55,013 nt of DNA from a virus. Numbering within the stretch: the stretch's first letter is position 1; every line of letters begins with the position of its first letter. The position numbers and the translations under genes were made by a program. Below the pieces are notes generated by a model, which ran no database searches, had not been told where the DNA came from, and saw only the letters and a list, made by a program, of their open reading frames with translations. Location: IMG/VR virus record IMGVR_UViG_3300022074_000052, positions 1 to 55,013 of that record, one strand, 5' to 3'. This document shows, piece after piece, positions 1 through 55,013 of this stretch.

Positions 1-2
1 CA

Positions 3-146
3 CAATATACAAAAAATGAAGAAATGGTTAAAGCCACTATTGATGGTGTTCAAGTTAGCGTTCCTAAAGACCCTAACAACAGACACTACGCAGAGATAAT
101 GCGACAAGTAAAGGAAGGCACACTGACCATCAAGGACGCTGACTAA
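3..146 (+). CDS. Partial C-terminus of small fibre-region protein
   Basis: An open frame enters from the left edge and runs 47 codons to a TAA at 144-146, which overlaps the next ATG (TAATG). The readable part includes KATIDGVQVSVPKDPNNRHY and ends EGTLTIKDAD. This VP-x-D-x-x-NRHY...EG...DAD pattern is typical of small proteins in marine phage tail modules, but no function is established. The 5' end is missing. If the window is circular, this frame is continuous with the partial gene at 54869. Coding is well supported; function is unknown. Confidence 0.7.
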   Translation, partial: QYTKNEEMVKATIDGVQVSVPKDPNNRHYAEIMRQVKEGTLTIKDAD

Positions 147-502
147 TGCTTGGCTTTAATGCCATATCAGAGGTAGCGATTGCTGACCAGCCAGGGGTTA
201 CATTATTCTTATCAGGGGTAAGTGGAACTACAGCAATAAGCGCGGTCGGAGTCGAATCGACAGGTGCTGTTAGTGTAACAGGTGTGGCAGCAACATCAGC
301 CTTTGGCAGTCTGTCTAGCGTAACAGGATCAGCGGTTGTAGCCTTAACTGGAATTTCTACTACACTTTCTCAAGGAGATGTACTAATATGGGGTGAAATC
401 CTACCTGGGATAACAACTGATTATACAAATATAACCACAGGAGCGTCACAGACGTGGACAGAAATATCAACAGGAGCTTCACAAACGTGGACAGAAATAT
501 AG
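146..502 (+). CDS. Repetitive virion-associated protein, 118 aa
   Basis: A low-complexity protein rich in Gly, Ser, Thr, Val and Ala, with short alternating GVSGTT/GVESTG/GVAATS units that suggest beta-structured repeats. It ends in two near-identical 11-residue units (TGASQTWTEIS) encoded by a tandem DNA repeat. The start overlaps the preceding stop (TAATG), so the two genes are probably translationally coupled. It lies between fibre genes, which suggests a tail or fibre accessory role. I do not recognise a named family; similar GVSATT-type repeat proteins occur in marine phage structural modules. Confidence 0.65.
   Translation: MLGFNAISEVAIADQPGVTLFLSGVSGTTAISAVGVESTGAVSVTGVAATSAFGSLSSVTGSAVVALTGISTTLSQGDVLIWGEILPGITTDYTNITTGASQTWTEISTGASQTWTEI
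437..499 (+). repeat. Two tandem 33-bp units (second truncated)
   Basis: The unit at 437-469 is repeated at 470-499 with only a few substitutions, and encodes TGASQTWTEI twice just before the stop codon. The copies are in frame, so unit number could change without breaking the gene. Confidence 0.8.
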
Positions 503-511
503 AGGTAAGGC

Positions 512-1720
512 ATGGTTTCTACATATACAGCTAACGGTGGTATTGAAAAGATTGGTTCAGGCGAACAATCTGGTACATGGGGTACAACCACAAACACAAA
601 CTTTGACATCATAGACAGGCTCACTAACGGTGTTGGGGCTATAACACTCTCAGGCACAACACACACGCTTACAACATCAGAGGGAACTTTATCTGATGGT
701 ATGTTCAAAGTATTAGTATTAGGGGGGTCACCTTCTGGCACAAATACCATAACAATTAGCCCAAATACGGCAGACAAGTTATATTTTGTGCAAAACGGCA
801 CAAGTCAGACAGCTACATTTACACAAGGTTCAGGAGCTAATGTAAGCGTTGCAGCAGGTAAAGCAGCTATTATATTCGCGGATGGGGCAGGTTCAGGGGC
901 TGCGGTTACGGACTTATCGGCCCTACTTGTTGTATCTAGTGCGATTGATGGGGTAAATGTAGGAGCTACAACCCCAGGTACAGGAGCTTTCTCTGCACTA
1001 ACAGTGGACAACGTGGTGGTGAATGGCTCCAACATAGGACACACCGATGATACAGATTTAGTGACAGTAGCAAACGGTGTTGTTACAGTAGCAGGAGAAG
1101 TTAGTGCTACAACCCTAGATATAGGTGGCACAAATATCACATCCACAGCAGCAGAGTTAAACATCCTAGATGGTGTGACGGCAACGGCTTCTGAATTAAA
1201 CATCATGGACGGTGTGACAGCGACCACGGCAGAACTAAACATCCTAGATGGTGTGACGGCAACCACAGCAGAACTAAACATTATGGACGGTGTTACGGCA
1301 ACCACAGCTGAACTTAATCACACAGATGGTGTTACTAGCAATATTCAAACACAGCTAGATTCAAAAGCAACCTCGTCGGGGGTTACCTCTGTATCAGGCA
1401 CTGATCCTATTGTTTCTTCAGGGGGTACAACTCCTGCAATATCGTTAAAAAATGACTTCATACAAAACTCATCTTCTGCAATATCGACTGGAACAACTAC
1501 AAGTTTCACGGCAAGCACTTACCCCACGTTTATTTCTGGTAGAACAACATCAACGGGAGGGGGCGATTTTACAGTAACTATTGGTGGATCAGGTCAGACA
1601 TTAAGTATGAGAGATGGCGATGGTGGCACATTTGATGTTTTTGCCACTTTACTGCCAGCAGGAGCTACGATTGCAGGCAATCAATTTACTTATTTAGCAG
1701 TGCAGTTAAGACCAGGTTGA
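512..1720 (+). CDS. Tail fibre-like protein with ELN-x-x-DG repeats, 402 aa
   Basis: The N-terminal half (MVSTYTANGGIEKIGSGEQS) is a Thr/Ser/Gly-rich region. Residues about 210-275 hold five 13-residue repeats of the type AELNI(L/M)DGVTATT, a well-known feature of phage tail-fibre and receptor-binding proteins. The C-terminal part (SGRTTSTGGGDFTVTIGGSG onward) looks like a beta-rich tip. GAGGTAAGG lies just before the ATG. It follows other fibre genes and precedes lysis genes. The likely role is host recognition or a fibre shaft at the virion surface. The repeat type is clear; the exact role is inferred. Confidence 0.8.
   Translation: MVSTYTANGGIEKIGSGEQSGTWGTTTNTNFDIIDRLTNGVGAITLSGTTHTLTTSEGTLSDGMFKVLVLGGSPSGTNTITISPNTADKLYFVQNGTSQTATFTQGSGANVSVAAGKAAIIFADGAGSGAAVTDLSALLVVSSAIDGVNVGATTPGTGAFSALTVDNVVVNGSNIGHTDDTDLVTVANGVVTVAGEVSATTLDIGGTNITSTAAELNILDGVTATASELNIMDGVTATTAELNILDGVTATTAELNIMDGVTATTAELNHTDGVTSNIQTQLDSKATSSGVTSVSGTDPIVSSGGTTPAISLKNDFIQNSSSAISTGTTTSFTASTYPTFISGRTTSTGGGDFTVTIGGSGQTLSMRDGDGGTFDVFATLLPAGATIAGNQFTYLAVQLRPG
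1140..1335 (+). repeat. Five ~39-bp in-frame repeats in fibre gene
   Basis: Consecutive units encode AELNILDGVTATA, SELNIMDGVTATT, AELNILDGVTATT, AELNIMDGVTATT and AELNHTDGVTS. The DNA is very similar between units and a related repeat occurs in the fibre gene at 53075-54523, so recombination between them is possible. Confidence 0.85.
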
Positions 1721-1722
1721 TT

Positions 1723-1887
1723 ATGACAAAGGCAGATATAACAAACATACTTACTGAACTAGCTGTTTTACAGCAACAAATGCGATCTATAGAGGCAAGG
1801 GTTAGACGTTTAGAACACCTTGTTATATGGGCTTTTGGTATATACACCACAGCTACTTTAGGGGTAATTTTTAGCGGGGTTCTCTAA
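1723..1887 (+). CDS. Small coiled-coil/TM protein, XhlA-like, 54 aa
   Basis: Translates as MTKADITNILTELAVLQQQM... followed by an Arg-rich heptad stretch (EARVRRLEHL) and a C-terminal hydrophobic segment (VIWAFGIYTTATLGVIFSGVL). An N-terminal coiled coil with one C-terminal membrane helix is the layout of haemolysin XhlA-type proteins that sit with holin and endolysin genes. It begins 2 nt after the fibre gene stop and ends directly at the next ATG, at the head of the lysis cassette. The XhlA relation rests on architecture only. Confidence 0.6.
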   Translation: MTKADITNILTELAVLQQQMRSIEARVRRLEHLVIWAFGIYTTATLGVIFSGVL

Positions 1888-2385
1888 ATGTTTGATCCTG
1901 TAACTATATCCGCTGCTGTAGCCACAGCCAGCACGGCATTTAATGGTATAAAAAGAGCTTTTCAAGCAGGGCGTGATTTGGAATCTATGTCACAGGACTT
2001 GTCTAGATGGATGGGTGCTGTTAGTGATGTGGATGCAGCGCATAATTCTGCTAAGAACCCAACTATGTTTCGTAAAGTGTTTAGTGGTGGTACTATAGAA
2101 CAAGAGGCAATCGAAGCGTTTACGGCAAAGAAAAGGTTGGAAGAGCAGAGATACGAGTTACAACAGTTTATTAAGTTTACACACGGAACAGCGGCATGGG
2201 ATGAATTACTAAGAATGGAAGGCCAAATACGTAAGCGAAGGCAACAAGAGATATATGATAAAAAGATATTTAGAGAAAAAGTTATTGGTATCGTGGCGAT
2301 TACTGTCGTCCTTAGTGTTGGCATCGGTCTTCTTGGTCTTTTCGTCTACTCCCTTATGGGTATCGACAGAGGGTGGTTCGGGTAA
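1888..2385 (+). CDS. Conserved marine-phage membrane protein, 165 aa
   Basis: The protein starts MFDPVTISAAVATASTAFNG, has a charged helical centre (ERRYELQQFIKFTHG-like region, basic RKRRQQEIYDKK) and a single predicted membrane helix near the C-terminus (VIGIVAITVVLSVGIGLLGLFVYSL, given here as residues ~134-158). Proteins of this form recur in marine myoviruses and podoviruses beside lysis genes, but I know of no assigned function. Its last 131 nt also encode the start of the next gene in another frame. The position suggests a role in lysis, possibly as part of a spanin-like pair. Confidence 0.7.
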   Translation: MFDPVTISAAVATASTAFNGIKRAFQAGRDLESMSQDLSRWMGAVSDVDAAHNSAKNPTMFRKVFSGGTIEQEAIEAFTAKKRLEEQRYELQQFIKFTHGTAAWDELLRMEGQIRKRRQQEIYDKKIFREKVIGIVAITVVLSVGIGLLGLFVYSLMGIDRGWFG

Positions 2386-2761
2386 TTGTGTACGTAAACA
2401 AGGCGGTCAGGAGACATTTGAATGGTTATGTGTAGAGGGAGACACAATATATCTAGCTAAATCGGACAATATAAAGAACTGTTATACGTGTTTTTTAAAA
2501 AAATTTAGCGATTGGACGTGGGATCAAGAAAAAAGAAAAGGCATTAGAGAAGACCCAAAGTATGTTACATGCAGGAGATACAAAAGAGTGAAAGCTAAGA
2601 ATGGTCAACAAGTTTGTCTATACAGAGGAGCCAATAATACTTATAGTTTAGTTGTAGAAGGCGAGTGTCCTGTTGAGTTTAGGTGTAAATACGATCCAAA
2701 CGGTAAAGAACCAAATATAGATAGTGTGGTAGATTCATTAAACGATAGTTTTAAGAGGTAA
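2255..2761 (+). CDS. Secreted cysteine-rich protein nested with upstream gene, 168 aa
   Basis: The frame begins inside the preceding gene (131-nt overlap). Residues ~10-35 form a signal/anchor segment (LLSSLVLASVFLVFSSTPLW) after a basic N-terminus (MIKRYLEKK). The exported part carries nine or so cysteines, including CYTC, consistent with disulfide bonds in the periplasm. A membrane protein whose distal end overlaps a secreted partner recalls Rz/Rz1 spanin gene pairs, although no lipobox is obvious. A later start is possible, but this ATG is the one that includes the whole hydrophobic segment. Confidence 0.6.
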   Translation: MIKRYLEKKLLVSWRLLSSLVLASVFLVFSSTPLWVSTEGGSGNCVRKQGGQETFEWLCVEGDTIYLAKSDNIKNCYTCFLKKFSDWTWDQEKRKGIREDPKYVTCRRYKRVKAKNGQQVCLYRGANNTYSLVVEGECPVEFRCKYDPNGKEPNIDSVVDSLNDSFKR

Positions 2762-2762
2762 A

Positions 2763-3101
2763 ATGGCGCAGAAAACATTAGAAAAAGGTTCAGTCTGGGA
2801 GAAAGCCGACACTAATGGTGATGGTATGGTAACCGATAAAGAGATGGCTATCAAAGAACGCATGGTGCTTTTAGAGAATAGAGATAAGAAAGAAGACCAA
2901 CAACGTTACCTTGTGTGGTTTTCAGCACTTACAGTAACAGCTTTTATTATAGTGCTAATGACACCCCTTGTTCCTATAGAAAGAATTGACCACCTCTCAG
3001 GCATCGCTGAAATTTGGGTATTATCTAACATGGGCGTTTTGGCCTCTTTCATCGGGTTTAACCAGCTTGCAAAGAGAGCAGATAAAGGAGAAGTAAAATG
3101 A
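2763..3101 (+). CDS. EF-hand membrane protein, 112 aa
   Basis: Residues 16-27 (DTNGDGMVTDKE) match the canonical 12-residue EF-hand calcium loop, with Asp/Asn at 1, 3 and 5, Gly at 6 and Glu at 12. Two hydrophobic segments follow (about residues 48-68 and 82-100). It sits directly before the holin, overlapping it by 4 nt (ATGA), and is probably a lysis-cassette protein such as a holin partner. Calcium binding is inferred from the motif only; a single unpaired EF-hand is unusual. Confidence 0.7.
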   Translation: MAQKTLEKGSVWEKADTNGDGMVTDKEMAIKERMVLLENRDKKEDQQRYLVWFSALTVTAFIIVLMTPLVPIERIDHLSGIAEIWVLSNMGVLASFIGFNQLAKRADKGEVK

Positions 3102-3496
3102 GTTTATTAACCTCGCTTGTAGGACCTGTCACAGGGTTGCTAGACAAGTTTGTAGAAGATAAAGATCAAAAAGCTGCCTTGGCACACGAGATAGCTACTA
3201 TGGGCGAAAAACATGCGAAGGAGCTGGCACTCGCGCAAATTAAAGTAAATCAGGAGGAAGCCAAGGGAAATTGGTTTCAGTCGTCGTGGCGACCCTTGAT
3301 TGGCTGGATCTGCGGGCTGTCCCTCGCTATAAATTACCTCGTATCGCCAATCTGTGCAGGATTTGGTATAATAATACCACAAGCGGATATGAGTGTAATG
3401 ATGCCGTTATTGCTCGGAATGCTAGGAATTGCGGGAATGCGCAGTGTAGATAAGGCGTTTAAAACAGACACAAAGGGGAAACAAAATGGCGTTTAA
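3098..3496 (+). CDS. Holin, 3-TM family
   Basis: The protein has an N-terminal amphipathic/coiled part (EIATMGEKHAKELALAQIK), then SSWRPLIGWICGLSLAINYL, a second hydrophobic segment around ICAGFGIIIPQ and a third at MMPLLLGMLGIAGMRSVDK. The W-x-x-SWRPL...GMLG-x-x-G-x-RS-x-DK pattern is that of the three-TM phage holin family (PF11351-type). It would form lesions in the inner membrane that let the M15 endolysin reach the cell wall. The start overlaps the EF-hand gene (ATGA), and the stop lies inside the endolysin gene start region. Confidence 0.85.
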   Translation: MSLLTSLVGPVTGLLDKFVEDKDQKAALAHEIATMGEKHAKELALAQIKVNQEEAKGNWFQSSWRPLIGWICGLSLAINYLVSPICAGFGIIIPQADMSVMMPLLLGMLGIAGMRSVDKAFKTDTKGKQNGV

Positions 3497-3938
3497 ATTA
3501 TCACAAAGAAGTTTAGGACGATTAGACGGAGTAAAGAATGAAATGCACTCAGTTGTTACGCATGCCATTACGGTGAGTAACGTCGATTTCGGAGTGATCT
3601 GTGGTTTAAGGACGGAAGCAGAACAGGCTGACCTTGTAGCTCGTGGAGCATCGCAAACACATAAGTCAAAACACCTTACAGGAGATGCCGTTGATTTAAT
3701 GGCGTATGTTTCTGGACGGGCGAGCTGGGAGTTGAACCTGTACGATGACATAGCCGATGCAATGAAAGAAGCAGCCGTGCGAGAAGGCGTTAAAATTAGG
3801 TGGGGTGCGGCATGGCACATAGACGATTTCCGTGATTGGGAAGGTACAGCAGAAGAAGCTATGAACGCCTACATAGACCTACGTAGATCTCAAGGTCGTC
3901 GCCCGTTCATAGATGGACCACATTTTGAGTTGATGTAA
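3486..3938 (+). CDS. Endolysin, peptidase M15 family
   Basis: A 150-aa protein with the M15/VanY zinc-peptidase signature: SKHLTGDAVDL gives metal ligands His63 and Asp70, and GPHFELM at the extreme C-terminus gives His146. A hydrophobic or aromatic residue near RWGAAWHIDD completes the expected core. The family (T5 endolysin, L-alanyl-D-glutamate peptidase) cuts peptide crosslinks in peptidoglycan. There is no signal peptide, so release through the adjacent holin is expected. The gene overlaps the holin gene by 11 nt. Confidence 0.9.
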   Translation: MAFKLSQRSLGRLDGVKNEMHSVVTHAITVSNVDFGVICGLRTEAEQADLVARGASQTHKSKHLTGDAVDLMAYVSGRASWELNLYDDIADAMKEAAVREGVKIRWGAAWHIDDFRDWEGTAEEAMNAYIDLRRSQGRRPFIDGPHFELM

Positions 3939-3942
3939 GACA

Positions 3943-5820
3943 ATGCCTCTAAAGAAGTTAGTATTTAAATCTGGTGTAGATCGTGAAAATACTCGTTATG
4001 CTAACGAGGGTGGATGGTTTGACTGTGATAAGATACGTTTTCGTCAAGGTAGCCCTGAAAAAATAGGAGGATGGACACGTATATCTACTAACACGTTTAT
4101 AGGAACAGCACGATCTCTACGTGCTTGGACAACTCTTGGTAGCATACCTTTGGTGGGTGTTGGTACACATAAAAAGTTTTATATAGAACAAGGTGGGGCG
4201 TACTATGATGTAACTCCTCTACGTAAGACCACAACGAACGCGGCCACCTTATCGGCATCAAACGGATCTACCACAATAACTGTGACGGACAATGGACATG
4301 GTGTAGGTGTAGGAGACTTCGTTACTTTCTCAGGGTTTGTAACTCTGGGAGGTAATATAACAGCGACAGTGCTGAATACAGAACATATAGTCACAGCTGT
4401 CACATCAGCAAATGTATATACGTTTACAGCTACAGCCACAGCTACGGGTAGTGACTCAGGTAATGGTACATCTGGAGCGGATGAAGTGGTGCAATACCAA
4501 GAAAATATAGGTAAAGAAGGCCAGACTCCCATCACAGGCTGGGGCGGAGGTGCATGGAACGAGTCAGGTACAACATGGAACAATAGTGGTACAACTACAT
4601 TTGGTATTCGTTTATGGCATCAACAGAACTTTGGAGAGGATCTTATAATAGGATTTAGGGGTAGTGCTTTGTACGTGTGGGACGCTACAAATAACGTTTC
4701 TACTAGAGCCGTAGCTGTAACAGGACTGGCAGGTGCATCAGGTGTGCCTACCACACACAACAATGTAGTGGTGTCCGACGTGAGTCGTTTCGTTTTCTGC
4801 TTGGGGGTTAACCCAGTAGGAAGTTCTGACATAGATCCCTTGTTGATTAGATGGTCTGACCAAGAAAGCTTAGTGGACTGGACACCTGCAGCAACAAACC
4901 AAGCAGGTAGTTTACGTCTTTCGCAAGGTTCTGAGATTGTTGCAGGGGCAAACTCACGTCAGGCTGTGTTAATTTGGACAGATGCCGCGTTATACAGCTT
5001 ACAGTATGTAGGTGCGCCCGTGGTGTGGGGGGCTACGTTGGTTGGAGAGAACATATCCATAGCCTCTAAAAATGCTGTGGCGTACGCAAACGGTGTAGCT
5101 TACTGGATGGGTACAGATAAGTTTTACAAATATGACGGTAGAACTGAAACTCTGCCCTGTAACCTACGTAGGTATGTATTTAATGATTTTAACAGCGATC
5201 AGACAGATCAAGTATTTGCAGGGACAAACGAGTCGTTTAACGAGATATGGTGGTTTTACTGTTCTGCTAGCTCTACTGTGCCAGATAGATACATCATATA
5301 TAATTACTCTGAAAACGTGTGGTATTTTGGCAACTTAACACGGACAGCATGGGTAGAGTCAGGTGCTAGAGACCATCCGTTAGCGGCTACCACCTCAAGT
5401 AATTTAGTAGAGCATGAACAGGGGCTAGATGACAACGTCACAGGCACACCTGCAGCGATAACTGCGTTTATAACCTCTGCAGACTTTGATCTTGATGATG
5501 GGCATAGGTTCTTTTTAGTAGACCGTGTGTTACCTGATGTGACTTTTGATGGGTCTACAGTGGATAATCCGTCTGTCACCTTAACACTTGACCCCCTAGA
5601 ATCTTCAGGTTCAGGTATAAAGTCCACTCCTTCTGAGGGCGGAAACAGTGATGCTACCGTAACACGTTCTGCTACAACACCTGTGGAGGCTTTTACAGAC
5701 CGCGCTGACATACGTGTTAGAGGACGACAGCTAAACTTAAAGATACAATCAGCTAGAACAGGCGTACAATGGCAGTTGGGAGCTACCCGACTCGACATGC
5801 GTCCTGATGGGAGACGATAG
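3943..5820 (+). CDS. Virion structural protein, 625 aa, probable tail hub/stabiliser
   Basis: Begins MPLKKLVFKSGVDRENTRYA and continues with NEGGWFDCDKIRFRQGSPEK, a start typical of a large structural protein in marine and Burkholderia-type podoviruses. The body contains repeated beta-blade-like units (WTTLGSIPLVGVGTHKKFYI; AVLIWTDAALYSLQYVG; NGVAYWMGTDKFYKYDG), suggesting a propeller or tail-hub fold similar in outline to P22 gp10-type packaged-DNA stabilisation proteins. This comparison is by general appearance, not a confirmed match. It opens the post-lysis structural run and ends by overlapping the next gene (TAGTG). Confidence 0.65.
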   Translation: MPLKKLVFKSGVDRENTRYANEGGWFDCDKIRFRQGSPEKIGGWTRISTNTFIGTARSLRAWTTLGSIPLVGVGTHKKFYIEQGGAYYDVTPLRKTTTNAATLSASNGSTTITVTDNGHGVGVGDFVTFSGFVTLGGNITATVLNTEHIVTAVTSANVYTFTATATATGSDSGNGTSGADEVVQYQENIGKEGQTPITGWGGGAWNESGTTWNNSGTTTFGIRLWHQQNFGEDLIIGFRGSALYVWDATNNVSTRAVAVTGLAGASGVPTTHNNVVVSDVSRFVFCLGVNPVGSSDIDPLLIRWSDQESLVDWTPAATNQAGSLRLSQGSEIVAGANSRQAVLIWTDAALYSLQYVGAPVVWGATLVGENISIASKNAVAYANGVAYWMGTDKFYKYDGRTETLPCNLRRYVFNDFNSDQTDQVFAGTNESFNEIWWFYCSASSTVPDRYIIYNYSENVWYFGNLTRTAWVESGARDHPLAATTSSNLVEHEQGLDDNVTGTPAAITAFITSADFDLDDGHRFFLVDRVLPDVTFDGSTVDNPSVTLTLDPLESSGSGIKSTPSEGGNSDATVTRSATTPVEAFTDRADIRVRGRQLNLKIQSARTGVQWQLGATRLDMRPDGRR

Positions 5821-6011
5821 TGCCTACATCCAAAGGAATAGATGTTCAGTTTAGATCACCTCCTCTGCCCTTACCTAGCACGGAGTATAGTAAAGAAGAG
5901 GCTATGAAGTTAAACGATGCGTTGCGTTTGTATTTTAATCAGGTTGACGAGCAGTTTAGAAAGACTGATTTAAAAAGCGAAGTCGATGCTCAATCGTGGT
6001 TCCTAGGATAA
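5820..6011 (+). CDS. Small conserved structural-module protein, 63 aa
   Basis: Starts with GTG overlapping the previous TAG and ends with a TAA overlapping the next ATG, so it is sandwiched in a translationally coupled run. The sequence has a Pro-rich N-terminus (RSPPLPLPSTEYS) and a helical segment (LNDALRLYFNQVDEQFRK). I do not recognise a named family; the context suggests a minor virion component or assembly factor. Confidence 0.65.
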   Translation: MPTSKGIDVQFRSPPLPLPSTEYSKEEAMKLNDALRLYFNQVDEQFRKTDLKSEVDAQSWFLG

Positions 6012-6331
6012 TGGCAAACACATTTAAAAATGCAAAAGTAGACCTATCAAGCACAAGCATAACCACGCTGTATACATGCCCTGCAAGCACCACAGCCATT
6101 GTAAAATCTATATTAGTATCTGAAGACTCAGGTAACGCTGATACTATAACATTGACCCTAACAAGTGGGTCGGATGTGTTTAGTCTTTATAAAGTAAAGG
6201 CTGTAAGTGCTAATGCCACGGTAGAACTGCTGTCTGCACCCCTCGTTGTAGATGCTTCAGAGATATTAAAGGTAACAGCAGCAACGGCTAACAGACTGCA
6301 CGTAGTAGCTAGTTTGCTAGAGGTAACGTAA
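6011..6331 (+). CDS. Small beta-rich virion protein, 106 aa
   Basis: The start at 6011 (MANTFKNAKVDLSS) is preferred over an in-frame GTG 15 nt upstream because it overlaps the previous stop as TAATG. The sequence alternates hydrophobic and polar residues (TTLYTCPASTTAIVKSILVS) as in a small beta sandwich. It resembles in style the 108-aa protein at 54534-54860, so the two may be distant paralogues. A decoration or tail accessory role is likely, but unproven. Confidence 0.7.
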   Translation: MANTFKNAKVDLSSTSITTLYTCPASTTAIVKSILVSEDSGNADTITLTLTSGSDVFSLYKVKAVSANATVELLSAPLVVDASEILKVTAATANRLHVVASLLEVT

Positions 6332-6807
6332 TGGAGCTAAAAGACAGCAAGAAAGAAAAACTAAGTTACAACCAAGTGTTGTTTGGTTCTATAGTTAATC
6401 TTAAGAGTTCAGGGCAAATACCAGAAAACATCACTATGCAACAAGCTGTGGCTACGATTCTTAAAGAGATAGAAGGTAAAAATGTGCAAACTGTGCAGAT
6501 AGGCAATAGCATATTTGTAGGTGCGTTTACCCCTGAAAAAAATAACATGTATATTAGGCTGTATAACATGGACGTGGGACGTAATGTTTTAGATAATATG
6601 TATAGGTATGTAGCCTTTTTGCAAAAAAAGGGGGTTGCTTTCGCTAGCGCACAGATAAGGAATGAAAAATTACTACCAGGGTTACGTGTGTTAAAGAAAA
6701 AACTGGAAGAAAAAGATACAAAGTTAGAGGTTGTAGAGTTAGAAAATATAGATGGGCATGCTATGTTTATTAAGTTTGGAAAAGAACCTCTTATGAAGGC
6801 TGCGTAA
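6331..6807 (+). CDS. Unknown structural-module protein, 158 aa
   Basis: Overlaps its neighbours at both ends by single bases (TAATG type), so it is firmly inside the structural operon. The protein is charged and mixed alpha/beta (NMYRYVAFLQKKGVAFASAQ; LRVLKKKLEEKDTKLEVVEL). The last part looks a little like an acetyltransferase-type tail, but no cofactor-binding motif is visible, so I make no functional call. Confidence 0.65.
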   Translation: MELKDSKKEKLSYNQVLFGSIVNLKSSGQIPENITMQQAVATILKEIEGKNVQTVQIGNSIFVGAFTPEKNNMYIRLYNMDVGRNVLDNMYRYVAFLQKKGVAFASAQIRNEKLLPGLRVLKKKLEEKDTKLEVVELENIDGHAMFIKFGKEPLMKAA

Positions 6808-9800
6808 TGGTAAATTTTATACAAGAAGTAGGGGATAGAATTGGTGATGCAATTAGACCTGTTGCGGATGCAGCTGCTGATGCGTTACGTCCTGTAGGCG
6901 AAGCTATATTGAGAAGTGACGAGGTAAGAACTGTTGTAAATGTAGCAGCGGTGGCAACAGGTAACTCATGGGCTGTCCCTATTATAAACGGTGCAAAGGA
7001 TATAGATAATGGGGCTGATCCTGAAGATGTATTTAAAAATATTGCTATACAAACCGTGACCGCAGGAGTAGCAGATGCTGTAGGTGAGGTAGCTTCAGCA
7101 GCTTTGACTGACCAAATAGGTTCTACTATGGCTAACTTTGTGGCTGATACAGGTGTGAATGTAGTAACAAACGGTGGTGACATAGGTGCTGCTGTTTTTG
7201 ATGCAGGACTAAAAGGCTCTCAGATTGTCTCTAATACAACAAACACTATAGTAGACTCTTTGGGCATAGACACTTCTACTGATCTGGGTAAATCGTTAGA
7301 CAAGTCTTTAAAAACGGGTATATCAGCAGAGATTATGGGCGAAGACGGTGTAAAGGCTGCATCTATATCTGCCATATCAGACACAATCATCAATCCTGTG
7401 CTGGCAAAAGGAGAAGATTTAACTCCTGAAGCTCTTGGAGATGTATCCAAACTTGTTTCTACAGCGTTGGTCGCAGGTGCAAAGGGTGAGAATGTCTACG
7501 ATGCCATAAATCAAGAGCTAGGCAATACAGCCACAGCTGACCTACGAGATCTTGTAAAAACAAAAGTTAAGGACTTTATAGACCCTGTAGAAGAACTGCC
7601 TATGGATACAGGAGAGTTCTTGACTGAAGCAGTGCTACCTGATGCGGAGACATTAGATAAGTTTAGAGACAAACCAGATACAAGCGTTACAGAGAGCGAC
7701 TTACCTTATTCACCACAAAACTTACAAGCACCGTTTATATCAGAAGAGGAACGACAGAAGTTTTTAAATTCTACAGGTATAGATCTGGGTAAACCGTCAG
7801 ATATAGCTAAACTTATGGACGACTATGAAAAAAGAGTAAGTACTACAAGTAAATCTCTGTCAGAACAAGAAATACTAGATGACCCAAAAACTTTCAAAGG
7901 TCCTACAGGAGCAGGTATAGGGCCTGAAGTAACAGATGAAGATTATCAGAGTCAGTTAGCAGGTATATTAGGAAAAGGAGATGAAAAAGCAGATGCAGCT
8001 GCATTAAGAAAACAAGCTCTTTTAGCACCATACAAACAACTAGCTACCGATTTCGGGTTAAATTTTTCTTCAGGAGCTTTGGAAGAGTTAGCTCTATCTG
8101 CGGGAGGTACAGGCAGAGGGCTAGATGAGTTTGCAGAATTTTTAGATAGAAGCTATGGAGTTACAGGGTCTGGTCCGCTGTCTCTAGCACTTGCCGCTAC
8201 TGATGTTGTAGAAGGTTTAACGGGGTATGATGTTAATCCCATAGATAAAACTAAGTTTGCTCAAAGAACATATTTTAAAAATATGTCAGACCCAATTAAA
8301 ACCTATTTAATGGGTGAATCTGAAAATATGAAGGAGGGCATAAGTGAAGAAATGACAGAGCGGCAGAAGTTAGCTGCTCCTGCCCCTGATACCACGTTGG
8401 AACAAGTTCTTAGAGGAGAGGCAAAAGATGTTGCGGGTAGACCTTTTGGATTTGGAGATCCTCTTGCCACATTTATGAGTGCTGCTCAAGATTTACCTGA
8501 CATATTATCAGATGTTGCTCTCATAGCTATAAATCCTATAATCGGAGGAGCGGCATCGCTAGGACTAAGTGGTACATCAGCGTATGAAGACGCTGCTCAA
8601 GAAATAGAAGATAAGATAAAAAAGGCTCGTGCTAGCGGAGAACTCCAAAAGACAGACGCATATAAATTACTGGTAGAAAAAAATGGTGGGGACGAATCTA
8701 AAGCCTATGAACAGCTACAAGATTCGGCTCAAGGTTACGCAAAGATAGCAGGAACCGTTGGGGGTGTAGCAGACGCAGTATTCGGTAAGCTTGCAATCAC
8801 TTCAGGAATTAAAGATGCTGCGGGGAAAATCCCATCTGCTTTTTCTAAGGTAATCGGAGGAGCAGGAACAGAGTTTACCACAGAATATAACGAGAAGAAA
8901 TTAGCCAATCTTGGTACAAAGTTTTTAGGGACAGACCCTACAGAAGGAGCAGCGGCTGAAGGACTTTCGGCAATGGTTGCAGGGGGTACTGGGTCGTCTA
9001 TTACAGCAACTGCTGATTTAGTCAGTAAAGATATATCTCCTGCCGATAAAGAGGCTTGGATACGTACCATAATAGGAGAAGCTGCAGGAGAGTCTGACGA
9101 CGGACAGGCAGCGGTAGCTCATACTATATTAAACAGATTTAAAGACGGTAATTTTGGTGACTCTTTAAAAAATGTTGTAGAAGCTCCATATCAGTTTTCT
9201 ACATATAATAGTCTAGACCAAGGCGGTAACACACTTCACAAAAAGAGCAAAAGCAGTCCTGAGTACAAAAGAGCAGAGAAATTAACAAATGACATATTAA
9301 GTGGTAAAATAAAAGACCCTACAGAAGGAGCCACGCACTACTGGAACCCTGACGCTGCTAATCCTTCTTGGGGGGATGAAATACTATCTCAACATAAGTC
9401 TGGTGGAAAAAAGATAGACAGCCATATATTTGGAGGTAATACGAGTTCCGCGGACACAACAGATGTAGCAGAGGTTGCTGATAATATAGATAAAAAACCT
9501 ACAGTCCCTACAACATCTGTTGACGTGTTGGATACGGGTCAGGTAGACGCAGAACCTGAAGTAGACGTATCTGCAGAAGTAGTGGCTGAAATACTAAATA
9601 AACCCAAAAACTTTGTTACTGACTCAGATGTAGATGTGGTTACAGATGCTGTGGCTTCTCTTGAAACGGCCACAGATACCACTACAGATATTACTACAGA
9701 ACCCACTACTACTGTCACGCCTACCACCACCACTACCACCACTACTACCACAACACCTTCTCTTGACACTCCTGTAGCCCCTGACCAAGGGATTGCACAA

Positions 9801-10043
9801 CTTGCGGGTGCAAGACAAGTTACGTTAGACCCACCAGAAGTGGCAGATATTGGCTATTTATACGATTTTGACAGTATTTTTGCTACCCCAGAACAAGAAA
9901 AGTTGTTTACTAGCCCATATAAAAACTTTACTACTGAGAGAGATGTATTTGATAATTTCAATAATGATGCTAGAATGACTAGAACCACTCCGTATGAGCG
10001 AACAACAGATGAAATATTAAACATATTAAGAGGCGTAGCGTAA
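6807..10043 (+). CDS. Internal virion protein with SleB-type cell-wall hydrolase domain, 1078 aa
   Basis: Long Ala/Asp-rich N-terminal part (residues 1-700) with hydrophobic stretches around 560-590, then a hydrolase_2/SleB-like domain at about 745-880: RTIIGEAAGESDDGQAAVAH followed by TILNRF, and later EGATHYWNPDAANPSWGDEI. In this family the Glu of GEAxGE is the expected catalytic residue and the enzyme cuts glycan strands of peptidoglycan. A Thr-rich linker follows (about 955-985), then a short C-terminal tail. In podoviruses such domains sit in proteins ejected with the DNA to open the cell wall. The hydrolase call is good; the ejection role is inferred from its neighbours. Confidence 0.8.
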   Translation: MVNFIQEVGDRIGDAIRPVADAAADALRPVGEAILRSDEVRTVVNVAAVATGNSWAVPIINGAKDIDNGADPEDVFKNIAIQTVTAGVADAVGEVASAALTDQIGSTMANFVADTGVNVVTNGGDIGAAVFDAGLKGSQIVSNTTNTIVDSLGIDTSTDLGKSLDKSLKTGISAEIMGEDGVKAASISAISDTIINPVLAKGEDLTPEALGDVSKLVSTALVAGAKGENVYDAINQELGNTATADLRDLVKTKVKDFIDPVEELPMDTGEFLTEAVLPDAETLDKFRDKPDTSVTESDLPYSPQNLQAPFISEEERQKFLNSTGIDLGKPSDIAKLMDDYEKRVSTTSKSLSEQEILDDPKTFKGPTGAGIGPEVTDEDYQSQLAGILGKGDEKADAAALRKQALLAPYKQLATDFGLNFSSGALEELALSAGGTGRGLDEFAEFLDRSYGVTGSGPLSLALAATDVVEGLTGYDVNPIDKTKFAQRTYFKNMSDPIKTYLMGESENMKEGISEEMTERQKLAAPAPDTTLEQVLRGEAKDVAGRPFGFGDPLATFMSAAQDLPDILSDVALIAINPIIGGAASLGLSGTSAYEDAAQEIEDKIKKARASGELQKTDAYKLLVEKNGGDESKAYEQLQDSAQGYAKIAGTVGGVADAVFGKLAITSGIKDAAGKIPSAFSKVIGGAGTEFTTEYNEKKLANLGTKFLGTDPTEGAAAEGLSAMVAGGTGSSITATADLVSKDISPADKEAWIRTIIGEAAGESDDGQAAVAHTILNRFKDGNFGDSLKNVVEAPYQFSTYNSLDQGGNTLHKKSKSSPEYKRAEKLTNDILSGKIKDPTEGATHYWNPDAANPSWGDEILSQHKSGGKKIDSHIFGGNTSSADTTDVAEVADNIDKKPTVPTTSVDVLDTGQVDAEPEVDVSAEVVAEILNKPKNFVTDSDVDVVTDAVASLETATDTTTDITTEPTTTVTPTTTTTTTTTTTPSLDTPVAPDQGIAQLAGARQVTLDPPEVADIGYLYDFDSIFATPEQEKLFTSPYKNFTTERDVFDNFNNDARMTRTTPYERTTDEILNILRGVA
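9660..9770 (+). repeat. ACN microsatellite coding poly-Thr linker
   Basis: A run of ACC/ACT/ACA codons encodes a nearly pure threonine stretch of more than ten residues. Such a tract is prone to slippage in multiples of three and probably gives a flexible linker between the hydrolase domain and the C-terminal tail. Confidence 0.85.
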
Positions 10044-10807
10044 TGTCTACATGGTTTGAAAAGATAACAGGTGCGTTTAAACCTCCCTCAACAGGTTCTT
10101 CTTACCTAGAAGTCAGTGACGGGGGGTCAGGCGCAGGTATAAATCCCGATACTGGGGGTATCTTAAGTAGTTTATTATATACAAAAAACCCAACGACAGG
10201 AGCATCTGAGTTTGATTACAATAAGGTAGCAGGGTTGGCAGGACTAGCAGGAAGTGCGTTTGGGTTATTTCCTAACAGTCAACCTGTAACAGGCTACCAA
10301 GGAGAGATACCTAGGTATAGAGCTGTTAGATCACGAGTTCCTGGAACGTTTGATCCCGCCCGAAGACCTGGGAGTGGTGGACAACGATATTTTTCCGATA
10401 TGCAATTTGTACCTGATGCGGATAGAGAAACAGCAATGGCGGCAGCGGCTACAGAAGCAAAGGGACTACAGTCTGTGAATCTGGCTAATCCTGCCCAAGA
10501 ACGCCCAGCAACAACATTTATGGCAGAAGGTGGTATAGCGACGGCAAGAAGTAAACCTAAGTATTTAGACGGAGACACTGATGGTATGGCTGATGAAGTC
10601 CCTGCCATGATAGACGAAGAACAACCAGCAGCGTTAAGTGATGGTGAATTTGTAATTCCTGCAGATGTGGTTAGTCATCTAGGCAATGGTAATTCTGATG
10701 CAGGTGCAAAAGTTTTAGAGGAAATGATGGATGAAGTTAGAGTGGCAAGGACAGGTACGAAGAAACAAGCTCCTGAGATTGACCCCGAAGACTTCTTACC
10801 GACATAG
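10043..10807 (+). CDS. Structural protein with DGEFVIPADVVS motif, 254 aa
   Basis: A Gly/Ser-rich N-terminal half leads to MAEGGIATARSK at residue ~160 and then LSDGEFVIPADVVSHLGNGN at ~197-216, with a helical end (AGAKVLEEMMDEVRVARTG). The DGEFVIPADVVS-x-LGNG motif recurs in podovirus internal or tail proteins of marine phages, but its function is not established. It is coupled to the preceding gene (TAATG) and lies among candidate ejection proteins, so it is probably an internal core component. Confidence 0.7.
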   Translation: MSTWFEKITGAFKPPSTGSSYLEVSDGGSGAGINPDTGGILSSLLYTKNPTTGASEFDYNKVAGLAGLAGSAFGLFPNSQPVTGYQGEIPRYRAVRSRVPGTFDPARRPGSGGQRYFSDMQFVPDADRETAMAAAATEAKGLQSVNLANPAQERPATTFMAEGGIATARSKPKYLDGDTDGMADEVPAMIDEEQPAALSDGEFVIPADVVSHLGNGNSDAGAKVLEEMMDEVRVARTGTKKQAPEIDPEDFLPT

Positions 10808-10816
10808 GAGGGTATA

Positions 10817-11698
10817 ATGGCAACAGATCCAGCAATAGCTAATGTAGGCGGGCTAACCTCTCAGCCTTTAGCTAAAGAGTCTTCTCTATCTTCATACATA
10901 GGGCCTTATGTAACGGAGATGTTAGGCAGAGGCGCAGGCATTGCAAGTGAACCTTATCAAGCATATATGGGTCCTCTTACAGCGGGAACTTCTGATTTAC
11001 AAGACAAAGGTTTTCAAGGACTTGCAGGTCTTAATATACCTACAGATCAAATGGGGTCGTTTACTCCTCAAACATTTACAGGGGGCATCGCTACACAATA
11101 TATGAACCCTTTTTTGGATGCTGCGCTTGCACCACAAATAGCTGAAGCACGACGGCAATCAGACATATCTGCTCTTGCTGACCGATCAAGACTCACAAAA
11201 GCAGGAGCGTTTGGGGGAGGTAGACAAGCTATAATAGATGCCGAAAGAGATAGAAACCTACAACAAAATTTATCCGCCATAACAGGTAAAGGGTATTCAG
11301 ACGCATTTAGTCAGGCTATGAAACAATTTAATGTAGAACAAGACAGGTCTAGAGGAGTGCAGGAAGATGTGAATAAATATGGACTTGCAGCTTTAGGAGA
11401 CCAGTTAGATGCAGGTGCGATACAGAGGGGTATAGAGTCTGAAGGTGTATTAGCAGATAGAGAGCAGTTTATAGAAGAACGTGACTTCCCATACAAGCAA
11501 GTGCAGTACATGCAGTCATTACTGCAGGGGCTACCGTTAGCTACACAATCTGTAACATACGCTCAACCTACATTTCTAGAACAGTTAAGAGCAGATTCTG
11601 GAGATACTATGGCGTTGCTAGCAAGTATTTTTGGGACAGGTGACAAGCCTAATCCGTCATCAAACGCAGCAGATTTTATTGAGAAGGTAATATCATGA
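10817..11698 (+). CDS. Putative internal virion protein, 293 aa
   Basis: Preceded by GGAGGG before the ATG. The protein is Ala/Gln-rich and mostly helical, with the central stretch RLTKAGAFGGGRQAIIDAER and FSQAMKQFNVEQDRSRGVQE. Helical proteins of this size with the (T/S)GAFGG(S/G)RQ motif are common in the internal core region of marine podoviruses. The gene overlaps the next one by 4 nt (ATGA). The role is inferred from position. Confidence 0.7.
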   Translation: MATDPAIANVGGLTSQPLAKESSLSSYIGPYVTEMLGRGAGIASEPYQAYMGPLTAGTSDLQDKGFQGLAGLNIPTDQMGSFTPQTFTGGIATQYMNPFLDAALAPQIAEARRQSDISALADRSRLTKAGAFGGGRQAIIDAERDRNLQQNLSAITGKGYSDAFSQAMKQFNVEQDRSRGVQEDVNKYGLAALGDQLDAGAIQRGIESEGVLADREQFIEERDFPYKQVQYMQSLLQGLPLATQSVTYAQPTFLEQLRADSGDTMALLASIFGTGDKPNPSSNAADFIEKVIS

Positions 11699-13074
11699 GT
11701 ATGGGTATAAACTCTTTACTATCTAACCTAGACGACAAGATGCAAGTGTTTAGGGCAAACCCAGAACAAGCGATGCAACGTGCTAAGATTACAGGGAAAA
11801 CACTAGATGCCATAGCTGCAGAAAAAGTATTGAATGAAAAACTAGACGCTGCTAACGAGTTACAACGCCAACTTGTACCTAATGAGAACACAATAACAGG
11901 TCAAACTGACCAAGCGTTACAGGGCATGGCAGTGCAGGAGCTTGCCGAAGGTATAGGAAAAGTATTTCAAGTAAATCAGGCTAGAAAACAAAAAAATCTT
12001 AATAAAGTGGCTAGTATGGGTTTAGCAGGTGCGCCTGTACAACGGAAGATGGCTATGGCAGATGGGGGTATTGTTGGGTATTTTGATGGTAAAGCCATAG
12101 ACATGGAAAATGAAAGAGAAGAGGAGGAGAGAAAGAAAAGGTTTCTTGCTCCTGGGCTTGGGGGCATCATGCAACCTAACTTAAAAAAGCTAAAAGAGGA
12201 CGCATTTACAGACATAGCAGAGCGGTCTGGTATAACACCTATGGAATCTACGATAACAACAGACGAGTCTGGATTCGTAAAAGGCACAGACAATTTTAAC
12301 ATTCCAACCACACAGCTAGGTAAATATGAACCTCCAGTAGCTAAAGATAGAAGTGAGATGGGAGCTGACCCCTCAATGATGCCTAATATGCCTAACCAAA
12401 ATATTATTCCACCTGCTGAAGAGGACTTGCAAGAAAAATTAGAAAACCCACCTGAAGATCTTAATCCTACTGACACACCAAAAGAAAGAACAAGAAAGAA
12501 AAACACTTACAATGAGTGGTTTGAAAGACTATTAACAGTATTGTCTGCACCTGCCACAGGTAGAGGGTTAGGTGGAGGAAACGTGGCTAGGGCTTATGTT
12601 CAATTTAGTCAACGAGTTATAGATAACTTTAATGATGTCTTAACCTTGGAGATTGAAGAAGAAAAAGTAAAAGCTGCCAAAAAGTTTAATGCGTTGAAAG
12701 CACAGGGTATGAACGATGCTAAATTAATGGCATTAAAAGAAGATTATGTGAATCAAATAAGGCAAATTAGAGATAAAGCGAATACGTCTACTGTTGCGTT
12801 AAGATTAGAAGGGGATAAAAATAAGTTAATAGAGTTGCAGACTAAAGATAGTCCCGATACAGATACTATAAACGCACTGAAGGCTAAGATACGAGCCGCA
12901 GAAAGAATCATAGAGGCAGGTATAAAACAACAAACAAAAATGCAAATAGCTGAGATAGAGACTATAGATCAAATATTACGAGGTAGTATAAAAGGACTAC
13001 CCTCTTTAACTACGGGCGGCTCTGGTGTGCCTCAAGGGTTTCAAAACAAAGCAAACGTAGTTCAAGGCCCATAG
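11695..13074 (+). CDS. Putative internal virion protein with MADGGI motif, 459 aa
   Basis: The N-terminal part is helical (AEKVLNEKLDAANELQRQLV); residues ~119-130 read MAMADGGIVGYF; the central part is acidic and Pro-rich, and the C-terminal half is strongly helical and charged (EEEKVKAAKKFNALKAQGMN), likely coiled coil. The start overlaps the previous stop (ATGA). I know no named family. It belongs to the four-gene run 6807-19129 that resembles a podovirus ejection core. Confidence 0.7.
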   Translation: MSMGINSLLSNLDDKMQVFRANPEQAMQRAKITGKTLDAIAAEKVLNEKLDAANELQRQLVPNENTITGQTDQALQGMAVQELAEGIGKVFQVNQARKQKNLNKVASMGLAGAPVQRKMAMADGGIVGYFDGKAIDMENEREEEERKKRFLAPGLGGIMQPNLKKLKEDAFTDIAERSGITPMESTITTDESGFVKGTDNFNIPTTQLGKYEPPVAKDRSEMGADPSMMPNMPNQNIIPPAEEDLQEKLENPPEDLNPTDTPKERTRKKNTYNEWFERLLTVLSAPATGRGLGGGNVARAYVQFSQRVIDNFNDVLTLEIEEEKVKAAKKFNALKAQGMNDAKLMALKEDYVNQIRQIRDKANTSTVALRLEGDKNKLIELQTKDSPDTDTINALKAKIRAAERIIEAGIKQQTKMQIAEIETIDQILRGSIKGLPSLTTGGSGVPQGFQNKANVVQGP

Positions 13075-13084
13075 GGAGGGACAG

Positions 13085-16000
13085 ATGCCCACCTATGAAA
13101 TATACAGAGATGATGGCACACCTATAAGGGTGGAAGGACCTGACGGGGCTACTCCAGCGGAACTTGTTAGAAAGTATTTAGATGAACAAGAAACAGCTTC
13201 CGTAGTTGCTGAAGCAAGAGAGAGGCAACGAAAAAAACCCGTACGACTTAGTCAATATCTAACAGAGATACCTAAAGCAGGTGCAAGAGGTTTAGCAGGT
13301 ATATTTGAAACAGGTCTTCTTGGAGGAGCGACGGTGCTTCCTGAATCTGTAGAGGCCCCTGTGCGTGATGTAATTAAACGTGGGGGTGAAGGTATACGAG
13401 ACTTATTAGCACCTGCGCCAAATGTACAAGCAAGACTAGAAGACGACGAATTTCAACTAGCTGAAGCCCCAATAAAATTCTCAGAGGCTTTAGGTTCTTT
13501 TGGAGGTATATTAGGCACGGCTCTTGTCAATCCTTTAGCCGCTGGAGCTTTAGCCGCTGGAGCAGGAGCAGGAGAGGCTAGCGAACGTGCCAGAGCCGCA
13601 GACGCTACGCAAGAAGAGCGTAATATAGCAGCGTTAAAAGGTGTAGGTGCAGGATTAACTGAATTAATACCTCTAGCAGGTCCTGTAGGACGTATATTAA
13701 AAAGAGTTCCTGACAAGATAAAAGATGGTTTTGCGGATAAGGCGATAGATCTGGGCATAGCAACCACTGCAGAAGGCGCACAAGAAGCACTTGCTGCCTC
13801 ATTGCAAAACATGATTGAGCAGGGGTATAATCCAGAACAAGTTATATCAGAAGGCGTTACGGAGGCAGGTCTATACGGTGGGGGCGTAGGTGGCGCAGTT
13901 GAGGCGATAATACAATTTGTTGAAGGGCGTAAACGCAGGAGAGCTGGAGATGATACAGAGACTGACGACACAAGAGATGGAGAAGGCACTGCAGTTAATA
14001 CACAAGGCGAACGAACAGAAGCAGGACTTACCGATACCAAAGGAATTACAGATGCTACATCCACTAGAGTGGGTATTACTGGAACAACTACTGCAACTGA
14101 TACTGGAAGAAAAGAACCAGAAGACGTTGCATTAAAAACAGAAGAGAAAAAAACAGAGGAGACAGAGACACAGGAAGCCGTGGCTGGGTTCGATGCGGTA
14201 TATAGTGGTGAGAAGCAGGAGAAGCCAAGGGTTAGAATACCTGGGAAGATGGTAAAACAGAAGTCAACTGCTCCTATAAAAGGTAAAAACTCTACAAATA
14301 ATGAAGAAGCAAATACAAGAGCCGAGTCAACCTACAATCAAAATGTATATGATGAGTACTATCTTGCTGATATTAAAGATGACAAAGGTAACGTTGTAGG
14401 CAAACAAAGTTCTGAAGAACTGCAACAATACAACAACCTTACACGATTTACAGTAGGGACTAGAGAAGGCACTGATGAAGTCGCTAGAACTTCAAAGAAG
14501 TCAAAATACGACGCTCCTAGCCTACCTTTGAAAGATAAAAATAAAATACTAGAGTTAGTTGAAGCTAGACCTGAACGCCCTACAAAAGAAAACATTCTAA
14601 AAGACAAGTTCGATACTGAATTTTTTGTGGCTCAAACTCTAAGTAAAGATCCTGTGGTGGAAGATGTGTTGGATGAAGCTGCATACATACTAACTCAACC
14701 TGAAAAAGATAGAATAAAAACGTTTGAGGAAAAAATAGATAAGCCTCAGATGGTTGTTGATAAAGAGACAGGAAAGTTAAAACCAAAACTAGATGAGGAG
14801 GGTAAACCCATAGTGAAGAAGGGTGCAGTAAAAGAAGTAGACCCTTCACGAGTGTACTTTCAAGGCGATAAGATAAAAGTTAAAAAGCCAGACGGAAAGT
14901 TTAAAACGGTAAATAACTCAGGGTCAGAAGCTGCCACTATGGTATCCAACTGGGTAAACAATAATCTATCTCCTGCAGGGCAAAGTTGGTTTAGGAACAG
15001 GGTAGCGTATTACGGTAAAGATAAAGCAGTAGGCACTAGAGGACAACTAGGTAAGTTAAGAACAAAGAAACAAGCAGAACTAACTGAAGCCACAAAAGTG
15101 CAGGCTAGAGAAGCGCAAGAGAAGGCTACACAAGAAGAGTTAGAAGCAAAAGATATAAAAGAAGCCGCAGAAAGAGCAGCAAAAGAAGGCACGGGTCTGC
15201 AACCTGTGTCCCTCCCTGCGTTGGAAATGGACGGTCTAGACCTAAATAGGTTCATGATGAGTACGCAACGTGGCGATGTGCGGATGATACAACGAGAGGA
15301 GCAAACAAGGCTATCGGAAGTCGCAAAAGAGTTAAAAGGGAAAAGAGAGAGGGCAGAGGCTCTTCACGCTATTTTAGTAAAGAAAGGTATGAAGAAAAAG
15401 GCTCTAGATATTGAGGCTGTTATAGATATGGACGTGCCTTTGATGGACAGCACAAAAAATCTAATAGAAGAGGGCAAGTTGCAAGAAGCATTAGAGGATT
15501 TATCTACAACCTCTGACAATAGTGTGGTTCAAAAAATATCTAAAAAGTTAGCTGAAAATGTGAAGGATACAAAGGTAGTATTATCCCCTCAGATAATGGT
15601 AGATGGGAGAAGACGAGCTGGAGCTTTTGATCCACAAACTAACACCATAGAACTAGATGCGGAAAGAGGTATGACTCCTCACGTGTTACTACATGAGATG
15701 ACACATGCCCAAACATCTGCAGCGATTGCAAATCCGTCCAATCCTTTAACAAAGCAAATACAATTTATATACGACAATGTAAAAGATAAATTAGACACAT
15801 ATTTTGGAACAGAAAACTTAGATGAGTTTGTAGCAGAGGCTTTTACCAATCCACAGTTTCAACAAAAGTTAGCCAGATTAAATATAAAAGGAGAGAAGAT
15901 AACAGCCTTTCAACGTCTTGCTAACAGCATTGGTAACTTTATAAGACGGCTCGTGGGCTTGCCGCAAAAAAACATAGACGTTGCTACCGTAACAAGTGAC

Positions 16001-19000
16001 ATAGTAGAGAGCCTGTTAGCTCCTGCACCTGAGTATAGAGACGCTGGTAAACTTGGCATGGGGCCAGAGTCTATATCTAAAATACTTTCTAATCTTGGTA
16101 AGAAAGAAAAAACCAAGACGTATATGGGAGATAAAGACAAGGAGAAGTTTTTAGATGACGTGAATGAGGCTTTAGGAGACCCAGGATTCTCAGGTATAGC
16201 CAAGGACATACTACTCAGTCTAGGGGACTTAGTTACAGCTACAGAGATAGGAGAGGCTGTTGTACGAAAGGGCATGGGGGAAGATAAGACAGGTACTTTT
16301 AGAAAGATTAACAGAACGGTGCAAACACTTAGAGGTGAAACAGAAAAAGCAGGTAGGCGATTTGATGACGTATTTAAACAAATAAAACCATTCTTTAAAA
16401 ACAAGCAGCAAAGAGATCTGCTCGACGACATAATATATAATTTAGATTATGGAGCTACGATACATCAAGTTGACCCTGACGGTGGAGTAGAGTCTGATTA
16501 TAAAGATGACCAAGGAAATGATATAAATGTAGAGCTAACAAATGGTAAGACTAAGACCTTAGTTCAAGTATGGAAAGACAATAAAAACAAATGGAAAAAT
16601 TTAGGTGCGCCTGGAAAAAGAGTGTTCAGAGCCATGCGCGATCATTACAAGAACGAGTTCAAGGATGTGCAACGAGTAATAAATAAGCAGGTTGATGAAA
16701 ATCTAGGAGCAAACTCACCAGAAGCAAAGGCGTTAAAGAAAGATGTGTTTGATAAAATATTTAACGAAAAAACTCTAAACGTATACTTTCCGTTAGTCAG
16801 AGAGGGAGACTATCTAATAAGATTTAGTAGGCTTGACCCACAAAAACCTGATGACAATCTTGTGGTGGTTGCAGTAAAGACAGAGAGGGCGGCAAAAAGA
16901 TTATCAAAAGAACTTATGGCTGACCCCACCATAGATTCAAATTCGGTTGAGTTTAAAAAATCTGGCGATATGGTGAGTGATTTTATACAAAAACCTCCCA
17001 CAGGGTTTGTAAATAATATACTAGAAACTCTAGATAAGGGTATCACCAACAAAAAAGAAAAAGACGCTTTTAAGAAAGAAGTAGTAAAACTATTCTTAAC
17101 AACTCTACCAGAAACATCTTTAGCTAAATCCATAAGCAAACGACAAAATAGAGAAGGGTTCAACCCCGACTCACTCGCTGCATTTAAAGAAAAAGGTTTT
17201 ACGTTAGGACGACAAGCTGCACGATTATCTGTGGGTAAAGAACTAAGAACGTTATCAGGAGAGTTAGATTCTCTTAGAAAAGAGTTCTACGCCATACCAA
17301 AAAATAGACAAAAAGCAGAAAGAAACTTACGAAATCTTTTTGGAGTTGTAGACCAGATGCCGTCTTTAGACCGAGTGATAAAAGATGTAAAAGATCGTAT
17401 GAACTTTGCGCTGGAGGGGGCATCTAACAAAAACATGGAACCCGTGTTTAAGAATTTAAACCAAGGAGCTTTTTTATACACTATAGGAATAAACGCTTCA
17501 TCTGCACTGGTTAACTTATCTCAAATACCTTTATTCGCTTACCCAATGCTTGGAGCTAGGTACGGTTATGGCAACGCATTTGGAGCTATAATGAAAGCAG
17601 GACGAATAACAACAAACTCAAGAAAAGGTTTAGATTTAGATTTGATGAGTTATGTTACTGTCTCACGTGATCCAAATACTGGTAAAGACACATACACGAT
17701 TGATAAAAATTTTAGGCAGGGGATGGCGTTTAAACAAGATATGAACCCTAAAGAAGTACAAGCACTGGAGGCATATCTGCCATTACTACAAGAAGCGGAT
17801 GGACGAGGACAGCTTACAAAAAACTGGATAATGGATGCTCTAGGGTTAGGAGAGTCAGGGCGAGAGACAAGTATACCTGATAAGGTTGTGGGGGTATCTG
17901 CTTACATGTTTAACTTGGCGGAGAAGATAAACAGACAGACACTACTATTGGCTAGTTATGAGCTGGCAATACGAAAAGCAGTTGACCCAAAAAACAAAAT
18001 AAAAGAGTTATCGGCAGTTGTTAAACAAGCCTCTTCAGAACAGATAGCTGCAGCAACTGATACAGCCTTACGTGAAACACAGGAAGTTAACGGTGGAGCC
18101 ACATTGGAGACAGGCGCAAAGATATCAAGAGAAGGCATACCTCGTGTAGCTTTTATGTATAAAGGTTATGGTCTACGTATGTATTCTTCTATGCTAATGT
18201 CTGCACGTGAACTTCTTAGAACGGACAAAACTTTAACAAATGAGGAACGAGCAGTAGCTATGAAACAAGTTGTGGGGTTTCATCTATCTGCGTTAGCGTT
18301 TGCAGGTGTGTACGGACTGCCTCTATACGGAGCTATAAGTATGATAGCAAATATGTTTTTGGGTGACGATGAAGACGATGCGGACACCATTGTGCGAAAA
18401 ACAGTTGGAGAAGAGTGGTACAAGGGGGTTGCTAACCTACTATCAGGTGTAGACGTAGCCTCTCGTGTTCGTCTAACAGGTCTATTAATACAACAAAATA
18501 GATACAATAGAGATGCTACTTGGGAAGAGAATGTCTTGTTCTACGCAGGTGGACCTGCTTTATCCACTATGGACAGGTTATATAGAGGTTCTGTGGACGT
18601 ATTAAACGGAGACTTAGAGCGTGGGTTTGAAAGTCTTCTACCTCCTTCTGTGTCCAACGTCTGGAAAGGAGGCTTTGGCAGGATATCGCGAGATGGTTAC
18701 ATGTCACGTCGTGGCGATGAGATATACGGTGATCCTAGTCGTGGAGAGCTTTTCGGACTTACATTAGGGTTTGCTCCTGCTGAATATATACGGCAAATGG
18801 AGAGAAACGCCTATAAGAAGGGTTTAGATAATGCACTAAATACTAAGAGAACTAAGATACTAAAGAAACTGTATGTAGGACTTAGGACTGGTGACATGCC
18901 CATGTACGACGACGCATTTCAAGAGTTAATGGATTTTAATGAGAAGCATCCCTTTGCAGCCATAACAGGTGATAGTGTGTATAGATCTATGCAAAGTCAT

Positions 19001-19129
19001 AAAGAAACCTCAAAGAACATAATGGTGAACAACGGTATAAACATATCTAAACAAAACAGAGCATATCTCATGCTTCTTGAAGACGAGTGGGACCCTGACT
19101 ACAACTTTGACAGACTGTTTGGTTTTTAG
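13085..19129 (+). CDS. Giant internal virion protein with HEMTH metallopeptidase site, 2014 aa
   Basis: Starts MPTYEIYRDDGTPIRVEGPD after GGGAGGG. Hydrophobic Ala/Gly-rich stretches occur near residues 135-205, followed by a charged low-complexity Thr/Glu region (~280-400). Residues 870-874 are HEMTH within HVLLHEMTHAQT, and DEFVAEAF about 40 residues later supplies a plausible third zinc ligand; this is the layout of metallopeptidase domains in phage polyvalent-type proteins. A hydrophobic segment lies at ~1730-1760 (SALAFAGVYGLPLYGAISMI). Size and position match T7 gp16-like ejection proteins that cross the envelope before the DNA. The protease motif is seen directly; the ejection role is inferred. 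Confidence 0.75.
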   Translation: MPTYEIYRDDGTPIRVEGPDGATPAELVRKYLDEQETASVVAEARERQRKKPVRLSQYLTEIPKAGARGLAGIFETGLLGGATVLPESVEAPVRDVIKRGGEGIRDLLAPAPNVQARLEDDEFQLAEAPIKFSEALGSFGGILGTALVNPLAAGALAAGAGAGEASERARAADATQEERNIAALKGVGAGLTELIPLAGPVGRILKRVPDKIKDGFADKAIDLGIATTAEGAQEALAASLQNMIEQGYNPEQVISEGVTEAGLYGGGVGGAVEAIIQFVEGRKRRRAGDDTETDDTRDGEGTAVNTQGERTEAGLTDTKGITDATSTRVGITGTTTATDTGRKEPEDVALKTEEKKTEETETQEAVAGFDAVYSGEKQEKPRVRIPGKMVKQKSTAPIKGKNSTNNEEANTRAESTYNQNVYDEYYLADIKDDKGNVVGKQSSEELQQYNNLTRFTVGTREGTDEVARTSKKSKYDAPSLPLKDKNKILELVEARPERPTKENILKDKFDTEFFVAQTLSKDPVVEDVLDEAAYILTQPEKDRIKTFEEKIDKPQMVVDKETGKLKPKLDEEGKPIVKKGAVKEVDPSRVYFQGDKIKVKKPDGKFKTVNNSGSEAATMVSNWVNNNLSPAGQSWFRNRVAYYGKDKAVGTRGQLGKLRTKKQAELTEATKVQAREAQEKATQEELEAKDIKEAAERAAKEGTGLQPVSLPALEMDGLDLNRFMMSTQRGDVRMIQREEQTRLSEVAKELKGKRERAEALHAILVKKGMKKKALDIEAVIDMDVPLMDSTKNLIEEGKLQEALEDLSTTSDNSVVQKISKKLAENVKDTKVVLSPQIMVDGRRRAGAFDPQTNTIELDAERGMTPHVLLHEMTHAQTSAAIANPSNPLTKQIQFIYDNVKDKLDTYFGTENLDEFVAEAFTNPQFQQKLARLNIKGEKITAFQRLANSIGNFIRRLVGLPQKNIDVATVTSDIVESLLAPAPEYRDAGKLGMGPESISKILSNLGKKEKTKTYMGDKDKEKFLDDVNEALGDPGFSGIAKDILLSLGDLVTATEIGEAVVRKGMGEDKTGTFRKINRTVQTLRGETEKAGRRFDDVFKQIKPFFKNKQQRDLLDDIIYNLDYGATIHQVDPDGGVESDYKDDQGNDINVELTNGKTKTLVQVWKDNKNKWKNLGAPGKRVFRAMRDHYKNEFKDVQRVINKQVDENLGANSPEAKALKKDVFDKIFNEKTLNVYFPLVREGDYLIRFSRLDPQKPDDNLVVVAVKTERAAKRLSKELMADPTIDSNSVEFKKSGDMVSDFIQKPPTGFVNNILETLDKGITNKKEKDAFKKEVVKLFLTTLPETSLAKSISKRQNREGFNPDSLAAFKEKGFTLGRQAARLSVGKELRTLSGELDSLRKEFYAIPKNRQKAERNLRNLFGVVDQMPSLDRVIKDVKDRMNFALEGASNKNMEPVFKNLNQGAFLYTIGINASSALVNLSQIPLFAYPMLGARYGYGNAFGAIMKAGRITTNSRKGLDLDLMSYVTVSRDPNTGKDTYTIDKNFRQGMAFKQDMNPKEVQALEAYLPLLQEADGRGQLTKNWIMDALGLGESGRETSIPDKVVGVSAYMFNLAEKINRQTLLLASYELAIRKAVDPKNKIKELSAVVKQASSEQIAAATDTALRETQEVNGGATLETGAKISREGIPRVAFMYKGYGLRMYSSMLMSARELLRTDKTLTNEERAVAMKQVVGFHLSALAFAGVYGLPLYGAISMIANMFLGDDEDDADTIVRKTVGEEWYKGVANLLSGVDVASRVRLTGLLIQQNRYNRDATWEENVLFYAGGPALSTMDRLYRGSVDVLNGDLERGFESLLPPSVSNVWKGGFGRISRDGYMSRRGDEIYGDPSRGELFGLTLGFAPAEYIRQMERNAYKKGLDNALNTKRTKILKKLYVGLRTGDMPMYDDAFQELMDFNEKHPFAAITGDSVYRSMQSHKETSKNIMVNNGINISKQNRAYLMLLEDEWDPDYNFDRLFGF

Positions 19130-19138
19130 GGAAAAAGA

Positions 19139-19195
19139 GTGACCACCCGAAGATGGTCACTTAAGAGAAAGAGAGTGACAAGGATAACCTGTCAC
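19139..19195. terminator. Paired hairpins between convergent gene blocks
   Basis: Two stem-loops fill the gap between the + strand structural genes and the - strand replication genes. The first is GTGACCA (19139-19145) with TGGTCAC (19154-19160), a perfect 7-bp stem. The second pairs GTGAC (19175-19179) plus AGG with CCT plus GTCAC (19191-19195), with one bulged A. There is no long T-run on either strand, so Rho-independent action is uncertain, but a two-way transcription stop is the natural role here. Confidence 0.55.
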
Positions 19196-19205
19196 CCCAG
19201 ATTTA

Positions 19206-19445
19206 TCACAAAATTCTCCAGATGCGAACACCTAATTTATTATTCTCTACACGGACATACGCTTTTACGTCCCAACCCTTTGTTTTTGTTATAATTTTTA
19301 CTTGTTGTATAGCCTTGTGAGTGTTGACACACGGAATAAATACAGAGGAACTTGTTACCATATCACCCCATTTCACTATTATTCGCACCCCATCAGGGTT
19401 TAAATCATCAGTTTTCAGTATTCCCTGTCGTAGCTTCATCTTCAA
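19206..19445 (-). CDS. Unknown small protein, 79 aa
   Basis: The 5' end overlaps the 3' end of the primase gene by 38 nt. The sequence is basic and beta-rich (VRIIVKWGDMVTSSSVFIPC). It is the last gene of the leftward block and reads into the hairpin region. An in-frame ATG two codons later is equally possible as start. No family recognised. Confidence 0.55.
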   Translation of the reverse strand: MKMKLRQGILKTDDLNPDGVRIIVKWGDMVTSSSVFIPCVNTHKAIQQVKIITKTKGWDVKAYVRVENNKLGVRIWRIL

Positions 19446-22152
19446 TCAAACAGTCTACGGATATCACATCTGTAGGGGGTAAGTTCATGTGAGTGCCTTT
19501 GCTAAGACGTATCTTCACCCTCTTAGCGTTCAGTTTTTGTTTTAAATCCCCTATAAAAGCGTTGTAATTTATCTGATGCTGTCCACACCATGACTTCAAA
19601 GGTTTTGGTACGAGATACGCACGTTTTAAGTCTGTCTCGTATCGGGCTACAAGTTTACCTCTTGGTAACGCTTCAGGTATAACAAGGTTAGCTACGTCCC
19701 CCTCCTGCCTACGTAGGTCATCAGTGCTTTTAATCCATAGCACGTTGCTCCAATGCTCATGTATATAGTCGTTTAATGTCTCTTCTACCGACACGCTCAT
19801 TTCTTCTACCTGCCGTTTGTTTTCTTTTAAACACTTTATAGCCCAATCAAATATTTTCTTAGTGTCGTATTGAATTAGATCTAGGCGTTTAGCTATAACC
19901 AAACCTGTCATTGTACAAGCCACCAATACAGACCAAAACCTGTTCTCTGCTGTAAGTCCTGCCTTCTCGTCAACCCTACGTTGTATCTGATTGAGAAGCT
20001 TCTTAACTTCTTCTATATTATTTAAAACATACTTTATGTATACCTTTCCTGCATGACCATAGTTCTGTGATAGTCGTGAGGTAAACTCATCTGTCTCAGC
20101 TTTTGTATAGTAATTCTGCTTTGTAGCTTTATGCTCTAATATACGCTGTGCTTCTGCCTTGGGCATAGATTTTGCCATGCCTATCATTTCTACCACACTC
20201 GTATTGCCTGTGGTCACTGAAAGAAGTTTCCATACTTTACCTCTAGCTCTCTCTACGTTACTACTTGCTGACATACGACCACGCTGTCTACCACCCGTTA
20301 ACTGATACGCTAAATTAGAAAGTTCCATACTTTTCATATTAGTAAGTTCGTCCATATACAACGGTAGGTTATGGTATATCTCGCCCCTGTTCATCTTAGT
20401 ATTGTACGTATCTTCTTTATCTAATATCAACTCATCAGGATCTCCCCATGCAGATACACCTGCAATCATGGCAGTTGTCTTACCTAAACCTGACTCCTTA
20501 CTGTGCGTGTGAAAGCAAGCACACTTTATTGGTAGGAAACTCATTAGTGGAGACCCAAAGGACGTACCTACTATAAACTGATGTAATTCAAAGTTATCTA
20601 TATTATAGAAGTTCATTATGTCTTTCCACTCCTCCAGAGTGCCTTTAGGTTCAAAGTACGGAAACAAACCTGCAGTGGGTGTTGATGGGGGATTAAACTT
20701 TGTTTCGTTGGCGTGTACTTCTTGATTGCCAACCACAAACCCTGTATGCTCGTCGTCCGTCCAACCAAACTGTCTTCGAGCTTGATCTGCAGACCCCTTT
20801 GCTTGAAGTTGTGTTACCCATGTAGTTGTGTATGCCATGATATCATCCATTTTTGGTACAGCTATGCCTTGCATAGACAAATTTTTTCTTAACTCTTCTC
20901 TAGATGTTACAGAGGTCAAAGGTATTGTAAACTCTCTTACACCATCTTTAGGTAGGTGCAGACGCATGACTATGGCTTCGCCCATCTCTACGTCCATTAT
21001 ACGTTTTATCACGTAAAGGTCGTTTTGGTATATAACTTTATCCTCTTTATTACCATCCTTGTCTTTAAAGCGTAAATAGACACCTCCGTTTGCCCCCCGA
21101 AAATAGGGTTCTGGATATAACGGTATGTCTTTAGACGCAGGTGCTTTCTTTATACTCTTACCTAAAGATATAGGTGAAGTTATTTTGCCCCAATGTGGAC
21201 AAGTCGAGCATGGCTCTGGATCTTCTTCCGCAAACGTGGAACACGTATAAGGGCCTTTTATAAGCTCAACCTTATCATCTGTCAGGTGTTTGCTGTATTC
21301 TGGGTGTCTATCAGACATCTTATGCACTGCTTTGTCGGCATCGTTGCAGAACTTAGCTATAGACAGCCCTGCTCTCCATAAAGGCTCGCTTACGTCCTGT
21401 TGATTCTCCATGATGTTTTTGATTTGCTCACACCCTGTGCCTCTTATTGTTCTTGATAATATATCTTTGAACCCAAACTCTGAGTTCTCTATCAAAGCCT
21501 GTTTTAGGGCGTTAGCTTCATTGTCTACTTTCGTAGGCACAGTTACACCTTCTTTACCAACTACCCGTGCAAATTCGTCAAACTCCGTGCTACGAAACTC
21601 TCCTGTGCCAAAGAACATAACAGGTTTCTGTGTACCACGCTTATGGTTTTGTGTGCCAGGGACTCTGAGTACCCGCGCAGCGTCCGCAGTTACACCATTG
21701 TCTGCTGACAAGTTATGACGTATACACATATCTTTGAGGGCCTGCGCTACAGGTAACCACTCACCATACGATACACTCTCTGTAAGAACCCAGTATACAT
21801 GTATCCCATACCCAGAGTTTATAAGCATGGGTCGAGGCAATCCTGTCTCCTGCACAAATCTTTTTAGGTCTAAAAAAGCTGTATTCTGGTCGGAGTATTC
21901 TTTACCAACTCCACAGTCTAGATCTAAGTAGAAAGAACTGAGGCTCTTTACATTTGTTACTCGTCTGTCTTTATTTGTTTCGAATGTAGCTAAACCAAAG
22001 TATGCGTTGACACCTTCAGCGTCTAACTCGTTAGCCTTCTTTATAACATCGTCTATAGTTGCATGGAAGCTCTGTACCTTCTTGTCGCCAAGACCTAATA
22101 CAGAGTAGTATCCATCACCTAAAACCTTCTCTAAAAATTCTTTTGTTTCCAT
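19408..22152 (-). CDS. Primase-polymerase/helicase fusion, 914 aa
   Basis: The N-terminal part has archaeo-eukaryotic primase features: FYLDLDCG gives Asp77 and Asp79, and SGYGIHVYW places His118 as in RepB/PrimPol proteins. The C-terminal half holds an ATPase domain with Walker A SGLGKTT (about residue 550) and PLYMDELTN as a Walker B-like stretch, resembling DUF927-type phage helicases. It would synthesise primers and unwind DNA at the phage fork with PolA and SSB. The ATG at 22152 is chosen because AAGGTGGG lies 4 nt upstream; an in-frame ATG 33 nt earlier lacks such a site. A structured leader precedes it. Confidence 0.85.
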   Translation of the reverse strand: METKEFLEKVLGDGYYSVLGLGDKKVQSFHATIDDVIKKANELDAEGVNAYFGLATFETNKDRRVTNVKSLSSFYLDLDCGVGKEYSDQNTAFLDLKRFVQETGLPRPMLINSGYGIHVYWVLTESVSYGEWLPVAQALKDMCIRHNLSADNGVTADAARVLRVPGTQNHKRGTQKPVMFFGTGEFRSTEFDEFARVVGKEGVTVPTKVDNEANALKQALIENSEFGFKDILSRTIRGTGCEQIKNIMENQQDVSEPLWRAGLSIAKFCNDADKAVHKMSDRHPEYSKHLTDDKVELIKGPYTCSTFAEEDPEPCSTCPHWGKITSPISLGKSIKKAPASKDIPLYPEPYFRGANGGVYLRFKDKDGNKEDKVIYQNDLYVIKRIMDVEMGEAIVMRLHLPKDGVREFTIPLTSVTSREELRKNLSMQGIAVPKMDDIMAYTTTWVTQLQAKGSADQARRQFGWTDDEHTGFVVGNQEVHANETKFNPPSTPTAGLFPYFEPKGTLEEWKDIMNFYNIDNFELHQFIVGTSFGSPLMSFLPIKCACFHTHSKESGLGKTTAMIAGVSAWGDPDELILDKEDTYNTKMNRGEIYHNLPLYMDELTNMKSMELSNLAYQLTGGRQRGRMSASSNVERARGKVWKLLSVTTGNTSVVEMIGMAKSMPKAEAQRILEHKATKQNYYTKAETDEFTSRLSQNYGHAGKVYIKYVLNNIEEVKKLLNQIQRRVDEKAGLTAENRFWSVLVACTMTGLVIAKRLDLIQYDTKKIFDWAIKCLKENKRQVEEMSVSVEETLNDYIHEHWSNVLWIKSTDDLRRQEGDVANLVIPEALPRGKLVARYETDLKRAYLVPKPLKSWCGQHQINYNAFIGDLKQKLNAKRVKIRLSKGTHMNLPPTDVISVDCLIEDEATTGNTEN

Positions 22153-22156
22153 TTTT

Positions 22157-22228
22157 CCCACCTTGTGCCGAAGACACCACGACAAGATACGGCACGTTAT
22201 CCTTTCGGTAAAAACCTAGTCGTGGTGT
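22157..22228 (-). promoter_or_regulatory. Structured leader with two interleaved stems before primase gene
   Basis: In the leftward transcript, ACACCACGAC (from 22228-22219 and its partner GTCGTGGTGT from 22183-22174) can form a 10-bp stem, while GTGCCG (22195-22190) lies in its loop and can pair with CGGCAC (22170-22165) beyond it. A small CC-GAAA-GG tetraloop hairpin lies in the same loop. The second stem ends 0-2 nt before the AAGGTGGG ribosome site. The order makes the stems either a pseudoknot or, given the 3-nt linker across a 10-bp stem, more likely alternatives. This fits translational control, but is inferred from pairing only. Confidence 0.5.
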
Positions 22229-22235
22229 AGTTCTA

Positions 22236-22904
22236 TTAGTCGTCCCAATCGTCAACGATAGAACTCAAGTTGCCATCAGCATCCTTGGTGGGAGGGGAGG
22301 GCTTCTTAGCAACTTTCTTTGGCTCCGCCACAGCGTCCTCTGCTTCAGTCTCACCTGCATCAAAAGGGTTTTCTTCCTTTGCTTCAAACACAAACCCATC
22401 AGTTTCTTCAAATGGATTTCTATCTTCATAAGGTATGTACTTTATGACCTGTACCCCTTTAAGACGCAGTGAAATATTTTGCTTAGTACCCATCTCATAT
22501 GGAGTAAATGTTACAGCTATGTTAACCGTGCTACCTGTAGTCAACATAAAATCTGCTGGTAATCTGTTACCCTTGGTATCAACCTGTATGGGTCTAGGAG
22601 TAGCTTGGTTTTTATACGCACCTTTTAAAACAGCCTTGTGCGTAAACATACCCTCGTCGTCTTTGACAAACAGACGTTCCAACTTTTCTGCCCATTTATC
22701 TTTCCTATTGGCTTGGTAGCTTTCAGACATAGCTAGAAATAAAGCCTTGGCGGTTGGATTATCCATACGAAACTGTATAGAATATTCTGCCCCATCAGCT
22801 TTGGCATCACATGCCATAGACCTACCAGCTACATTATCAAAGCGATAGGTTGTATTTATTTTAGGCCATAGAGCCTCTACGTTTTTTATAATATATGGTT
22901 CCAT
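22236..22904 (-). CDS. Single-stranded DNA-binding protein, T7 gp2.5-like, 222 aa
   Basis: The core (MEPYIIKNVEALWPKINTTY onward) is an OB-fold-like protein of the phage SSB type that starts with statements of the form 'x-NVEALWP-x-I' and contains VTFTPYEMGTKQNISLRLKG near the end of the core. The C-terminus is acidic and disordered, ending SSIVDDWDD, the feature through which SSBs recruit polymerase and helicase. It lies between the HTH gene and the primase, as expected for a replisome gene. AAGGAGA precedes the ATG. Confidence 0.8.
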   Translation of the reverse strand: MEPYIIKNVEALWPKINTTYRFDNVAGRSMACDAKADGAEYSIQFRMDNPTAKALFLAMSESYQANRKDKWAEKLERLFVKDDEGMFTHKAVLKGAYKNQATPRPIQVDTKGNRLPADFMLTTGSTVNIAVTFTPYEMGTKQNISLRLKGVQVIKYIPYEDRNPFEETDGFVFEAKEENPFDAGETEAEDAVAEPKKVAKKPSPPTKDADGNLSSIVDDWDD

Positions 22905-22925
22905 TTATCTCTCCTTCTTTCTATA

Positions 22926-23162
22926 TTATAAGTCTTCATCTAGTTCAGCTAGTGAATCTTCGTCCACCGTTTCTTCGCTACGTTTACTAGATACTTTAGT
23001 CAATGCGGTGGCTACGTCTCCAACACGAAACCTATAAGTATTACCTATCTTTACATAGGTATCTTTTGGTATGTGCTTTTGACGTACCCAGGCACGAACA
23101 GTTGATACGGACACACTAAAATGTTTAGCTACGTCCTCTATTGGTACAAAAGGTTCATTCAT
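22926..23162 (-). CDS. Small HTH DNA-binding protein (excisionase/MerR-like), 78 aa
   Basis: Residues 6-52 match the helix-turn-helix type 17/excisionase fold: IEDVAKHFSVSVSTVRAWVR, then a wing with KIGNTYRFRVGDV. A Ser/Glu/Asp-rich tail follows. The start overlaps the preceding gene by 4 nt (ATGA). It could be a phage transcription regulator, a replication initiator accessory, or an excisionase; with no integrase in the window, regulation is more likely. Confidence 0.75.
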   Translation of the reverse strand: MNEPFVPIEDVAKHFSVSVSTVRAWVRQKHIPKDTYVKIGNTYRFRVGDVATALTKVSSKRSEETVDEDSLAELDEDL

Positions 23163-23554
23163 GCTTTCCTCACAGAAATTGTTAACTCTTCTTCAATCTC
23201 TAACCCCTCTGGTTTGAGGTCAGGATTCTCTTCCAGAAACTCTTTCATGTTCGCCTGATTGATACGTTTGTCTAATAACTGAGGTGCGTTCTGTTCCACA
23301 ATAAGCTTGTGTATGGCATCCCATTCACTGACCCAGTATTTCTTTTTAGCCGAACGAAAGAATAGTCCTTCCGAAGTTCTCACGCTTTCTACATTGTGGT
23401 CTTCACAATGATCTAGCATTGCCTGTTTTATTATATCTAACTGCCGTGTAAGGTTGCCGTCTTCTTCCTTATACTTGGCTGACAGTATAGATCTCTCTGC
23501 TCGTATACGTAGATACGTTTTTGCCAATTTGTCAGGTGTTATCTTGTCACCCAT
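23159..23554 (-). CDS. Conserved phage protein, 131 aa
   Basis: A mostly helical protein (KLAKTYLRIRAERSILSAKY; QLDIIKQAMLDHCEDHNVES) with a middle RTSEGLFFRSAKKKYWVSEW stretch and an acidic end. Proteins of this form are common in phage replication modules but lack a described role. AGGAGAGAG lies 3 nt before the ATG. It heads the group of HTH, SSB and primase genes and may have its own promoter at 23585-23613. Confidence 0.7.
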   Translation of the reverse strand: MGDKITPDKLAKTYLRIRAERSILSAKYKEEDGNLTRQLDIIKQAMLDHCEDHNVESVRTSEGLFFRSAKKKYWVSEWDAIHKLIVEQNAPQLLDKRINQANMKEFLEENPDLKPEGLEIEEELTISVRKA

Positions 23555-23584
23555 ATCTCTCTCCTATTTCTTATTATATAATAA

Positions 23585-23613
23585 CATATAATAGTAAAAA
23601 GTATCTTAGTCAA
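23585..23613 (-). promoter_or_regulatory. Possible sigma70 promoter
   Basis: On the minus strand TTGACT (23613-23608) is followed after 17 nt by TATATG (23590-23585). It overlaps the helicase stop codon and lies 31 nt before the 131-aa gene. The -10 match is modest; a 14-bp palindrome TTATTATATAATAA (23571-23584) sits just downstream. Confidence 0.35.
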
Positions 23614-25141
23614 GTACTTCTTTGTAAAGTTCTATAAATTTTGTGTGTACGTTTATTTTTCTATCTAATAGTCGGTATACGTGCTTTTCTGCGTCAGAAC
23701 CTTGTAGTTGTACAACAGTGCATTTATGTGTCTGACCCGATCTATGTACACGTGCGTTTGCTTGGTCGTAGGTTTCTAACGAACTGGTTGGCCCCCACCA
23801 CACCACTGTGTTAGCTCGTGTTAACGTGACACCATGCGCAGCTGCTTGTGGTTGGATCACGAGTACCTGTGGATCAACATCCTGTTGGAATTGTTTAAAT
23901 ATAGTAGTCCTCTTATGCGCAGGTACATCTCCACGTATGACCTCTGTTGTTATACCCTCTGACCGTAATCTATCTGTAAGTATATCTATGGCGTGTTTAA
24001 AAGGCACAAATACAAGAACCTTTTGACTAGACTCATCAATTACTTCGCGTAGCACCTTGTATCTATTGTTTATGTCAAACTGCAATACATCGCCATCATC
24101 TGTATACACTGCACCTGCTGATATTTGTAATAACTTGTTAAGAGTCACAGCCGCGTTTATAGCTGTTATCTCCTCACCTGTGATTTCTAACACAAGTTTT
24201 GTTTTTAATTCTTTGTAATATTTCTTCTGTTGCGCTGTAAGCTCCACCTGTCTCTTAGTGTATACCATCGGTGGTAAGTCTAGACACTGATCTTTTGTAA
24301 AACGTATGGCAGGTTGCAATGCTCTGAACACTACATCTGTAGCGTTTGGGCGTATCTTCCATGTAAACTGAGAGACTTTAAACATCACCATATCTTTAAA
24401 CGCACCAAAAAATCTTGGCACTCTGTTAGGACTAACGAGTTTTGCTAGACCATATGCGTCTGTAGGGTTTTGCGCAGCGGGTGTGCCTGTCATCATCCAC
24501 AGCCACGTGTTATCGTGTATTAACTGACGTAGTAATTTCCAGCGCCTTGTTTGGGCGTTTTTGTAGTGTGTGGCTTCGTCCACAATAATTAAATCAAACC
24601 CACCTTTTTTTAGTTCGTCTAACACAATGCCAATACCATCGTAGTTTATAATCACGTAATCTGCGCCTTCCTGCACGATCTTCTTACGTTTATCTGCTGA
24701 TCCATGTGCTACTGACACAGTTCTATGTGTTGCGAATGTAAACAAGTCATCACGCCATGCGCTGTCCATGATCGACAGCGGGCATACTACAAGCACCCTG
24801 TTTATGATTCCTTGTTTTAGTAAAAAGTCTGATGCCCATATGGCACTTGCTGTCTTGCCTGTGCCTTGTTCGTTGAAACAAAAACCTTTCTGGTGTATGG
24901 TAAGGAATGATGAAGTCGAGACTTGGTGGTCAAATGGTTGGTATCTTCCTGTCCATATGTATTTTACTTCTATGGGTGATGGTGATTTTATACCTAGCTG
25001 ATTCAGGATCTGTGCTTCTTCAAGACCCCACTTAACTACAACTTCGTTATCCCCTACCTTTTGACTTTTAGGTATGGCATTTGTAACTTTGTCAGGGTCA
25101 CGTAAGCGTAGACGTAAAGCCTTGTTGTCTATTATCTGCAT
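23606..25141 (-). CDS. SNF2-family DNA helicase/translocase, 511 aa
   Basis: Motif I is NEQGTGKTAS (about residues 90-98), motif II is IIVDEATHYKN (DEAx), motif III is MMTGTPAAQNP, and motif VI is ANARVHRSGQTHK near residue 460. These are the SNF2-type superfamily 2 signatures, and the size is that of the compact phage versions. Such proteins are usual in phage replication or recombination modules, where they may remodel DNA or assist branch migration; the specific job here is not evident. The start is preceded by GAGAGAGA. Confidence 0.85.
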   Translation of the reverse strand: MQIIDNKALRLRLRDPDKVTNAIPKSQKVGDNEVVVKWGLEEAQILNQLGIKSPSPIEVKYIWTGRYQPFDHQVSTSSFLTIHQKGFCFNEQGTGKTASAIWASDFLLKQGIINRVLVVCPLSIMDSAWRDDLFTFATHRTVSVAHGSADKRKKIVQEGADYVIINYDGIGIVLDELKKGGFDLIIVDEATHYKNAQTRRWKLLRQLIHDNTWLWMMTGTPAAQNPTDAYGLAKLVSPNRVPRFFGAFKDMVMFKVSQFTWKIRPNATDVVFRALQPAIRFTKDQCLDLPPMVYTKRQVELTAQQKKYYKELKTKLVLEITGEEITAINAAVTLNKLLQISAGAVYTDDGDVLQFDINNRYKVLREVIDESSQKVLVFVPFKHAIDILTDRLRSEGITTEVIRGDVPAHKRTTIFKQFQQDVDPQVLVIQPQAAAHGVTLTRANTVVWWGPTSSLETYDQANARVHRSGQTHKCTVVQLQGSDAEKHVYRLLDRKINVHTKFIELYKEVLD

Positions 25142-25162
25142 GTCTCTCTCTCATTTTTATAT

Positions 25163-25294
25163 TTATTTTTTATTTTTAGTTTTAGTTTTTGTTAGTACGG
25201 ACTTTATAGTCTTTGCTTGTTTCGCATGGGTCTTTGACGCTTTGCTTAGACCCTTGGCTACTTTCTTTAGTTTGTTTTGTATCTGTCTAGTCAT
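25163..25294 (-). CDS. Very basic small protein, 43 aa
   Basis: Reads MTRQIQNKLKKVAKGLSKAS and continues to KTKTKNKK, with over a third Lys/Arg. The ATG overlaps the preceding gene's TGA (ATGA), which supports translation although the frame is short. Charge suggests nucleic-acid binding. It is the last of three small basic proteins in tandem. Confidence 0.6.
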   Translation of the reverse strand: MTRQIQNKLKKVAKGLSKASKTHAKQAKTIKSVLTKTKTKNKK

Positions 25295-25596
25295 TTTTTC
25301 TTGGTCGCCCCCTTTTTCGCTTCGTGCTTGGCTCTGAGTTCTTGCTTGGCTCTTTTTGCGATGGCGGCTTGCCTTGGCTTTCCTGCAACTTTGGCTCTTT
25401 GCTCCACCACAGTAAGGATTTGAATCTTCCTAGCATATGGCTTATTGATTCGTTTAACCTTACGAGCAGTTGCTTGGGCATCTGCCACAGTGGCAAACTT
25501 AATAGGGACTGTATCTTTGGGGTTTTCATCTGTGTAAAGCCTCCTTCCTGTTCCTTTTGGTTTCTTACCTGTTCCTGTTTTAGGGTCTTTCGTCAT
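25291..25596 (-). CDS. Basic protein, 101 aa
   Basis: A Lys/Arg/Thr/Gly-rich protein: N-terminal KTGTGKKPKGTGRRLYTDEN, a more ordered middle (VPIKFATVADAQATARKVKR) and a basic helical end (IAKRAKQELRAKHEAKKGAT). It is linked to its upstream and downstream genes by ATGA overlaps. The middle may be a small folded domain, with nucleic-acid-binding tails. No family recognised. A competing 80-aa frame over the same bases lacks such coupling. Confidence 0.6.
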   Translation of the reverse strand: MTKDPKTGTGKKPKGTGRRLYTDENPKDTVPIKFATVADAQATARKVKRINKPYARKIQILTVVEQRAKVAGKPRQAAIAKRAKQELRAKHEAKKGATKKK

Positions 25597-25844
25597 TTCT
25601 TTTTCTTCTTCTGTCCGTTTCTTGCTCTGTTCTTTGAAGGACTCTCTAACTTTGTGCCGTCCTTGTTTGAGCCACCCTTACTTAACATCTTATTGTGCGA
25701 TACATCTTTACCTTTACGACTTATACCCTTCTTGTCATAAGACCTTCTAGCACGTTGACGCTCCATCCTATCTGGGTGTTCACCACGCTCCTTCTGCTTT
25801 TTATATTCTTTCTTGTAGGGTCTAGGTGACTTCGTGTATGGCAT
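25593..25844 (-). CDS. HNH-like small basic protein, 83 aa
   Basis: Starts MPYTKSPRPYKKEYKKQKER. The stretch KDVSHNKMLSKGGSNKDG followed by SPSKNRARNG resembles the HNH core D-V-x-H...L-x-x-GG-x-N...N-R found in small phage HNH-like proteins, with His50 and Asn72-Arg73 as the visible conserved residues. The loop where the central Asn should follow GG is shortened, so nuclease activity is uncertain. The start at 25844 is fixed by an ATGA overlap with the nuclease gene; an ATG 24 nt earlier is less likely. Confidence 0.6.
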   Translation of the reverse strand: MPYTKSPRPYKKEYKKQKERGEHPDRMERQRARRSYDKKGISRKGKDVSHNKMLSKGGSNKDGTKLESPSKNRARNGQKKKKK

Positions 25845-26509
25845 CAGTTGCTCCCATTGTATACGCACTCTATTACCGCGCAGTGTTTACGGCATAACCC
25901 ACTAGGTCGTGCGTTCCACGTATCGTTATCGTGAGCTATCTGCATACGCTTAAAACTAGCTAACCATTTATCCCACAGGTCTGTCAACATATCTATAGTG
26001 TACTTTGCTTTTATAAACTTCTTAGCAATCACATACATCAAAGCCGCGTTGACTTGTTTTACTGAGGGGAAGTGTTTAAATGTAGCCATAGCCATAAGCT
26101 CTAATTGTCCTTTATCTGCATACTCCGCATTCCGTCCAGTCTTATAGTCTACCACCCATGCTTTTGTATCGTCAACTATTACTAAATCTGCTATCCCACG
26201 CCACCACACATTCTTGTCGCTAAACCCACAAGGTTCAAGCTCTGCGGTTAGACCCATACGCATCTCTGTAAACTTGTTACCCTGCTTACGTTCAAGTGCC
26301 TCCAGGGGGCCTTTGAGGAAAGCAAACTTTTCTGGTACTGGTGTGCCATCGCTTATAAAGTCCTCCGCTACACCATGTAACTCTGTGCCGTAACGCATAG
26401 CTTCTGTGTACGGTTCTTTATAATCTTTTGCTATCTTCATATGGTAGAACTGCTTGGGGCATTGCTCGAATGCCTTGATTCTACTATATGACCAAGGTGC
26501 TATACTCAT
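25844..26509 (-). CDS. Cas4/RecB-like PD-(D/E)XK exonuclease, 221 aa
   Basis: Motifs in order are GTELHG (His45), GIADLVIV (Asp108), VVDYKTGR (Asp121, Lys123) and GQLELMA (Gln135), the RecB/Cas4 active-site set. Cys17 together with Cys206, Cys210 and Cys215 matches the four-cysteine iron-sulfur staple of Cas4/AddB-type nucleases. It would be a DNA exonuclease for recombination or host DNA breakdown. The start at 26509 overlaps the previous stop (ATGA). There is no CRISPR array or cas1/cas2 nearby, so a CRISPR role is not suggested. Confidence 0.85.
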   Translation of the reverse strand: MSIAPWSYSRIKAFEQCPKQFYHMKIAKDYKEPYTEAMRYGTELHGVAEDFISDGTPVPEKFAFLKGPLEALERKQGNKFTEMRMGLTAELEPCGFSDKNVWWRGIADLVIVDDTKAWVVDYKTGRNAEYADKGQLELMAMATFKHFPSVKQVNAALMYVIAKKFIKAKYTIDMLTDLWDKWLASFKRMQIAHDNDTWNARPSGLCRKHCAVIECVYNGSN

Positions 26510-26757
26510 TCGTACCATCCACATAAATCTTCTTCAATCTCTTTATAAGTTTTTCTTGGTGCTACTTTTATATCATGAACATGATGACAATTTTTACATT
26601 CGTGTCCTTCGCCATTTACATAAACCATCATCCTCGACAATCTTTTAAATTTTTGATAGACATTTTTATGGGGGATAGCTTCTTTTATTTCTCTCCAAGG
26701 TTTTCCTTGCAGGCGCATATGACATATTTTATGTAGTTCTTTACTAGATAAACTCAT
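26506..26757 (-). CDS. HTH/zinc-ribbon small protein, 83 aa
   Basis: The N-terminal half (SSKELHKICHMRLQGKPWRE) looks like a helix-turn-helix, with KNVYQKFKRLSRMM as the second part; the C-terminal half has CKNCHHVHD, a possible metal-binding knuckle. It is coupled to the DNA polymerase gene upstream and the nuclease gene downstream by ATGA overlaps, which fixes the start at 26757. A DNA-binding helper of replication is likely, but not shown. Confidence 0.6.
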   Translation of the reverse strand: MSLSSKELHKICHMRLQGKPWREIKEAIPHKNVYQKFKRLSRMMVYVNGEGHECKNCHHVHDIKVAPRKTYKEIEEDLCGWYE

Positions 26758-28559
26758 CCACATTCTCCATAAGATTTGCCTTTACCCGATTCGCAATCTA
26801 TCGGTAGACCTTCTGCCCACTCAGGTGGTTGGCGCATACATTCTTCGACGTATTTCTGTGCTTCGTCCACCTCTTCGTCTTTGACACAACACGCTATACT
26901 GTCATGCACTGTCAAGACAACTCTGTACCTCTTCGCTATTTGTAACATTTGTTCGCCAATAATGCAACGAGCTATCGCTTGACACACGTTCTCTATTACC
27001 TTACCGCCATATATACGTACGCGACCACGTCGTGTTTTGTAATCAAAGTCATACTTACCATCATCAACAGTAAACTGTAAGTCGTCATAGCGTAGACGCA
27101 AACCAGAGGGTAGTATTATGTCCCACTCTTCCGTGCCTAAGACCCCCTCCTTACCAAAGGCATCCCCATCTTTTAAGAAAAGTTGAGCATTAGCCCATAG
27201 GTCTTTTATGTCTGAGTTTGTTTCTCTGTACACCTGTATAACACGTCGCGCCTCATGTAGCTCCATATCAAACCCAAATGTCTTAAGTTGATTTTGGAAC
27301 TTCTGCGCACCCATGCCATACCCTGCCCCTAAAATCGTGGTCTTACCAACAAATCGTTGGTCTTTTGTTACGAGGCTCTCTGCTACACCATATATTTTAG
27401 ATGCCATATTCTTATATACGTCTTCACCGTTTGCAAACGCTTGGGTCAAATCGTCCTGTTCGGCAAGCCACGCCAATACCCTCGCTTCGATTTGTGCTGA
27501 GTCAGCATCTATTATAGAATATCCTTGTGGTGCAATTATGCCACGCTTTAGCATGTTTGCATTTGCGCCTCGGCTGGGTAAATTTTGTAGATTTATCTTA
27601 TCATCACCGCCCCAACGACCTGTATGTGCCGCATAATATCTAACAGGTACAGGCAATAAGCCACGTTTCGCTATATCGATAAATCTTTGCGTCCGTGTTT
27701 CTTCAAGTGTGCTTTTATTACCCAACCTGGCTGCAACAAGTGATTGAACCCTTACGTCCTGATGTGTTAACAGGTGTTTAAACTTTTCGTCTGACTTAGC
27801 AAAAGCCCATGTCTCCTTGCCTGTGGTGGGGCTTATCTTCTTAGGAGGTGACACATTATATGCAGCAAGCAGCTTTGCAAATTTGTCGTTACTCATCAGA
27901 TCTTCTTTAGACGCACGAGCATCCATAAGTAACTCTTCCTTGTGTTGACGTGTGTTGCTGAGATGATCTTCTAACAAGTCCAAGTTCAGATCCAAAATAG
28001 GCTCTACGAACATACGCAGTGATACGTCAATCAGCTTGAGTTCTTTCTTTGGAAACCCCTTTGCCATGATTGTGAACAAGTCATATGTCAGATCTACGTC
28101 ATTTACAGCATAGTCACCTAGTCGCGCCAATTCTTCGTTAGTAAAGTCCTGCCTGTGTTTATCAAGGGTATTCTGTATCTCGTCACCCTTCTCACCCACA
28201 CCGTATCTTTCTGATAACGCTTTTAACGAAACACTGGTCTCAACTCCATCTACGGCTCTCGCTATACAAACTGTATCAGTATAAGCGCGAGGTTTAATAT
28301 CAAATACCCAAGAGAGGATAGCACCATCAAACATAGTATTGTGAGCCAATACCATCGACTTACTCCAGTTGTACTCTTGTAAGAATGCCTTAAGTTGTTC
28401 CTGCGTACCACTTGCCCACTCCGTCTCTCCGTTGTTAACTTTTATAGCGACCCCAAGCACTTCAAACCTAGGGTCGCGCACGTATTCTTCTGTCGTTAGT
28501 TTCTTTAAAGAATACTCTTTGTTGTAATATGTTTCGAAATCAAGAGTTATTAAGTCCAC
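26754..28559 (-). CDS. polA: Family A DNA polymerase with 3'-5' exonuclease, 601 aa
   Basis: The exonuclease part has Exo I DFETYY (Asp7, Glu9), Exo II LAHNTMFDGAI and Exo III YAVNDVDLTYDL. The polymerase part has motif A DADSAQIEARVLAW (~350), motif B QRFVGKTTILGAGYGMG (~400-417) and motif C LTVHDSIACC (~550). It is the phage replicative polymerase and probably works with the primase-helicase and SSB. The residue equivalent to E. coli Pol I Phe762 is Leu410 (codon at 27330-27332), a variant linked in marine virus surveys with slower or temperate life styles. The size suits T7-like phage enzymes. Confidence 0.95.
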   Translation of the reverse strand: MDLITLDFETYYNKEYSLKKLTTEEYVRDPRFEVLGVAIKVNNGETEWASGTQEQLKAFLQEYNWSKSMVLAHNTMFDGAILSWVFDIKPRAYTDTVCIARAVDGVETSVSLKALSERYGVGEKGDEIQNTLDKHRQDFTNEELARLGDYAVNDVDLTYDLFTIMAKGFPKKELKLIDVSLRMFVEPILDLNLDLLEDHLSNTRQHKEELLMDARASKEDLMSNDKFAKLLAAYNVSPPKKISPTTGKETWAFAKSDEKFKHLLTHQDVRVQSLVAARLGNKSTLEETRTQRFIDIAKRGLLPVPVRYYAAHTGRWGGDDKINLQNLPSRGANANMLKRGIIAPQGYSIIDADSAQIEARVLAWLAEQDDLTQAFANGEDVYKNMASKIYGVAESLVTKDQRFVGKTTILGAGYGMGAQKFQNQLKTFGFDMELHEARRVIQVYRETNSDIKDLWANAQLFLKDGDAFGKEGVLGTEEWDIILPSGLRLRYDDLQFTVDDGKYDFDYKTRRGRVRIYGGKVIENVCQAIARCIIGEQMLQIAKRYRVVLTVHDSIACCVKDEEVDEAQKYVEECMRQPPEWAEGLPIDCESGKGKSYGECG

Positions 28560-28998
28560 TATTCTTCTCCTTCATAGCGCATTCGTATTCAATACCAACG
28601 TACGCCATGTTATCTACGTAGTGATCTTTTTTCAACGGACTTGTCTGTCGCCTTGCTAACTTCGTTGCCTGGTGTACCAGAGTGATGTCTCTCGCTGTAA
28701 GACGTTGTCCTGTGATAGCATTATATATACGTGCGATATGTTCGTGGTTGTCCACAGCATCACCATAGTCTTTATTACGATCTGTAGCTGTGAGGCTCGA
28801 CGCTTCACCAAGTAGCTGACAGCGGACGGGGGGTTTGGACTCTGCTAGGATAACTTCTTTTGGTGTGCCTGATTCATTAATAATCTTCAAAGCATAACCA
28901 TACGATACCTTACACGCTTCTGCTACTTTTCTGGGCGTGTCAAGTCTGTTCTTGAGTATGTACTTCCAAACTCTTTCTCTCTTAGTGTTTGTACGCAT
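28540..28998 (-). CDS. DUF6378-like protein with N-terminal HTH, 152 aa
   Basis: Residues 1-50 look like a winged or simple HTH (RKVAEACKVSYGYALKIINE). The C-terminal domain contains ATDRNKDYGDAVDNHEHIAR followed by ITLVHQATKLARRQTSPLKKDHYVDNMAY, the form of the phage DUF6378 family, which resembles all-alpha NTP pyrophosphatases in layout. Its catalysis is not known. AGGAGA lies before the ATG, and the 3' end overlaps the polymerase gene by 20 nt. Confidence 0.75.
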   Translation of the reverse strand: MRTNTKRERVWKYILKNRLDTPRKVAEACKVSYGYALKIINESGTPKEVILAESKPPVRCQLLGEASSLTATDRNKDYGDAVDNHEHIARIYNAITGQRLTARDITLVHQATKLARRQTSPLKKDHYVDNMAYVGIEYECAMKEKNSGLNNS

Positions 28999-29108
28999 TG
29001 TAATTTCTCCTCTTCTCTTAGTTGTTTAATTAAATAATCTCTGTGCAACTTGGCGTTCTCACGTGCCTTTTTCAATCGCTCAGATACCTTTCTAACAATA
29101 ACAGTCAT
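28923..29108 (-). CDS. Unknown charged small protein, 61 aa
   Basis: A helical, highly charged protein (VSERLKKARENAKLHRDYLI). The ATG overlaps the preceding TGA (ATGA), which argues for translation even though its last 76 nt lie inside the next gene in another frame. That long overlap keeps confidence moderate. Confidence 0.5.
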   Translation of the reverse strand: MTVIVRKVSERLKKARENAKLHRDYLIKQLREEEKLQCVQTLREKEFGSTYSRTDLTRPEK

Positions 29109-29275
29109 TTCTTCTTACCTTTATTGTTAAACTGGTCAGGTTGAATAAGACCTTTTGCAATGTCACGTCTTATCATGGCTTTGTACTTCTTAATTGTCTC
29201 TGGTTTGAGGTAACGTATTTGCCTTAGTCTTTCATCTTTGGCAATCGGCTTTAATTTAAATCTATCATCTGTCAT
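29105..29275 (-). CDS. Unknown basic small protein, 56 aa
   Basis: Reads MTDDRFKLKPIAKDERLRQI and ends QFNNKGKKK. It is joined at both ends by ATGA overlaps (29275-29272 and 29108-29105), forming a chain of three coupled small genes before the DUF6378-like gene. Lys/Arg-rich and helical; no family recognised. Confidence 0.6.
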   Translation of the reverse strand: MTDDRFKLKPIAKDERLRQIRYLKPETIKKYKAMIRRDIAKGLIQPDQFNNKGKKK

Positions 29276-29499
29276 TTCATAAACTCTGGTTTTGGTAATG
29301 GTATTTTAACCTCGACTATAAAGTTGTCCACCTCTACACAGTTTGCTTTTCCAATTATTGGGTCACGCACTTGTTTTAGGCTCTGCGCTACGTACATGCA
29401 CGTTTCGTGGTCGTGAAAGTGAACCCTGCCCATTTCTATATGGTGGTCTGAAATATCTGGAACTAATAGTAAATGCAATACAAAGTAAGTTGTTTTCAT
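29272..29499 (-). CDS. Unknown small protein, 75 aa
   Basis: Begins MKTTYFVLHLLLVPDISDHH, with a His-rich middle (GRVHFHDHETC) and a Pro/Lys end. AAAGAGAGAG precedes the ATG. It is the first gene after the non-coding stretch 29500-29702 and heads the coupled group leading to the polymerase. The N-terminal hydrophobic run is short and polar residues follow, so a membrane location is not certain. Confidence 0.6.
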   Translation of the reverse strand: MKTTYFVLHLLLVPDISDHHIEMGRVHFHDHETCMYVAQSLKQVRDPIIGKANCVEVDNFIVEVKIPLPKPEFMK

Positions 29500-29702
29500 G
29501 TCTCTCTCTTTCTTTAGGTTGCCCCCCTTCTAAGAGGGGGGTCTAAGTTTTTACATGCCCTACCATGATGAAGTTACAGGGAAGGATATATGATAAACCT
29601 GCCTTCACCGCAGTGGATTTCGATTAATATGCTTACATGTGTGTCCTCAACGCTCTCACTGCTTACGTCCTACCAAGACAAAAATAATAAAAACTTGGTA
29701 GA
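29500..29702. other. Non-coding gap with two hairpins and a possible antisense mini-gene
   Basis: A G/C hairpin CCCCCC(T)...(A)GGGGGG spans 29522-29541, about 20 nt before the next leftward gene. A second inverted repeat, CTACCAAG (29670-29677) with CTTGGTAG (29694-29701) around an A/T-rich loop, follows the VRR-NUC gene stop and may end or process its transcript. Between them I see no tRNA. A short rightward frame (29590-29715) is described separately. Confidence 0.5.
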
Positions 29703-29715
29703 TTATTCGTACTGA
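29590..29715 (+). CDS. Possible antisense small protein, 41 aa
   Basis: GGGAAGGAT lies about 4 nt before an ATG that opens a 41-codon frame starting MINLPSPQWISINMLTCVSS and ending VDYSY. It runs against all surrounding genes. The good ribosome site is the only support; chance is a real alternative. Confidence 0.22.
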   Translation: MINLPSPQWISINMLTCVSSTLSLLTSYQDKNNKNLVDYSY

Positions 29716-30026
29716 ACTGGGAAGTCCATCTCTTCTATACCTTTGAGTATATTCTCTATATCCATCATGTTCTCTTCGTTAACTACACAGGCGATGCCTC
29801 CCGCTACACCTATGTCTGTTAAGTTCTTATCCTGTAACGGTGTAGGTTTGTTTTTCCCAGCCTTACATTCAAACGCAAAGAAGTTACCTCTATGGCAACC
29901 AACAATATCAGGCACTCCGCTACGTCCATACCCACCTGTGACTGGGTAGAAGTAATACGCTCCTAACTGCTTGAGTTGTTCCGTTACCTTCTTTTTTACT
30001 TTTGCTTCTGGAGTCATCACCATCAT
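29703..30026 (-). CDS. VRR-NUC nuclease, 107 aa
   Basis: A minimal VRR-NUC (PD-(D/E)XK superfamily) protein: GRSGVPDIVG gives Asp40, FFAFECKAGKNKPTPLQ gives Glu53, Lys55 and Gln65. Stand-alone VRR-NUC proteins are common in phages and are thought to act on branched or structured DNA. The start overlaps the upstream stop (ATGA at 30026-30023); a second ATG follows at once. It opens the nuclease-rich replication block. Confidence 0.85.
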   Translation of the reverse strand: MMVMTPEAKVKKKVTEQLKQLGAYYFYPVTGGYGRSGVPDIVGCHRGNFFAFECKAGKNKPTPLQDKNLTDIGVAGGIACVVNEENMMDIENILKGIEEMDFPVQYE

Positions 30027-30247
30027 TGCTTGCTGTCCTTATCAAAAAACTTTGCGTCCATCCACGCATCAAAGAATGTAGAATATCTACCTACTACCTC
30101 TCCAGTGTTGATAGCATCTGCGTCTGTACATGTTACTGTGAAGTCATCATCACTTTCATCATAATCTATCATGTGCCACTCTGTGTCCATCGGTAACTTT
30201 ACTGTCACCCCATCTTCCTTTATTTGTTTCATAAACTTTCTTTTCAT
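30023..30247 (-). CDS. Unknown acidic small protein, 74 aa
   Basis: A basic start (MKRKFMKQIKEDG) leads to an acidic middle (MIDYDESDDDFTVTCTDADA). GAGGGATAG lies just before the ATG. It is coupled to the VRR-NUC gene. No family recognised. Confidence 0.6.
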   Translation of the reverse strand: MKRKFMKQIKEDGVTVKLPMDTEWHMIDYDESDDDFTVTCTDADAINTGEVVGRYSTFFDAWMDAKFFDKDSKQ

Positions 30248-30305
30248 ATCTATCCCTCAAAAAAACTGGTTTCAATGTGGGCAACTCGAAAGCCACCCAC
30301 ACCAT

Positions 30306-30584
30306 TTAGCTTAGTGAACCACTAACCTCTTTTACATAAATATAAAACTCGCTATCGCTTGCTCTATACCCTATCTCTGAATTATACTCTAACATGGGTT
30401 CAAGCATCATCAGCACTACCAACTTATCTTGAACCCACTTAGGTAGATCGTCTACACTGTCATACCACTCTTTTAATTCACTGTCAACACAATACATACC
30501 TAAACATAACACATGAACTCTTTTCGTATTAACATCTATCTTAACTTGGTATAACGTGTAATCCTGTGTGTTACTGTATGACAT
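30306..30584 (-). CDS. Unknown protein, 92 aa, paralogous to C-terminus of upstream neighbour
   Basis: The start at 30584 (MSYSNTQDYTLYQVKIDVNT) lies inside the end of the upstream gene, with AGGAGA 11 nt before it; a longer frame to 30635 is possible. The end (IGYRASDSEFYIYVKE), together with DLPKWVQDKLVVLMMLEP, repeats the pattern at the C-terminus of the 283-aa protein upstream, so the two probably share a domain by duplication. A palindrome covers its last codons. Confidence 0.6.
   Translation of the reverse strand: MSYSNTQDYTLYQVKIDVNTKRVHVLCLGMYCVDSELKEWYDSVDDLPKWVQDKLVVLMMLEPMLEYNSEIGYRASDSEFYIYVKEVSGSLS
30309..30327. repeat. 19-bp palindrome, copy 1
   Basis: GCTTAGTGAACCACTAACC. It covers the last codons of the 92-aa gene, ending 1 nt before its stop codon on the minus strand. 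It is the leftmost copy. Confidence 0.85.
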
Positions 30585-31422
30585 AAAACATATTGTCTCC
30601 TGCCTTATAGCCCACGTCATCGACAAAGCCTTCACCCTCTAACACGTTAAGAGACATTACCTTACCTTTGATCTCTTCAGGCAGAGTTGCAACAGAGTAC
30701 TCCTCGTAAGGCATATCAGCCCACGACCCTACATAGTTAACATCTTTCGTACACACGATATAGGTTTCGTTACCCCACTTCATGTAAGCATAAACAAAGT
30801 ATAAGTTGAGTTTTTTCTGTTTATCCTCAAACCACTCCTTGCGTTTAGCGACCATCTCTAACACGTTATCATGCAGTTCTTTGTCCAAGAATGTATGTCC
30901 GTTCTCTACTAGGCTTACCAACTCAAGTGCCATCTTCTCTCTGTTGCCACCCTCTAAACCTATCTTATGTTGGCACTCGCTGTAGGCATGCGCGAACTTT
31001 TTACGCACTTGCTCGAACGCCCTATTGATACTTGAATACTCTTTCTGCGCTACCACGCCCCAAGGTATAGGTCTGAGATATGCTTTCGCGTTTCGTATAG
31101 CTTGGTGCATGTTTACAGACATTTTCATATTATAGTTATCGTTGTAGTCAGCATACTTGTCATTGCATATGTTAGGTGATGACACACAAAAGTGTTCGAG
31201 CTGCCTTTCAGCATTTTCTCTTGGGTCGCCAAAGTATAAGCACCCCATAGGATATGGGTGTCCTTCCATATGCACAAACTTGTAATAGTCATTAGTATAT
31301 GTACCAAACTTGATACCTCTAATGGCTTTTCGCACCTCTCTACAAAACTTATCAATAGGTTCGTTCGTAGTCGGTTGGTATTCTGTTAGGTCGTTTACCC
31401 TTATGTCAAATTTTCTATCCAT
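30571..31422 (-). CDS. Unknown protein, 283 aa
   Basis: A two-part protein: a helical region with conserved-looking Tyr/Asp stretches (KFGTYTNDYYKFVHMEGHPY; NMHQAIRNAKAYLRPIPWGV) and a C-terminal unit (LPEEIKGKVMSLNVLEGEGF, then VGYKAGDNMFYVIQ) shared with the next gene. Phage early proteins of this kind are seen in other marine phages without a function. It is linked to its neighbours by short overlaps. Confidence 0.65.
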   Translation of the reverse strand: MDRKFDIRVNDLTEYQPTTNEPIDKFCREVRKAIRGIKFGTYTNDYYKFVHMEGHPYPMGCLYFGDPRENAERQLEHFCVSSPNICNDKYADYNDNYNMKMSVNMHQAIRNAKAYLRPIPWGVVAQKEYSSINRAFEQVRKKFAHAYSECQHKIGLEGGNREKMALELVSLVENGHTFLDKELHDNVLEMVAKRKEWFEDKQKKLNLYFVYAYMKWGNETYIVCTKDVNYVGSWADMPYEEYSVATLPEEIKGKVMSLNVLEGEGFVDDVGYKAGDNMFYVIQ

Positions 31423-31618
31423 TACGCTCTCCTTCTCTCTCTATCTTCACGTACTGACGTGTTAGTTTGTGTTTAAAATAATAGTATTCTTTGTCTACGT
31501 GCATGAGCATGTAAAAGTTTTTCATCTGCTCAAACGACCTCTCAAACATCTGCTTCACGTTATCAGGTGTTAGCAAGTCACCGTGTACCACTGCTGTGGC
31601 GTATGTATCATTCTTCAT
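31415..31618 (-). CDS. Unknown small protein, 67 aa
   Basis: A mixed protein (VVHGDLLTPDNVKQMFERSF; YYYFKHKLTRQYVKIEREGE) with 8- and 11-nt overlaps with its neighbours, which support it as a real early gene. No family recognised. Confidence 0.6.
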   Translation of the reverse strand: MKNDTYATAVVHGDLLTPDNVKQMFERSFEQMKNFYMLMHVDKEYYYFKHKLTRQYVKIEREGERNG

Positions 31619-31805
31619 TGTACATCTCCTTTCTCCACTTTTTAATTTTGTCTTTTAGTTCGTTAGCATAGATAGTCCTTCCCACAGCAAGTATACTGTC
31701 GTCGGGTTCATCTTCTCTCGTTTTCCATGCCTTATCCAACTCCTTCTCAATCTTCTTGAGTAACTTGTGACAGTCCTCAAGATATACACCACTCCATTTA
31801 GCCAT
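31608..31805 (-). CDS. Unknown small helical protein, 65 aa
   Basis: The start at 31805 (MAKWSGVYLEDCHKLLKKIE) is chosen because GGAGGGAG lies 2 nt before it; an ATG 12 nt upstream is less well placed. It is helical and charged throughout. It overlaps the upstream gene by 8 nt. No family recognised. Confidence 0.6.
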   Translation of the reverse strand: MAKWSGVYLEDCHKLLKKIEKELDKAWKTREDEPDDSILAVGRTIYANELKDKIKKWRKEMYNEE

Positions 31806-32154
31806 TACTCCCTCCATAATTCATGTAGTCAACAAACCATCGCATGAATGAGTTACAGTTGATGTTAGTTGATACACAACCACACCTAAACTGGTCAGGT
31901 AGAAACCTAAACTCGTACTGCCACTCCATACCCTTGGGGTGATAGAAGTACAAGTCACCTGCACCATAATTTACGTAACCAATTTTACTACGCTCTATAA
32001 CTCTGTGTACTCTCCAAGAAACATGAGCATAGAAAGAACCATCGGGTAATGGGTCGTCTATATCATCTCTACCTCTTGAATACTTGGGTTCGTAAGACAG
32101 TATACGCATCTGCAACGCATGTACCTCTTCTTCACTAAACTTTTTATCAGACAT
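31798..32154 (-). CDS. Unknown protein, 118 aa
   Basis: An aromatic-rich protein (SFYAHVSWRVHRVIERSKIG; LYFYHPKGMEWQYEFRFLPD) with three cysteines near the end (FRCGCVSTNINC). Overlaps of 8 nt on both sides tie it to its neighbours. No family recognised. Confidence 0.6.
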   Translation of the reverse strand: MSDKKFSEEEVHALQMRILSYEPKYSRGRDDIDDPLPDGSFYAHVSWRVHRVIERSKIGYVNYGAGDLYFYHPKGMEWQYEFRFLPDQFRCGCVSTNINCNSFMRWFVDYMNYGGSNG

Positions 32155-32611
32155 CTACTCCCTCCTTCAGTTTTTTAAATGAATCATCGTCGTTAAATAC
32201 TAATACGGCAGGTTCTATTTCCATTCGTTCATCACAAACCTCCTCTAACTCCTTACAGTTCTCGCCCTCGTCTCCACTTGTGGCTCCATCTTCTCCCACA
32301 GTTAGTTCTCTGTAGGCATACTTGAACCCATCTCTTTCCTTGGCAAACTGTTCAACCACTTGGAACAATTTTCGAAACGCTTGCACGTCATCGAACTCGT
32401 CGTACCACTTCACGTAAGTTGTTCGGTACTCCATCATACAATACCCCCCAGTATTACCATCGGGGTCAAACTCACGCTCGTATATTGTCCAATGATTAAA
32501 CACATCTTCTCGTTGCACGTCAGGGTGCATCTTGTACACAGACAAAACTTCTTGTAAGTCATCCCAATCTTTTAGGACAACGACAAGACCAACGTCACTA
32601 TAGTAACCCAT
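32147..32611 (-). CDS. MGYYSDV-type phage protein, 154 aa
   Basis: Begins MGYYSDVGLVVVLKDWDDLQ, a start shared by a widespread phage early protein family with no known function. The centre has WTIYEREFDPDGNTGGYCMM and the end is acidic. It is coupled to the upstream gene (TAATG). Confidence 0.7.
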   Translation of the reverse strand: MGYYSDVGLVVVLKDWDDLQEVLSVYKMHPDVQREDVFNHWTIYEREFDPDGNTGGYCMMEYRTTYVKWYDEFDDVQAFRKLFQVVEQFAKERDGFKYAYRELTVGEDGATSGDEGENCKELEEVCDERMEIEPAVLVFNDDDSFKKLKEGVDV

Positions 32612-33549
32612 TACTTCACCTCCTCTGTTCTAGCTTCATGTATGTTCTTGGTAAGACCGAGTGTCTTGTTAACCCATCTGTTCCAACTCACTCTGACCTT
32701 GGACGCATGCTCTTGGTCTTTGACTTCTTGAACTCCTTGATAACCGTATAACGGGCTACCACGTAACCAATCAACAGCAAGATGTAAACGCATGGGGTGT
32801 TTCTCGTCACGCATGATGTTCTTGTACAGTTCTATCTGTTCTTTGTGATATTGCTTTACCCCATACCGATTACTGAAATTATTTATCTTGTTCTCGTTCA
32901 TGTAATCGGTTAACTCTCTCTGCATCTTGTAGTTGTACTCCCAATCATTCACGGGTAACATGGCGTACACAGTTGATATCCACTCGTAGAACTTGTCCGC
33001 ATGAGGTTTAATCTCTGCCTTTGCATCCTTGTTTACTTGGGTCATGGCGTGTCGGAATACGTACTCCTTACCAATGTGTTGCCACGTAGCGTGTTTACGT
33101 GCAAACTGTAGTGACTTACTAATGTCCTTGGGTATATAGAAGTCTTTCTCACCATCGCCTTCCTTTGTCCACTCTCTATCTTCGTCGTAGTTCGTATGTC
33201 TCTGCGTCTTACGATTCATGCTGATGTACTGTCTACCCGAACTGCCAAGAATGAAGAAACGTAGGTCATGAGGTAACAAGTTATCAAGAAACGTGTAACA
33301 ATCGGTATACCCGTTGTTACGTATGGTTATGACTTCGATGTCTTGTTTCATCTCCCACGATACTATCGTGTCACCATTCAGCATCATGTCGTAATGTGTG
33401 TCCGACCTTTTGAGTATGTACTCTCGTCTGCCATACGCTCTGTCACCTATCGGTATGTAATTCGTACCACGTATGGGGTTAGTGTTTGCATACCTTAGAG
33501 ATATGTCTCTGAAATTATTTACTCTGTGATTTGTATGTCTTAATACCAT
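32611..33549 (-). CDS. Unknown protein, 312 aa
   Basis: The ATG at 33549 follows AAAGGATAT by about 3 nt; an earlier TTG is not needed. The protein (MVLRHTNHRVNNFRDISLRY start) is basic and rich in Tyr, Asn and Arg, with a helical second half (HKEQIELYKNIMRDEKHPMR). It follows the MoxR/VWA group, from which a palindrome separates it. No family recognised. Confidence 0.65.
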   Translation of the reverse strand: MVLRHTNHRVNNFRDISLRYANTNPIRGTNYIPIGDRAYGRREYILKRSDTHYDMMLNGDTIVSWEMKQDIEVITIRNNGYTDCYTFLDNLLPHDLRFFILGSSGRQYISMNRKTQRHTNYDEDREWTKEGDGEKDFYIPKDISKSLQFARKHATWQHIGKEYVFRHAMTQVNKDAKAEIKPHADKFYEWISTVYAMLPVNDWEYNYKMQRELTDYMNENKINNFSNRYGVKQYHKEQIELYKNIMRDEKHPMRLHLAVDWLRGSPLYGYQGVQEVKDQEHASKVRVSWNRWVNKTLGLTKNIHEARTEEVK

Positions 33550-33572
33550 GATATATCCTTTCAATTGGTAAA

Positions 33573-33591
33573 GGTTAGTGAGTCACTAACC
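33573..33591. repeat. 19-bp palindrome, copy 2
   Basis: GGTTAGTGAGTCACTAACC, two perfect 9-bp arms around one base. It sits 2 nt after the stop of the VWA gene and about 23 nt before the next leftward start. Confidence 0.9.
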
Positions 33592-33593
33592 AC

Positions 33594-34802
33594 TTAAAGA
33601 TTTTCTGACTTGACGTGTAACGTCTTGCCAACTTTTGAATGAGTGTTCTTGTTATCCAAGATTACCCATAGTGTAGGGCAAGCCCACTTACCCCACGAAC
33701 CACCCAAGTAACCATCTGTTAGAACAATAGTTGCTTGGGGTTTGATACCATGCTCTGCCATATATTCGGGAACGCATGATACTTCTGTGCCACCACCTCC
33801 ACGTGGTTTTGTGGATTGTGGTAGGTCATCTAGCTTGTCCATCTCATACACCTCGTCACGACATACCTGTGTATCCCAGTAAAGTACACGTACCTTGCTA
33901 GGTTTTACTGTGTCGCATATGCCTTTGACTTCTGACAGGAACGTGGTCAACTCTCGCTGACCAATAGAACCTGATGTGTCGATAGCCAATACCAGTTCCT
34001 CGACCTTCTCCGATATGCCACTAGGCATTATCAAGTCTAGGTGTAGATACCGTCTGTTAGGTTTGTTGTATGTTGAGAAGTCACCACCTGCGCATGTATC
34101 GGTGATGAAGTCACGCAACACTTCACGCCAGTTGACTTGTGGTTCTAGAAATTGTTCGAGTGTCCTATCGCCACCTGACCCAGTCTTCCCTGCGACCAAC
34201 GCACCCTGACGTATTACGTCGTCAATATCCTTCGCCAGTTCTTTCTGTTCCTCGTCGGATATGCCTTGTGCATCTTCCCAACCGTGATCGTCCAGTGGCT
34301 TACCACCTTGACCATCGTTAGGCTGACCACCACCTTGCTTTTTCTTTTTGTACAAAGCATTGAATATCTCTGGAACACTCATGTTAGCATACTCTTCGCT
34401 GTAACAACCTATAGTCAACGCACCAGTCATAGTTGCAAACTTGTCGTCTTTGTTGTCCTCGACGAGCTTGTGGTTTATCCAGAAGTCACACGCCATGTTC
34501 GCGCACTCTGGGTCTGTCTTATGCAAGCCATAGTATATGTGTAGATGACGTGCTAACTTGTGATAGTTCTCATGCAATACCAAAAACCGTAGCTCTGGGT
34601 CGTTCAAGCTATCACAGAAACCACGACCATAACTCTCGTCGCGTCCGTTGGTGCAAGCAGTAGGAATGTCATCTCTGACACTCCTATTACCAATGGCAAG
34701 TAGTCCTGCTAGTGCAATGTACTTGTCGTTCATCATGATATCTGATACTGCCTTCTGTAGTCGCTGTTCGACAGTAAGATTTTGTTTAATCAATAGGTTC
34801 AT
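33594..34802 (-). CDS. Metallopeptidase-like/VWA domain protein, 402 aa
   Basis: The N-terminal domain carries LVLHENYHKLARH, an HExxH zinc-site pattern at His77-His81, as in the N-terminal domain of DUF2201 proteins. A Gly/Lys/Asp-rich linker follows (~165-200), then a von Willebrand A fold with the metal-ion site DTSGSIG near 276 and LTDGY near 362. This pairing is known beside MoxR AAA+ ATPases. The start at 34802 has AAAGGAG 6 nt upstream; an ATG 51 nt earlier is less likely. It and the ATPase probably form a chaperone-like remodelling machine; the target is unknown. Confidence 0.8.
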   Translation of the reverse strand: MNLLIKQNLTVEQRLQKAVSDIMMNDKYIALAGLLAIGNRSVRDDIPTACTNGRDESYGRGFCDSLNDPELRFLVLHENYHKLARHLHIYYGLHKTDPECANMACDFWINHKLVEDNKDDKFATMTGALTIGCYSEEYANMSVPEIFNALYKKKKQGGGQPNDGQGGKPLDDHGWEDAQGISDEEQKELAKDIDDVIRQGALVAGKTGSGGDRTLEQFLEPQVNWREVLRDFITDTCAGGDFSTYNKPNRRYLHLDLIMPSGISEKVEELVLAIDTSGSIGQRELTTFLSEVKGICDTVKPSKVRVLYWDTQVCRDEVYEMDKLDDLPQSTKPRGGGGTEVSCVPEYMAEHGIKPQATIVLTDGYLGGSWGKWACPTLWVILDNKNTHSKVGKTLHVKSENL

Positions 34803-35008
34803 GTTTTCTCCTTTCCTATCTTCTCTACTTTTATTGACAGTAAATCTTTCCAACTGTGGGTCGGGTGATATACTGGGTGGTCAAGAAACAATCTGCGTAT
34901 GTGTCTCCTACGTATAGCCTTCGCGGGGTCAACTTCATGTTTCTGACATAACGAGTCAAAGTGTATTAACCACTCTTCGAACTTCGGTCCGATTAACCTA
35001 CTACTCAT
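34799..35008 (-). CDS. Unknown small protein between MoxR and VWA genes, 69 aa
   Basis: Begins MSSRLIGPKFEEWLIHFDSL and is basic and helical (AKAIRRRHIRRLFLDHPVYH). It overlaps the VWA gene by ATGA and lies 9 nt after the ATPase gene, so it belongs to the same translation unit and may be an adaptor of the complex. No family recognised. Confidence 0.6.
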   Translation of the reverse strand: MSSRLIGPKFEEWLIHFDSLCQKHEVDPAKAIRRRHIRRLFLDHPVYHPTHSWKDLLSIKVEKIGKEKT

Positions 35009-35017
35009 TCACGCCCC

Positions 35018-36115
35018 CTATCTCTTGTCTGCTTGATAAAGATGTTGGTTCTTCGTCGCCCACTCTGTGAACTTAGCGTTAGTCATTACGATAGATTGAT
35101 GCTGATAGTTCTTGGCACGAACACCGTTAACGAATATGGATTGCACCTCTTCATCTAGTCTAACAAGATACTCCATGAACGGTGTCACAAAGTCTCTGCT
35201 CATAGAACCAAGCGAACGAAAGATAACCATGACCTTGGCACTTACGCTATCAGGTATCTTCGCTGTCTGTGGACTGTTCTTGATATCGTCACGGCTAGGC
35301 AACTGACCAAGCAGTTTGACGTATGCCATCAAGTCCAATGCACCACGTTCGCCAATCGTACCAATCAATGCTGACGTTAGTATGTTGTCTCCTAACGTGT
35401 CACGCTTGTGTACCAAGTCGCTTGCTATGTGCAGACCACGTGGCGTAACAAACGCTGTACGCTGTTGATTGGGGTGAAAGATGTATGGGTTGTCGTCTGG
35501 GTTCTTTACTTCTTCGAACGAGTGAAACAACTGTGGTGTGTCTTTCGCCCAACCAAGAACTGACGAGTTGATGCCATTGTTTAGACCCCACGCTAGCCAC
35601 TCTGTGTTTGTAGACTTACGTACGGTGATAAGAACTATCCTGTCACGTTGATGTGCTTCAAGCATATCGCCCACACCTTCGGAACCTTTGTTCGTTGTAC
35701 CAAAGATAATACTGTCTGGGTGTAACGTGTTATTGCCCAACTGTCTTTCTAGTACCAACCTGGTTAACGCCATCTTCACCGACTTGTTTGCTTTACCAAA
35801 CTCGTCGAGGTCAATGATTACTGGCTTGTCCTTGATGTGCAAACCAAACTCTTCATTCGGTACGAACGATACGTAGTCTTGGTCGCCATTCGCTTTGAAC
35901 TTCGGCATCATGATATCGCCCAAGTCTTTGGTAGTGCAGTCAACGTAGCACGGTATGTGATTGGGTAGTTCCTTGGCTAGCATCTTCAATACTGAAGATT
36001 TGCCATTACCCATGTCACCTTGTAACAAGACAGTACGCTGTGTACCGATTTGAAGTATGAGATCTTTACACTCTTCAAGACCGAGTGCGTATGTTGCTTT
36101 TCCTATGTTTTGCAT
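35018..36115 (-). CDS. MoxR-type AAA+ ATPase, 365 aa
   Basis: Walker A is GDMGNGKSS (33-41), Walker B is VIIDLDEFGK (Asp102, Asp104, Glu105), and FGTTNKG supplies sensor 1. The LVLERQ and RDRIVLITV stretches fit the MoxR clade, which includes CobS-like ATPases often annotated in marine phages. With the VWA/HExxH protein two genes on, it matches the MoxR-VWA pattern of metal-insertion or protein-remodelling complexes. AAAGGATATATT precedes the ATG, and a palindrome lies 24 nt upstream. The ATPase call is firm; the process served is unknown. Confidence 0.88.
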   Translation of the reverse strand: MQNIGKATYALGLEECKDLILQIGTQRTVLLQGDMGNGKSSVLKMLAKELPNHIPCYVDCTTKDLGDIMMPKFKANGDQDYVSFVPNEEFGLHIKDKPVIIDLDEFGKANKSVKMALTRLVLERQLGNNTLHPDSIIFGTTNKGSEGVGDMLEAHQRDRIVLITVRKSTNTEWLAWGLNNGINSSVLGWAKDTPQLFHSFEEVKNPDDNPYIFHPNQQRTAFVTPRGLHIASDLVHKRDTLGDNILTSALIGTIGERGALDLMAYVKLLGQLPSRDDIKNSPQTAKIPDSVSAKVMVIFRSLGSMSRDFVTPFMEYLVRLDEEVQSIFVNGVRAKNYQHQSIVMTNAKFTEWATKNQHLYQADKR

Positions 36116-36138
36116 AATATATCCTTTCTATGCGTTAG

Positions 36139-36157
36139 GGTTAGTGAACCACTAACC
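36139..36157. repeat. 19-bp palindrome, copy 3
   Basis: GGTTAGTGAACCACTAACC. It lies 2 nt after the stop of the 295-aa gene and 24 nt before the ATPase start, the same placing as copy 2. Confidence 0.9.
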
Positions 36158-36159
36158 GA

Positions 36160-37047
36160 TTACCAACCAAGTGATTTGATTGAATTGATTGCGTCATCAA
36201 CACTTTGCTTTGTGTTCTGACGTAGCCTATCATCCTCGCGTAGTGCGTCGGGTGATATACCTTGGAACGTGTCTGACAACTGACGTGTCAACGTTTGTAG
36301 CCTTGCGTCTTGGTTCGACATGGGAACAAGCAAGTCTTCGAGCATACCTGTAATATTAGTCGTTAGGGTATCACGGAATACTTTCTTGTCCTCGTCGGTA
36401 GAGTAGTCTAGACGCTCGGATACGTTCTTCAAATAGACAACAAGTTTCTGCATCATGTTATCGATAGCCTTACCGAACATAGAGTTGTAGTGATTGTCGT
36501 AATCTTCACGCAATGCTTTCTCTTGCTCGTTGCCCATATCCACACGGAAGTCACCACTTGTCGGAAGTGGTACAAAACTCATTCGCCATGAGAACTTGCC
36601 TTGTAACACGTGAGCAGGTGGATAGTTGTCTTGGTGGTACAAGTCCCCTAGTAACGTCTGTGCGTTGACCACTGCGTCCTCATAGATATCAAAGAAGACA
36701 TTGACCAAGTTGTGAAACTCTTGCTCCAAGTTAGTCATGTGTTGCTTGTACTTGAAGAACGTAGCTGTAGGTAGCAGACGCATACCCATGTCTGACCAAG
36801 GTAGTGTCATGGCATAGTGCTGATTACGTGCATTGCCAACAAACTGTTGAATAGCTTTCAGTTCGGGGCAGTTACCCAACAACTTCTTATGAACACTCGC
36901 CACGTTAGGGTCGGTCTTCTTTGCCAACTCTAGTTCTGTCGATGCGTTCTTGTCTTGCTTGCGACCCGTCCAGACAGATGCGTTATATTCGACCAACATA
37001 GCAGAACTTGTTATGCTTGGTGCAGATGTTTCGATTTTGTTTTCCAT
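36160..37047 (-). CDS. Helical partner protein (DUF3150-like), 295 aa
   Basis: The start at 37047 (MENKIETSAPSITSSAMLVE) follows GGAGGT by 8 nt; an earlier in-frame ATG lacks a site. The protein is almost entirely helical, with NARNQHYAMTLPWSDMGMRL and FFKYKQHMTNLEQEFHNLVN in the centre and KLVVYLKNVSERLDYSTDED towards the end. This looks like the DUF3150-type proteins that accompany MoxR and VWA genes in some phages and plasmids; the similarity is by pattern and would need a profile search. It is the first gene of the MoxR group. Confidence 0.65.
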   Translation of the reverse strand: MENKIETSAPSITSSAMLVEYNASVWTGRKQDKNASTELELAKKTDPNVASVHKKLLGNCPELKAIQQFVGNARNQHYAMTLPWSDMGMRLLPTATFFKYKQHMTNLEQEFHNLVNVFFDIYEDAVVNAQTLLGDLYHQDNYPPAHVLQGKFSWRMSFVPLPTSGDFRVDMGNEQEKALREDYDNHYNSMFGKAIDNMMQKLVVYLKNVSERLDYSTDEDKKVFRDTLTTNITGMLEDLLVPMSNQDARLQTLTRQLSDTFQGISPDALREDDRLRQNTKQSVDDAINSIKSLGW

Positions 37048-37051
37048 GTTA

Positions 37052-37369
37052 TTAACCTCCAAAGATTGCCCATAGTAGTATGCCAAAACCTAGCATACCG
37101 ATGAATAAAGCCATAAGGCTCACGAACTCGGCAAACATTGCCAAGAACTTATTTTCAATATCGTCGATTGATTTACCGTTGAGACGCATACCGAAAAATC
37201 TGTCAGACCTTCTGTCTTGTTCGAGTAGGTCGGGTAAACTCTTTATGAACTCCATCTCTTTCTTGGCTTTCGTTAGTGACTCACTAACCTCTTCACCTGC
37301 GTCGAACTGGATAATTCTATCGTCTTGCTCGACTTCCTTGATGTAATTTTCTGTTGGTTTATTTGTCAT
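37052..37369 (-). CDS. Small tail-anchored membrane protein, 105 aa
   Basis: The start at 37369 (MTNKPTENYIKEVEQDDRII) has AAGGAG 6 nt upstream; an earlier ATG is less well placed. The soluble part is charged and helical, and the last 25 residues are hydrophobic (LMALFIGMLGFGILLWAIFG), so it should be tail-anchored in the inner membrane. It sits 4 nt before the MoxR group and could anchor that complex, but this is a guess. It contains a palindrome in its coding sequence. Confidence 0.65.
   Translation of the reverse strand: MTNKPTENYIKEVEQDDRIIQFDAGEEVSESLTKAKKEMEFIKSLPDLLEQDRRSDRFFGMRLNGKSIDDIENKFLAMFAEFVSLMALFIGMLGFGILLWAIFGG
37271..37289. repeat. 19-bp palindrome, copy 4
   Basis: CGTTAGTGACTCACTAACC, inside the 105-aa gene, where it encodes part of EVSESLTK. 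Only the first base breaks the symmetry. Confidence 0.85.
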
Positions 37370-37379
37370 ATCTTTCTCC

Positions 37380-37637
37380 TTAGTTACTTGTTTTGTTGTT
37401 GATGCCAACAAGGTCACTCTTACGAGTTACCACGACGTAGTTGGACTTGTGTACTGGCGCTATACAATACTTCACTTTACGTGCTATCGACTCACCACAT
37501 GATAGGCAAACGTTGTAGCCAAGAGCCGCACGTCGAGGGTCGAACTCGTCACCACAGTTTTCACATGGTATGCTTAGTGAATCACTAACCCACTTGCCAG
37601 TGTCGGGGTTGATGAACTTGTAGAACTTACTGGTCAT
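37380..37637 (-). CDS. DksA/TraR-like zinc-finger protein, 85 aa
   Basis: CENCGDEFDPRRAALGYNVC followed by LSCGE gives a C-x2-C-x17-C-x2-C site with the R-x-AL spacing typical of DksA/TraR zinc fingers. The long N-terminal coiled coil of DksA is absent; instead there is KFYKFINPDTGKWVSDSL. It is the first gene after a strong promoter and so would be expressed early; a role in modifying host RNA polymerase is possible, as for TraR, but not shown. AAGGAT precedes the ATG. Confidence 0.65.
   Translation of the reverse strand: MTSKFYKFINPDTGKWVSDSLSIPCENCGDEFDPRRAALGYNVCLSCGESIARKVKYCIAPVHKSNYVVVTRKSDLVGINNKTSN
37572..37590. repeat. 19-bp palindrome, copy 5
   Basis: GCTTAGTGAATCACTAACC, inside the 85-aa zinc-finger gene (DSLS codons), about 50 nt after its start. 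Confidence 0.85.
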
Positions 37638-37681
37638 AATTTGTATCCTTCTAAAAATTTACTCTTTTTTGATTATGACTT

Positions 37682-37710
37682 ATTATAGCATATATACCCT
37701 AACTTGTCAA
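37682..37710 (-). promoter_or_regulatory. Perfect sigma70 promoter for the leftward early block
   Basis: On the minus strand TTGACA (37710-37705) and TATAAT (37687-37682) are separated by exactly 17 nt. Both boxes match the consensus at every base. It lies 45 nt before the zinc-finger gene and is well placed to drive 37637 leftward through the MoxR group. Confidence 0.9.
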
Positions 37711-37988
37711 GTAATACCGAGATTTTACTTTTGGTATTATCAAATTAAGTTTTACGTTACTTACTAAGCTACGGTGTAATGTACTGTAATGTACTCGAAT
37801 GTTCTGTTGTGTACGTCTGTAAGTATTTGATATTATTACAATGTTCTAATGTTCTCTTTTTTGGGGAATTGTGAAGGGGTGGCGGAACGTCTGTAAGAGG
37901 GCGAACATTACATACGCAAAGGTCGGTCGAGAGAATGTTGTCGCTCAATTTTTTAAAAATAGAACATTATATATATATATATAATATA

Positions 37989-38007
37989 GGTTAGTTATTC
38001 ACTAACC
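37989..38007. repeat. 19-bp palindrome, copy 6
   Basis: GGTTAGTTATTCACTAACC. It has one change in the left arm and lies next to the A/T run in the candidate origin. Confidence 0.8.
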
Positions 38008-38016
38008 CTATGCTAT

Positions 38017-38046
38017 CAGATGTCACCAGATGTCACCAGATGTCAC
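38017..38046 (+). repeat. Three tandem copies of CAGATGTCAC
   Basis: Perfect 10-bp units at 38017, 38027 and 38037, directly beside palindrome copy 6 and within the iteron field. The 10-bp period puts each unit on the same helical face. Confidence 0.95.
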
Positions 38047-38143
38047 AAAAATATAATGTACGTTTTACCCTAAAAAAAAGCGAACATTGCGGAACATTGC
38101 AAAGATAAAAACGAACATTACACCTAGGCTCGACGCTACATAG

Positions 38144-38232
38144 AAAACTGGCTTCAAAAGGTTAGGCACTAAGCTACATGCTTCAGCAGAAACAGAAAAC
38201 TGGTATCTATCTAACTGGTTTCATATAACTGG
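38144..38232 (+). repeat. Four AACTGG elements
   Basis: (AA)AACTGG at 38144 and 38196, and TAACTGG at 38212 and 38226, mostly followed by (C/T)(A/T)TCA. A similar element lies alone near 30255. They are degenerate, so the unit boundary is uncertain. Confidence 0.55.
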
Positions 38233-38250
38233 CATCAAAAATTTGGACAC

Positions 38251-38283
38251 AAAAAAAGCCACCTAAGTTTCCCTAGGTGGCTT
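38251..38283 (-). terminator. Rho-independent terminator
   Basis: AAGCCACCTA (38256-38265) pairs perfectly with TAGGTGGCTT (38274-38283) around an 8-nt loop. On the minus strand the hairpin is followed by a T7 run (38257-38251). It lies just after the stop of the 226-aa gene and would separate that transcript from the origin region. Confidence 0.9.
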
Positions 38284-38298
38284 AGTGATTGACTAACC
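38280..38298. repeat. 19-bp palindrome, copy 7
   Basis: GCTTAGTGATTGACTAACC. It overlaps the terminator stem at one end and the stop codon of the 226-aa gene at the other. Confidence 0.8.
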
Positions 38299-38978
38299 TA
38301 CTTGTTTGTTGGGACAGTTATTCGCTGTCTCATAGTCTCTTTTGCCATTGTTAACTGCTTTATGATATTGTCTACATTGGCAAACGTAGTGTCTTTTCTG
38401 TTTTTGATCTTGTTAATCATAATACCTAATGTCTTTATCTGACTATCTTCAAAAGGTAGATTAGGAACTGGGGTAGTTTCTGCTCTTAACCAACCAACCA
38501 ACTTTTTTCTTACTGTGGTTTGTTGCTTGTTCCAGTAATCGAACATTCCCTTATCTTCATTAGATAGTTGAGATTTTCTTTCGTCTCCTGTCATGCAGTA
38601 GATACCATGAATTTTCTTGCCCATGCTTTGGAACATCATATCTTTAATGAATAATGCTTGTTCCACATTGGCAGTACAATTCTCATTGCTTACTTCAAGT
38701 TTGGTAATATCGAAGTGTTGCGGATTTTCAACTGTCACTAACTTACCCTCGGCAGTTCTAGTCTTGAACTTAGGTTCGAAAGCATCAGACTGTTTAAATC
38801 CTAACTTCTTAACAAGTGTATCCTTAACAAACTGCTTTCCAGTCTCGAAAGCTCTATCACTTTCTTCTTTCTTTCTCTCCCCAGTTAGAATGTAAGTGCA
38901 AGCCTCAATAAGTGCAGAGCTTGTTTTATCGTTGATTTGAAAAGAGTTTGTTTTGATTATGTTTGTTTGCTTGTTCAT
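38298..38978 (-). CDS. Unknown early protein, 226 aa
   Basis: Starts MNKQTNIIKTNSFQINDKTS after AAAGGATATAATC. The protein is basic and Lys-rich with helical ends (ALIEACTYILTGERKKEESD; NVDNIIKQLTMAKETMRQRI). It stands alone, with its own promoter, a palindrome in its leader and a strong terminator. A separately controlled gene beside an origin could encode an initiator or regulator, but I see no DNA-binding motif to support this. Confidence 0.65.
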   Translation of the reverse strand: MNKQTNIIKTNSFQINDKTSSALIEACTYILTGERKKEESDRAFETGKQFVKDTLVKKLGFKQSDAFEPKFKTRTAEGKLVTVENPQHFDITKLEVSNENCTANVEQALFIKDMMFQSMGKKIHGIYCMTGDERKSQLSNEDKGMFDYWNKQQTTVRKKLVGWLRAETTPVPNLPFEDSQIKTLGIMINKIKNRKDTTFANVDNIIKQLTMAKETMRQRITVPTNK

Positions 38979-39013
38979 GATTATATCCTTTATTAAACAA
39001 GTTTAAGTTAACA

Positions 39014-39032
39014 GGTTAGTGAAACACTAACC
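39014..39032. repeat. 19-bp palindrome, copy 8
   Basis: GGTTAGTGAAACACTAACC. It lies about 36 nt before the 226-aa gene start and just downstream of its promoter, in the expected 5' leader. Confidence 0.9.
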
Positions 39033-39068
39033 TAATCAAGTGGGCTTATTCCCTGTCTTGATGAACTC

Positions 39069-39098
39069 ATTATAACAAGTTATTACGTTATGTCACAA
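39069..39098 (-). promoter_or_regulatory. Sigma70-like promoter for the 226-aa gene
   Basis: On the minus strand TATAAT (39074-39069) is preceded by GTGACA at 16 nt or TTGTGA at 18 nt. The -10 box is perfect and the -35 box is fair. Confidence 0.6.
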
Positions 39099-39252
39099 AC
39101 TACCCCCATACCCTCCCCCATACCACCCTTTTACAAAAGATTGCATCTAGCTGTATATATTACTATTTTACACAAATAAATCACACTTCTCTGAGTTCGA
39201 CCCCCTACCCCCTCCATATATAGAAAGGCCCCCCTTTGGAGTCCCAAACATC

Positions 39253-39282
39253 TTGCGTTTAAAAAATTTTATAGTATATAAT
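39253..39282 (+). promoter_or_regulatory. Possible promoter for the terminase operon
   Basis: TTGCGT (39253-39258) and TATAAT (39277-39282) are 18 nt apart. The -10 box ends only 8 nt before the TerS ATG, so the transcript would be nearly leaderless. Confidence 0.5.
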
Positions 39283-39290
39283 CAAACGAA

Positions 39291-39884
39291 ATGACTATTG
39301 TAGTAGAACCAGAGTTGAACGTACCTATGAAAAAGGGTAGATCTTCGGCTGATCTAAAGGCACGTGTAGGAGCAGCCGCGAACACAGCAAAGGAGTTGGG
39401 AGAGCATGGCATCGACCTTGAACCCACCAAAGAAGACAAAGATACAGCCGCAAGGTTATCCGTTGCTTACGCTGATGATCCTGAAGATGTGTCGAAACAA
39501 GCTACCGAACAGAAAATGGCAACGCTAACCCCCGCCTCTCTTGTCCTAACAGACAGTATTTTGAAGCAGTTTGGTCGTTCTGTGGTTGAAAGTGCTGTAC
39601 AAATACGGCATTTGGTGACAAATAAGCTGATAGAAGAGACTGAAAACCCTGATCCAAGGGTACGTATACGTGCTTTAGAGCTTCTAGGTAAGATTTCGGA
39701 CGTAGGATTGTTCGCTGAGAAGTCCGAAGTCACCATAACACACCAGTCTACGGACGATTTACGGGAAAGATTGCGTTCAAAGCTCACAAAATTGGTAAAT
39801 CCAGTCGAAGATGCGGCTGTAATTGATGGTGAACCCATAGATGTGGACAAAGAACTAGGTTTAGACGAGGAAAAAGGTGAATAA
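39291..39884 (+). CDS. terS: Terminase small subunit, 197 aa
   Basis: The C-terminal half (VRIRALELLGKISDVGLFAE, then SEVTITHQSTDDLRERLRSK) is the pattern of small terminase subunits in marine phages with this type of TerL. The N-terminal part is disordered and charged. It would bind packaging sites on phage DNA and load TerL. There is no clear ribosome site before the ATG; a later in-frame ATG (39327) is possible. The 3' end overlaps terL by 8 nt. Confidence 0.75.
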   Translation: MTIVVEPELNVPMKKGRSSADLKARVGAAANTAKELGEHGIDLEPTKEDKDTAARLSVAYADDPEDVSKQATEQKMATLTPASLVLTDSILKQFGRSVVESAVQIRHLVTNKLIEETENPDPRVRIRALELLGKISDVGLFAEKSEVTITHQSTDDLRERLRSKLTKLVNPVEDAAVIDGEPIDVDKELGLDEEKGE

Positions 39885-41430
39885 ACACGCTCTTGACTTC
39901 TCTGAGGACGAAATTCAGGTCATGTTGAACAATTTAGACAGTTATACGCCTGAAGAAGTGGCTGAAATAGACAGAATGGTCGATGAACTAGCCACACGAC
40001 AGCATAATCAGGCAGCTTATGACGATTTGATAGAGTTTTGTAAGCATATGCAGCCCGATTACATAGTGGGGAAACATCATAGGATGCTCGCTACCATGCT
40101 TATGGACATAGAGCAGGGTCAAAAGGACAGAATCTGTGTAAATATTCCTCCCCGACATGGAAAGTCCCAGCTTGTTTCTATAATGTTTCCCGCTTGGTTT
40201 CTTGGACGTAACCCGAACAAGAAGGTTATGATGGTATCGCACACCACGGACTTAGCGGTGGACTTTGGACGTAAAGTGCGTAACTTAATCGCTACAGAAA
40301 CGTATCAGGAGATATTTCCGACAGTGGCTCTGGCTGTAGACTCTAAGTCGGCAGGGCGTTGGAACACAAATTCAGGAGGTGAATATTATGCGTGTGGTAT
40401 TGGTTCTTCTATTGCTGGGCGTGGTGCTGACCTCTTGCTCGTTGATGATCCCCATTCCGAGCAGGATGTTATAAACGGGAACTTTGAAGTCTTTGAGAAA
40501 GCGTACGACTGGTTCACATTCGGTGCGCGAACACGTCTAATGCCTGGAGGTCGGGTAGCTATCATACAGACACGTTGGCATATGGACGACCTAACAGGAC
40601 GTGTTACCAAGGATATGGCAAACAACGAGAGGTCTGACCAGTACGAGGTGGTAGAGTTTCCCGCCATACTGGACATAGAGGATGAGGAGACGAAAGAACT
40701 TACACAGAAACCCCTGTGGCCTGAGTTCTTTGACATGGAAGCCCTGCTCAGAACGAAAGCATCTATGCCTGTGTTTCAATGGAACGCTCAGTATCAGCAG
40801 GAACCGACAGCAGAAGAGGCTGCTCTGGTCAAACGTGAGTGGTGGCAGATGTGGAAGAAGGAAGATCCACCGATATGTGAATATATTATTATGTCTTTGG
40901 ACGCAGCCGCAGAAACACACAACCGTGCGGACTACACAGGTTTGACGACGTGGGGTGTGTTTTTGAATGAAGAGGTGGACAACTATAACATTATATTGTT
41001 AAATAGCATAAAACGACGGTTGGAGTTTCCCGAACTCAAAGAGTTGGCTATGAACGAATACAAAGAGTGGGAGCCTGACTCGTTCATCGTGGAGAAAAAG
41101 AGTGCAGGAACTGCTCTGTACCAAGAAATGAGGAGAATGGGTATACCTATACAGGAATACACACCACACAGGGGATCTGGTGACAAGCTAGCTAGACTTA
41201 ACTCCGTGACCGACATTGTGTCATCAGGTCTGTGTTGGGTTCCCGAAACACGATGGGCAGAGGAGCTTATCGAAGAGATAGCAGGGTTTCCGTTTATGAG
41301 CCACGATGACTTGGTTGACTCCACCGTCATGGCGTTGATGCGATTTAGACAGGGCGGGTTTATACGACTGCCGAGTGATGAACCTGAAGAAGTGCAATAC
41401 TTTAAACATAGGAGAGGCGGGTACTACTGA
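39877..41430 (+). CDS. terL: Terminase large subunit, 517 aa
   Basis: The ATPase part has Walker A PPRHGKS (91-97) and Walker B ADLLLVDDPHSE (~188). The nuclease part has MSLDAAAET (~345), FIVEKKSAG and MSHDDLVDST (~478), giving the acidic residues of the RNase H-fold nuclease. It drives DNA into the prohead and cuts it. The length and motifs fit the TIGR01630-type TerL family. It is followed without a gap by the portal gene. Confidence 0.93.
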   Translation: MNKHALDFSEDEIQVMLNNLDSYTPEEVAEIDRMVDELATRQHNQAAYDDLIEFCKHMQPDYIVGKHHRMLATMLMDIEQGQKDRICVNIPPRHGKSQLVSIMFPAWFLGRNPNKKVMMVSHTTDLAVDFGRKVRNLIATETYQEIFPTVALAVDSKSAGRWNTNSGGEYYACGIGSSIAGRGADLLLVDDPHSEQDVINGNFEVFEKAYDWFTFGARTRLMPGGRVAIIQTRWHMDDLTGRVTKDMANNERSDQYEVVEFPAILDIEDEETKELTQKPLWPEFFDMEALLRTKASMPVFQWNAQYQQEPTAEEAALVKREWWQMWKKEDPPICEYIIMSLDAAAETHNRADYTGLTTWGVFLNEEVDNYNIILLNSIKRRLEFPELKELAMNEYKEWEPDSFIVEKKSAGTALYQEMRRMGIPIQEYTPHRGSGDKLARLNSVTDIVSSGLCWVPETRWAEELIEEIAGFPFMSHDDLVDSTVMALMRFRQGGFIRLPSDEPEEVQYFKHRRGGYY

Positions 41431-43757
41431 TGGCTGTAGAAAAAGGATTGTTCCAAGCTCCTAAAGGGGTGGAGGAAGAGGAGACAGGACAACTAGAAGT
41501 TGAGATAGTAAACCCTGACATGGTTACACTAGATGATGGTAGTATGGAGATAACCATAGTTCCTGATGCTGAAGGTGTTGGCACAGGGGCATTTGATGAG
41601 AACCTTGCAGAGAATATGGAGGACGATCAACTCGCTTCTGTGGCTGATGAACTATTGGGTAATATAGATTCTGACTTGGAAAGCCGTAAAGAATGGGCAG
41701 ACACGTTTGTTCGTGGTCTGGATGTGTTGGGGTTTAAGTATGAAGAACGTACCGAACCCTGGGAAGGAGCTTGTGGTGTATACTCTAACGTGTTAGCAGA
41801 AGCAGCTATACGATTCCAAGCAGAAACCATGAGTGAGACATTTCCCGCACAGGGGCCTGTAAAGACAAAGATACTGGGTGAAGAGACCCGTGAGAAGTTG
41901 GAAGCCTCTAACCGTGTAAAAGCCGACATGAACTATCAGCTCACAGAGAATATGGTGGAGTATCGGTCTGAACACGAACGTTTGCTCTACAACCTTGGTC
42001 TGGCAGGGTCTGGGTTCAAAAAGGTGTATTACGATCCGAACATGGGACGGCAGGTAGCGGTGTTTGTACCCGCAGAAGATGTGATTGTACCTTATGGCGC
42101 ATCGCACATAGAGACAGCAGAACGTGTAACACATGTCATGCGAAAGACAAAGAACGAGCTGAAGAAGTTACAAGCTAGTGGGTTCTACGTAGATGTGGAT
42201 CTTGGTGAGCCACAGGCATACCACAGTGATATAGAGGAGCGTAAAGCAGAAGAGGGGGGATATTCTCTTACAAACGACAACCGATACAGCATATACGAGG
42301 TACACGCAGACATAATTATAGATGGCGTTGATGACTCCGATGAGGGTATAGCCAAACCGTACATAATATCTATAGAGCGTGGCTCGTACAAAGTATTAGC
42401 CATACGACGTAACTGGAACCCTGACGATGCCTTAATGTTGAAAAGACAGCATTTTGTGCATTACGTATATACCCCAGGGTTTGGGTTCTATGGTCTCGGA
42501 TTGATACATATCATAGGGGGTTACGCAAAAGCAGGAACATCTATCATACGTCAGCTCGTAGACGCAGGCACATTGGCAAACCTTCCAGGGGGTCTAAAGT
42601 CAAGAGGCTTGCGTATCAAGGGAGATGATACACCGATAGAGCCTGGGTCTTTCAGGGATGTTGACGTACCATCGGGCAGTATACGCGACAACATCATGCC
42701 ACTGCCGTACAAAGAACCTAGCCAAGTGTTATTGGCTTTGTTGAAAGATATAACTAATGAGGGTCGTCGGTTGGGAGCTGTGAGTGATATGAATATATCC
42801 GATATGTCAGCTAACGCTCCTGTAGGAACAACACTCGCCCTGTTAGAAAGAACCCTCAAACCAATGGCAGCTGTACAGGCACGTGTGCATTACGCCATGA
42901 AACAAGAGTTCAAGATGTTAAAGATGCTCATGGCAGAGTATGCACCTGCCGAGTATGCGTATGTGCCGACTAGAGGTGACGTATCCGCTAGACAATCTGA
43001 CTATATGATGATTGACGTTATACCTGTATCAGACCCGAACAGCTCTACGATGGCACAACGTGTGGTGCAGTATCAAGCAGTCCTCCAAATGTCCCAGACT
43101 GCACCACAGATATATGACCTGCCTCAGTTACACAGGCAGATGATAGAAGTTCTTGGGGTGAAGAACGCAGAGAAACTTGTACCAACTAAGGATGACCTCA
43201 AGCCTGTTGATCCTATAAGTGAAAATATGGCTGTTTTACAAGGCAAACCGATGAAGGCGTTCATTTACCAAGACCATGACGCACATATATCTACACATAT
43301 GGCGTTTATGCAAGATCCTGTAATAGCACAGATGATAGGGCAGAACCCACAGGCACGACAGATTATGGCAGGATTACAGGCGCATATAGCTGAACATCTT
43401 GGGTATAAGTACAGAAAAGATATGGAGGAGCAGTTAGGTGTTGAACTACCAAAACCAAACGAAGAATTACCAGAAGAGATAGAAGTGAATCTTTCTAGAA
43501 TGATATCTAAGGCAGGTAAGCAACTAGCGCAGAAGAACATGCAGCAGGCAGCACAACAACAGGCACAACAGAAAGCACAAGATCCTGTTGTACAAATGCA
43601 ACAAGCTGAGTTACAAATCAAAGCACAAGAAGTACAACGTAAGTCTGAGAAAGACAAAGCCGATATAGCTATTAAAAAGGCTGAACAAGAACGTAAAGAG
43701 AAGAAAGATCAAGCAGATGCTGTATTGGAAGCAACAAGATTACAGAAAGATAGTTAG
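41430..43757 (+). CDS. Portal protein, 775 aa
   Basis: A large protein directly after terL, with the portal-like core (ERTEPWEGACGVYSNVLAEA; GLAGSGFKKVYYDPNMGRQV; GFYGLGLIHIIGGYAKAGTS) and a long Gln-rich, coiled-coil C-terminus (AAQQQAQQKAQ). The size and barrel-type C-terminal helix fit podovirus portals. Twelve copies would form the DNA entry channel of the head. The start overlaps the TerL stop (TGATG). Confidence 0.88.
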   Translation: MAVEKGLFQAPKGVEEEETGQLEVEIVNPDMVTLDDGSMEITIVPDAEGVGTGAFDENLAENMEDDQLASVADELLGNIDSDLESRKEWADTFVRGLDVLGFKYEERTEPWEGACGVYSNVLAEAAIRFQAETMSETFPAQGPVKTKILGEETREKLEASNRVKADMNYQLTENMVEYRSEHERLLYNLGLAGSGFKKVYYDPNMGRQVAVFVPAEDVIVPYGASHIETAERVTHVMRKTKNELKKLQASGFYVDVDLGEPQAYHSDIEERKAEEGGYSLTNDNRYSIYEVHADIIIDGVDDSDEGIAKPYIISIERGSYKVLAIRRNWNPDDALMLKRQHFVHYVYTPGFGFYGLGLIHIIGGYAKAGTSIIRQLVDAGTLANLPGGLKSRGLRIKGDDTPIEPGSFRDVDVPSGSIRDNIMPLPYKEPSQVLLALLKDITNEGRRLGAVSDMNISDMSANAPVGTTLALLERTLKPMAAVQARVHYAMKQEFKMLKMLMAEYAPAEYAYVPTRGDVSARQSDYMMIDVIPVSDPNSSTMAQRVVQYQAVLQMSQTAPQIYDLPQLHRQMIEVLGVKNAEKLVPTKDDLKPVDPISENMAVLQGKPMKAFIYQDHDAHISTHMAFMQDPVIAQMIGQNPQARQIMAGLQAHIAEHLGYKYRKDMEEQLGVELPKPNEELPEEIEVNLSRMISKAGKQLAQKNMQQAAQQQAQQKAQDPVVQMQQAELQIKAQEVQRKSEKDKADIAIKKAEQERKEKKDQADAVLEATRLQKDS

Positions 43758-43954
43758 TGGCAAAGACAGTATTTGACGTTTTAGTAGATAGAATCGAAGC
43801 TGAGATAGCTTCTGCACAAAGTTTCCTAGAAGCAGGGTCGGCAAAAGATTTTGCTAATTATAGGGAAATCGTTGGGTTGATCCGAGGTCTAAGATCCAGC
43901 GCGACACATATTAGAGACCTTGCGAAGCAACAACTGGAAGGTGACGATGACTGA
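43757..43954 (+). CDS. Small helical protein after portal, 65 aa
   Basis: Starts with GTG overlapping the portal TAG. The protein is helical (VFDVLVDRIEAEIASAQSFL; NYREIVGLIRGLRSSATHIR) with an acidic end. Such small proteins often follow the portal gene in marine phages; the function is not known. It overlaps the GroES-like gene by 8 nt. Confidence 0.7.
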   Translation: MAKTVFDVLVDRIEAEIASAQSFLEAGSAKDFANYREIVGLIRGLRSSATHIRDLAKQQLEGDDD

Positions 43955-44318
43955 AGCAGTAAAACTGACGGACAACGAACTAGAGCAGCAACTACCACGA
44001 CCTGTAGGGTATAGAGTGCTTATAGCTTTGCCTGAAATAGAAAAGACGTATGGGAATACTAGCGTTTTGAAAACAGATAAAGAAGTACATCATGACTACA
44101 TAATGTCTATCATGGGACTCGTAATAGACATGGGAGACGGGGCGTACGGAGACAAAGAACGGTTTCCTGATGGCGCATGGTGTAAAGAAGGTGACTTTGT
44201 TATGTTCCGAGCAAACAGCGGAACACGGTTTAAGGTAGCTGGAAAAGAGTATCGTTTATTAAACGATGATTCTATAGAGGCTGTAGTAGCAGATCCTCGT
44301 GGTATCACGAGAGCATAA
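43947..44318 (+). CDS. GroES-like co-chaperonin fold protein, 123 aa
   Basis: PRPVGYRVLIALPEIEKTYG is followed by GLVIDMGDGAYGDKERFPDG and AWCKEGDFVMFRANSGTRFK, matching the phage GroES-like beta-barrel proteins found beside head genes. It may help fold the capsid protein with host GroEL, as T4 gp31 does, or be a structural protein with this fold. The start at 43947 has GGAAGGTG 3 nt upstream; an earlier in-frame ATG is less likely. Confidence 0.75.
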   Translation: MTEAVKLTDNELEQQLPRPVGYRVLIALPEIEKTYGNTSVLKTDKEVHHDYIMSIMGLVIDMGDGAYGDKERFPDGAWCKEGDFVMFRANSGTRFKVAGKEYRLLNDDSIEAVVADPRGITRA

Positions 44319-44328
44319 GAGGTAAAAA

Positions 44329-45381
44329 ATGGCATTTGAAAAAGTAGAATATTCATTCCCTGATCCTGACGCGGATGCAGCGAAGCAAAATATAGAGATA
44401 GAGAACTCTAGTGCTATAGAGGTTGATATATCAGGTAAGAAAGAAGAAAAAGATGAACCAAAAGCTAACGGAGCAGAAGATAAAGGAAGCGCGAAAGCTG
44501 CTCCTAAAGATGAGCTTGAAGTTGAAGTTGTCAATGATACACCGAAAGCTGACAGGAATCGTAAACCTTCTACACCACCTGAAGAGATTACTGAAGAGGA
44601 GCTTAAGAAATATTCGGATCAGGTTCAACAGCGGATAAAACATTTAGGTAAGGGCTATCACGACGAAAGACGAGCAAAAGAAGCCGCTATACGAGAGCGT
44701 GATGAGCTGGAAAGGTTTGTAAAGTCCATACAGGATGAGAACAACAAACTAAAAGGTAGTGTTAACAAGAATCAGACAGCTCTTGTTGAACAAGCTAAGA
44801 AAACAGCAGAAGTTGAGCTTGCCCAAGCAAAGAACGCATACAAGACAGCGTATGAAGCAGGTGACGCAGACGCTATTCTTACTGCACAAGAAAGTTTAAC
44901 AAGTGCAAAGATAAAGGCTGACAAGTTAAACAATGTAAAGATTCCCGCTTTACAGGAAGAATCTAATGAGGTAAAAAGTAAAGAAGAGTCTAAACCTACT
45001 GCTCCTACTGTAGATCCAAGAGCGCAGGATTGGGCAAAAAAGAACACTTGGTTCGGTACAGACGATGAGATGACAAGTCTGGCACTGGGCTTGCACAACA
45101 AACTTGCCAAGCAAGGAGTTGATTTGCAGAGTGACGAATACTACGAGGCTATCGATTCTCGTATGCGGCAGCTCTTCCCAGATGAGTTCGAAGAAGAGAT
45201 TGCAGAGACCGAAGAGGCTGAAAAGCCGAAAAAACAGGCTAATGTGGTTGCACCCGCAACGCGGAGCGTAGCACCCAAAAAGGTAAAGCTAACGCAAACA
45301 CAAGTCGCCATAGCGAAACGATTAGGAGTACCTATCGAATTATACGCCCAAAAGGTTGCAGAAGAAATGAGGAAAGAATAA
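44329..45381 (+). CDS. Scaffolding protein, 350 aa
   Basis: An acidic, Lys/Glu-rich N-terminal half, a long coiled coil (RDELERFVKSIQDENNKLKG), then DWAKKNTWFGTDDEMTSLAL and a basic C-terminal helix (TQTQVAIAKRLGVPIELYAQ). This layout between portal and capsid genes is that of podovirus scaffolds, in which the basic end binds the capsid protein. AGAGGT precedes the ATG. Confidence 0.8.
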   Translation: MAFEKVEYSFPDPDADAAKQNIEIENSSAIEVDISGKKEEKDEPKANGAEDKGSAKAAPKDELEVEVVNDTPKADRNRKPSTPPEEITEEELKKYSDQVQQRIKHLGKGYHDERRAKEAAIRERDELERFVKSIQDENNKLKGSVNKNQTALVEQAKKTAEVELAQAKNAYKTAYEAGDADAILTAQESLTSAKIKADKLNNVKIPALQEESNEVKSKEESKPTAPTVDPRAQDWAKKNTWFGTDDEMTSLALGLHNKLAKQGVDLQSDEYYEAIDSRMRQLFPDEFEEEIAETEEAEKPKKQANVVAPATRSVAPKKVKLTQTQVAIAKRLGVPIELYAQKVAEEMRKE

Positions 45382-45830
45382 TGGCTGAAAACAGAATTAA
45401 CAGAGAACTTGAAACTCGTGAGAAGACAGTACAAAAGAAGGCTTGGCAGCGACCCGAAACGTTACCTTCACCTACGCCAGAGCCAGGATATACGTACCGT
45501 TGGATACGAACAAGCACTCAAGGTCAAGTCGATGCCACTAATGTTTCCTCCAAATTACGTGAGGGTTGGGAACCAGTAAAAGCAACGGATCACCCAGAAA
45601 TTACTTTGGTAACTATTGAGAACGAACGGTTCAAAGATAACATTGTAATAGGGGGACTAATGCTGTGTAAGGCTCCAACTGAACTTAAAGATCAGAGGAC
45701 TGCGTACTATAAGTCTCAGACCGATAATCAGATGAAGTCAGTAGACAACAACCTCATGCGAGAAAACGACCCTAGAATGCCGTTATTTAACGAACGGAAG
45801 ACTAAGGTCACTTTTGGCAAAGGCAATTAA
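45381..45830 (+). CDS. Conserved head-module protein, 149 aa
   Basis: Contains PGYTYRWIRTSTQGQVDATN, then KLREGWEPVKATDHPEITLV and LMLCKAPTELKDQRTAYYKS. Proteins of this type sit between scaffold and capsid genes in many marine phages and may be a minor head or assembly protein. It overlaps the scaffold gene by 1 nt. Confidence 0.72.
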   Translation: MAENRINRELETREKTVQKKAWQRPETLPSPTPEPGYTYRWIRTSTQGQVDATNVSSKLREGWEPVKATDHPEITLVTIENERFKDNIVIGGLMLCKAPTELKDQRTAYYKSQTDNQMKSVDNNLMRENDPRMPLFNERKTKVTFGKGN

Positions 45831-45851
45831 TTTTAACAGGAGACTATTTTT

Positions 45852-46487
45852 ATGGCTTATCCAACTATCGATGCCCCTTATGGGCTAGTACCCGTTGGTT
45901 TGATTGGTGGTCGTTCCTACACAGGTGCTACTCGACAAATGAAGATAGCTAGCAATTACGGCACAGCTATCGGAAAAGGCGACTTAGTGAAGCGTGTAAA
46001 CGACGGAACTATCGAACGTGACGGAAGTACATCCGCTTTCCCAGCCACTGGGACATTAGGTGTTTTCATGGGTTGTTCGTATACCGACCCTAATACAAAA
46101 CAGCTAACATTCAACAACCAATATCCTGGCAGCATTGTTGCTAGTGATATTCATGCGTTTGTTGTTGATGATCCAGACATCATACTTAAAGCAGCTATAT
46201 GCTCTTCAGGTACGACAATGGCAACATTGGGAAGAACGGCTATTGGCAACAAAACTGCCATCATTAGCAATACACTAAATACTGCTAACGGTGCATCTAA
46301 GCTTGCTGTCAATAACTCCGTTGCTACCACTTCAACACTACCATTTCAAATCATTGATGTAGTTGACACCACCGCGACAGGTAGCGATACCTTCCAAGAA
46401 GTGCTTGTCATATACAGCACACATACTGATAATGGTAGTAACGTGTTCATCGGTGGACACGCTTATCGTAACCCAGTTGGACTGTAG
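45852..46487 (+). CDS. Probable capsid decoration protein, 211 aa
   Basis: Begins MAYPTIDAPYGLVPVGLIGG and has a beta-rich body (ATGTLGVFMGCSYTDPNTKQ). This start is shared by a marine phage structural protein found directly before the major capsid gene, thought to decorate the head. AGGAGAC precedes the ATG. Confidence 0.75.
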   Translation: MAYPTIDAPYGLVPVGLIGGRSYTGATRQMKIASNYGTAIGKGDLVKRVNDGTIERDGSTSAFPATGTLGVFMGCSYTDPNTKQLTFNNQYPGSIVASDIHAFVVDDPDIILKAAICSSGTTMATLGRTAIGNKTAIISNTLNTANGASKLAVNNSVATTSTLPFQIIDVVDTTATGSDTFQEVLVIYSTHTDNGSNVFIGGHAYRNPVGL

Positions 46488-46499
46488 GAGGTATAGACA

Positions 46500-47408
46500 A
46501 TGGCAATTTCTAGAGCGCAACTTCTTAAAGAGCTACTTCCTGGTCTTAATGCACTATTCGGTTTAGAGTATGCAAAATACGGGGAAGAACACGCGGAGGT
46601 CTTTGAATCAGAGACTTCTGATCGTTCTTTTGAAGAAGAAACTAAACTATCAGGCTTTTCTGCTGCACCAGTCAAAGACGAAGGTTCTGCCATCGAATAT
46701 GACAATGCACAGGAAGCATTCACAGCTCGCTACACACACGAAACAGTGGCGATGGGCTTCGCAATTACTGAGGAGGCTATCGAAGATAACTTGTATGACT
46801 CTTTGTCAGCACGTTATACAAAAGCACTAGCTCGTGCAATGGCGTACACTAAGCAGGTAAAAGCAGCAACTATTCTAAACAATGCTTTTGACTCTGGTAC
46901 TACTTACGGAGATGGAGTGGAGCTTTGTTCTACTGCGCATCCATTAGTGAGTGGTGGAACTAACTCTAACGAACCATCAGTAGCTGCTGATCTTAACGAG
47001 ACTTCTTTGGAAGCCGCAGTTATTCAGATCGCAGGTTGGACTGATGAAAGAGGACTTCTCATTGCAGCGAGACCTCGAAAGTTAGTGATCCCACCGAATC
47101 TACAGTTTGTGGCAACAAGATTGTTAGAAACTGAAGGTAGAGTAGGAACTGCGGATAACGACCTTAATGCACTACGCAATAATGGTTCTATCCCAGAAGG
47201 CTATACTATCAATCACTATTTGACTGATACAGACGCTTTCTTCCTACTAACGGATGTACCAAACGGTCTTAAGCACTTTACACGTAGTCCAATGGCTACG
47301 TCTATGGATGCTGACTTTGATACAGGCAATAGCAGATACAAGGCTAGAGAGAGATACTCTTTCGGTGTATCTGATCCATTAGGAATCTTTGGTTCCCCAG
47401 GAGCCTAA
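46500..47408 (+). CDS. Major capsid protein, 302 aa
   Basis: KYGEEHAEVFESETSDRSFE opens an N-terminal arm, followed by AVETV-like FTARYTHETVAMGFAITEEA, LARAMAYTKQVKAATILNNA and ELCSTAHPLVSGGT, a pattern of the Mu gpT-type HK97-fold capsid proteins. The place after scaffold and decoration genes and before a strong terminator fits the most expressed virion gene. AGGAGG lies before the ATG. Confidence 0.88.
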   Translation: MAISRAQLLKELLPGLNALFGLEYAKYGEEHAEVFESETSDRSFEEETKLSGFSAAPVKDEGSAIEYDNAQEAFTARYTHETVAMGFAITEEAIEDNLYDSLSARYTKALARAMAYTKQVKAATILNNAFDSGTTYGDGVELCSTAHPLVSGGTNSNEPSVAADLNETSLEAAVIQIAGWTDERGLLIAARPRKLVIPPNLQFVATRLLETEGRVGTADNDLNALRNNGSIPEGYTINHYLTDTDAFFLLTDVPNGLKHFTRSPMATSMDADFDTGNSRYKARERYSFGVSDPLGIFGSPGA

Positions 47409-47421
47409 GAAAAAATCAAAG

Positions 47422-47447
47422 GGGCGGCTTGCGGGTCGCCCTTTTTT
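47422..47447 (+). terminator. Rho-independent terminator after capsid gene
   Basis: GGGCGGC (47422-47428) pairs with GTCGCCC (47435-47441), with one G-U pair, followed by a T6 run. It comes 14 nt after the capsid stop and would boost or limit transcription of the head genes against the tail genes. Confidence 0.9.
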
Positions 47448-47470
47448 ACTTTATACTACGCTTACCTTGA

Positions 47471-47489
47471 CAATCACATAGTGTGATTG
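47471..47489. repeat. 19-bp inverted repeat upstream of late gene
   Basis: CAATCACATAGTGTGATTG, two 8-bp arms around 3 nt, with TTGACA overlapping its left edge (47467-47472). It may be an operator or a leader hairpin for the gene at 47516. The sequence differs from the eight early-region palindromes, although the geometry is similar. Confidence 0.7.
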
Positions 47490-47515
47490 ACTTCAGCCAC
47501 GACAAGGAGGTTCAC

Positions 47516-48022
47516 ATGGCTAACACTACATTCGCAGGCCCTATTAGGTCTGAAAGTACAATTAAAACAATCAGTAAAAATTCATCTACTGGCACAATAA
47601 CAGAAGTTATTACTATGGGTGACGCACCAGTTGCATTAGGTGATGAAGATAAAACACTTGATAATGCAACACATAGTGGGAGAGTTCTTGCTGTGCCAGC
47701 ACTTGCATCTAATAGAACAATAACATTGCCAGCACCAGTTGCAGGAGCTACGTTTAAGTTTATCTATGCGGGAGCAGCAGAAGAAGCAGAAAACTTGATT
47801 ATTATCACTCCTGGTAATACTAATTTTTTCCTAGGAAATGTTCAGCATTTAGATACCAACGCAGATAATGTCAGTGTGTATGCAAACGGTAGTTCTAACT
47901 CAAAGTTAACATTAACTGATTTTGGAAGCATGGAAATAAATATAGTAGCTAAAGACAGCACAAATTACTATATTTGGGGTAACGTAGTCTCTGAAGATGC
48001 GCCAGCTTTTGCTGACCAGTAA
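47516..48022 (+). CDS. Beta-rich virion protein, 168 aa
   Basis: The start at 47516 follows AAGGAGG by 5 nt; a start 33 nt earlier has no site. The protein (MANTTFAGPIRSESTIKTIS) alternates small hydrophobic and polar residues, with SGRVLAVPALASNRTITLPA in the centre, like a decoration or fibre-head domain. It begins a new transcription unit after the capsid terminator. Confidence 0.7.
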   Translation: MANTTFAGPIRSESTIKTISKNSSTGTITEVITMGDAPVALGDEDKTLDNATHSGRVLAVPALASNRTITLPAPVAGATFKFIYAGAAEEAENLIIITPGNTNFFLGNVQHLDTNADNVSVYANGSSNSKLTLTDFGSMEINIVAKDSTNYYIWGNVVSEDAPAFADQ

Positions 48023-48034
48023 TAGGAGGTATAA

Positions 48035-48316
48035 ATGGCTAGATCAGATGTAAAAGCCTTCAATCACGATCAAGGTGATGCTGCCGCAGTTATTGGCCCT
48101 GCTAGATCAAGGCTAAGACAACTTGTTATTTTTGCTAACTCAGCTGGAGCCGTAACTATTAAAGATGGTTCAGGTGGATCAGATATATTGGTTCAAAGTT
48201 TTCCAACAGGTCTGCATCACTTAAATATTCCAGATGATGGCATTCTTGCAGAAAGTGGTGTTTACATCAACGCTTTTACTGGCAGTGGCAACAAACTTAC
48301 TTTGTTTCTGTCATAA
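48035..48316 (+). CDS. Small beta-sandwich virion protein, 93 aa
   Basis: Contains SRLRQLVIFANSAGAVTIKD and PDDGILAESGVYINAFTGSG, similar in style to the small proteins at 6011 and 54534. GGAGG precedes the ATG. Probably a head or tail decoration protein. Confidence 0.7.
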   Translation: MARSDVKAFNHDQGDAAAVIGPARSRLRQLVIFANSAGAVTIKDGSGGSDILVQSFPTGLHHLNIPDDGILAESGVYINAFTGSGNKLTLFLS

Positions 48317-48325
48317 TGCCTAGTT

Positions 48326-48640
48326 ATGCGTAACGACTACAAAAGAGGCGGTAAGGTTCGCAAAGACAAGGGCATGAAAGGTATGTCCATAAAAAGTGGG
48401 GATAAACGCCCCACTAAGTCTGGCGCGGGTATGACGGCAAAGGGTGTTGCTAAATACAGACGGCAAAACCCTGGATCTAAGTTGAAGACGGCTGTAACGG
48501 AGAAGAAACCTACAGGCAAGCGAGCAGCAAGAAGAAAGTCATATTGCGCTAGAAGTGCAGGTCAGATGAAGAAGTTTCCAAAAGCAGCAAAAGATCCGAA
48601 CAGTCGGTTACGACAAGCAAGAAGAAGGTGGAGGTGTTAA
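48326..48640 (+). CDS. Very basic DUF6321-like protein, 104 aa
   Basis: The stretch SGAGMTAKGVAKYRRQNPGS followed by KLKTAVTEKKPTGKRAARRK fits a phage protein family (DUF6321-type) of very basic proteins seen in aquatic viruses. Nearly a third of residues are Lys or Arg, so it should bind DNA, perhaps packaged in the head. There is no strong ribosome site. Confidence 0.7.
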   Translation: MRNDYKRGGKVRKDKGMKGMSIKSGDKRPTKSGAGMTAKGVAKYRRQNPGSKLKTAVTEKKPTGKRAARRKSYCARSAGQMKKFPKAAKDPNSRLRQARRRWRC

Positions 48641-48771
48641 TGACAATATCTCGCGCACAAATGGGTAAGCAGATCAAAAACTCACCAAACAAAATGTCTA
48701 AGCTTTCCCAGAAGAGGAAGAAAAAGGCAGAGAAAGAGAGAAAGAAGAAAGATGGCGTATTTACAAAGTAA
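48640..48771 (+). CDS. Very basic small protein, 43 aa
   Basis: Reads MTISRAQMGKQIKNSPNKMS and then a Lys-rich helix (KRKKKAEKERKKKDG). It overlaps the genes on both sides (TAATG at its start, 20 nt at its end), supporting translation. Likely nucleic-acid binding. Confidence 0.65.
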   Translation: MTISRAQMGKQIKNSPNKMSKLSQKRKKKAEKERKKKDGVFTK

Positions 48772-49435
48772 TGTACCGTATTTTAAAGCATGGGTAAGAC
48801 GAGAGTACACGAAGAATTTTATAGAGTATCAAGGAGAATTTTTACACGTAATGGTTATAGCTGTAACAACAATGCCGAACCGAAGTCTAAGTTTCCAAGT
48901 AATATTTACTGGGTGCGAGACTGACGACACGGATGAGCCAAACGTACATGGTGGAGCCATGTGGGCTAGAATGCCTATAACAGCGTTGGTTGCTGATACC
49001 AGTTACGAAGAGTGGCCCACAGAGATGCCACCGTATATAGCACAACCGTGGGATTGTATGTCTCACGATCATTCAGTTTACGTATTGAATAGAGCTACAC
49101 CTGCCCCTTGGATAGCCAAGGTAGATGGAGAGTTCTATCCTGCGAAATACTATTTTACTGTGGACTACACAAACAGTGAAGTAGCGGACGATCCTGCCCA
49201 ACACAAACAGAGTCACGTTCTTGAACTGTTAGATGCAGGAGAGTATACAGGTAACATAGTAGCGTTACCTAACAATCGGGTTCGTGTTACACACCCTGCG
49301 TGGTTTGAGACTGGTCAAGGCGCACCAGACTTCAGACCGAATCAACATACTTTTCATTCTAAACAGAACCACGAATACGTTTGGGACACCCAACGTGTTT
49401 TTAATAACTTATACGAGGAGCAAGAAGATGATTAA
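48752..49435 (+). CDS. Conserved marine-phage protein, 227 aa
   Basis: Contains GGAMWARMPITALVADTSYE, PPYIAQPWDCMSHDHSVYVL and TVDYTNSEVADDPAQHKQSH. The protein is strongly conserved in marine phage head-tail modules by my recollection of this motif set, but has no known role. It lies among the basic proteins and is coupled to both neighbours. Confidence 0.72.
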   Translation: MAYLQSNVPYFKAWVRREYTKNFIEYQGEFLHVMVIAVTTMPNRSLSFQVIFTGCETDDTDEPNVHGGAMWARMPITALVADTSYEEWPTEMPPYIAQPWDCMSHDHSVYVLNRATPAPWIAKVDGEFYPAKYYFTVDYTNSEVADDPAQHKQSHVLELLDAGEYTGNIVALPNNRVRVTHPAWFETGQGAPDFRPNQHTFHSKQNHEYVWDTQRVFNNLYEEQEDD

Positions 49436-49772
49436 AAAGAAGAAGATGATGGCTAACGGTAAAATGGTCAAGAAAATGATGGCTGGCGGTAAGACTAAAA
49501 AAGGCTACGCTATGGGTAAAAAAGTCTTAAAAGATGTACCTGCTGGGAATAAAGGTCTTGGTAAACTACCTGAAGCTGTCAGAAATAACATAGGTTTTAA
49601 AGCCAAAGGCGGAGCTATCAAGAAAATGGCTGGTGGGGGCATGACCAAGAAGATGATGGCTAAAGGTAAGATGGTCAAAGGCGGTGCTAAAGGTGGCAAG
49701 AAGAAGTCTAAAGCCAAGGTAAGAGGCGCAGGTATAGCACAAAAAGGCGTAAGACCAGCGAAAATGGTGTAA
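49428..49772 (+). CDS. Lys/Met/Gly-rich basic protein, 114 aa
   Basis: Repeats of the type KMMAGGK, KMAGGGMTK and MMAKGKMVKGG make up most of the protein. The start at 49428 has GAGGAG 7 nt upstream; a longer frame to 49284 would run inside the previous gene. It is probably a DNA-condensing or disordered head protein. The M-A-x-GG motif also occurs in proteins at 10043 and 11695. Confidence 0.7.
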   Translation: MIKKKKMMANGKMVKKMMAGGKTKKGYAMGKKVLKDVPAGNKGLGKLPEAVRNNIGFKAKGGAIKKMAGGGMTKKMMAKGKMVKGGAKGGKKKSKAKVRGAGIAQKGVRPAKMV

Positions 49773-49776
49773 AGGC

Positions 49777-49944
49777 ATGATGCGTAGATACTATAAAAAA
49801 GGGGGCAAGATATGCCCATCAGGTAAAGCTTGGGCTAAACGTACATTTGATACGTACCCAAGCGCCTACGCTAATATGGCAGCATCTAAATACTGCAAAG
49901 ACCCTAACTATGCAAAGGGTGCGAAAGGCAAGAAGAAAAAGTAA
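49777..49944 (+). CDS. Small basic protein with PSAYAN motif, 55 aa
   Basis: Reads MMRRYYKKGGKICPSGKAWA, then FDTYPSAYANMAASKYC and a Lys-rich tail. The K-x-CP-x-GKAWAK...YPSAYAN pattern is a known small phage protein type of unknown function. It is coupled to the next gene (TAATG). Two possible ATGs lie together at the start. Confidence 0.7.
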   Translation: MMRRYYKKGGKICPSGKAWAKRTFDTYPSAYANMAASKYCKDPNYAKGAKGKKKK

Positions 49945-50273
49945 TGGGCGCTTTAAAAGATTGGGTAAAACAAGACTGGGTTCGTATCGGTACTGACGGT
50001 AAGATAAAAGGCAAATGTGGTACGTCTAAGGACAAGAAAAATCCTGATAGATGTTTACCCCGCAGTAAAGCTAATAGTCTTAGTCAGTCTCAACGAGCTA
50101 CTACAGCTAAGAAAAAGAAGCGCGAAGGCTCAAAAGGTAAAACTGTGGTAAAAAATACCAAACCTGCTACAGTAAAACTCAGCGGGGGTGGGCTTGCTCG
50201 ACGGAGGCGTGGTATCGCACGAGGGTGTGGGGCTATAATGGAAGGTAGGCGTAAGGAAACACAATATATTTAG
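49944..50273 (+). CDS. Basic DUF5872-like protein, 109 aa
   Basis: LKDWVKQDWVRIGTDGKIKG, then KCGTSKDKKNPDRCLPRSKA and ATTAKKKKREGSKGK match the DUF5872-type pattern. The end (GIARGCGAIMEGRRKET) resembles an R-GCG-x-x-M-x-x-RRK-x-T tail seen in other phage head proteins, so this may be a fusion of two short units. Likely to bind DNA. Confidence 0.75.
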   Translation: MGALKDWVKQDWVRIGTDGKIKGKCGTSKDKKNPDRCLPRSKANSLSQSQRATTAKKKKREGSKGKTVVKNTKPATVKLSGGGLARRRRGIARGCGAIMEGRRKETQYI

Positions 50274-50281
50274 GAGGTATC

Positions 50282-50620
50282 ATGGAACTTATACAGAACG
50301 GTACATTTGCAACAGGAGAACCTGTGTATCAAATAGCAGAAAAGAATAGTAACGGGACACACACCACTGTTGTGTTTGACCCGATGACAAAAGAAGAAGC
50401 TGAAGCAAGACTAAAGTCTATGGGAGGTATGACTAAGGAACCTGTAGCAGAGGTAGTATCTGACGATCCCCCTAACTATGAGTCTATGACAAAGCTAGAA
50501 TTAGAAGCCATGATGCGCGAACATGGTGTAGAGTTAGATAGACGTAAATCAAAAGGAGACTTGTTGAAAGAAGTAAACGACTATTTTACACACGTCTTAC
50601 ATACACCTAGTAAGGACTAA
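50282..50620 (+). CDS. SAP/HeH-like small protein, 112 aa
   Basis: An N-terminal beta unit (GEPVYQIAEKNSNGTHTTVV) is followed by ESMTKLELEAMMREHGVELD and RRKSKGDLLKEVNDYF, a helix-extended-helix (SAP/HeH-like) pattern. Such units bind nucleic acid or act in phage assembly. AGGAGG lies 4 nt before the ATG. Confidence 0.65.
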   Translation: MELIQNGTFATGEPVYQIAEKNSNGTHTTVVFDPMTKEEAEARLKSMGGMTKEPVAEVVSDDPPNYESMTKLELEAMMREHGVELDRRKSKGDLLKEVNDYFTHVLHTPSKD

Positions 50621-50622
50621 TT

Positions 50623-51330
50623 ATGGCTACATCGGGTACTACAGCATTTAACATGGACTTCACAGAGATCGCTGAAGAAGCGTGGGAACGTGCAGGTCGT
50701 GAGATGCGTTCTGGATATGATCTAAGAACTGCCCGCAGATCCATGAACTTACTGACTATAGAATGGCAAAACAGGGGTTTGAATCTCTGGACAATAGACA
50801 GTGCAACACAGGCTGTTACAGCAGGTACAGCACAATACACACTCCCTGCAGATACTATAGACCTATTAGATCAAGTTATACGAACAGGAGACAGTGGTTC
50901 TGGGGGCCAGTATGGTGACGGGGGATCTACACAATCTGATCTCACCATAAGTCGTATTGGTGTGAGTACCTTCGCTACTATCCCTAACAAGTTAATACGT
51001 GGTAGGCCCATCCAAGTATGGGTTGAACGACTACGTGATGCACCGCGAATAAACCTATGGCCTGTGCCTGATAAGTCTTACAGTTTTGTATATTGGCGAC
51101 TACGACGTATGGAAGATGCAGGTAATGGTATAGAAACAGCAGATATGAACTTTAGATTTTTACCTTGTCTGGTGGCAGGGTTAGCGTATAACATAGCTAT
51201 GAAAACACCTGAACTATCGGGCAGATTACAGATGTTGAAAGCTGATTATGATGAGCAGTATAATCTTGCAGCTGGTGAAGACAGGGAGAAAGTGTCTGAA
51301 CGGTTTGTACCACGAGTAGGGAGGATCTAG
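50623..51330 (+). CDS. Head-tail adaptor, gp4-like, 235 aa
   Basis: The pattern EIAEEAWERAGREMRSGYDL, then TARRSMNLLTIEWQNRGLNL and RINLWPVPDKSYSFVYWRLR matches head-completion proteins of the P22 gp4/T7 gp11-like class, which attach to the portal and hold the DNA. It opens the head-tail joining group. AAGGAC precedes the ATG. Confidence 0.78.
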   Translation: MATSGTTAFNMDFTEIAEEAWERAGREMRSGYDLRTARRSMNLLTIEWQNRGLNLWTIDSATQAVTAGTAQYTLPADTIDLLDQVIRTGDSGSGGQYGDGGSTQSDLTISRIGVSTFATIPNKLIRGRPIQVWVERLRDAPRINLWPVPDKSYSFVYWRLRRMEDAGNGIETADMNFRFLPCLVAGLAYNIAMKTPELSGRLQMLKADYDEQYNLAAGEDREKVSERFVPRVGRI

Positions 51331-51683
51331 TGACTGTAGCATTTGCATCTATCAAAAGAGCGATAGCCGAATGCGATATTTGTGGATTTCGTTTCAAGCT
51401 ACGTGAGTTACGCAACATAATCACTAGAGGTAGGAATACTAATATTAAGGCATGCCCACAATGCTTTAGTCCCGATCACCCACAGAATAAACAAGGTATG
51501 TTTCCTGTACGAGACCCCCAGGCAATACGTGACCCACGTCCTGACTTTGTAGGGTATGAGCAGAGTAGAAATTATGCGTGGGGTTGGAACCCTGTAGGTG
51601 ATGGGCAGAACAACTATGGACTAAGCAAAAGCAGTAGCTTAAAAATGCTCAGTGGTGTGGGATCAGTAACGGTGACAACATGA
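51330..51683 (+). CDS. Zinc-ribbon structural-module protein, 117 aa
   Basis: ECDICGFRFKLRELRNIITR and later KACPQCFSPDHPQNKQG give two CxxC knuckles of a zinc ribbon, followed by FPVRDPQAIRDPRPDFVGYE. This motif set is common between adaptor genes in marine phages; the role is not known. It starts with GTG overlapping the previous stop and is coupled to the next gene by ATGA. Confidence 0.72.
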   Translation: MTVAFASIKRAIAECDICGFRFKLRELRNIITRGRNTNIKACPQCFSPDHPQNKQGMFPVRDPQAIRDPRPDFVGYEQSRNYAWGWNPVGDGQNNYGLSKSSSLKMLSGVGSVTVTT

Positions 51684-52312
51684 ATTATACAGAGTTAAAA
51701 ACAAACATAGCTGACATATGTGAAACGACGTTTACAGATGCACAGGTAAACATGTTTATACAGCAGGCTGAACAGAAGATATACAACACTGTACAGATCC
51801 CTGCTTTACGTAAAAATGTTTCAGCTGCAACCACGTCTAGTAATAAGTATTTAGCCCTACCATCAGATTTTTTATATGCTTACAGCATGGCTATATATAC
51901 GACAGCAGGTAACTCTTATTCTTATTTGTTATATAAGGATGTTAATTTTATGCGTGAAGCGTATCCAAACCCTTCTACAACAGGTACACCAAAGCACTAT
52001 TCACAGTGGTCAGACGGATTTTTCATACTAGGACCCACACCTGATGCTGCGTATAATGTAGAACTTTATTATGGTCACTATCCAACGTCTATCGTTACAG
52101 CTACTAATACTTTCTTGGGTGATGACTTTGATTCAGCCTTGTTAAATGGAGCATTGATAGAGGCCGTGCGGTTTCAAAAACAAGAACCAGATGTCATACA
52201 GAACTACGAGAAACTGTACTTACAATCAATTACGTTGCTTAAAAACGCATATGAGGGTAGAAATGTTACAGATAACTACAGATCTGGAACGTATAAGGTA
52301 GAGGCTAGTTAA
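51680..52312 (+). CDS. Tail/adaptor protein, 210 aa
   Basis: Contains ELKTNIADICETTFTDAQVN, then FIQQAEQKIYNTVQIPALRK and PSDFLYAYSMAIYTT, and ends with a helical part (NYEKLYLQSITLLKNAYEGR). This is the pattern of phage adaptor proteins of the gp6/tail-tube A class in podoviruses. It follows the gp4-like gene, as expected for the second ring below the portal. Confidence 0.75.
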   Translation: MNYTELKTNIADICETTFTDAQVNMFIQQAEQKIYNTVQIPALRKNVSAATTSSNKYLALPSDFLYAYSMAIYTTAGNSYSYLLYKDVNFMREAYPNPSTTGTPKHYSQWSDGFFILGPTPDAAYNVELYYGHYPTSIVTATNTFLGDDFDSALLNGALIEAVRFQKQEPDVIQNYEKLYLQSITLLKNAYEGRNVTDNYRSGTYKVEAS

Positions 52313-52605
52313 TGTTAACAAATGCAATAAAAATGGGCGAAAACTTTAGTGTAGATGTAATAACCACTGATAATAGAGGTTTAACTCCTGAAGAGGTTAC
52401 AGCGTTATGTTTGGATAAAATTATAGCTGTAAGCGACACCGCGCCACCCGCCATAAGAGATCAGGCACAAGCATTTCGTAGTGACTTAGAGCGTGTCGTA
52501 TTAGAGTACATGAAACAAGCTATACAACATGATAGAGTAACAATATATAATGCAATAAAAGATGCAGGATACGATAAACTTGCAGAACACATAAGGAGAA
52601 TATAA
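52312..52605 (+). CDS. Small conserved structural-module protein, 97 aa
   Basis: Helical protein (PEEVTALCLDKIIAVSDTAP; RSDLERVVLEYMKQAIQHDR) coupled to both neighbours by TAATG overlaps. No family recognised; position suggests a tail or assembly part. Confidence 0.7.
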   Translation: MLTNAIKMGENFSVDVITTDNRGLTPEEVTALCLDKIIAVSDTAPPAIRDQAQAFRSDLERVVLEYMKQAIQHDRVTIYNAIKDAGYDKLAEHIRRI

Positions 52606-53075
52606 TGGCTTTTTCAGGCAACGCATTATGTAATTCATTTAAACAAGAGTTACTAGAAGGTGTACATAACTTTACAGGTAGTGGGAATACTTTTAAATTT
52701 GCTATGTATACGAACTCTCAGGCAGGTAATGATAGTCTAGGGGGAAGTAGTAGCACTATGGATGCTACAGTCACAGCCTACAGCAGCTCGGCTTCTAATG
52801 AAGTGTCTTCTAGCGGTTATACAGCAGGGGGTGGTACACTAACTAACGTTGCCCCTTCATTAAAGTCTACTTCAACAGCTACAACACAGTTTAGCACCTT
52901 AACATTTTCTGGGGTTACTTTAACTGCGCGAGGGGCGTTGATATATAATGATACAAATAGTGATAAGGCGGTATGTGTGTTAGACTTTGGAGCAGATAAG
53001 TCCGCATCAAGTGGGTCGTTCCAAATAAACTTTCCAACCAATGACGCAAGTAACGCATTGATAAGGATAGCATAA
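52605..53075 (+). CDS. Beta-rich tail protein, 156 aa
   Basis: Begins MAFSGNALCNSFKQELLEGV, then NTFKFAMYTNSQAGNDSLGG and a Ser/Thr-rich beta region (TAYSSSASNEVSSSGYTAGG) ending in TLTFSGVTLTARGALIYNDT. This start and the ARGALIYND pattern occur in marine phage tail proteins of unknown role. Coupled to the fibre gene after it. Confidence 0.75.
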   Translation: MAFSGNALCNSFKQELLEGVHNFTGSGNTFKFAMYTNSQAGNDSLGGSSSTMDATVTAYSSSASNEVSSSGYTAGGGTLTNVAPSLKSTSTATTQFSTLTFSGVTLTARGALIYNDTNSDKAVCVLDFGADKSASSGSFQINFPTNDASNALIRIA

Positions 53076-54523
53076 TGGCATTTAAAATAGAAGATAGAGT
53101 AAAAGAATCGACTGTAACCACAGGGACAGGGACACTTACTCTAGCCGCTGCTGTAACCAACTTTGAAAGGTTTTCTGCTAATTTATCTAATTCAGATACT
53201 ACCTACTATGCGATTGTAGATAACACTAATAATGCGTTTGAAGTTGGGCTTGGTACATATTCTTCTAACACGTTAGCACGAGGTACTATCTTTGCTAGTT
53301 CAAATAGTGGGAATAAAGTAGATCTTGGTGTAGGCACTAAAGAAGTATTCATAACCGTCCCTGCAAGTAAGATTGTTGTTGAAGACGGTAGTAATAACGT
53401 GTCCATCGGAGGCACAGTAACAGCCACTGCTTTTAGTGGAAGTGGCGCAAGTCTCACAGGTGTTGATGTAGTAAACGACACGAGTCCTCAGTTAGGTGGC
53501 AATCTAGACCTAAATGGTAATGATATTGTTACCACATCCAATGCAGATTTAGAGTTAGCTCCAAACGGAACAGGACACGTTACAGTCAAAGGGAATACCA
53601 ATCAGGGAGCCATACAGTTTAACTGTGAGAATAATAGTCATGGTCAGCTTGTTATAGCAGCCCCTCACTCTGAGAGTGCCAATAATACACTAACCCTACC
53701 TAGTACAGGTGGTGATGCTCGACTAGTCTCAACAGCTTCGACTGCCACGCTGACAAATAAAACCTTTGGCGATAACGTAAGTTTTGGTGACAATAATATT
53801 ACCAACGTAGGCGATATAGCTATAGACTCTATCAGTCCAGACGGCACAGATATAAATGTAGCGGTGTCCGACAACTCAGCAACAGCATTTACTATTAAGC
53901 AAGGGTCAGATAATTACCTCGTTGTGGATACTGGGGATGGTGGTGAGTCTGTAGCGGTAGGCACAGGTGTATCAGGAACGGCTATATCTATCGGTCATAC
54001 CACCTCAGAGACAACTGTGAACGATAACCTTACAGTAACAGGTAATTTGACAGTAAGTGGTACAACCACAACAGTAGACAGTACAACCATAAATGTTCAG
54101 AACACTTTGGTCTTTGAGGGTTCTACAGCCAACGAACACGAGACAACACTCACAACAGTTGATCCTACAGCCGACAGAACAATTAGCTTGCCCAATCAAT
54201 CAGGTACTTTGCCTGTTCTTGCAGCAGCGAGTACCACGCAGATTACATCGACACCAGAGGAGTTAAACCTACTTGATGGTGTGTCAGGATTGGTTCAGGC
54301 TGATTTTACTAAACTGGCTGCGGTTGATGCTACGGCATCAGAGTTAAATTTATTAGATGGTGGAACTTCTGTAGGCAGCTCTATAACAATAGCAGATAGT
54401 GACGGCATAATCGTTAATGATGGGGGAACCATGAAATCTGTACCTGCCTCTGATGTAAAAACATATGCGTCAGCAGATTCAGCAAGTAAAGGTTTTGCTA
54501 CAGCTATGGCGATAGCATTGTAA
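53075..54523 (+). CDS. Tail fibre protein with ELNLLDG repeats, 482 aa
   Basis: The N-terminal domain (MAFKIEDRVKESTVTTGTGT, then FERFSANLSNSDTTYYAIVD) is typical of marine phage fibre attachment parts. The central region has repeated beta units (DLELAPNGTGHVTVKGN; NLTVTGNLTVSGTTTTVDST), and PEELNLLDGVSG and ASELNLLDGGTS lie near the C-terminus, the same repeat family as in the gene at 512. It would form a shaft for host recognition. Confidence 0.82.
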   Translation: MAFKIEDRVKESTVTTGTGTLTLAAAVTNFERFSANLSNSDTTYYAIVDNTNNAFEVGLGTYSSNTLARGTIFASSNSGNKVDLGVGTKEVFITVPASKIVVEDGSNNVSIGGTVTATAFSGSGASLTGVDVVNDTSPQLGGNLDLNGNDIVTTSNADLELAPNGTGHVTVKGNTNQGAIQFNCENNSHGQLVIAAPHSESANNTLTLPSTGGDARLVSTASTATLTNKTFGDNVSFGDNNITNVGDIAIDSISPDGTDINVAVSDNSATAFTIKQGSDNYLVVDTGDGGESVAVGTGVSGTAISIGHTTSETTVNDNLTVTGNLTVSGTTTTVDSTTINVQNTLVFEGSTANEHETTLTTVDPTADRTISLPNQSGTLPVLAAASTTQITSTPEELNLLDGVSGLVQADFTKLAAVDATASELNLLDGGTSVGSSITIADSDGIIVNDGGTMKSVPASDVKTYASADSASKGFATAMAIAL

Positions 54524-54533
54524 AGGAGAATAG

Positions 54534-54860
54534 ATGGCACAAGATTTTGAACGGAATACAGCCAACGGTGTAGGCACAAGTGCCGTAACTTTACGAACAG
54601 CAAACTCAGACGATGCTATAGTTGGGATCATGGTGGCAAATGTTACAACATCGCAGATTACGGTTGAAGTGTACATTAACGATAGTTCTAATGATATTCA
54701 TCTAATTAAAGATGCGCCCATACCTTCAGGGTCTTCTTTACAGGTTTTGGATGGAGGCGCAAAAATTGTAATGCAGTCTGGGGATGCACTAAAAGTAAAA
54801 AGCAATACGGCAAGCAGTGCAGATGTTTGGGTATCTGTAGTGGACGCTATTAGTACATAG
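54534..54860 (+). CDS. Small beta-rich fibre-region protein, 108 aa
   Basis: Begins MAQDFERNTANGVGTSAVTL, then VGIMVANVTTSQITVEVYIN and LQVLDGGAKIVMQSGDALKV. The fold style (small sandwich with a GD-LKVKS end) is like the 106-aa protein at 6011. AAAGGAGAATAG precedes the ATG. Probably a fibre accessory or decoration protein. Confidence 0.72.
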   Translation: MAQDFERNTANGVGTSAVTLRTANSDDAIVGIMVANVTTSQITVEVYINDSSNDIHLIKDAPIPSGSSLQVLDGGAKIVMQSGDALKVKSNTASSADVWVSVVDAIST

Positions 54861-54868
54861 GAGGAATA

Positions 54869-55013
54869 ATGCCATACATAGGAAGTCAAGTTGGTTCTAG
54901 TTTTTCATCAAGACCTGCAACGCAGGAGTTCAACGGAGATAACTCTACAACGGTCTTTACGTTAAACCAGACTGTAGCTCAAGAAGACATCGTAGTAAGC
55001 GTTGACGGTGTAA
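54869..55013 (+). CDS. Partial fibre-type protein, 48 codons to window end
   Basis: Starts MPYIGSQVGSSFSSRPATQE after GGAGGAATA and runs to the edge (ending IVVSVDGV). The MPYIG...F-x-LN...VSVDGV start is common in marine phage fibre proteins. The frame continues into the first bases of the window as ...GV-T-Q if the molecule is circular. Confidence 0.75.
   Translation, partial: MPYIGSQVGSSFSSRPATQEFNGDNSTTVFTLNQTVAQEDIVVSVDGV

Follow-up and report, generated by a model that had tools for sequence, protein, structure and literature searches.

The window (the whole 55,013-nt stretch of viral DNA that we analyzed) contains an intergenic array of short repeats just upstream of a strong leftward promoter (37682-37710). 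This promoter drives the leftward early genes, which encode a DNA polymerase, an SNF2-type helicase, an exonuclease, a gp2.5-like SSB, an ATPase, and VWA proteins. At the far end of this early region, 15.6 kb from the array, is the gene for a 925-aa protein. The right flank of the array is a leftward gene for a 226-aa protein, which ends in a terminator. Beyond it are rightward genes for a 197-aa presumed small terminase (39291-39884), TerL, and the portal. The features that we discuss are:

19408-22185, - strand: 925-aa predicted initiator, with a primase-like N-terminal domain, a DUF927 AAA+ helicase, and a C-terminal domain with P904 and D906
37682-37710, - strand: leftward early promoter, TTGACA-17-TATAAT (12/12 match to the sigma-70 consensus)
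37778-37804, - strand: left iteron group, part 1, two AATGTAC variants (37778 and 37788) and one intact AATGTTC (37798) with a 10-bp period (relatives have intact copies at the same lattice positions)
37820-37832, - strand: IHF-consensus site TATCAAATACTTA, an exact match to WATCAANNNNTTR, between left iterons
37840-37854, - strand: left iteron group, part 2, two AATGTTC 8 bp apart (a doublet in many relatives)
37903-37909, + strand: GAACATT iteron
37962-37968, + strand: GAACATT iteron adjoining the A/T run (conserved position)
37958-37988, no strand: A/T run, predicted DNA unwinding element, with the least stable 30-bp stretch of the window
37989-38007, no strand: early-region palindrome GGTTAGTGAnTCACTAACC, one of eight copies (0.06 expected), a possible operator
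38017-38046, + strand: CAGATGTCAC three times in tandem with a 10-bp period, to the right of the A/T run (in many relatives, this place is taken by other tandem repeats of 10-11 bp)
38055-38061, - strand: AATGTAC variant iteron (an intact reverse copy in several relatives)
38082-38119, + strand: right iteron group, GAACATT at 38082, 38092, and 38113
38146-38236, + strand: four AACTGG elements, each followed by NNTC (AACTGGTATC is also in the distant relative G055)
38256-38283, - strand: intrinsic terminator of the 226-aa gene, a 12-bp stem and then a T run, which insulates the array
38298-38978, - strand: 226-aa protein, not conserved with the array

The repeats that an initial annotation had listed for this gap are all present. 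There are exactly 8 copies of GAACATT/AATGTTC (at 37798, 37840, and 37848 on the - strand and at 37903, 37962, 38082, 38092, and 38113 on the + strand), along with the three tandem units, two copies of ACGTCTGTAAG (37813 and 37887), four AACTGG elements (38146, 38198, 38213, and 38227), an A/T run (37964-37986), and a single copy of the early-region palindrome. The annotation's impression that this density of short repeats is unmatched elsewhere is backed by k-mer counts: over all 450-bp stretches of the 55-kb window, the top count for a single 6-mer or 7-mer is in the array.

The 8 copies of GAACATT lie within 322 bp, where 0.055 copies would be expected (Poisson P about 2e-15). Across the whole window, GAACATT occurs 11 times, as compared to 9.2 ± 3.1 in shuffled sequences, so it is the clustering that is the signal. 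Three AATGTAC variants (37778, 37788, and 38055) sit on a lattice of spacings that is filled by intact iterons in relatives. AACTGG by itself is frequent, with 28 copies in the window.

The eight GAACATT elements surround the least stable 30 bp and the least stable 50 bp of all 55 kb (the 50-bp minimum begins at 37948). The site in the left arm is one of only 4 exact IHF-consensus sites in the window. We discarded GC skew as evidence for an origin: it tracks gene orientation, with an interior minimum at about 39.25 kb, where transcription diverges, 1.2 kb from the array. The skew criterion of the initial annotation is therefore uninformative here.

The 19-bp palindrome is confined to the early region, with copies at 30309, 33573, 36139, 37271, 37572, 37989, 38280, and 39014. 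Most relatives have a recurrent palindrome of their own, often with another sequence (for example, GATAAGT arms 10 times in G001, GTAGTGA 11 times in G009, and GTTAGGG 8 times in G022). These look like a type-variable operator system.

Conservation of the array

We retrieved 80 related loci by using TerL. The array is kept upstream of the terminase genes in about 36 relatives from IMG/VR, and we found it in the examined loci that reach far enough upstream. Across these roughly 36 sources, the layout of the array is constant while the flanking sequence and the neighboring gene differ. In this shared layout, inverted groups of iterons keep fixed spacings, an A/T run lies at the center, and an IHF-consensus site is usually present. 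Relative to the first iteron, reverse copies are at 0, 10, 20, 62, and 70 bp, followed by a forward copy at ~184, a reverse copy at ~276, and forward copies at ~303, 313, 324, and 345-357. Not every position is occupied in each phage, and the three AATGTAC variants of the window occupy positions that would otherwise be missing.

In 35 of the 36 sources, the 30 bp of lowest stability in the array region fall inside the array, usually beside the central forward iteron. In the left arm, 17 of the 36 sources have an exact IHF site and 27 of the 36 have one with at most one mismatch, while just 1.6% of shuffles have an exact site. The best left-arm match is nearly always on the - strand and at the same place. 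The lack of these repeats in relatives had been put forward in the initial annotation as a result that would speak against an origin. The repeats are conserved, which favors an origin.

Some other elements vary. Exact CAGATGTCAC and ACGTCTGTAAG are found in the closest relatives only. To the right of the A/T run, the sequence of the tandem 10-11-bp repeats differs among relatives, and their place and period are kept. Some relatives have runs of TAC/TAG triplets at this place, which are reminiscent of DnaA-trio elements. Near the terminator, AACTGG(T/C)ATC elements are kept even in the distant relative G055 (L446).

Among named phages, a search for DNA similarity to this region gave only chance-level matches. 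HTVC027P and DSL-LC04, which are related by their terminases, are absent from the phage records that match the initiator, and the stretches of them that we scanned contain no AACATT-type array.

The 925-aa protein and the iteron types

The initial annotation saw no known initiator gene and suggested that the 226-aa protein next to the array might bind the repeats. Neither idea survived. The 226-aa protein was found in only 3 loci from IMG/VR and is absent or unrecognizable in most of the relatives that have the array. As for an initiator, the 925-aa protein contains DUF927 (PF06048, E = 4e-24), with the P-loop motif ESGLGKTT in its translation. In the PDB, it matches 8tch (the SaPIbov1 replication initiator) and 5dgk (SCCmec Cch) by sequence, and by fold these are the closest solved structures (3e-18 for 5dgk and 6e-17 for 8tch). 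5dgk is the best fold match for the helicase and the C-terminal part. At the N-terminus, the similarity to primases is weak and at the level of PHROG. The protein may start at the ATG at codon 12. A search of cellular genomes with a profile of the initiator gave no match.

The iterons of the relatives have a nearly constant core, AACATT, and a variable prefix: [AC]G in the window and in most relatives, and otherwise TGG or CGG, GGT, TGT, or TGA (in G002). In G055 the core itself is changed (GTCACATT). Besides [AC]GAACATT, examples of the types are TGGAACATT, GGTAACATT, and TGTAACATT. Because the prefix varies, the protein that reads these sites should vary likewise.

We considered 18 genomes in which both the array and the initiator are present (we excluded G046 and G055 once we knew their results). 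In this set, V904 of the 925-aa protein is found in exactly the 4 phages of GT type, and D906 is found in exactly the 11 phages with [AC]G. Residue 904 covaries with base -1 of the iteron and residue 906 with base -2, and W, H, or R at position 906 always goes with G at -2. The alleles at 904/906 include P/D in the window, P/W in G023, V/H in G004 and G027, and V/R in G022. Among 8,403 columns of conserved proteins from these 18 genomes, 904 and 906 are the sole pair of perfect columns within 4 residues of each other. With all genomes included, of 4,652 columns, 906 ranks third (for base -2) and 904 ranks ninth (for base -1). Shared ancestry does not explain the match, because the iteron types are dispersed over the gene trees (on the initiator tree, they take 7 steps, versus a mean of 7.6 for shuffled types).

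The last beta strand predicted for the C-terminal domain contains both P904 and D906. The predicted domain has moderate confidence (pLDDT of about 80-87 around 904/906), and if folded alone, it gives a poor model. Position 906 can be D, W, R, H, Y, or G amid nearly invariant neighbors.

We also fixed five predictions before checking them. Those for G045, G048, and G050 were right. The prediction for G055 was wrong; this phage has a new residue (Y906) along with its changed core. The prediction for G046 was wrong as registered, and a second initiator allele at the start of its contig (H906) fits its GGAACATT array. In this contig (66816 bases), bases 1-303 and the end encode different alleles of the initiator's C-terminus, with 78% DNA identity, which suggests that the contig was assembled from two strains. 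With two initiator alleles, the contig is ambiguous.

Overall, the covariation points to 904 and 906 as residues that help set the iteron sequence read by the initiator, and it gives indirect support to the C-terminal domain as the iteron reader. The phage protein that reads the repeats is most likely the 925-aa protein.

We considered other readers as well. The DUF3150 protein, the presumed small terminase, TerL, and other replication proteins were rejected as binders, as their identity or residue patterns do not track iteron type. Isolated perfect columns occur in a fast-evolving protein as well, but this protein was not found in several genomes. This 283-aa early protein (30571-31422, - strand) is only 27-34% identical among phages whose terminases are about 86-90% identical. 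More generally, the array might be an origin whose iterons are bound by another protein of the phage or the host, with the match to 904/906 arising by coincidence or indirectly. Some neighboring perfect pair does turn up in 8 of 300 shuffles of the labels, and the region contains further conserved motifs that have no assigned reader. We nevertheless think that such a binder is unlikely, given that the pair lies in the very domain that relatives of the 925-aa protein use for iterons, that 906 is hypervariable in invariant surroundings, and that the predictions were correct in three new genomes.

A candidate replication origin

This stretch is very probably where the genome-copying of this group of marine phages starts. 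The initial annotation's proposal of a replication origin is well supported: the iteron lattice is conserved and encloses the stability minimum, an IHF-consensus site is present, and the phage encodes an initiator-helicase that matches. More specifically, we are fairly confident that the array (37778-38119) is the origin, that the 925-aa helicase is its initiator and reads the iterons with its C-terminal domain, and that 904 and 906 help set bases -1 and -2.

How replication might begin, we infer from this arrangement. The C-terminal domain of the 925-aa initiator would bind the 7-8-bp iterons, which are [AC]GAACATT in this phage, and assemblies would form on the two inverted iteron groups. 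IHF would probably bend the left arm. The A/T run between the iteron groups would then melt, and the 925-aa protein would load itself as the helicase. The fused primase domain would act next, together with the DNA polymerase, SSB, and nucleases that the phage itself encodes in the leftward early region. Residues 904 and 906, on the last beta strand of the initiator's C-terminal domain, would help set bases -1 and -2 before the AACATT core.

The array might instead be a regulatory region, with an early phage regulator on the iterons controlling the sigma-70 promoter at 37682-37710. We consider this quite unlikely. The array does lie just upstream of this strong leftward promoter, but its iterons span 340 bp, and their inverted groups have an A/T melting site and an IHF-consensus site among them. 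The dispersed family of early-region palindromes is a better candidate for an operator, and the residues that covary best belong to a helicase rather than to a small regulator. (Binding by the initiator could also autoregulate its own operon.) It is very improbable that the array is a packaging site (cos or pac) that is read by the presumed small terminase: the array is upstream of the terminase genes in the examined relatives that have both, but 1.2 kb and a gene of opposite orientation separate it from the presumed small-terminase gene. Moreover, G016 has a 93%-identical 197-aa protein and yet a different iteron type, and neither in this protein nor in TerL does any residue divide perfectly along iteron types.

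As an origin, the array resembles those of SaPIs. According to the part of PMC7581432 that treats these elements, the C-terminal domain of SaPI Rep recognizes the iterons of the origin, and Cch (DUF927) is related to SaPIbov1 Rep. SaPIbov1 Rep and the SaPI origins (8tch; Ubeda et al., as cited there) have a DUF927-related AAA+ helicase and multiple short iterons, with recognition attributed to the C-terminal domain; this phage likewise has a DUF927 AAA+ helicase with a P-loop, and short iterons with an AT-rich region. But the SaPI origin is directly downstream of rep, while this array is beside the early promoter. Also, a primase-like domain is fused to the helicase here, and the element is not a satellite but a tailed phage that encodes its own DNA polymerase. 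We take the array to work like a SaPI replicon, but because it is 15.6 kb from the initiator gene, we do not classify it as one. SCCmec Cch (5dgk) is also a DUF927 helicase, but no fused primase-like domain is reported for it in the account that we drew on. That part of PMC7581432 describes the SCC origin as not identified before, and the one that is proposed is for Cch2, which belongs to another helicase family.

The domain order of the 925-aa protein is similar to that of the PrimQH and all3500 families. These are primase-DUF927 fusions of mobile elements, with the primase domain first, and their ATPase domains are predicted to be replication helicases (PMC5862659). The section of PMC5862659 that describes them assigns neither an origin nor recognition residues.

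More distant initiators are in other phages. Pseudomonas phage Rollin (OR577172) has a 29%-identical initiator and an array of iterons and A/T, but its iteron is TATGCAA. In Rollin, 8 of the 9 copies of TATGCAA are at 260-680, and three of them, with a 9-bp period, adjoin the least stable 30 bp of the genome. Rhizobium phage RHph_TM3_14A (MN988472) has a 24%-identical initiator and a very A/T-rich non-coding block; we recognized no iterons in this phage.

Other kinds of origin fit less well. Theta-plasmid iteron origins have a winged-helix initiator of the Rep_3/RepA type, and we found none of that family among ten early or neighboring proteins. In lambda O-type origins, the iterons are within the initiator gene, while this array is intergenic and far from it. 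In PLEs (PMC8263062), the initiator and the origin type covary and have switched repeatedly, as they do here, but RepA of the PLEs is an unrelated RepA_N initiator, and its iterons are semi-palindromes of about 30 bp.

With these results, both an origin and an initiator are assigned for marine phages of a widespread group; nothing that we found had annotated where their replication starts. They also propose which residues of a DUF927 initiator read which bases of the iteron. A broader idea is that origin recognition is a naturally diversifying code, in which the iteron type is set by the hypervariable residue 906, with help from 904 and from the hairpin's opposite strand, and has switched repeatedly even though the gene and the origin are 15 kb apart. 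We see the case for and against this idea as evenly balanced. If it is true, then repeated switching of types would match a history in which selection drives origin types apart, for example through nucleases that target origins or through the exclusion of one co-infecting phage by another. The natural alleles make the specificity of initiator for origin, and the joint switching of a distant gene and its site, directly testable.
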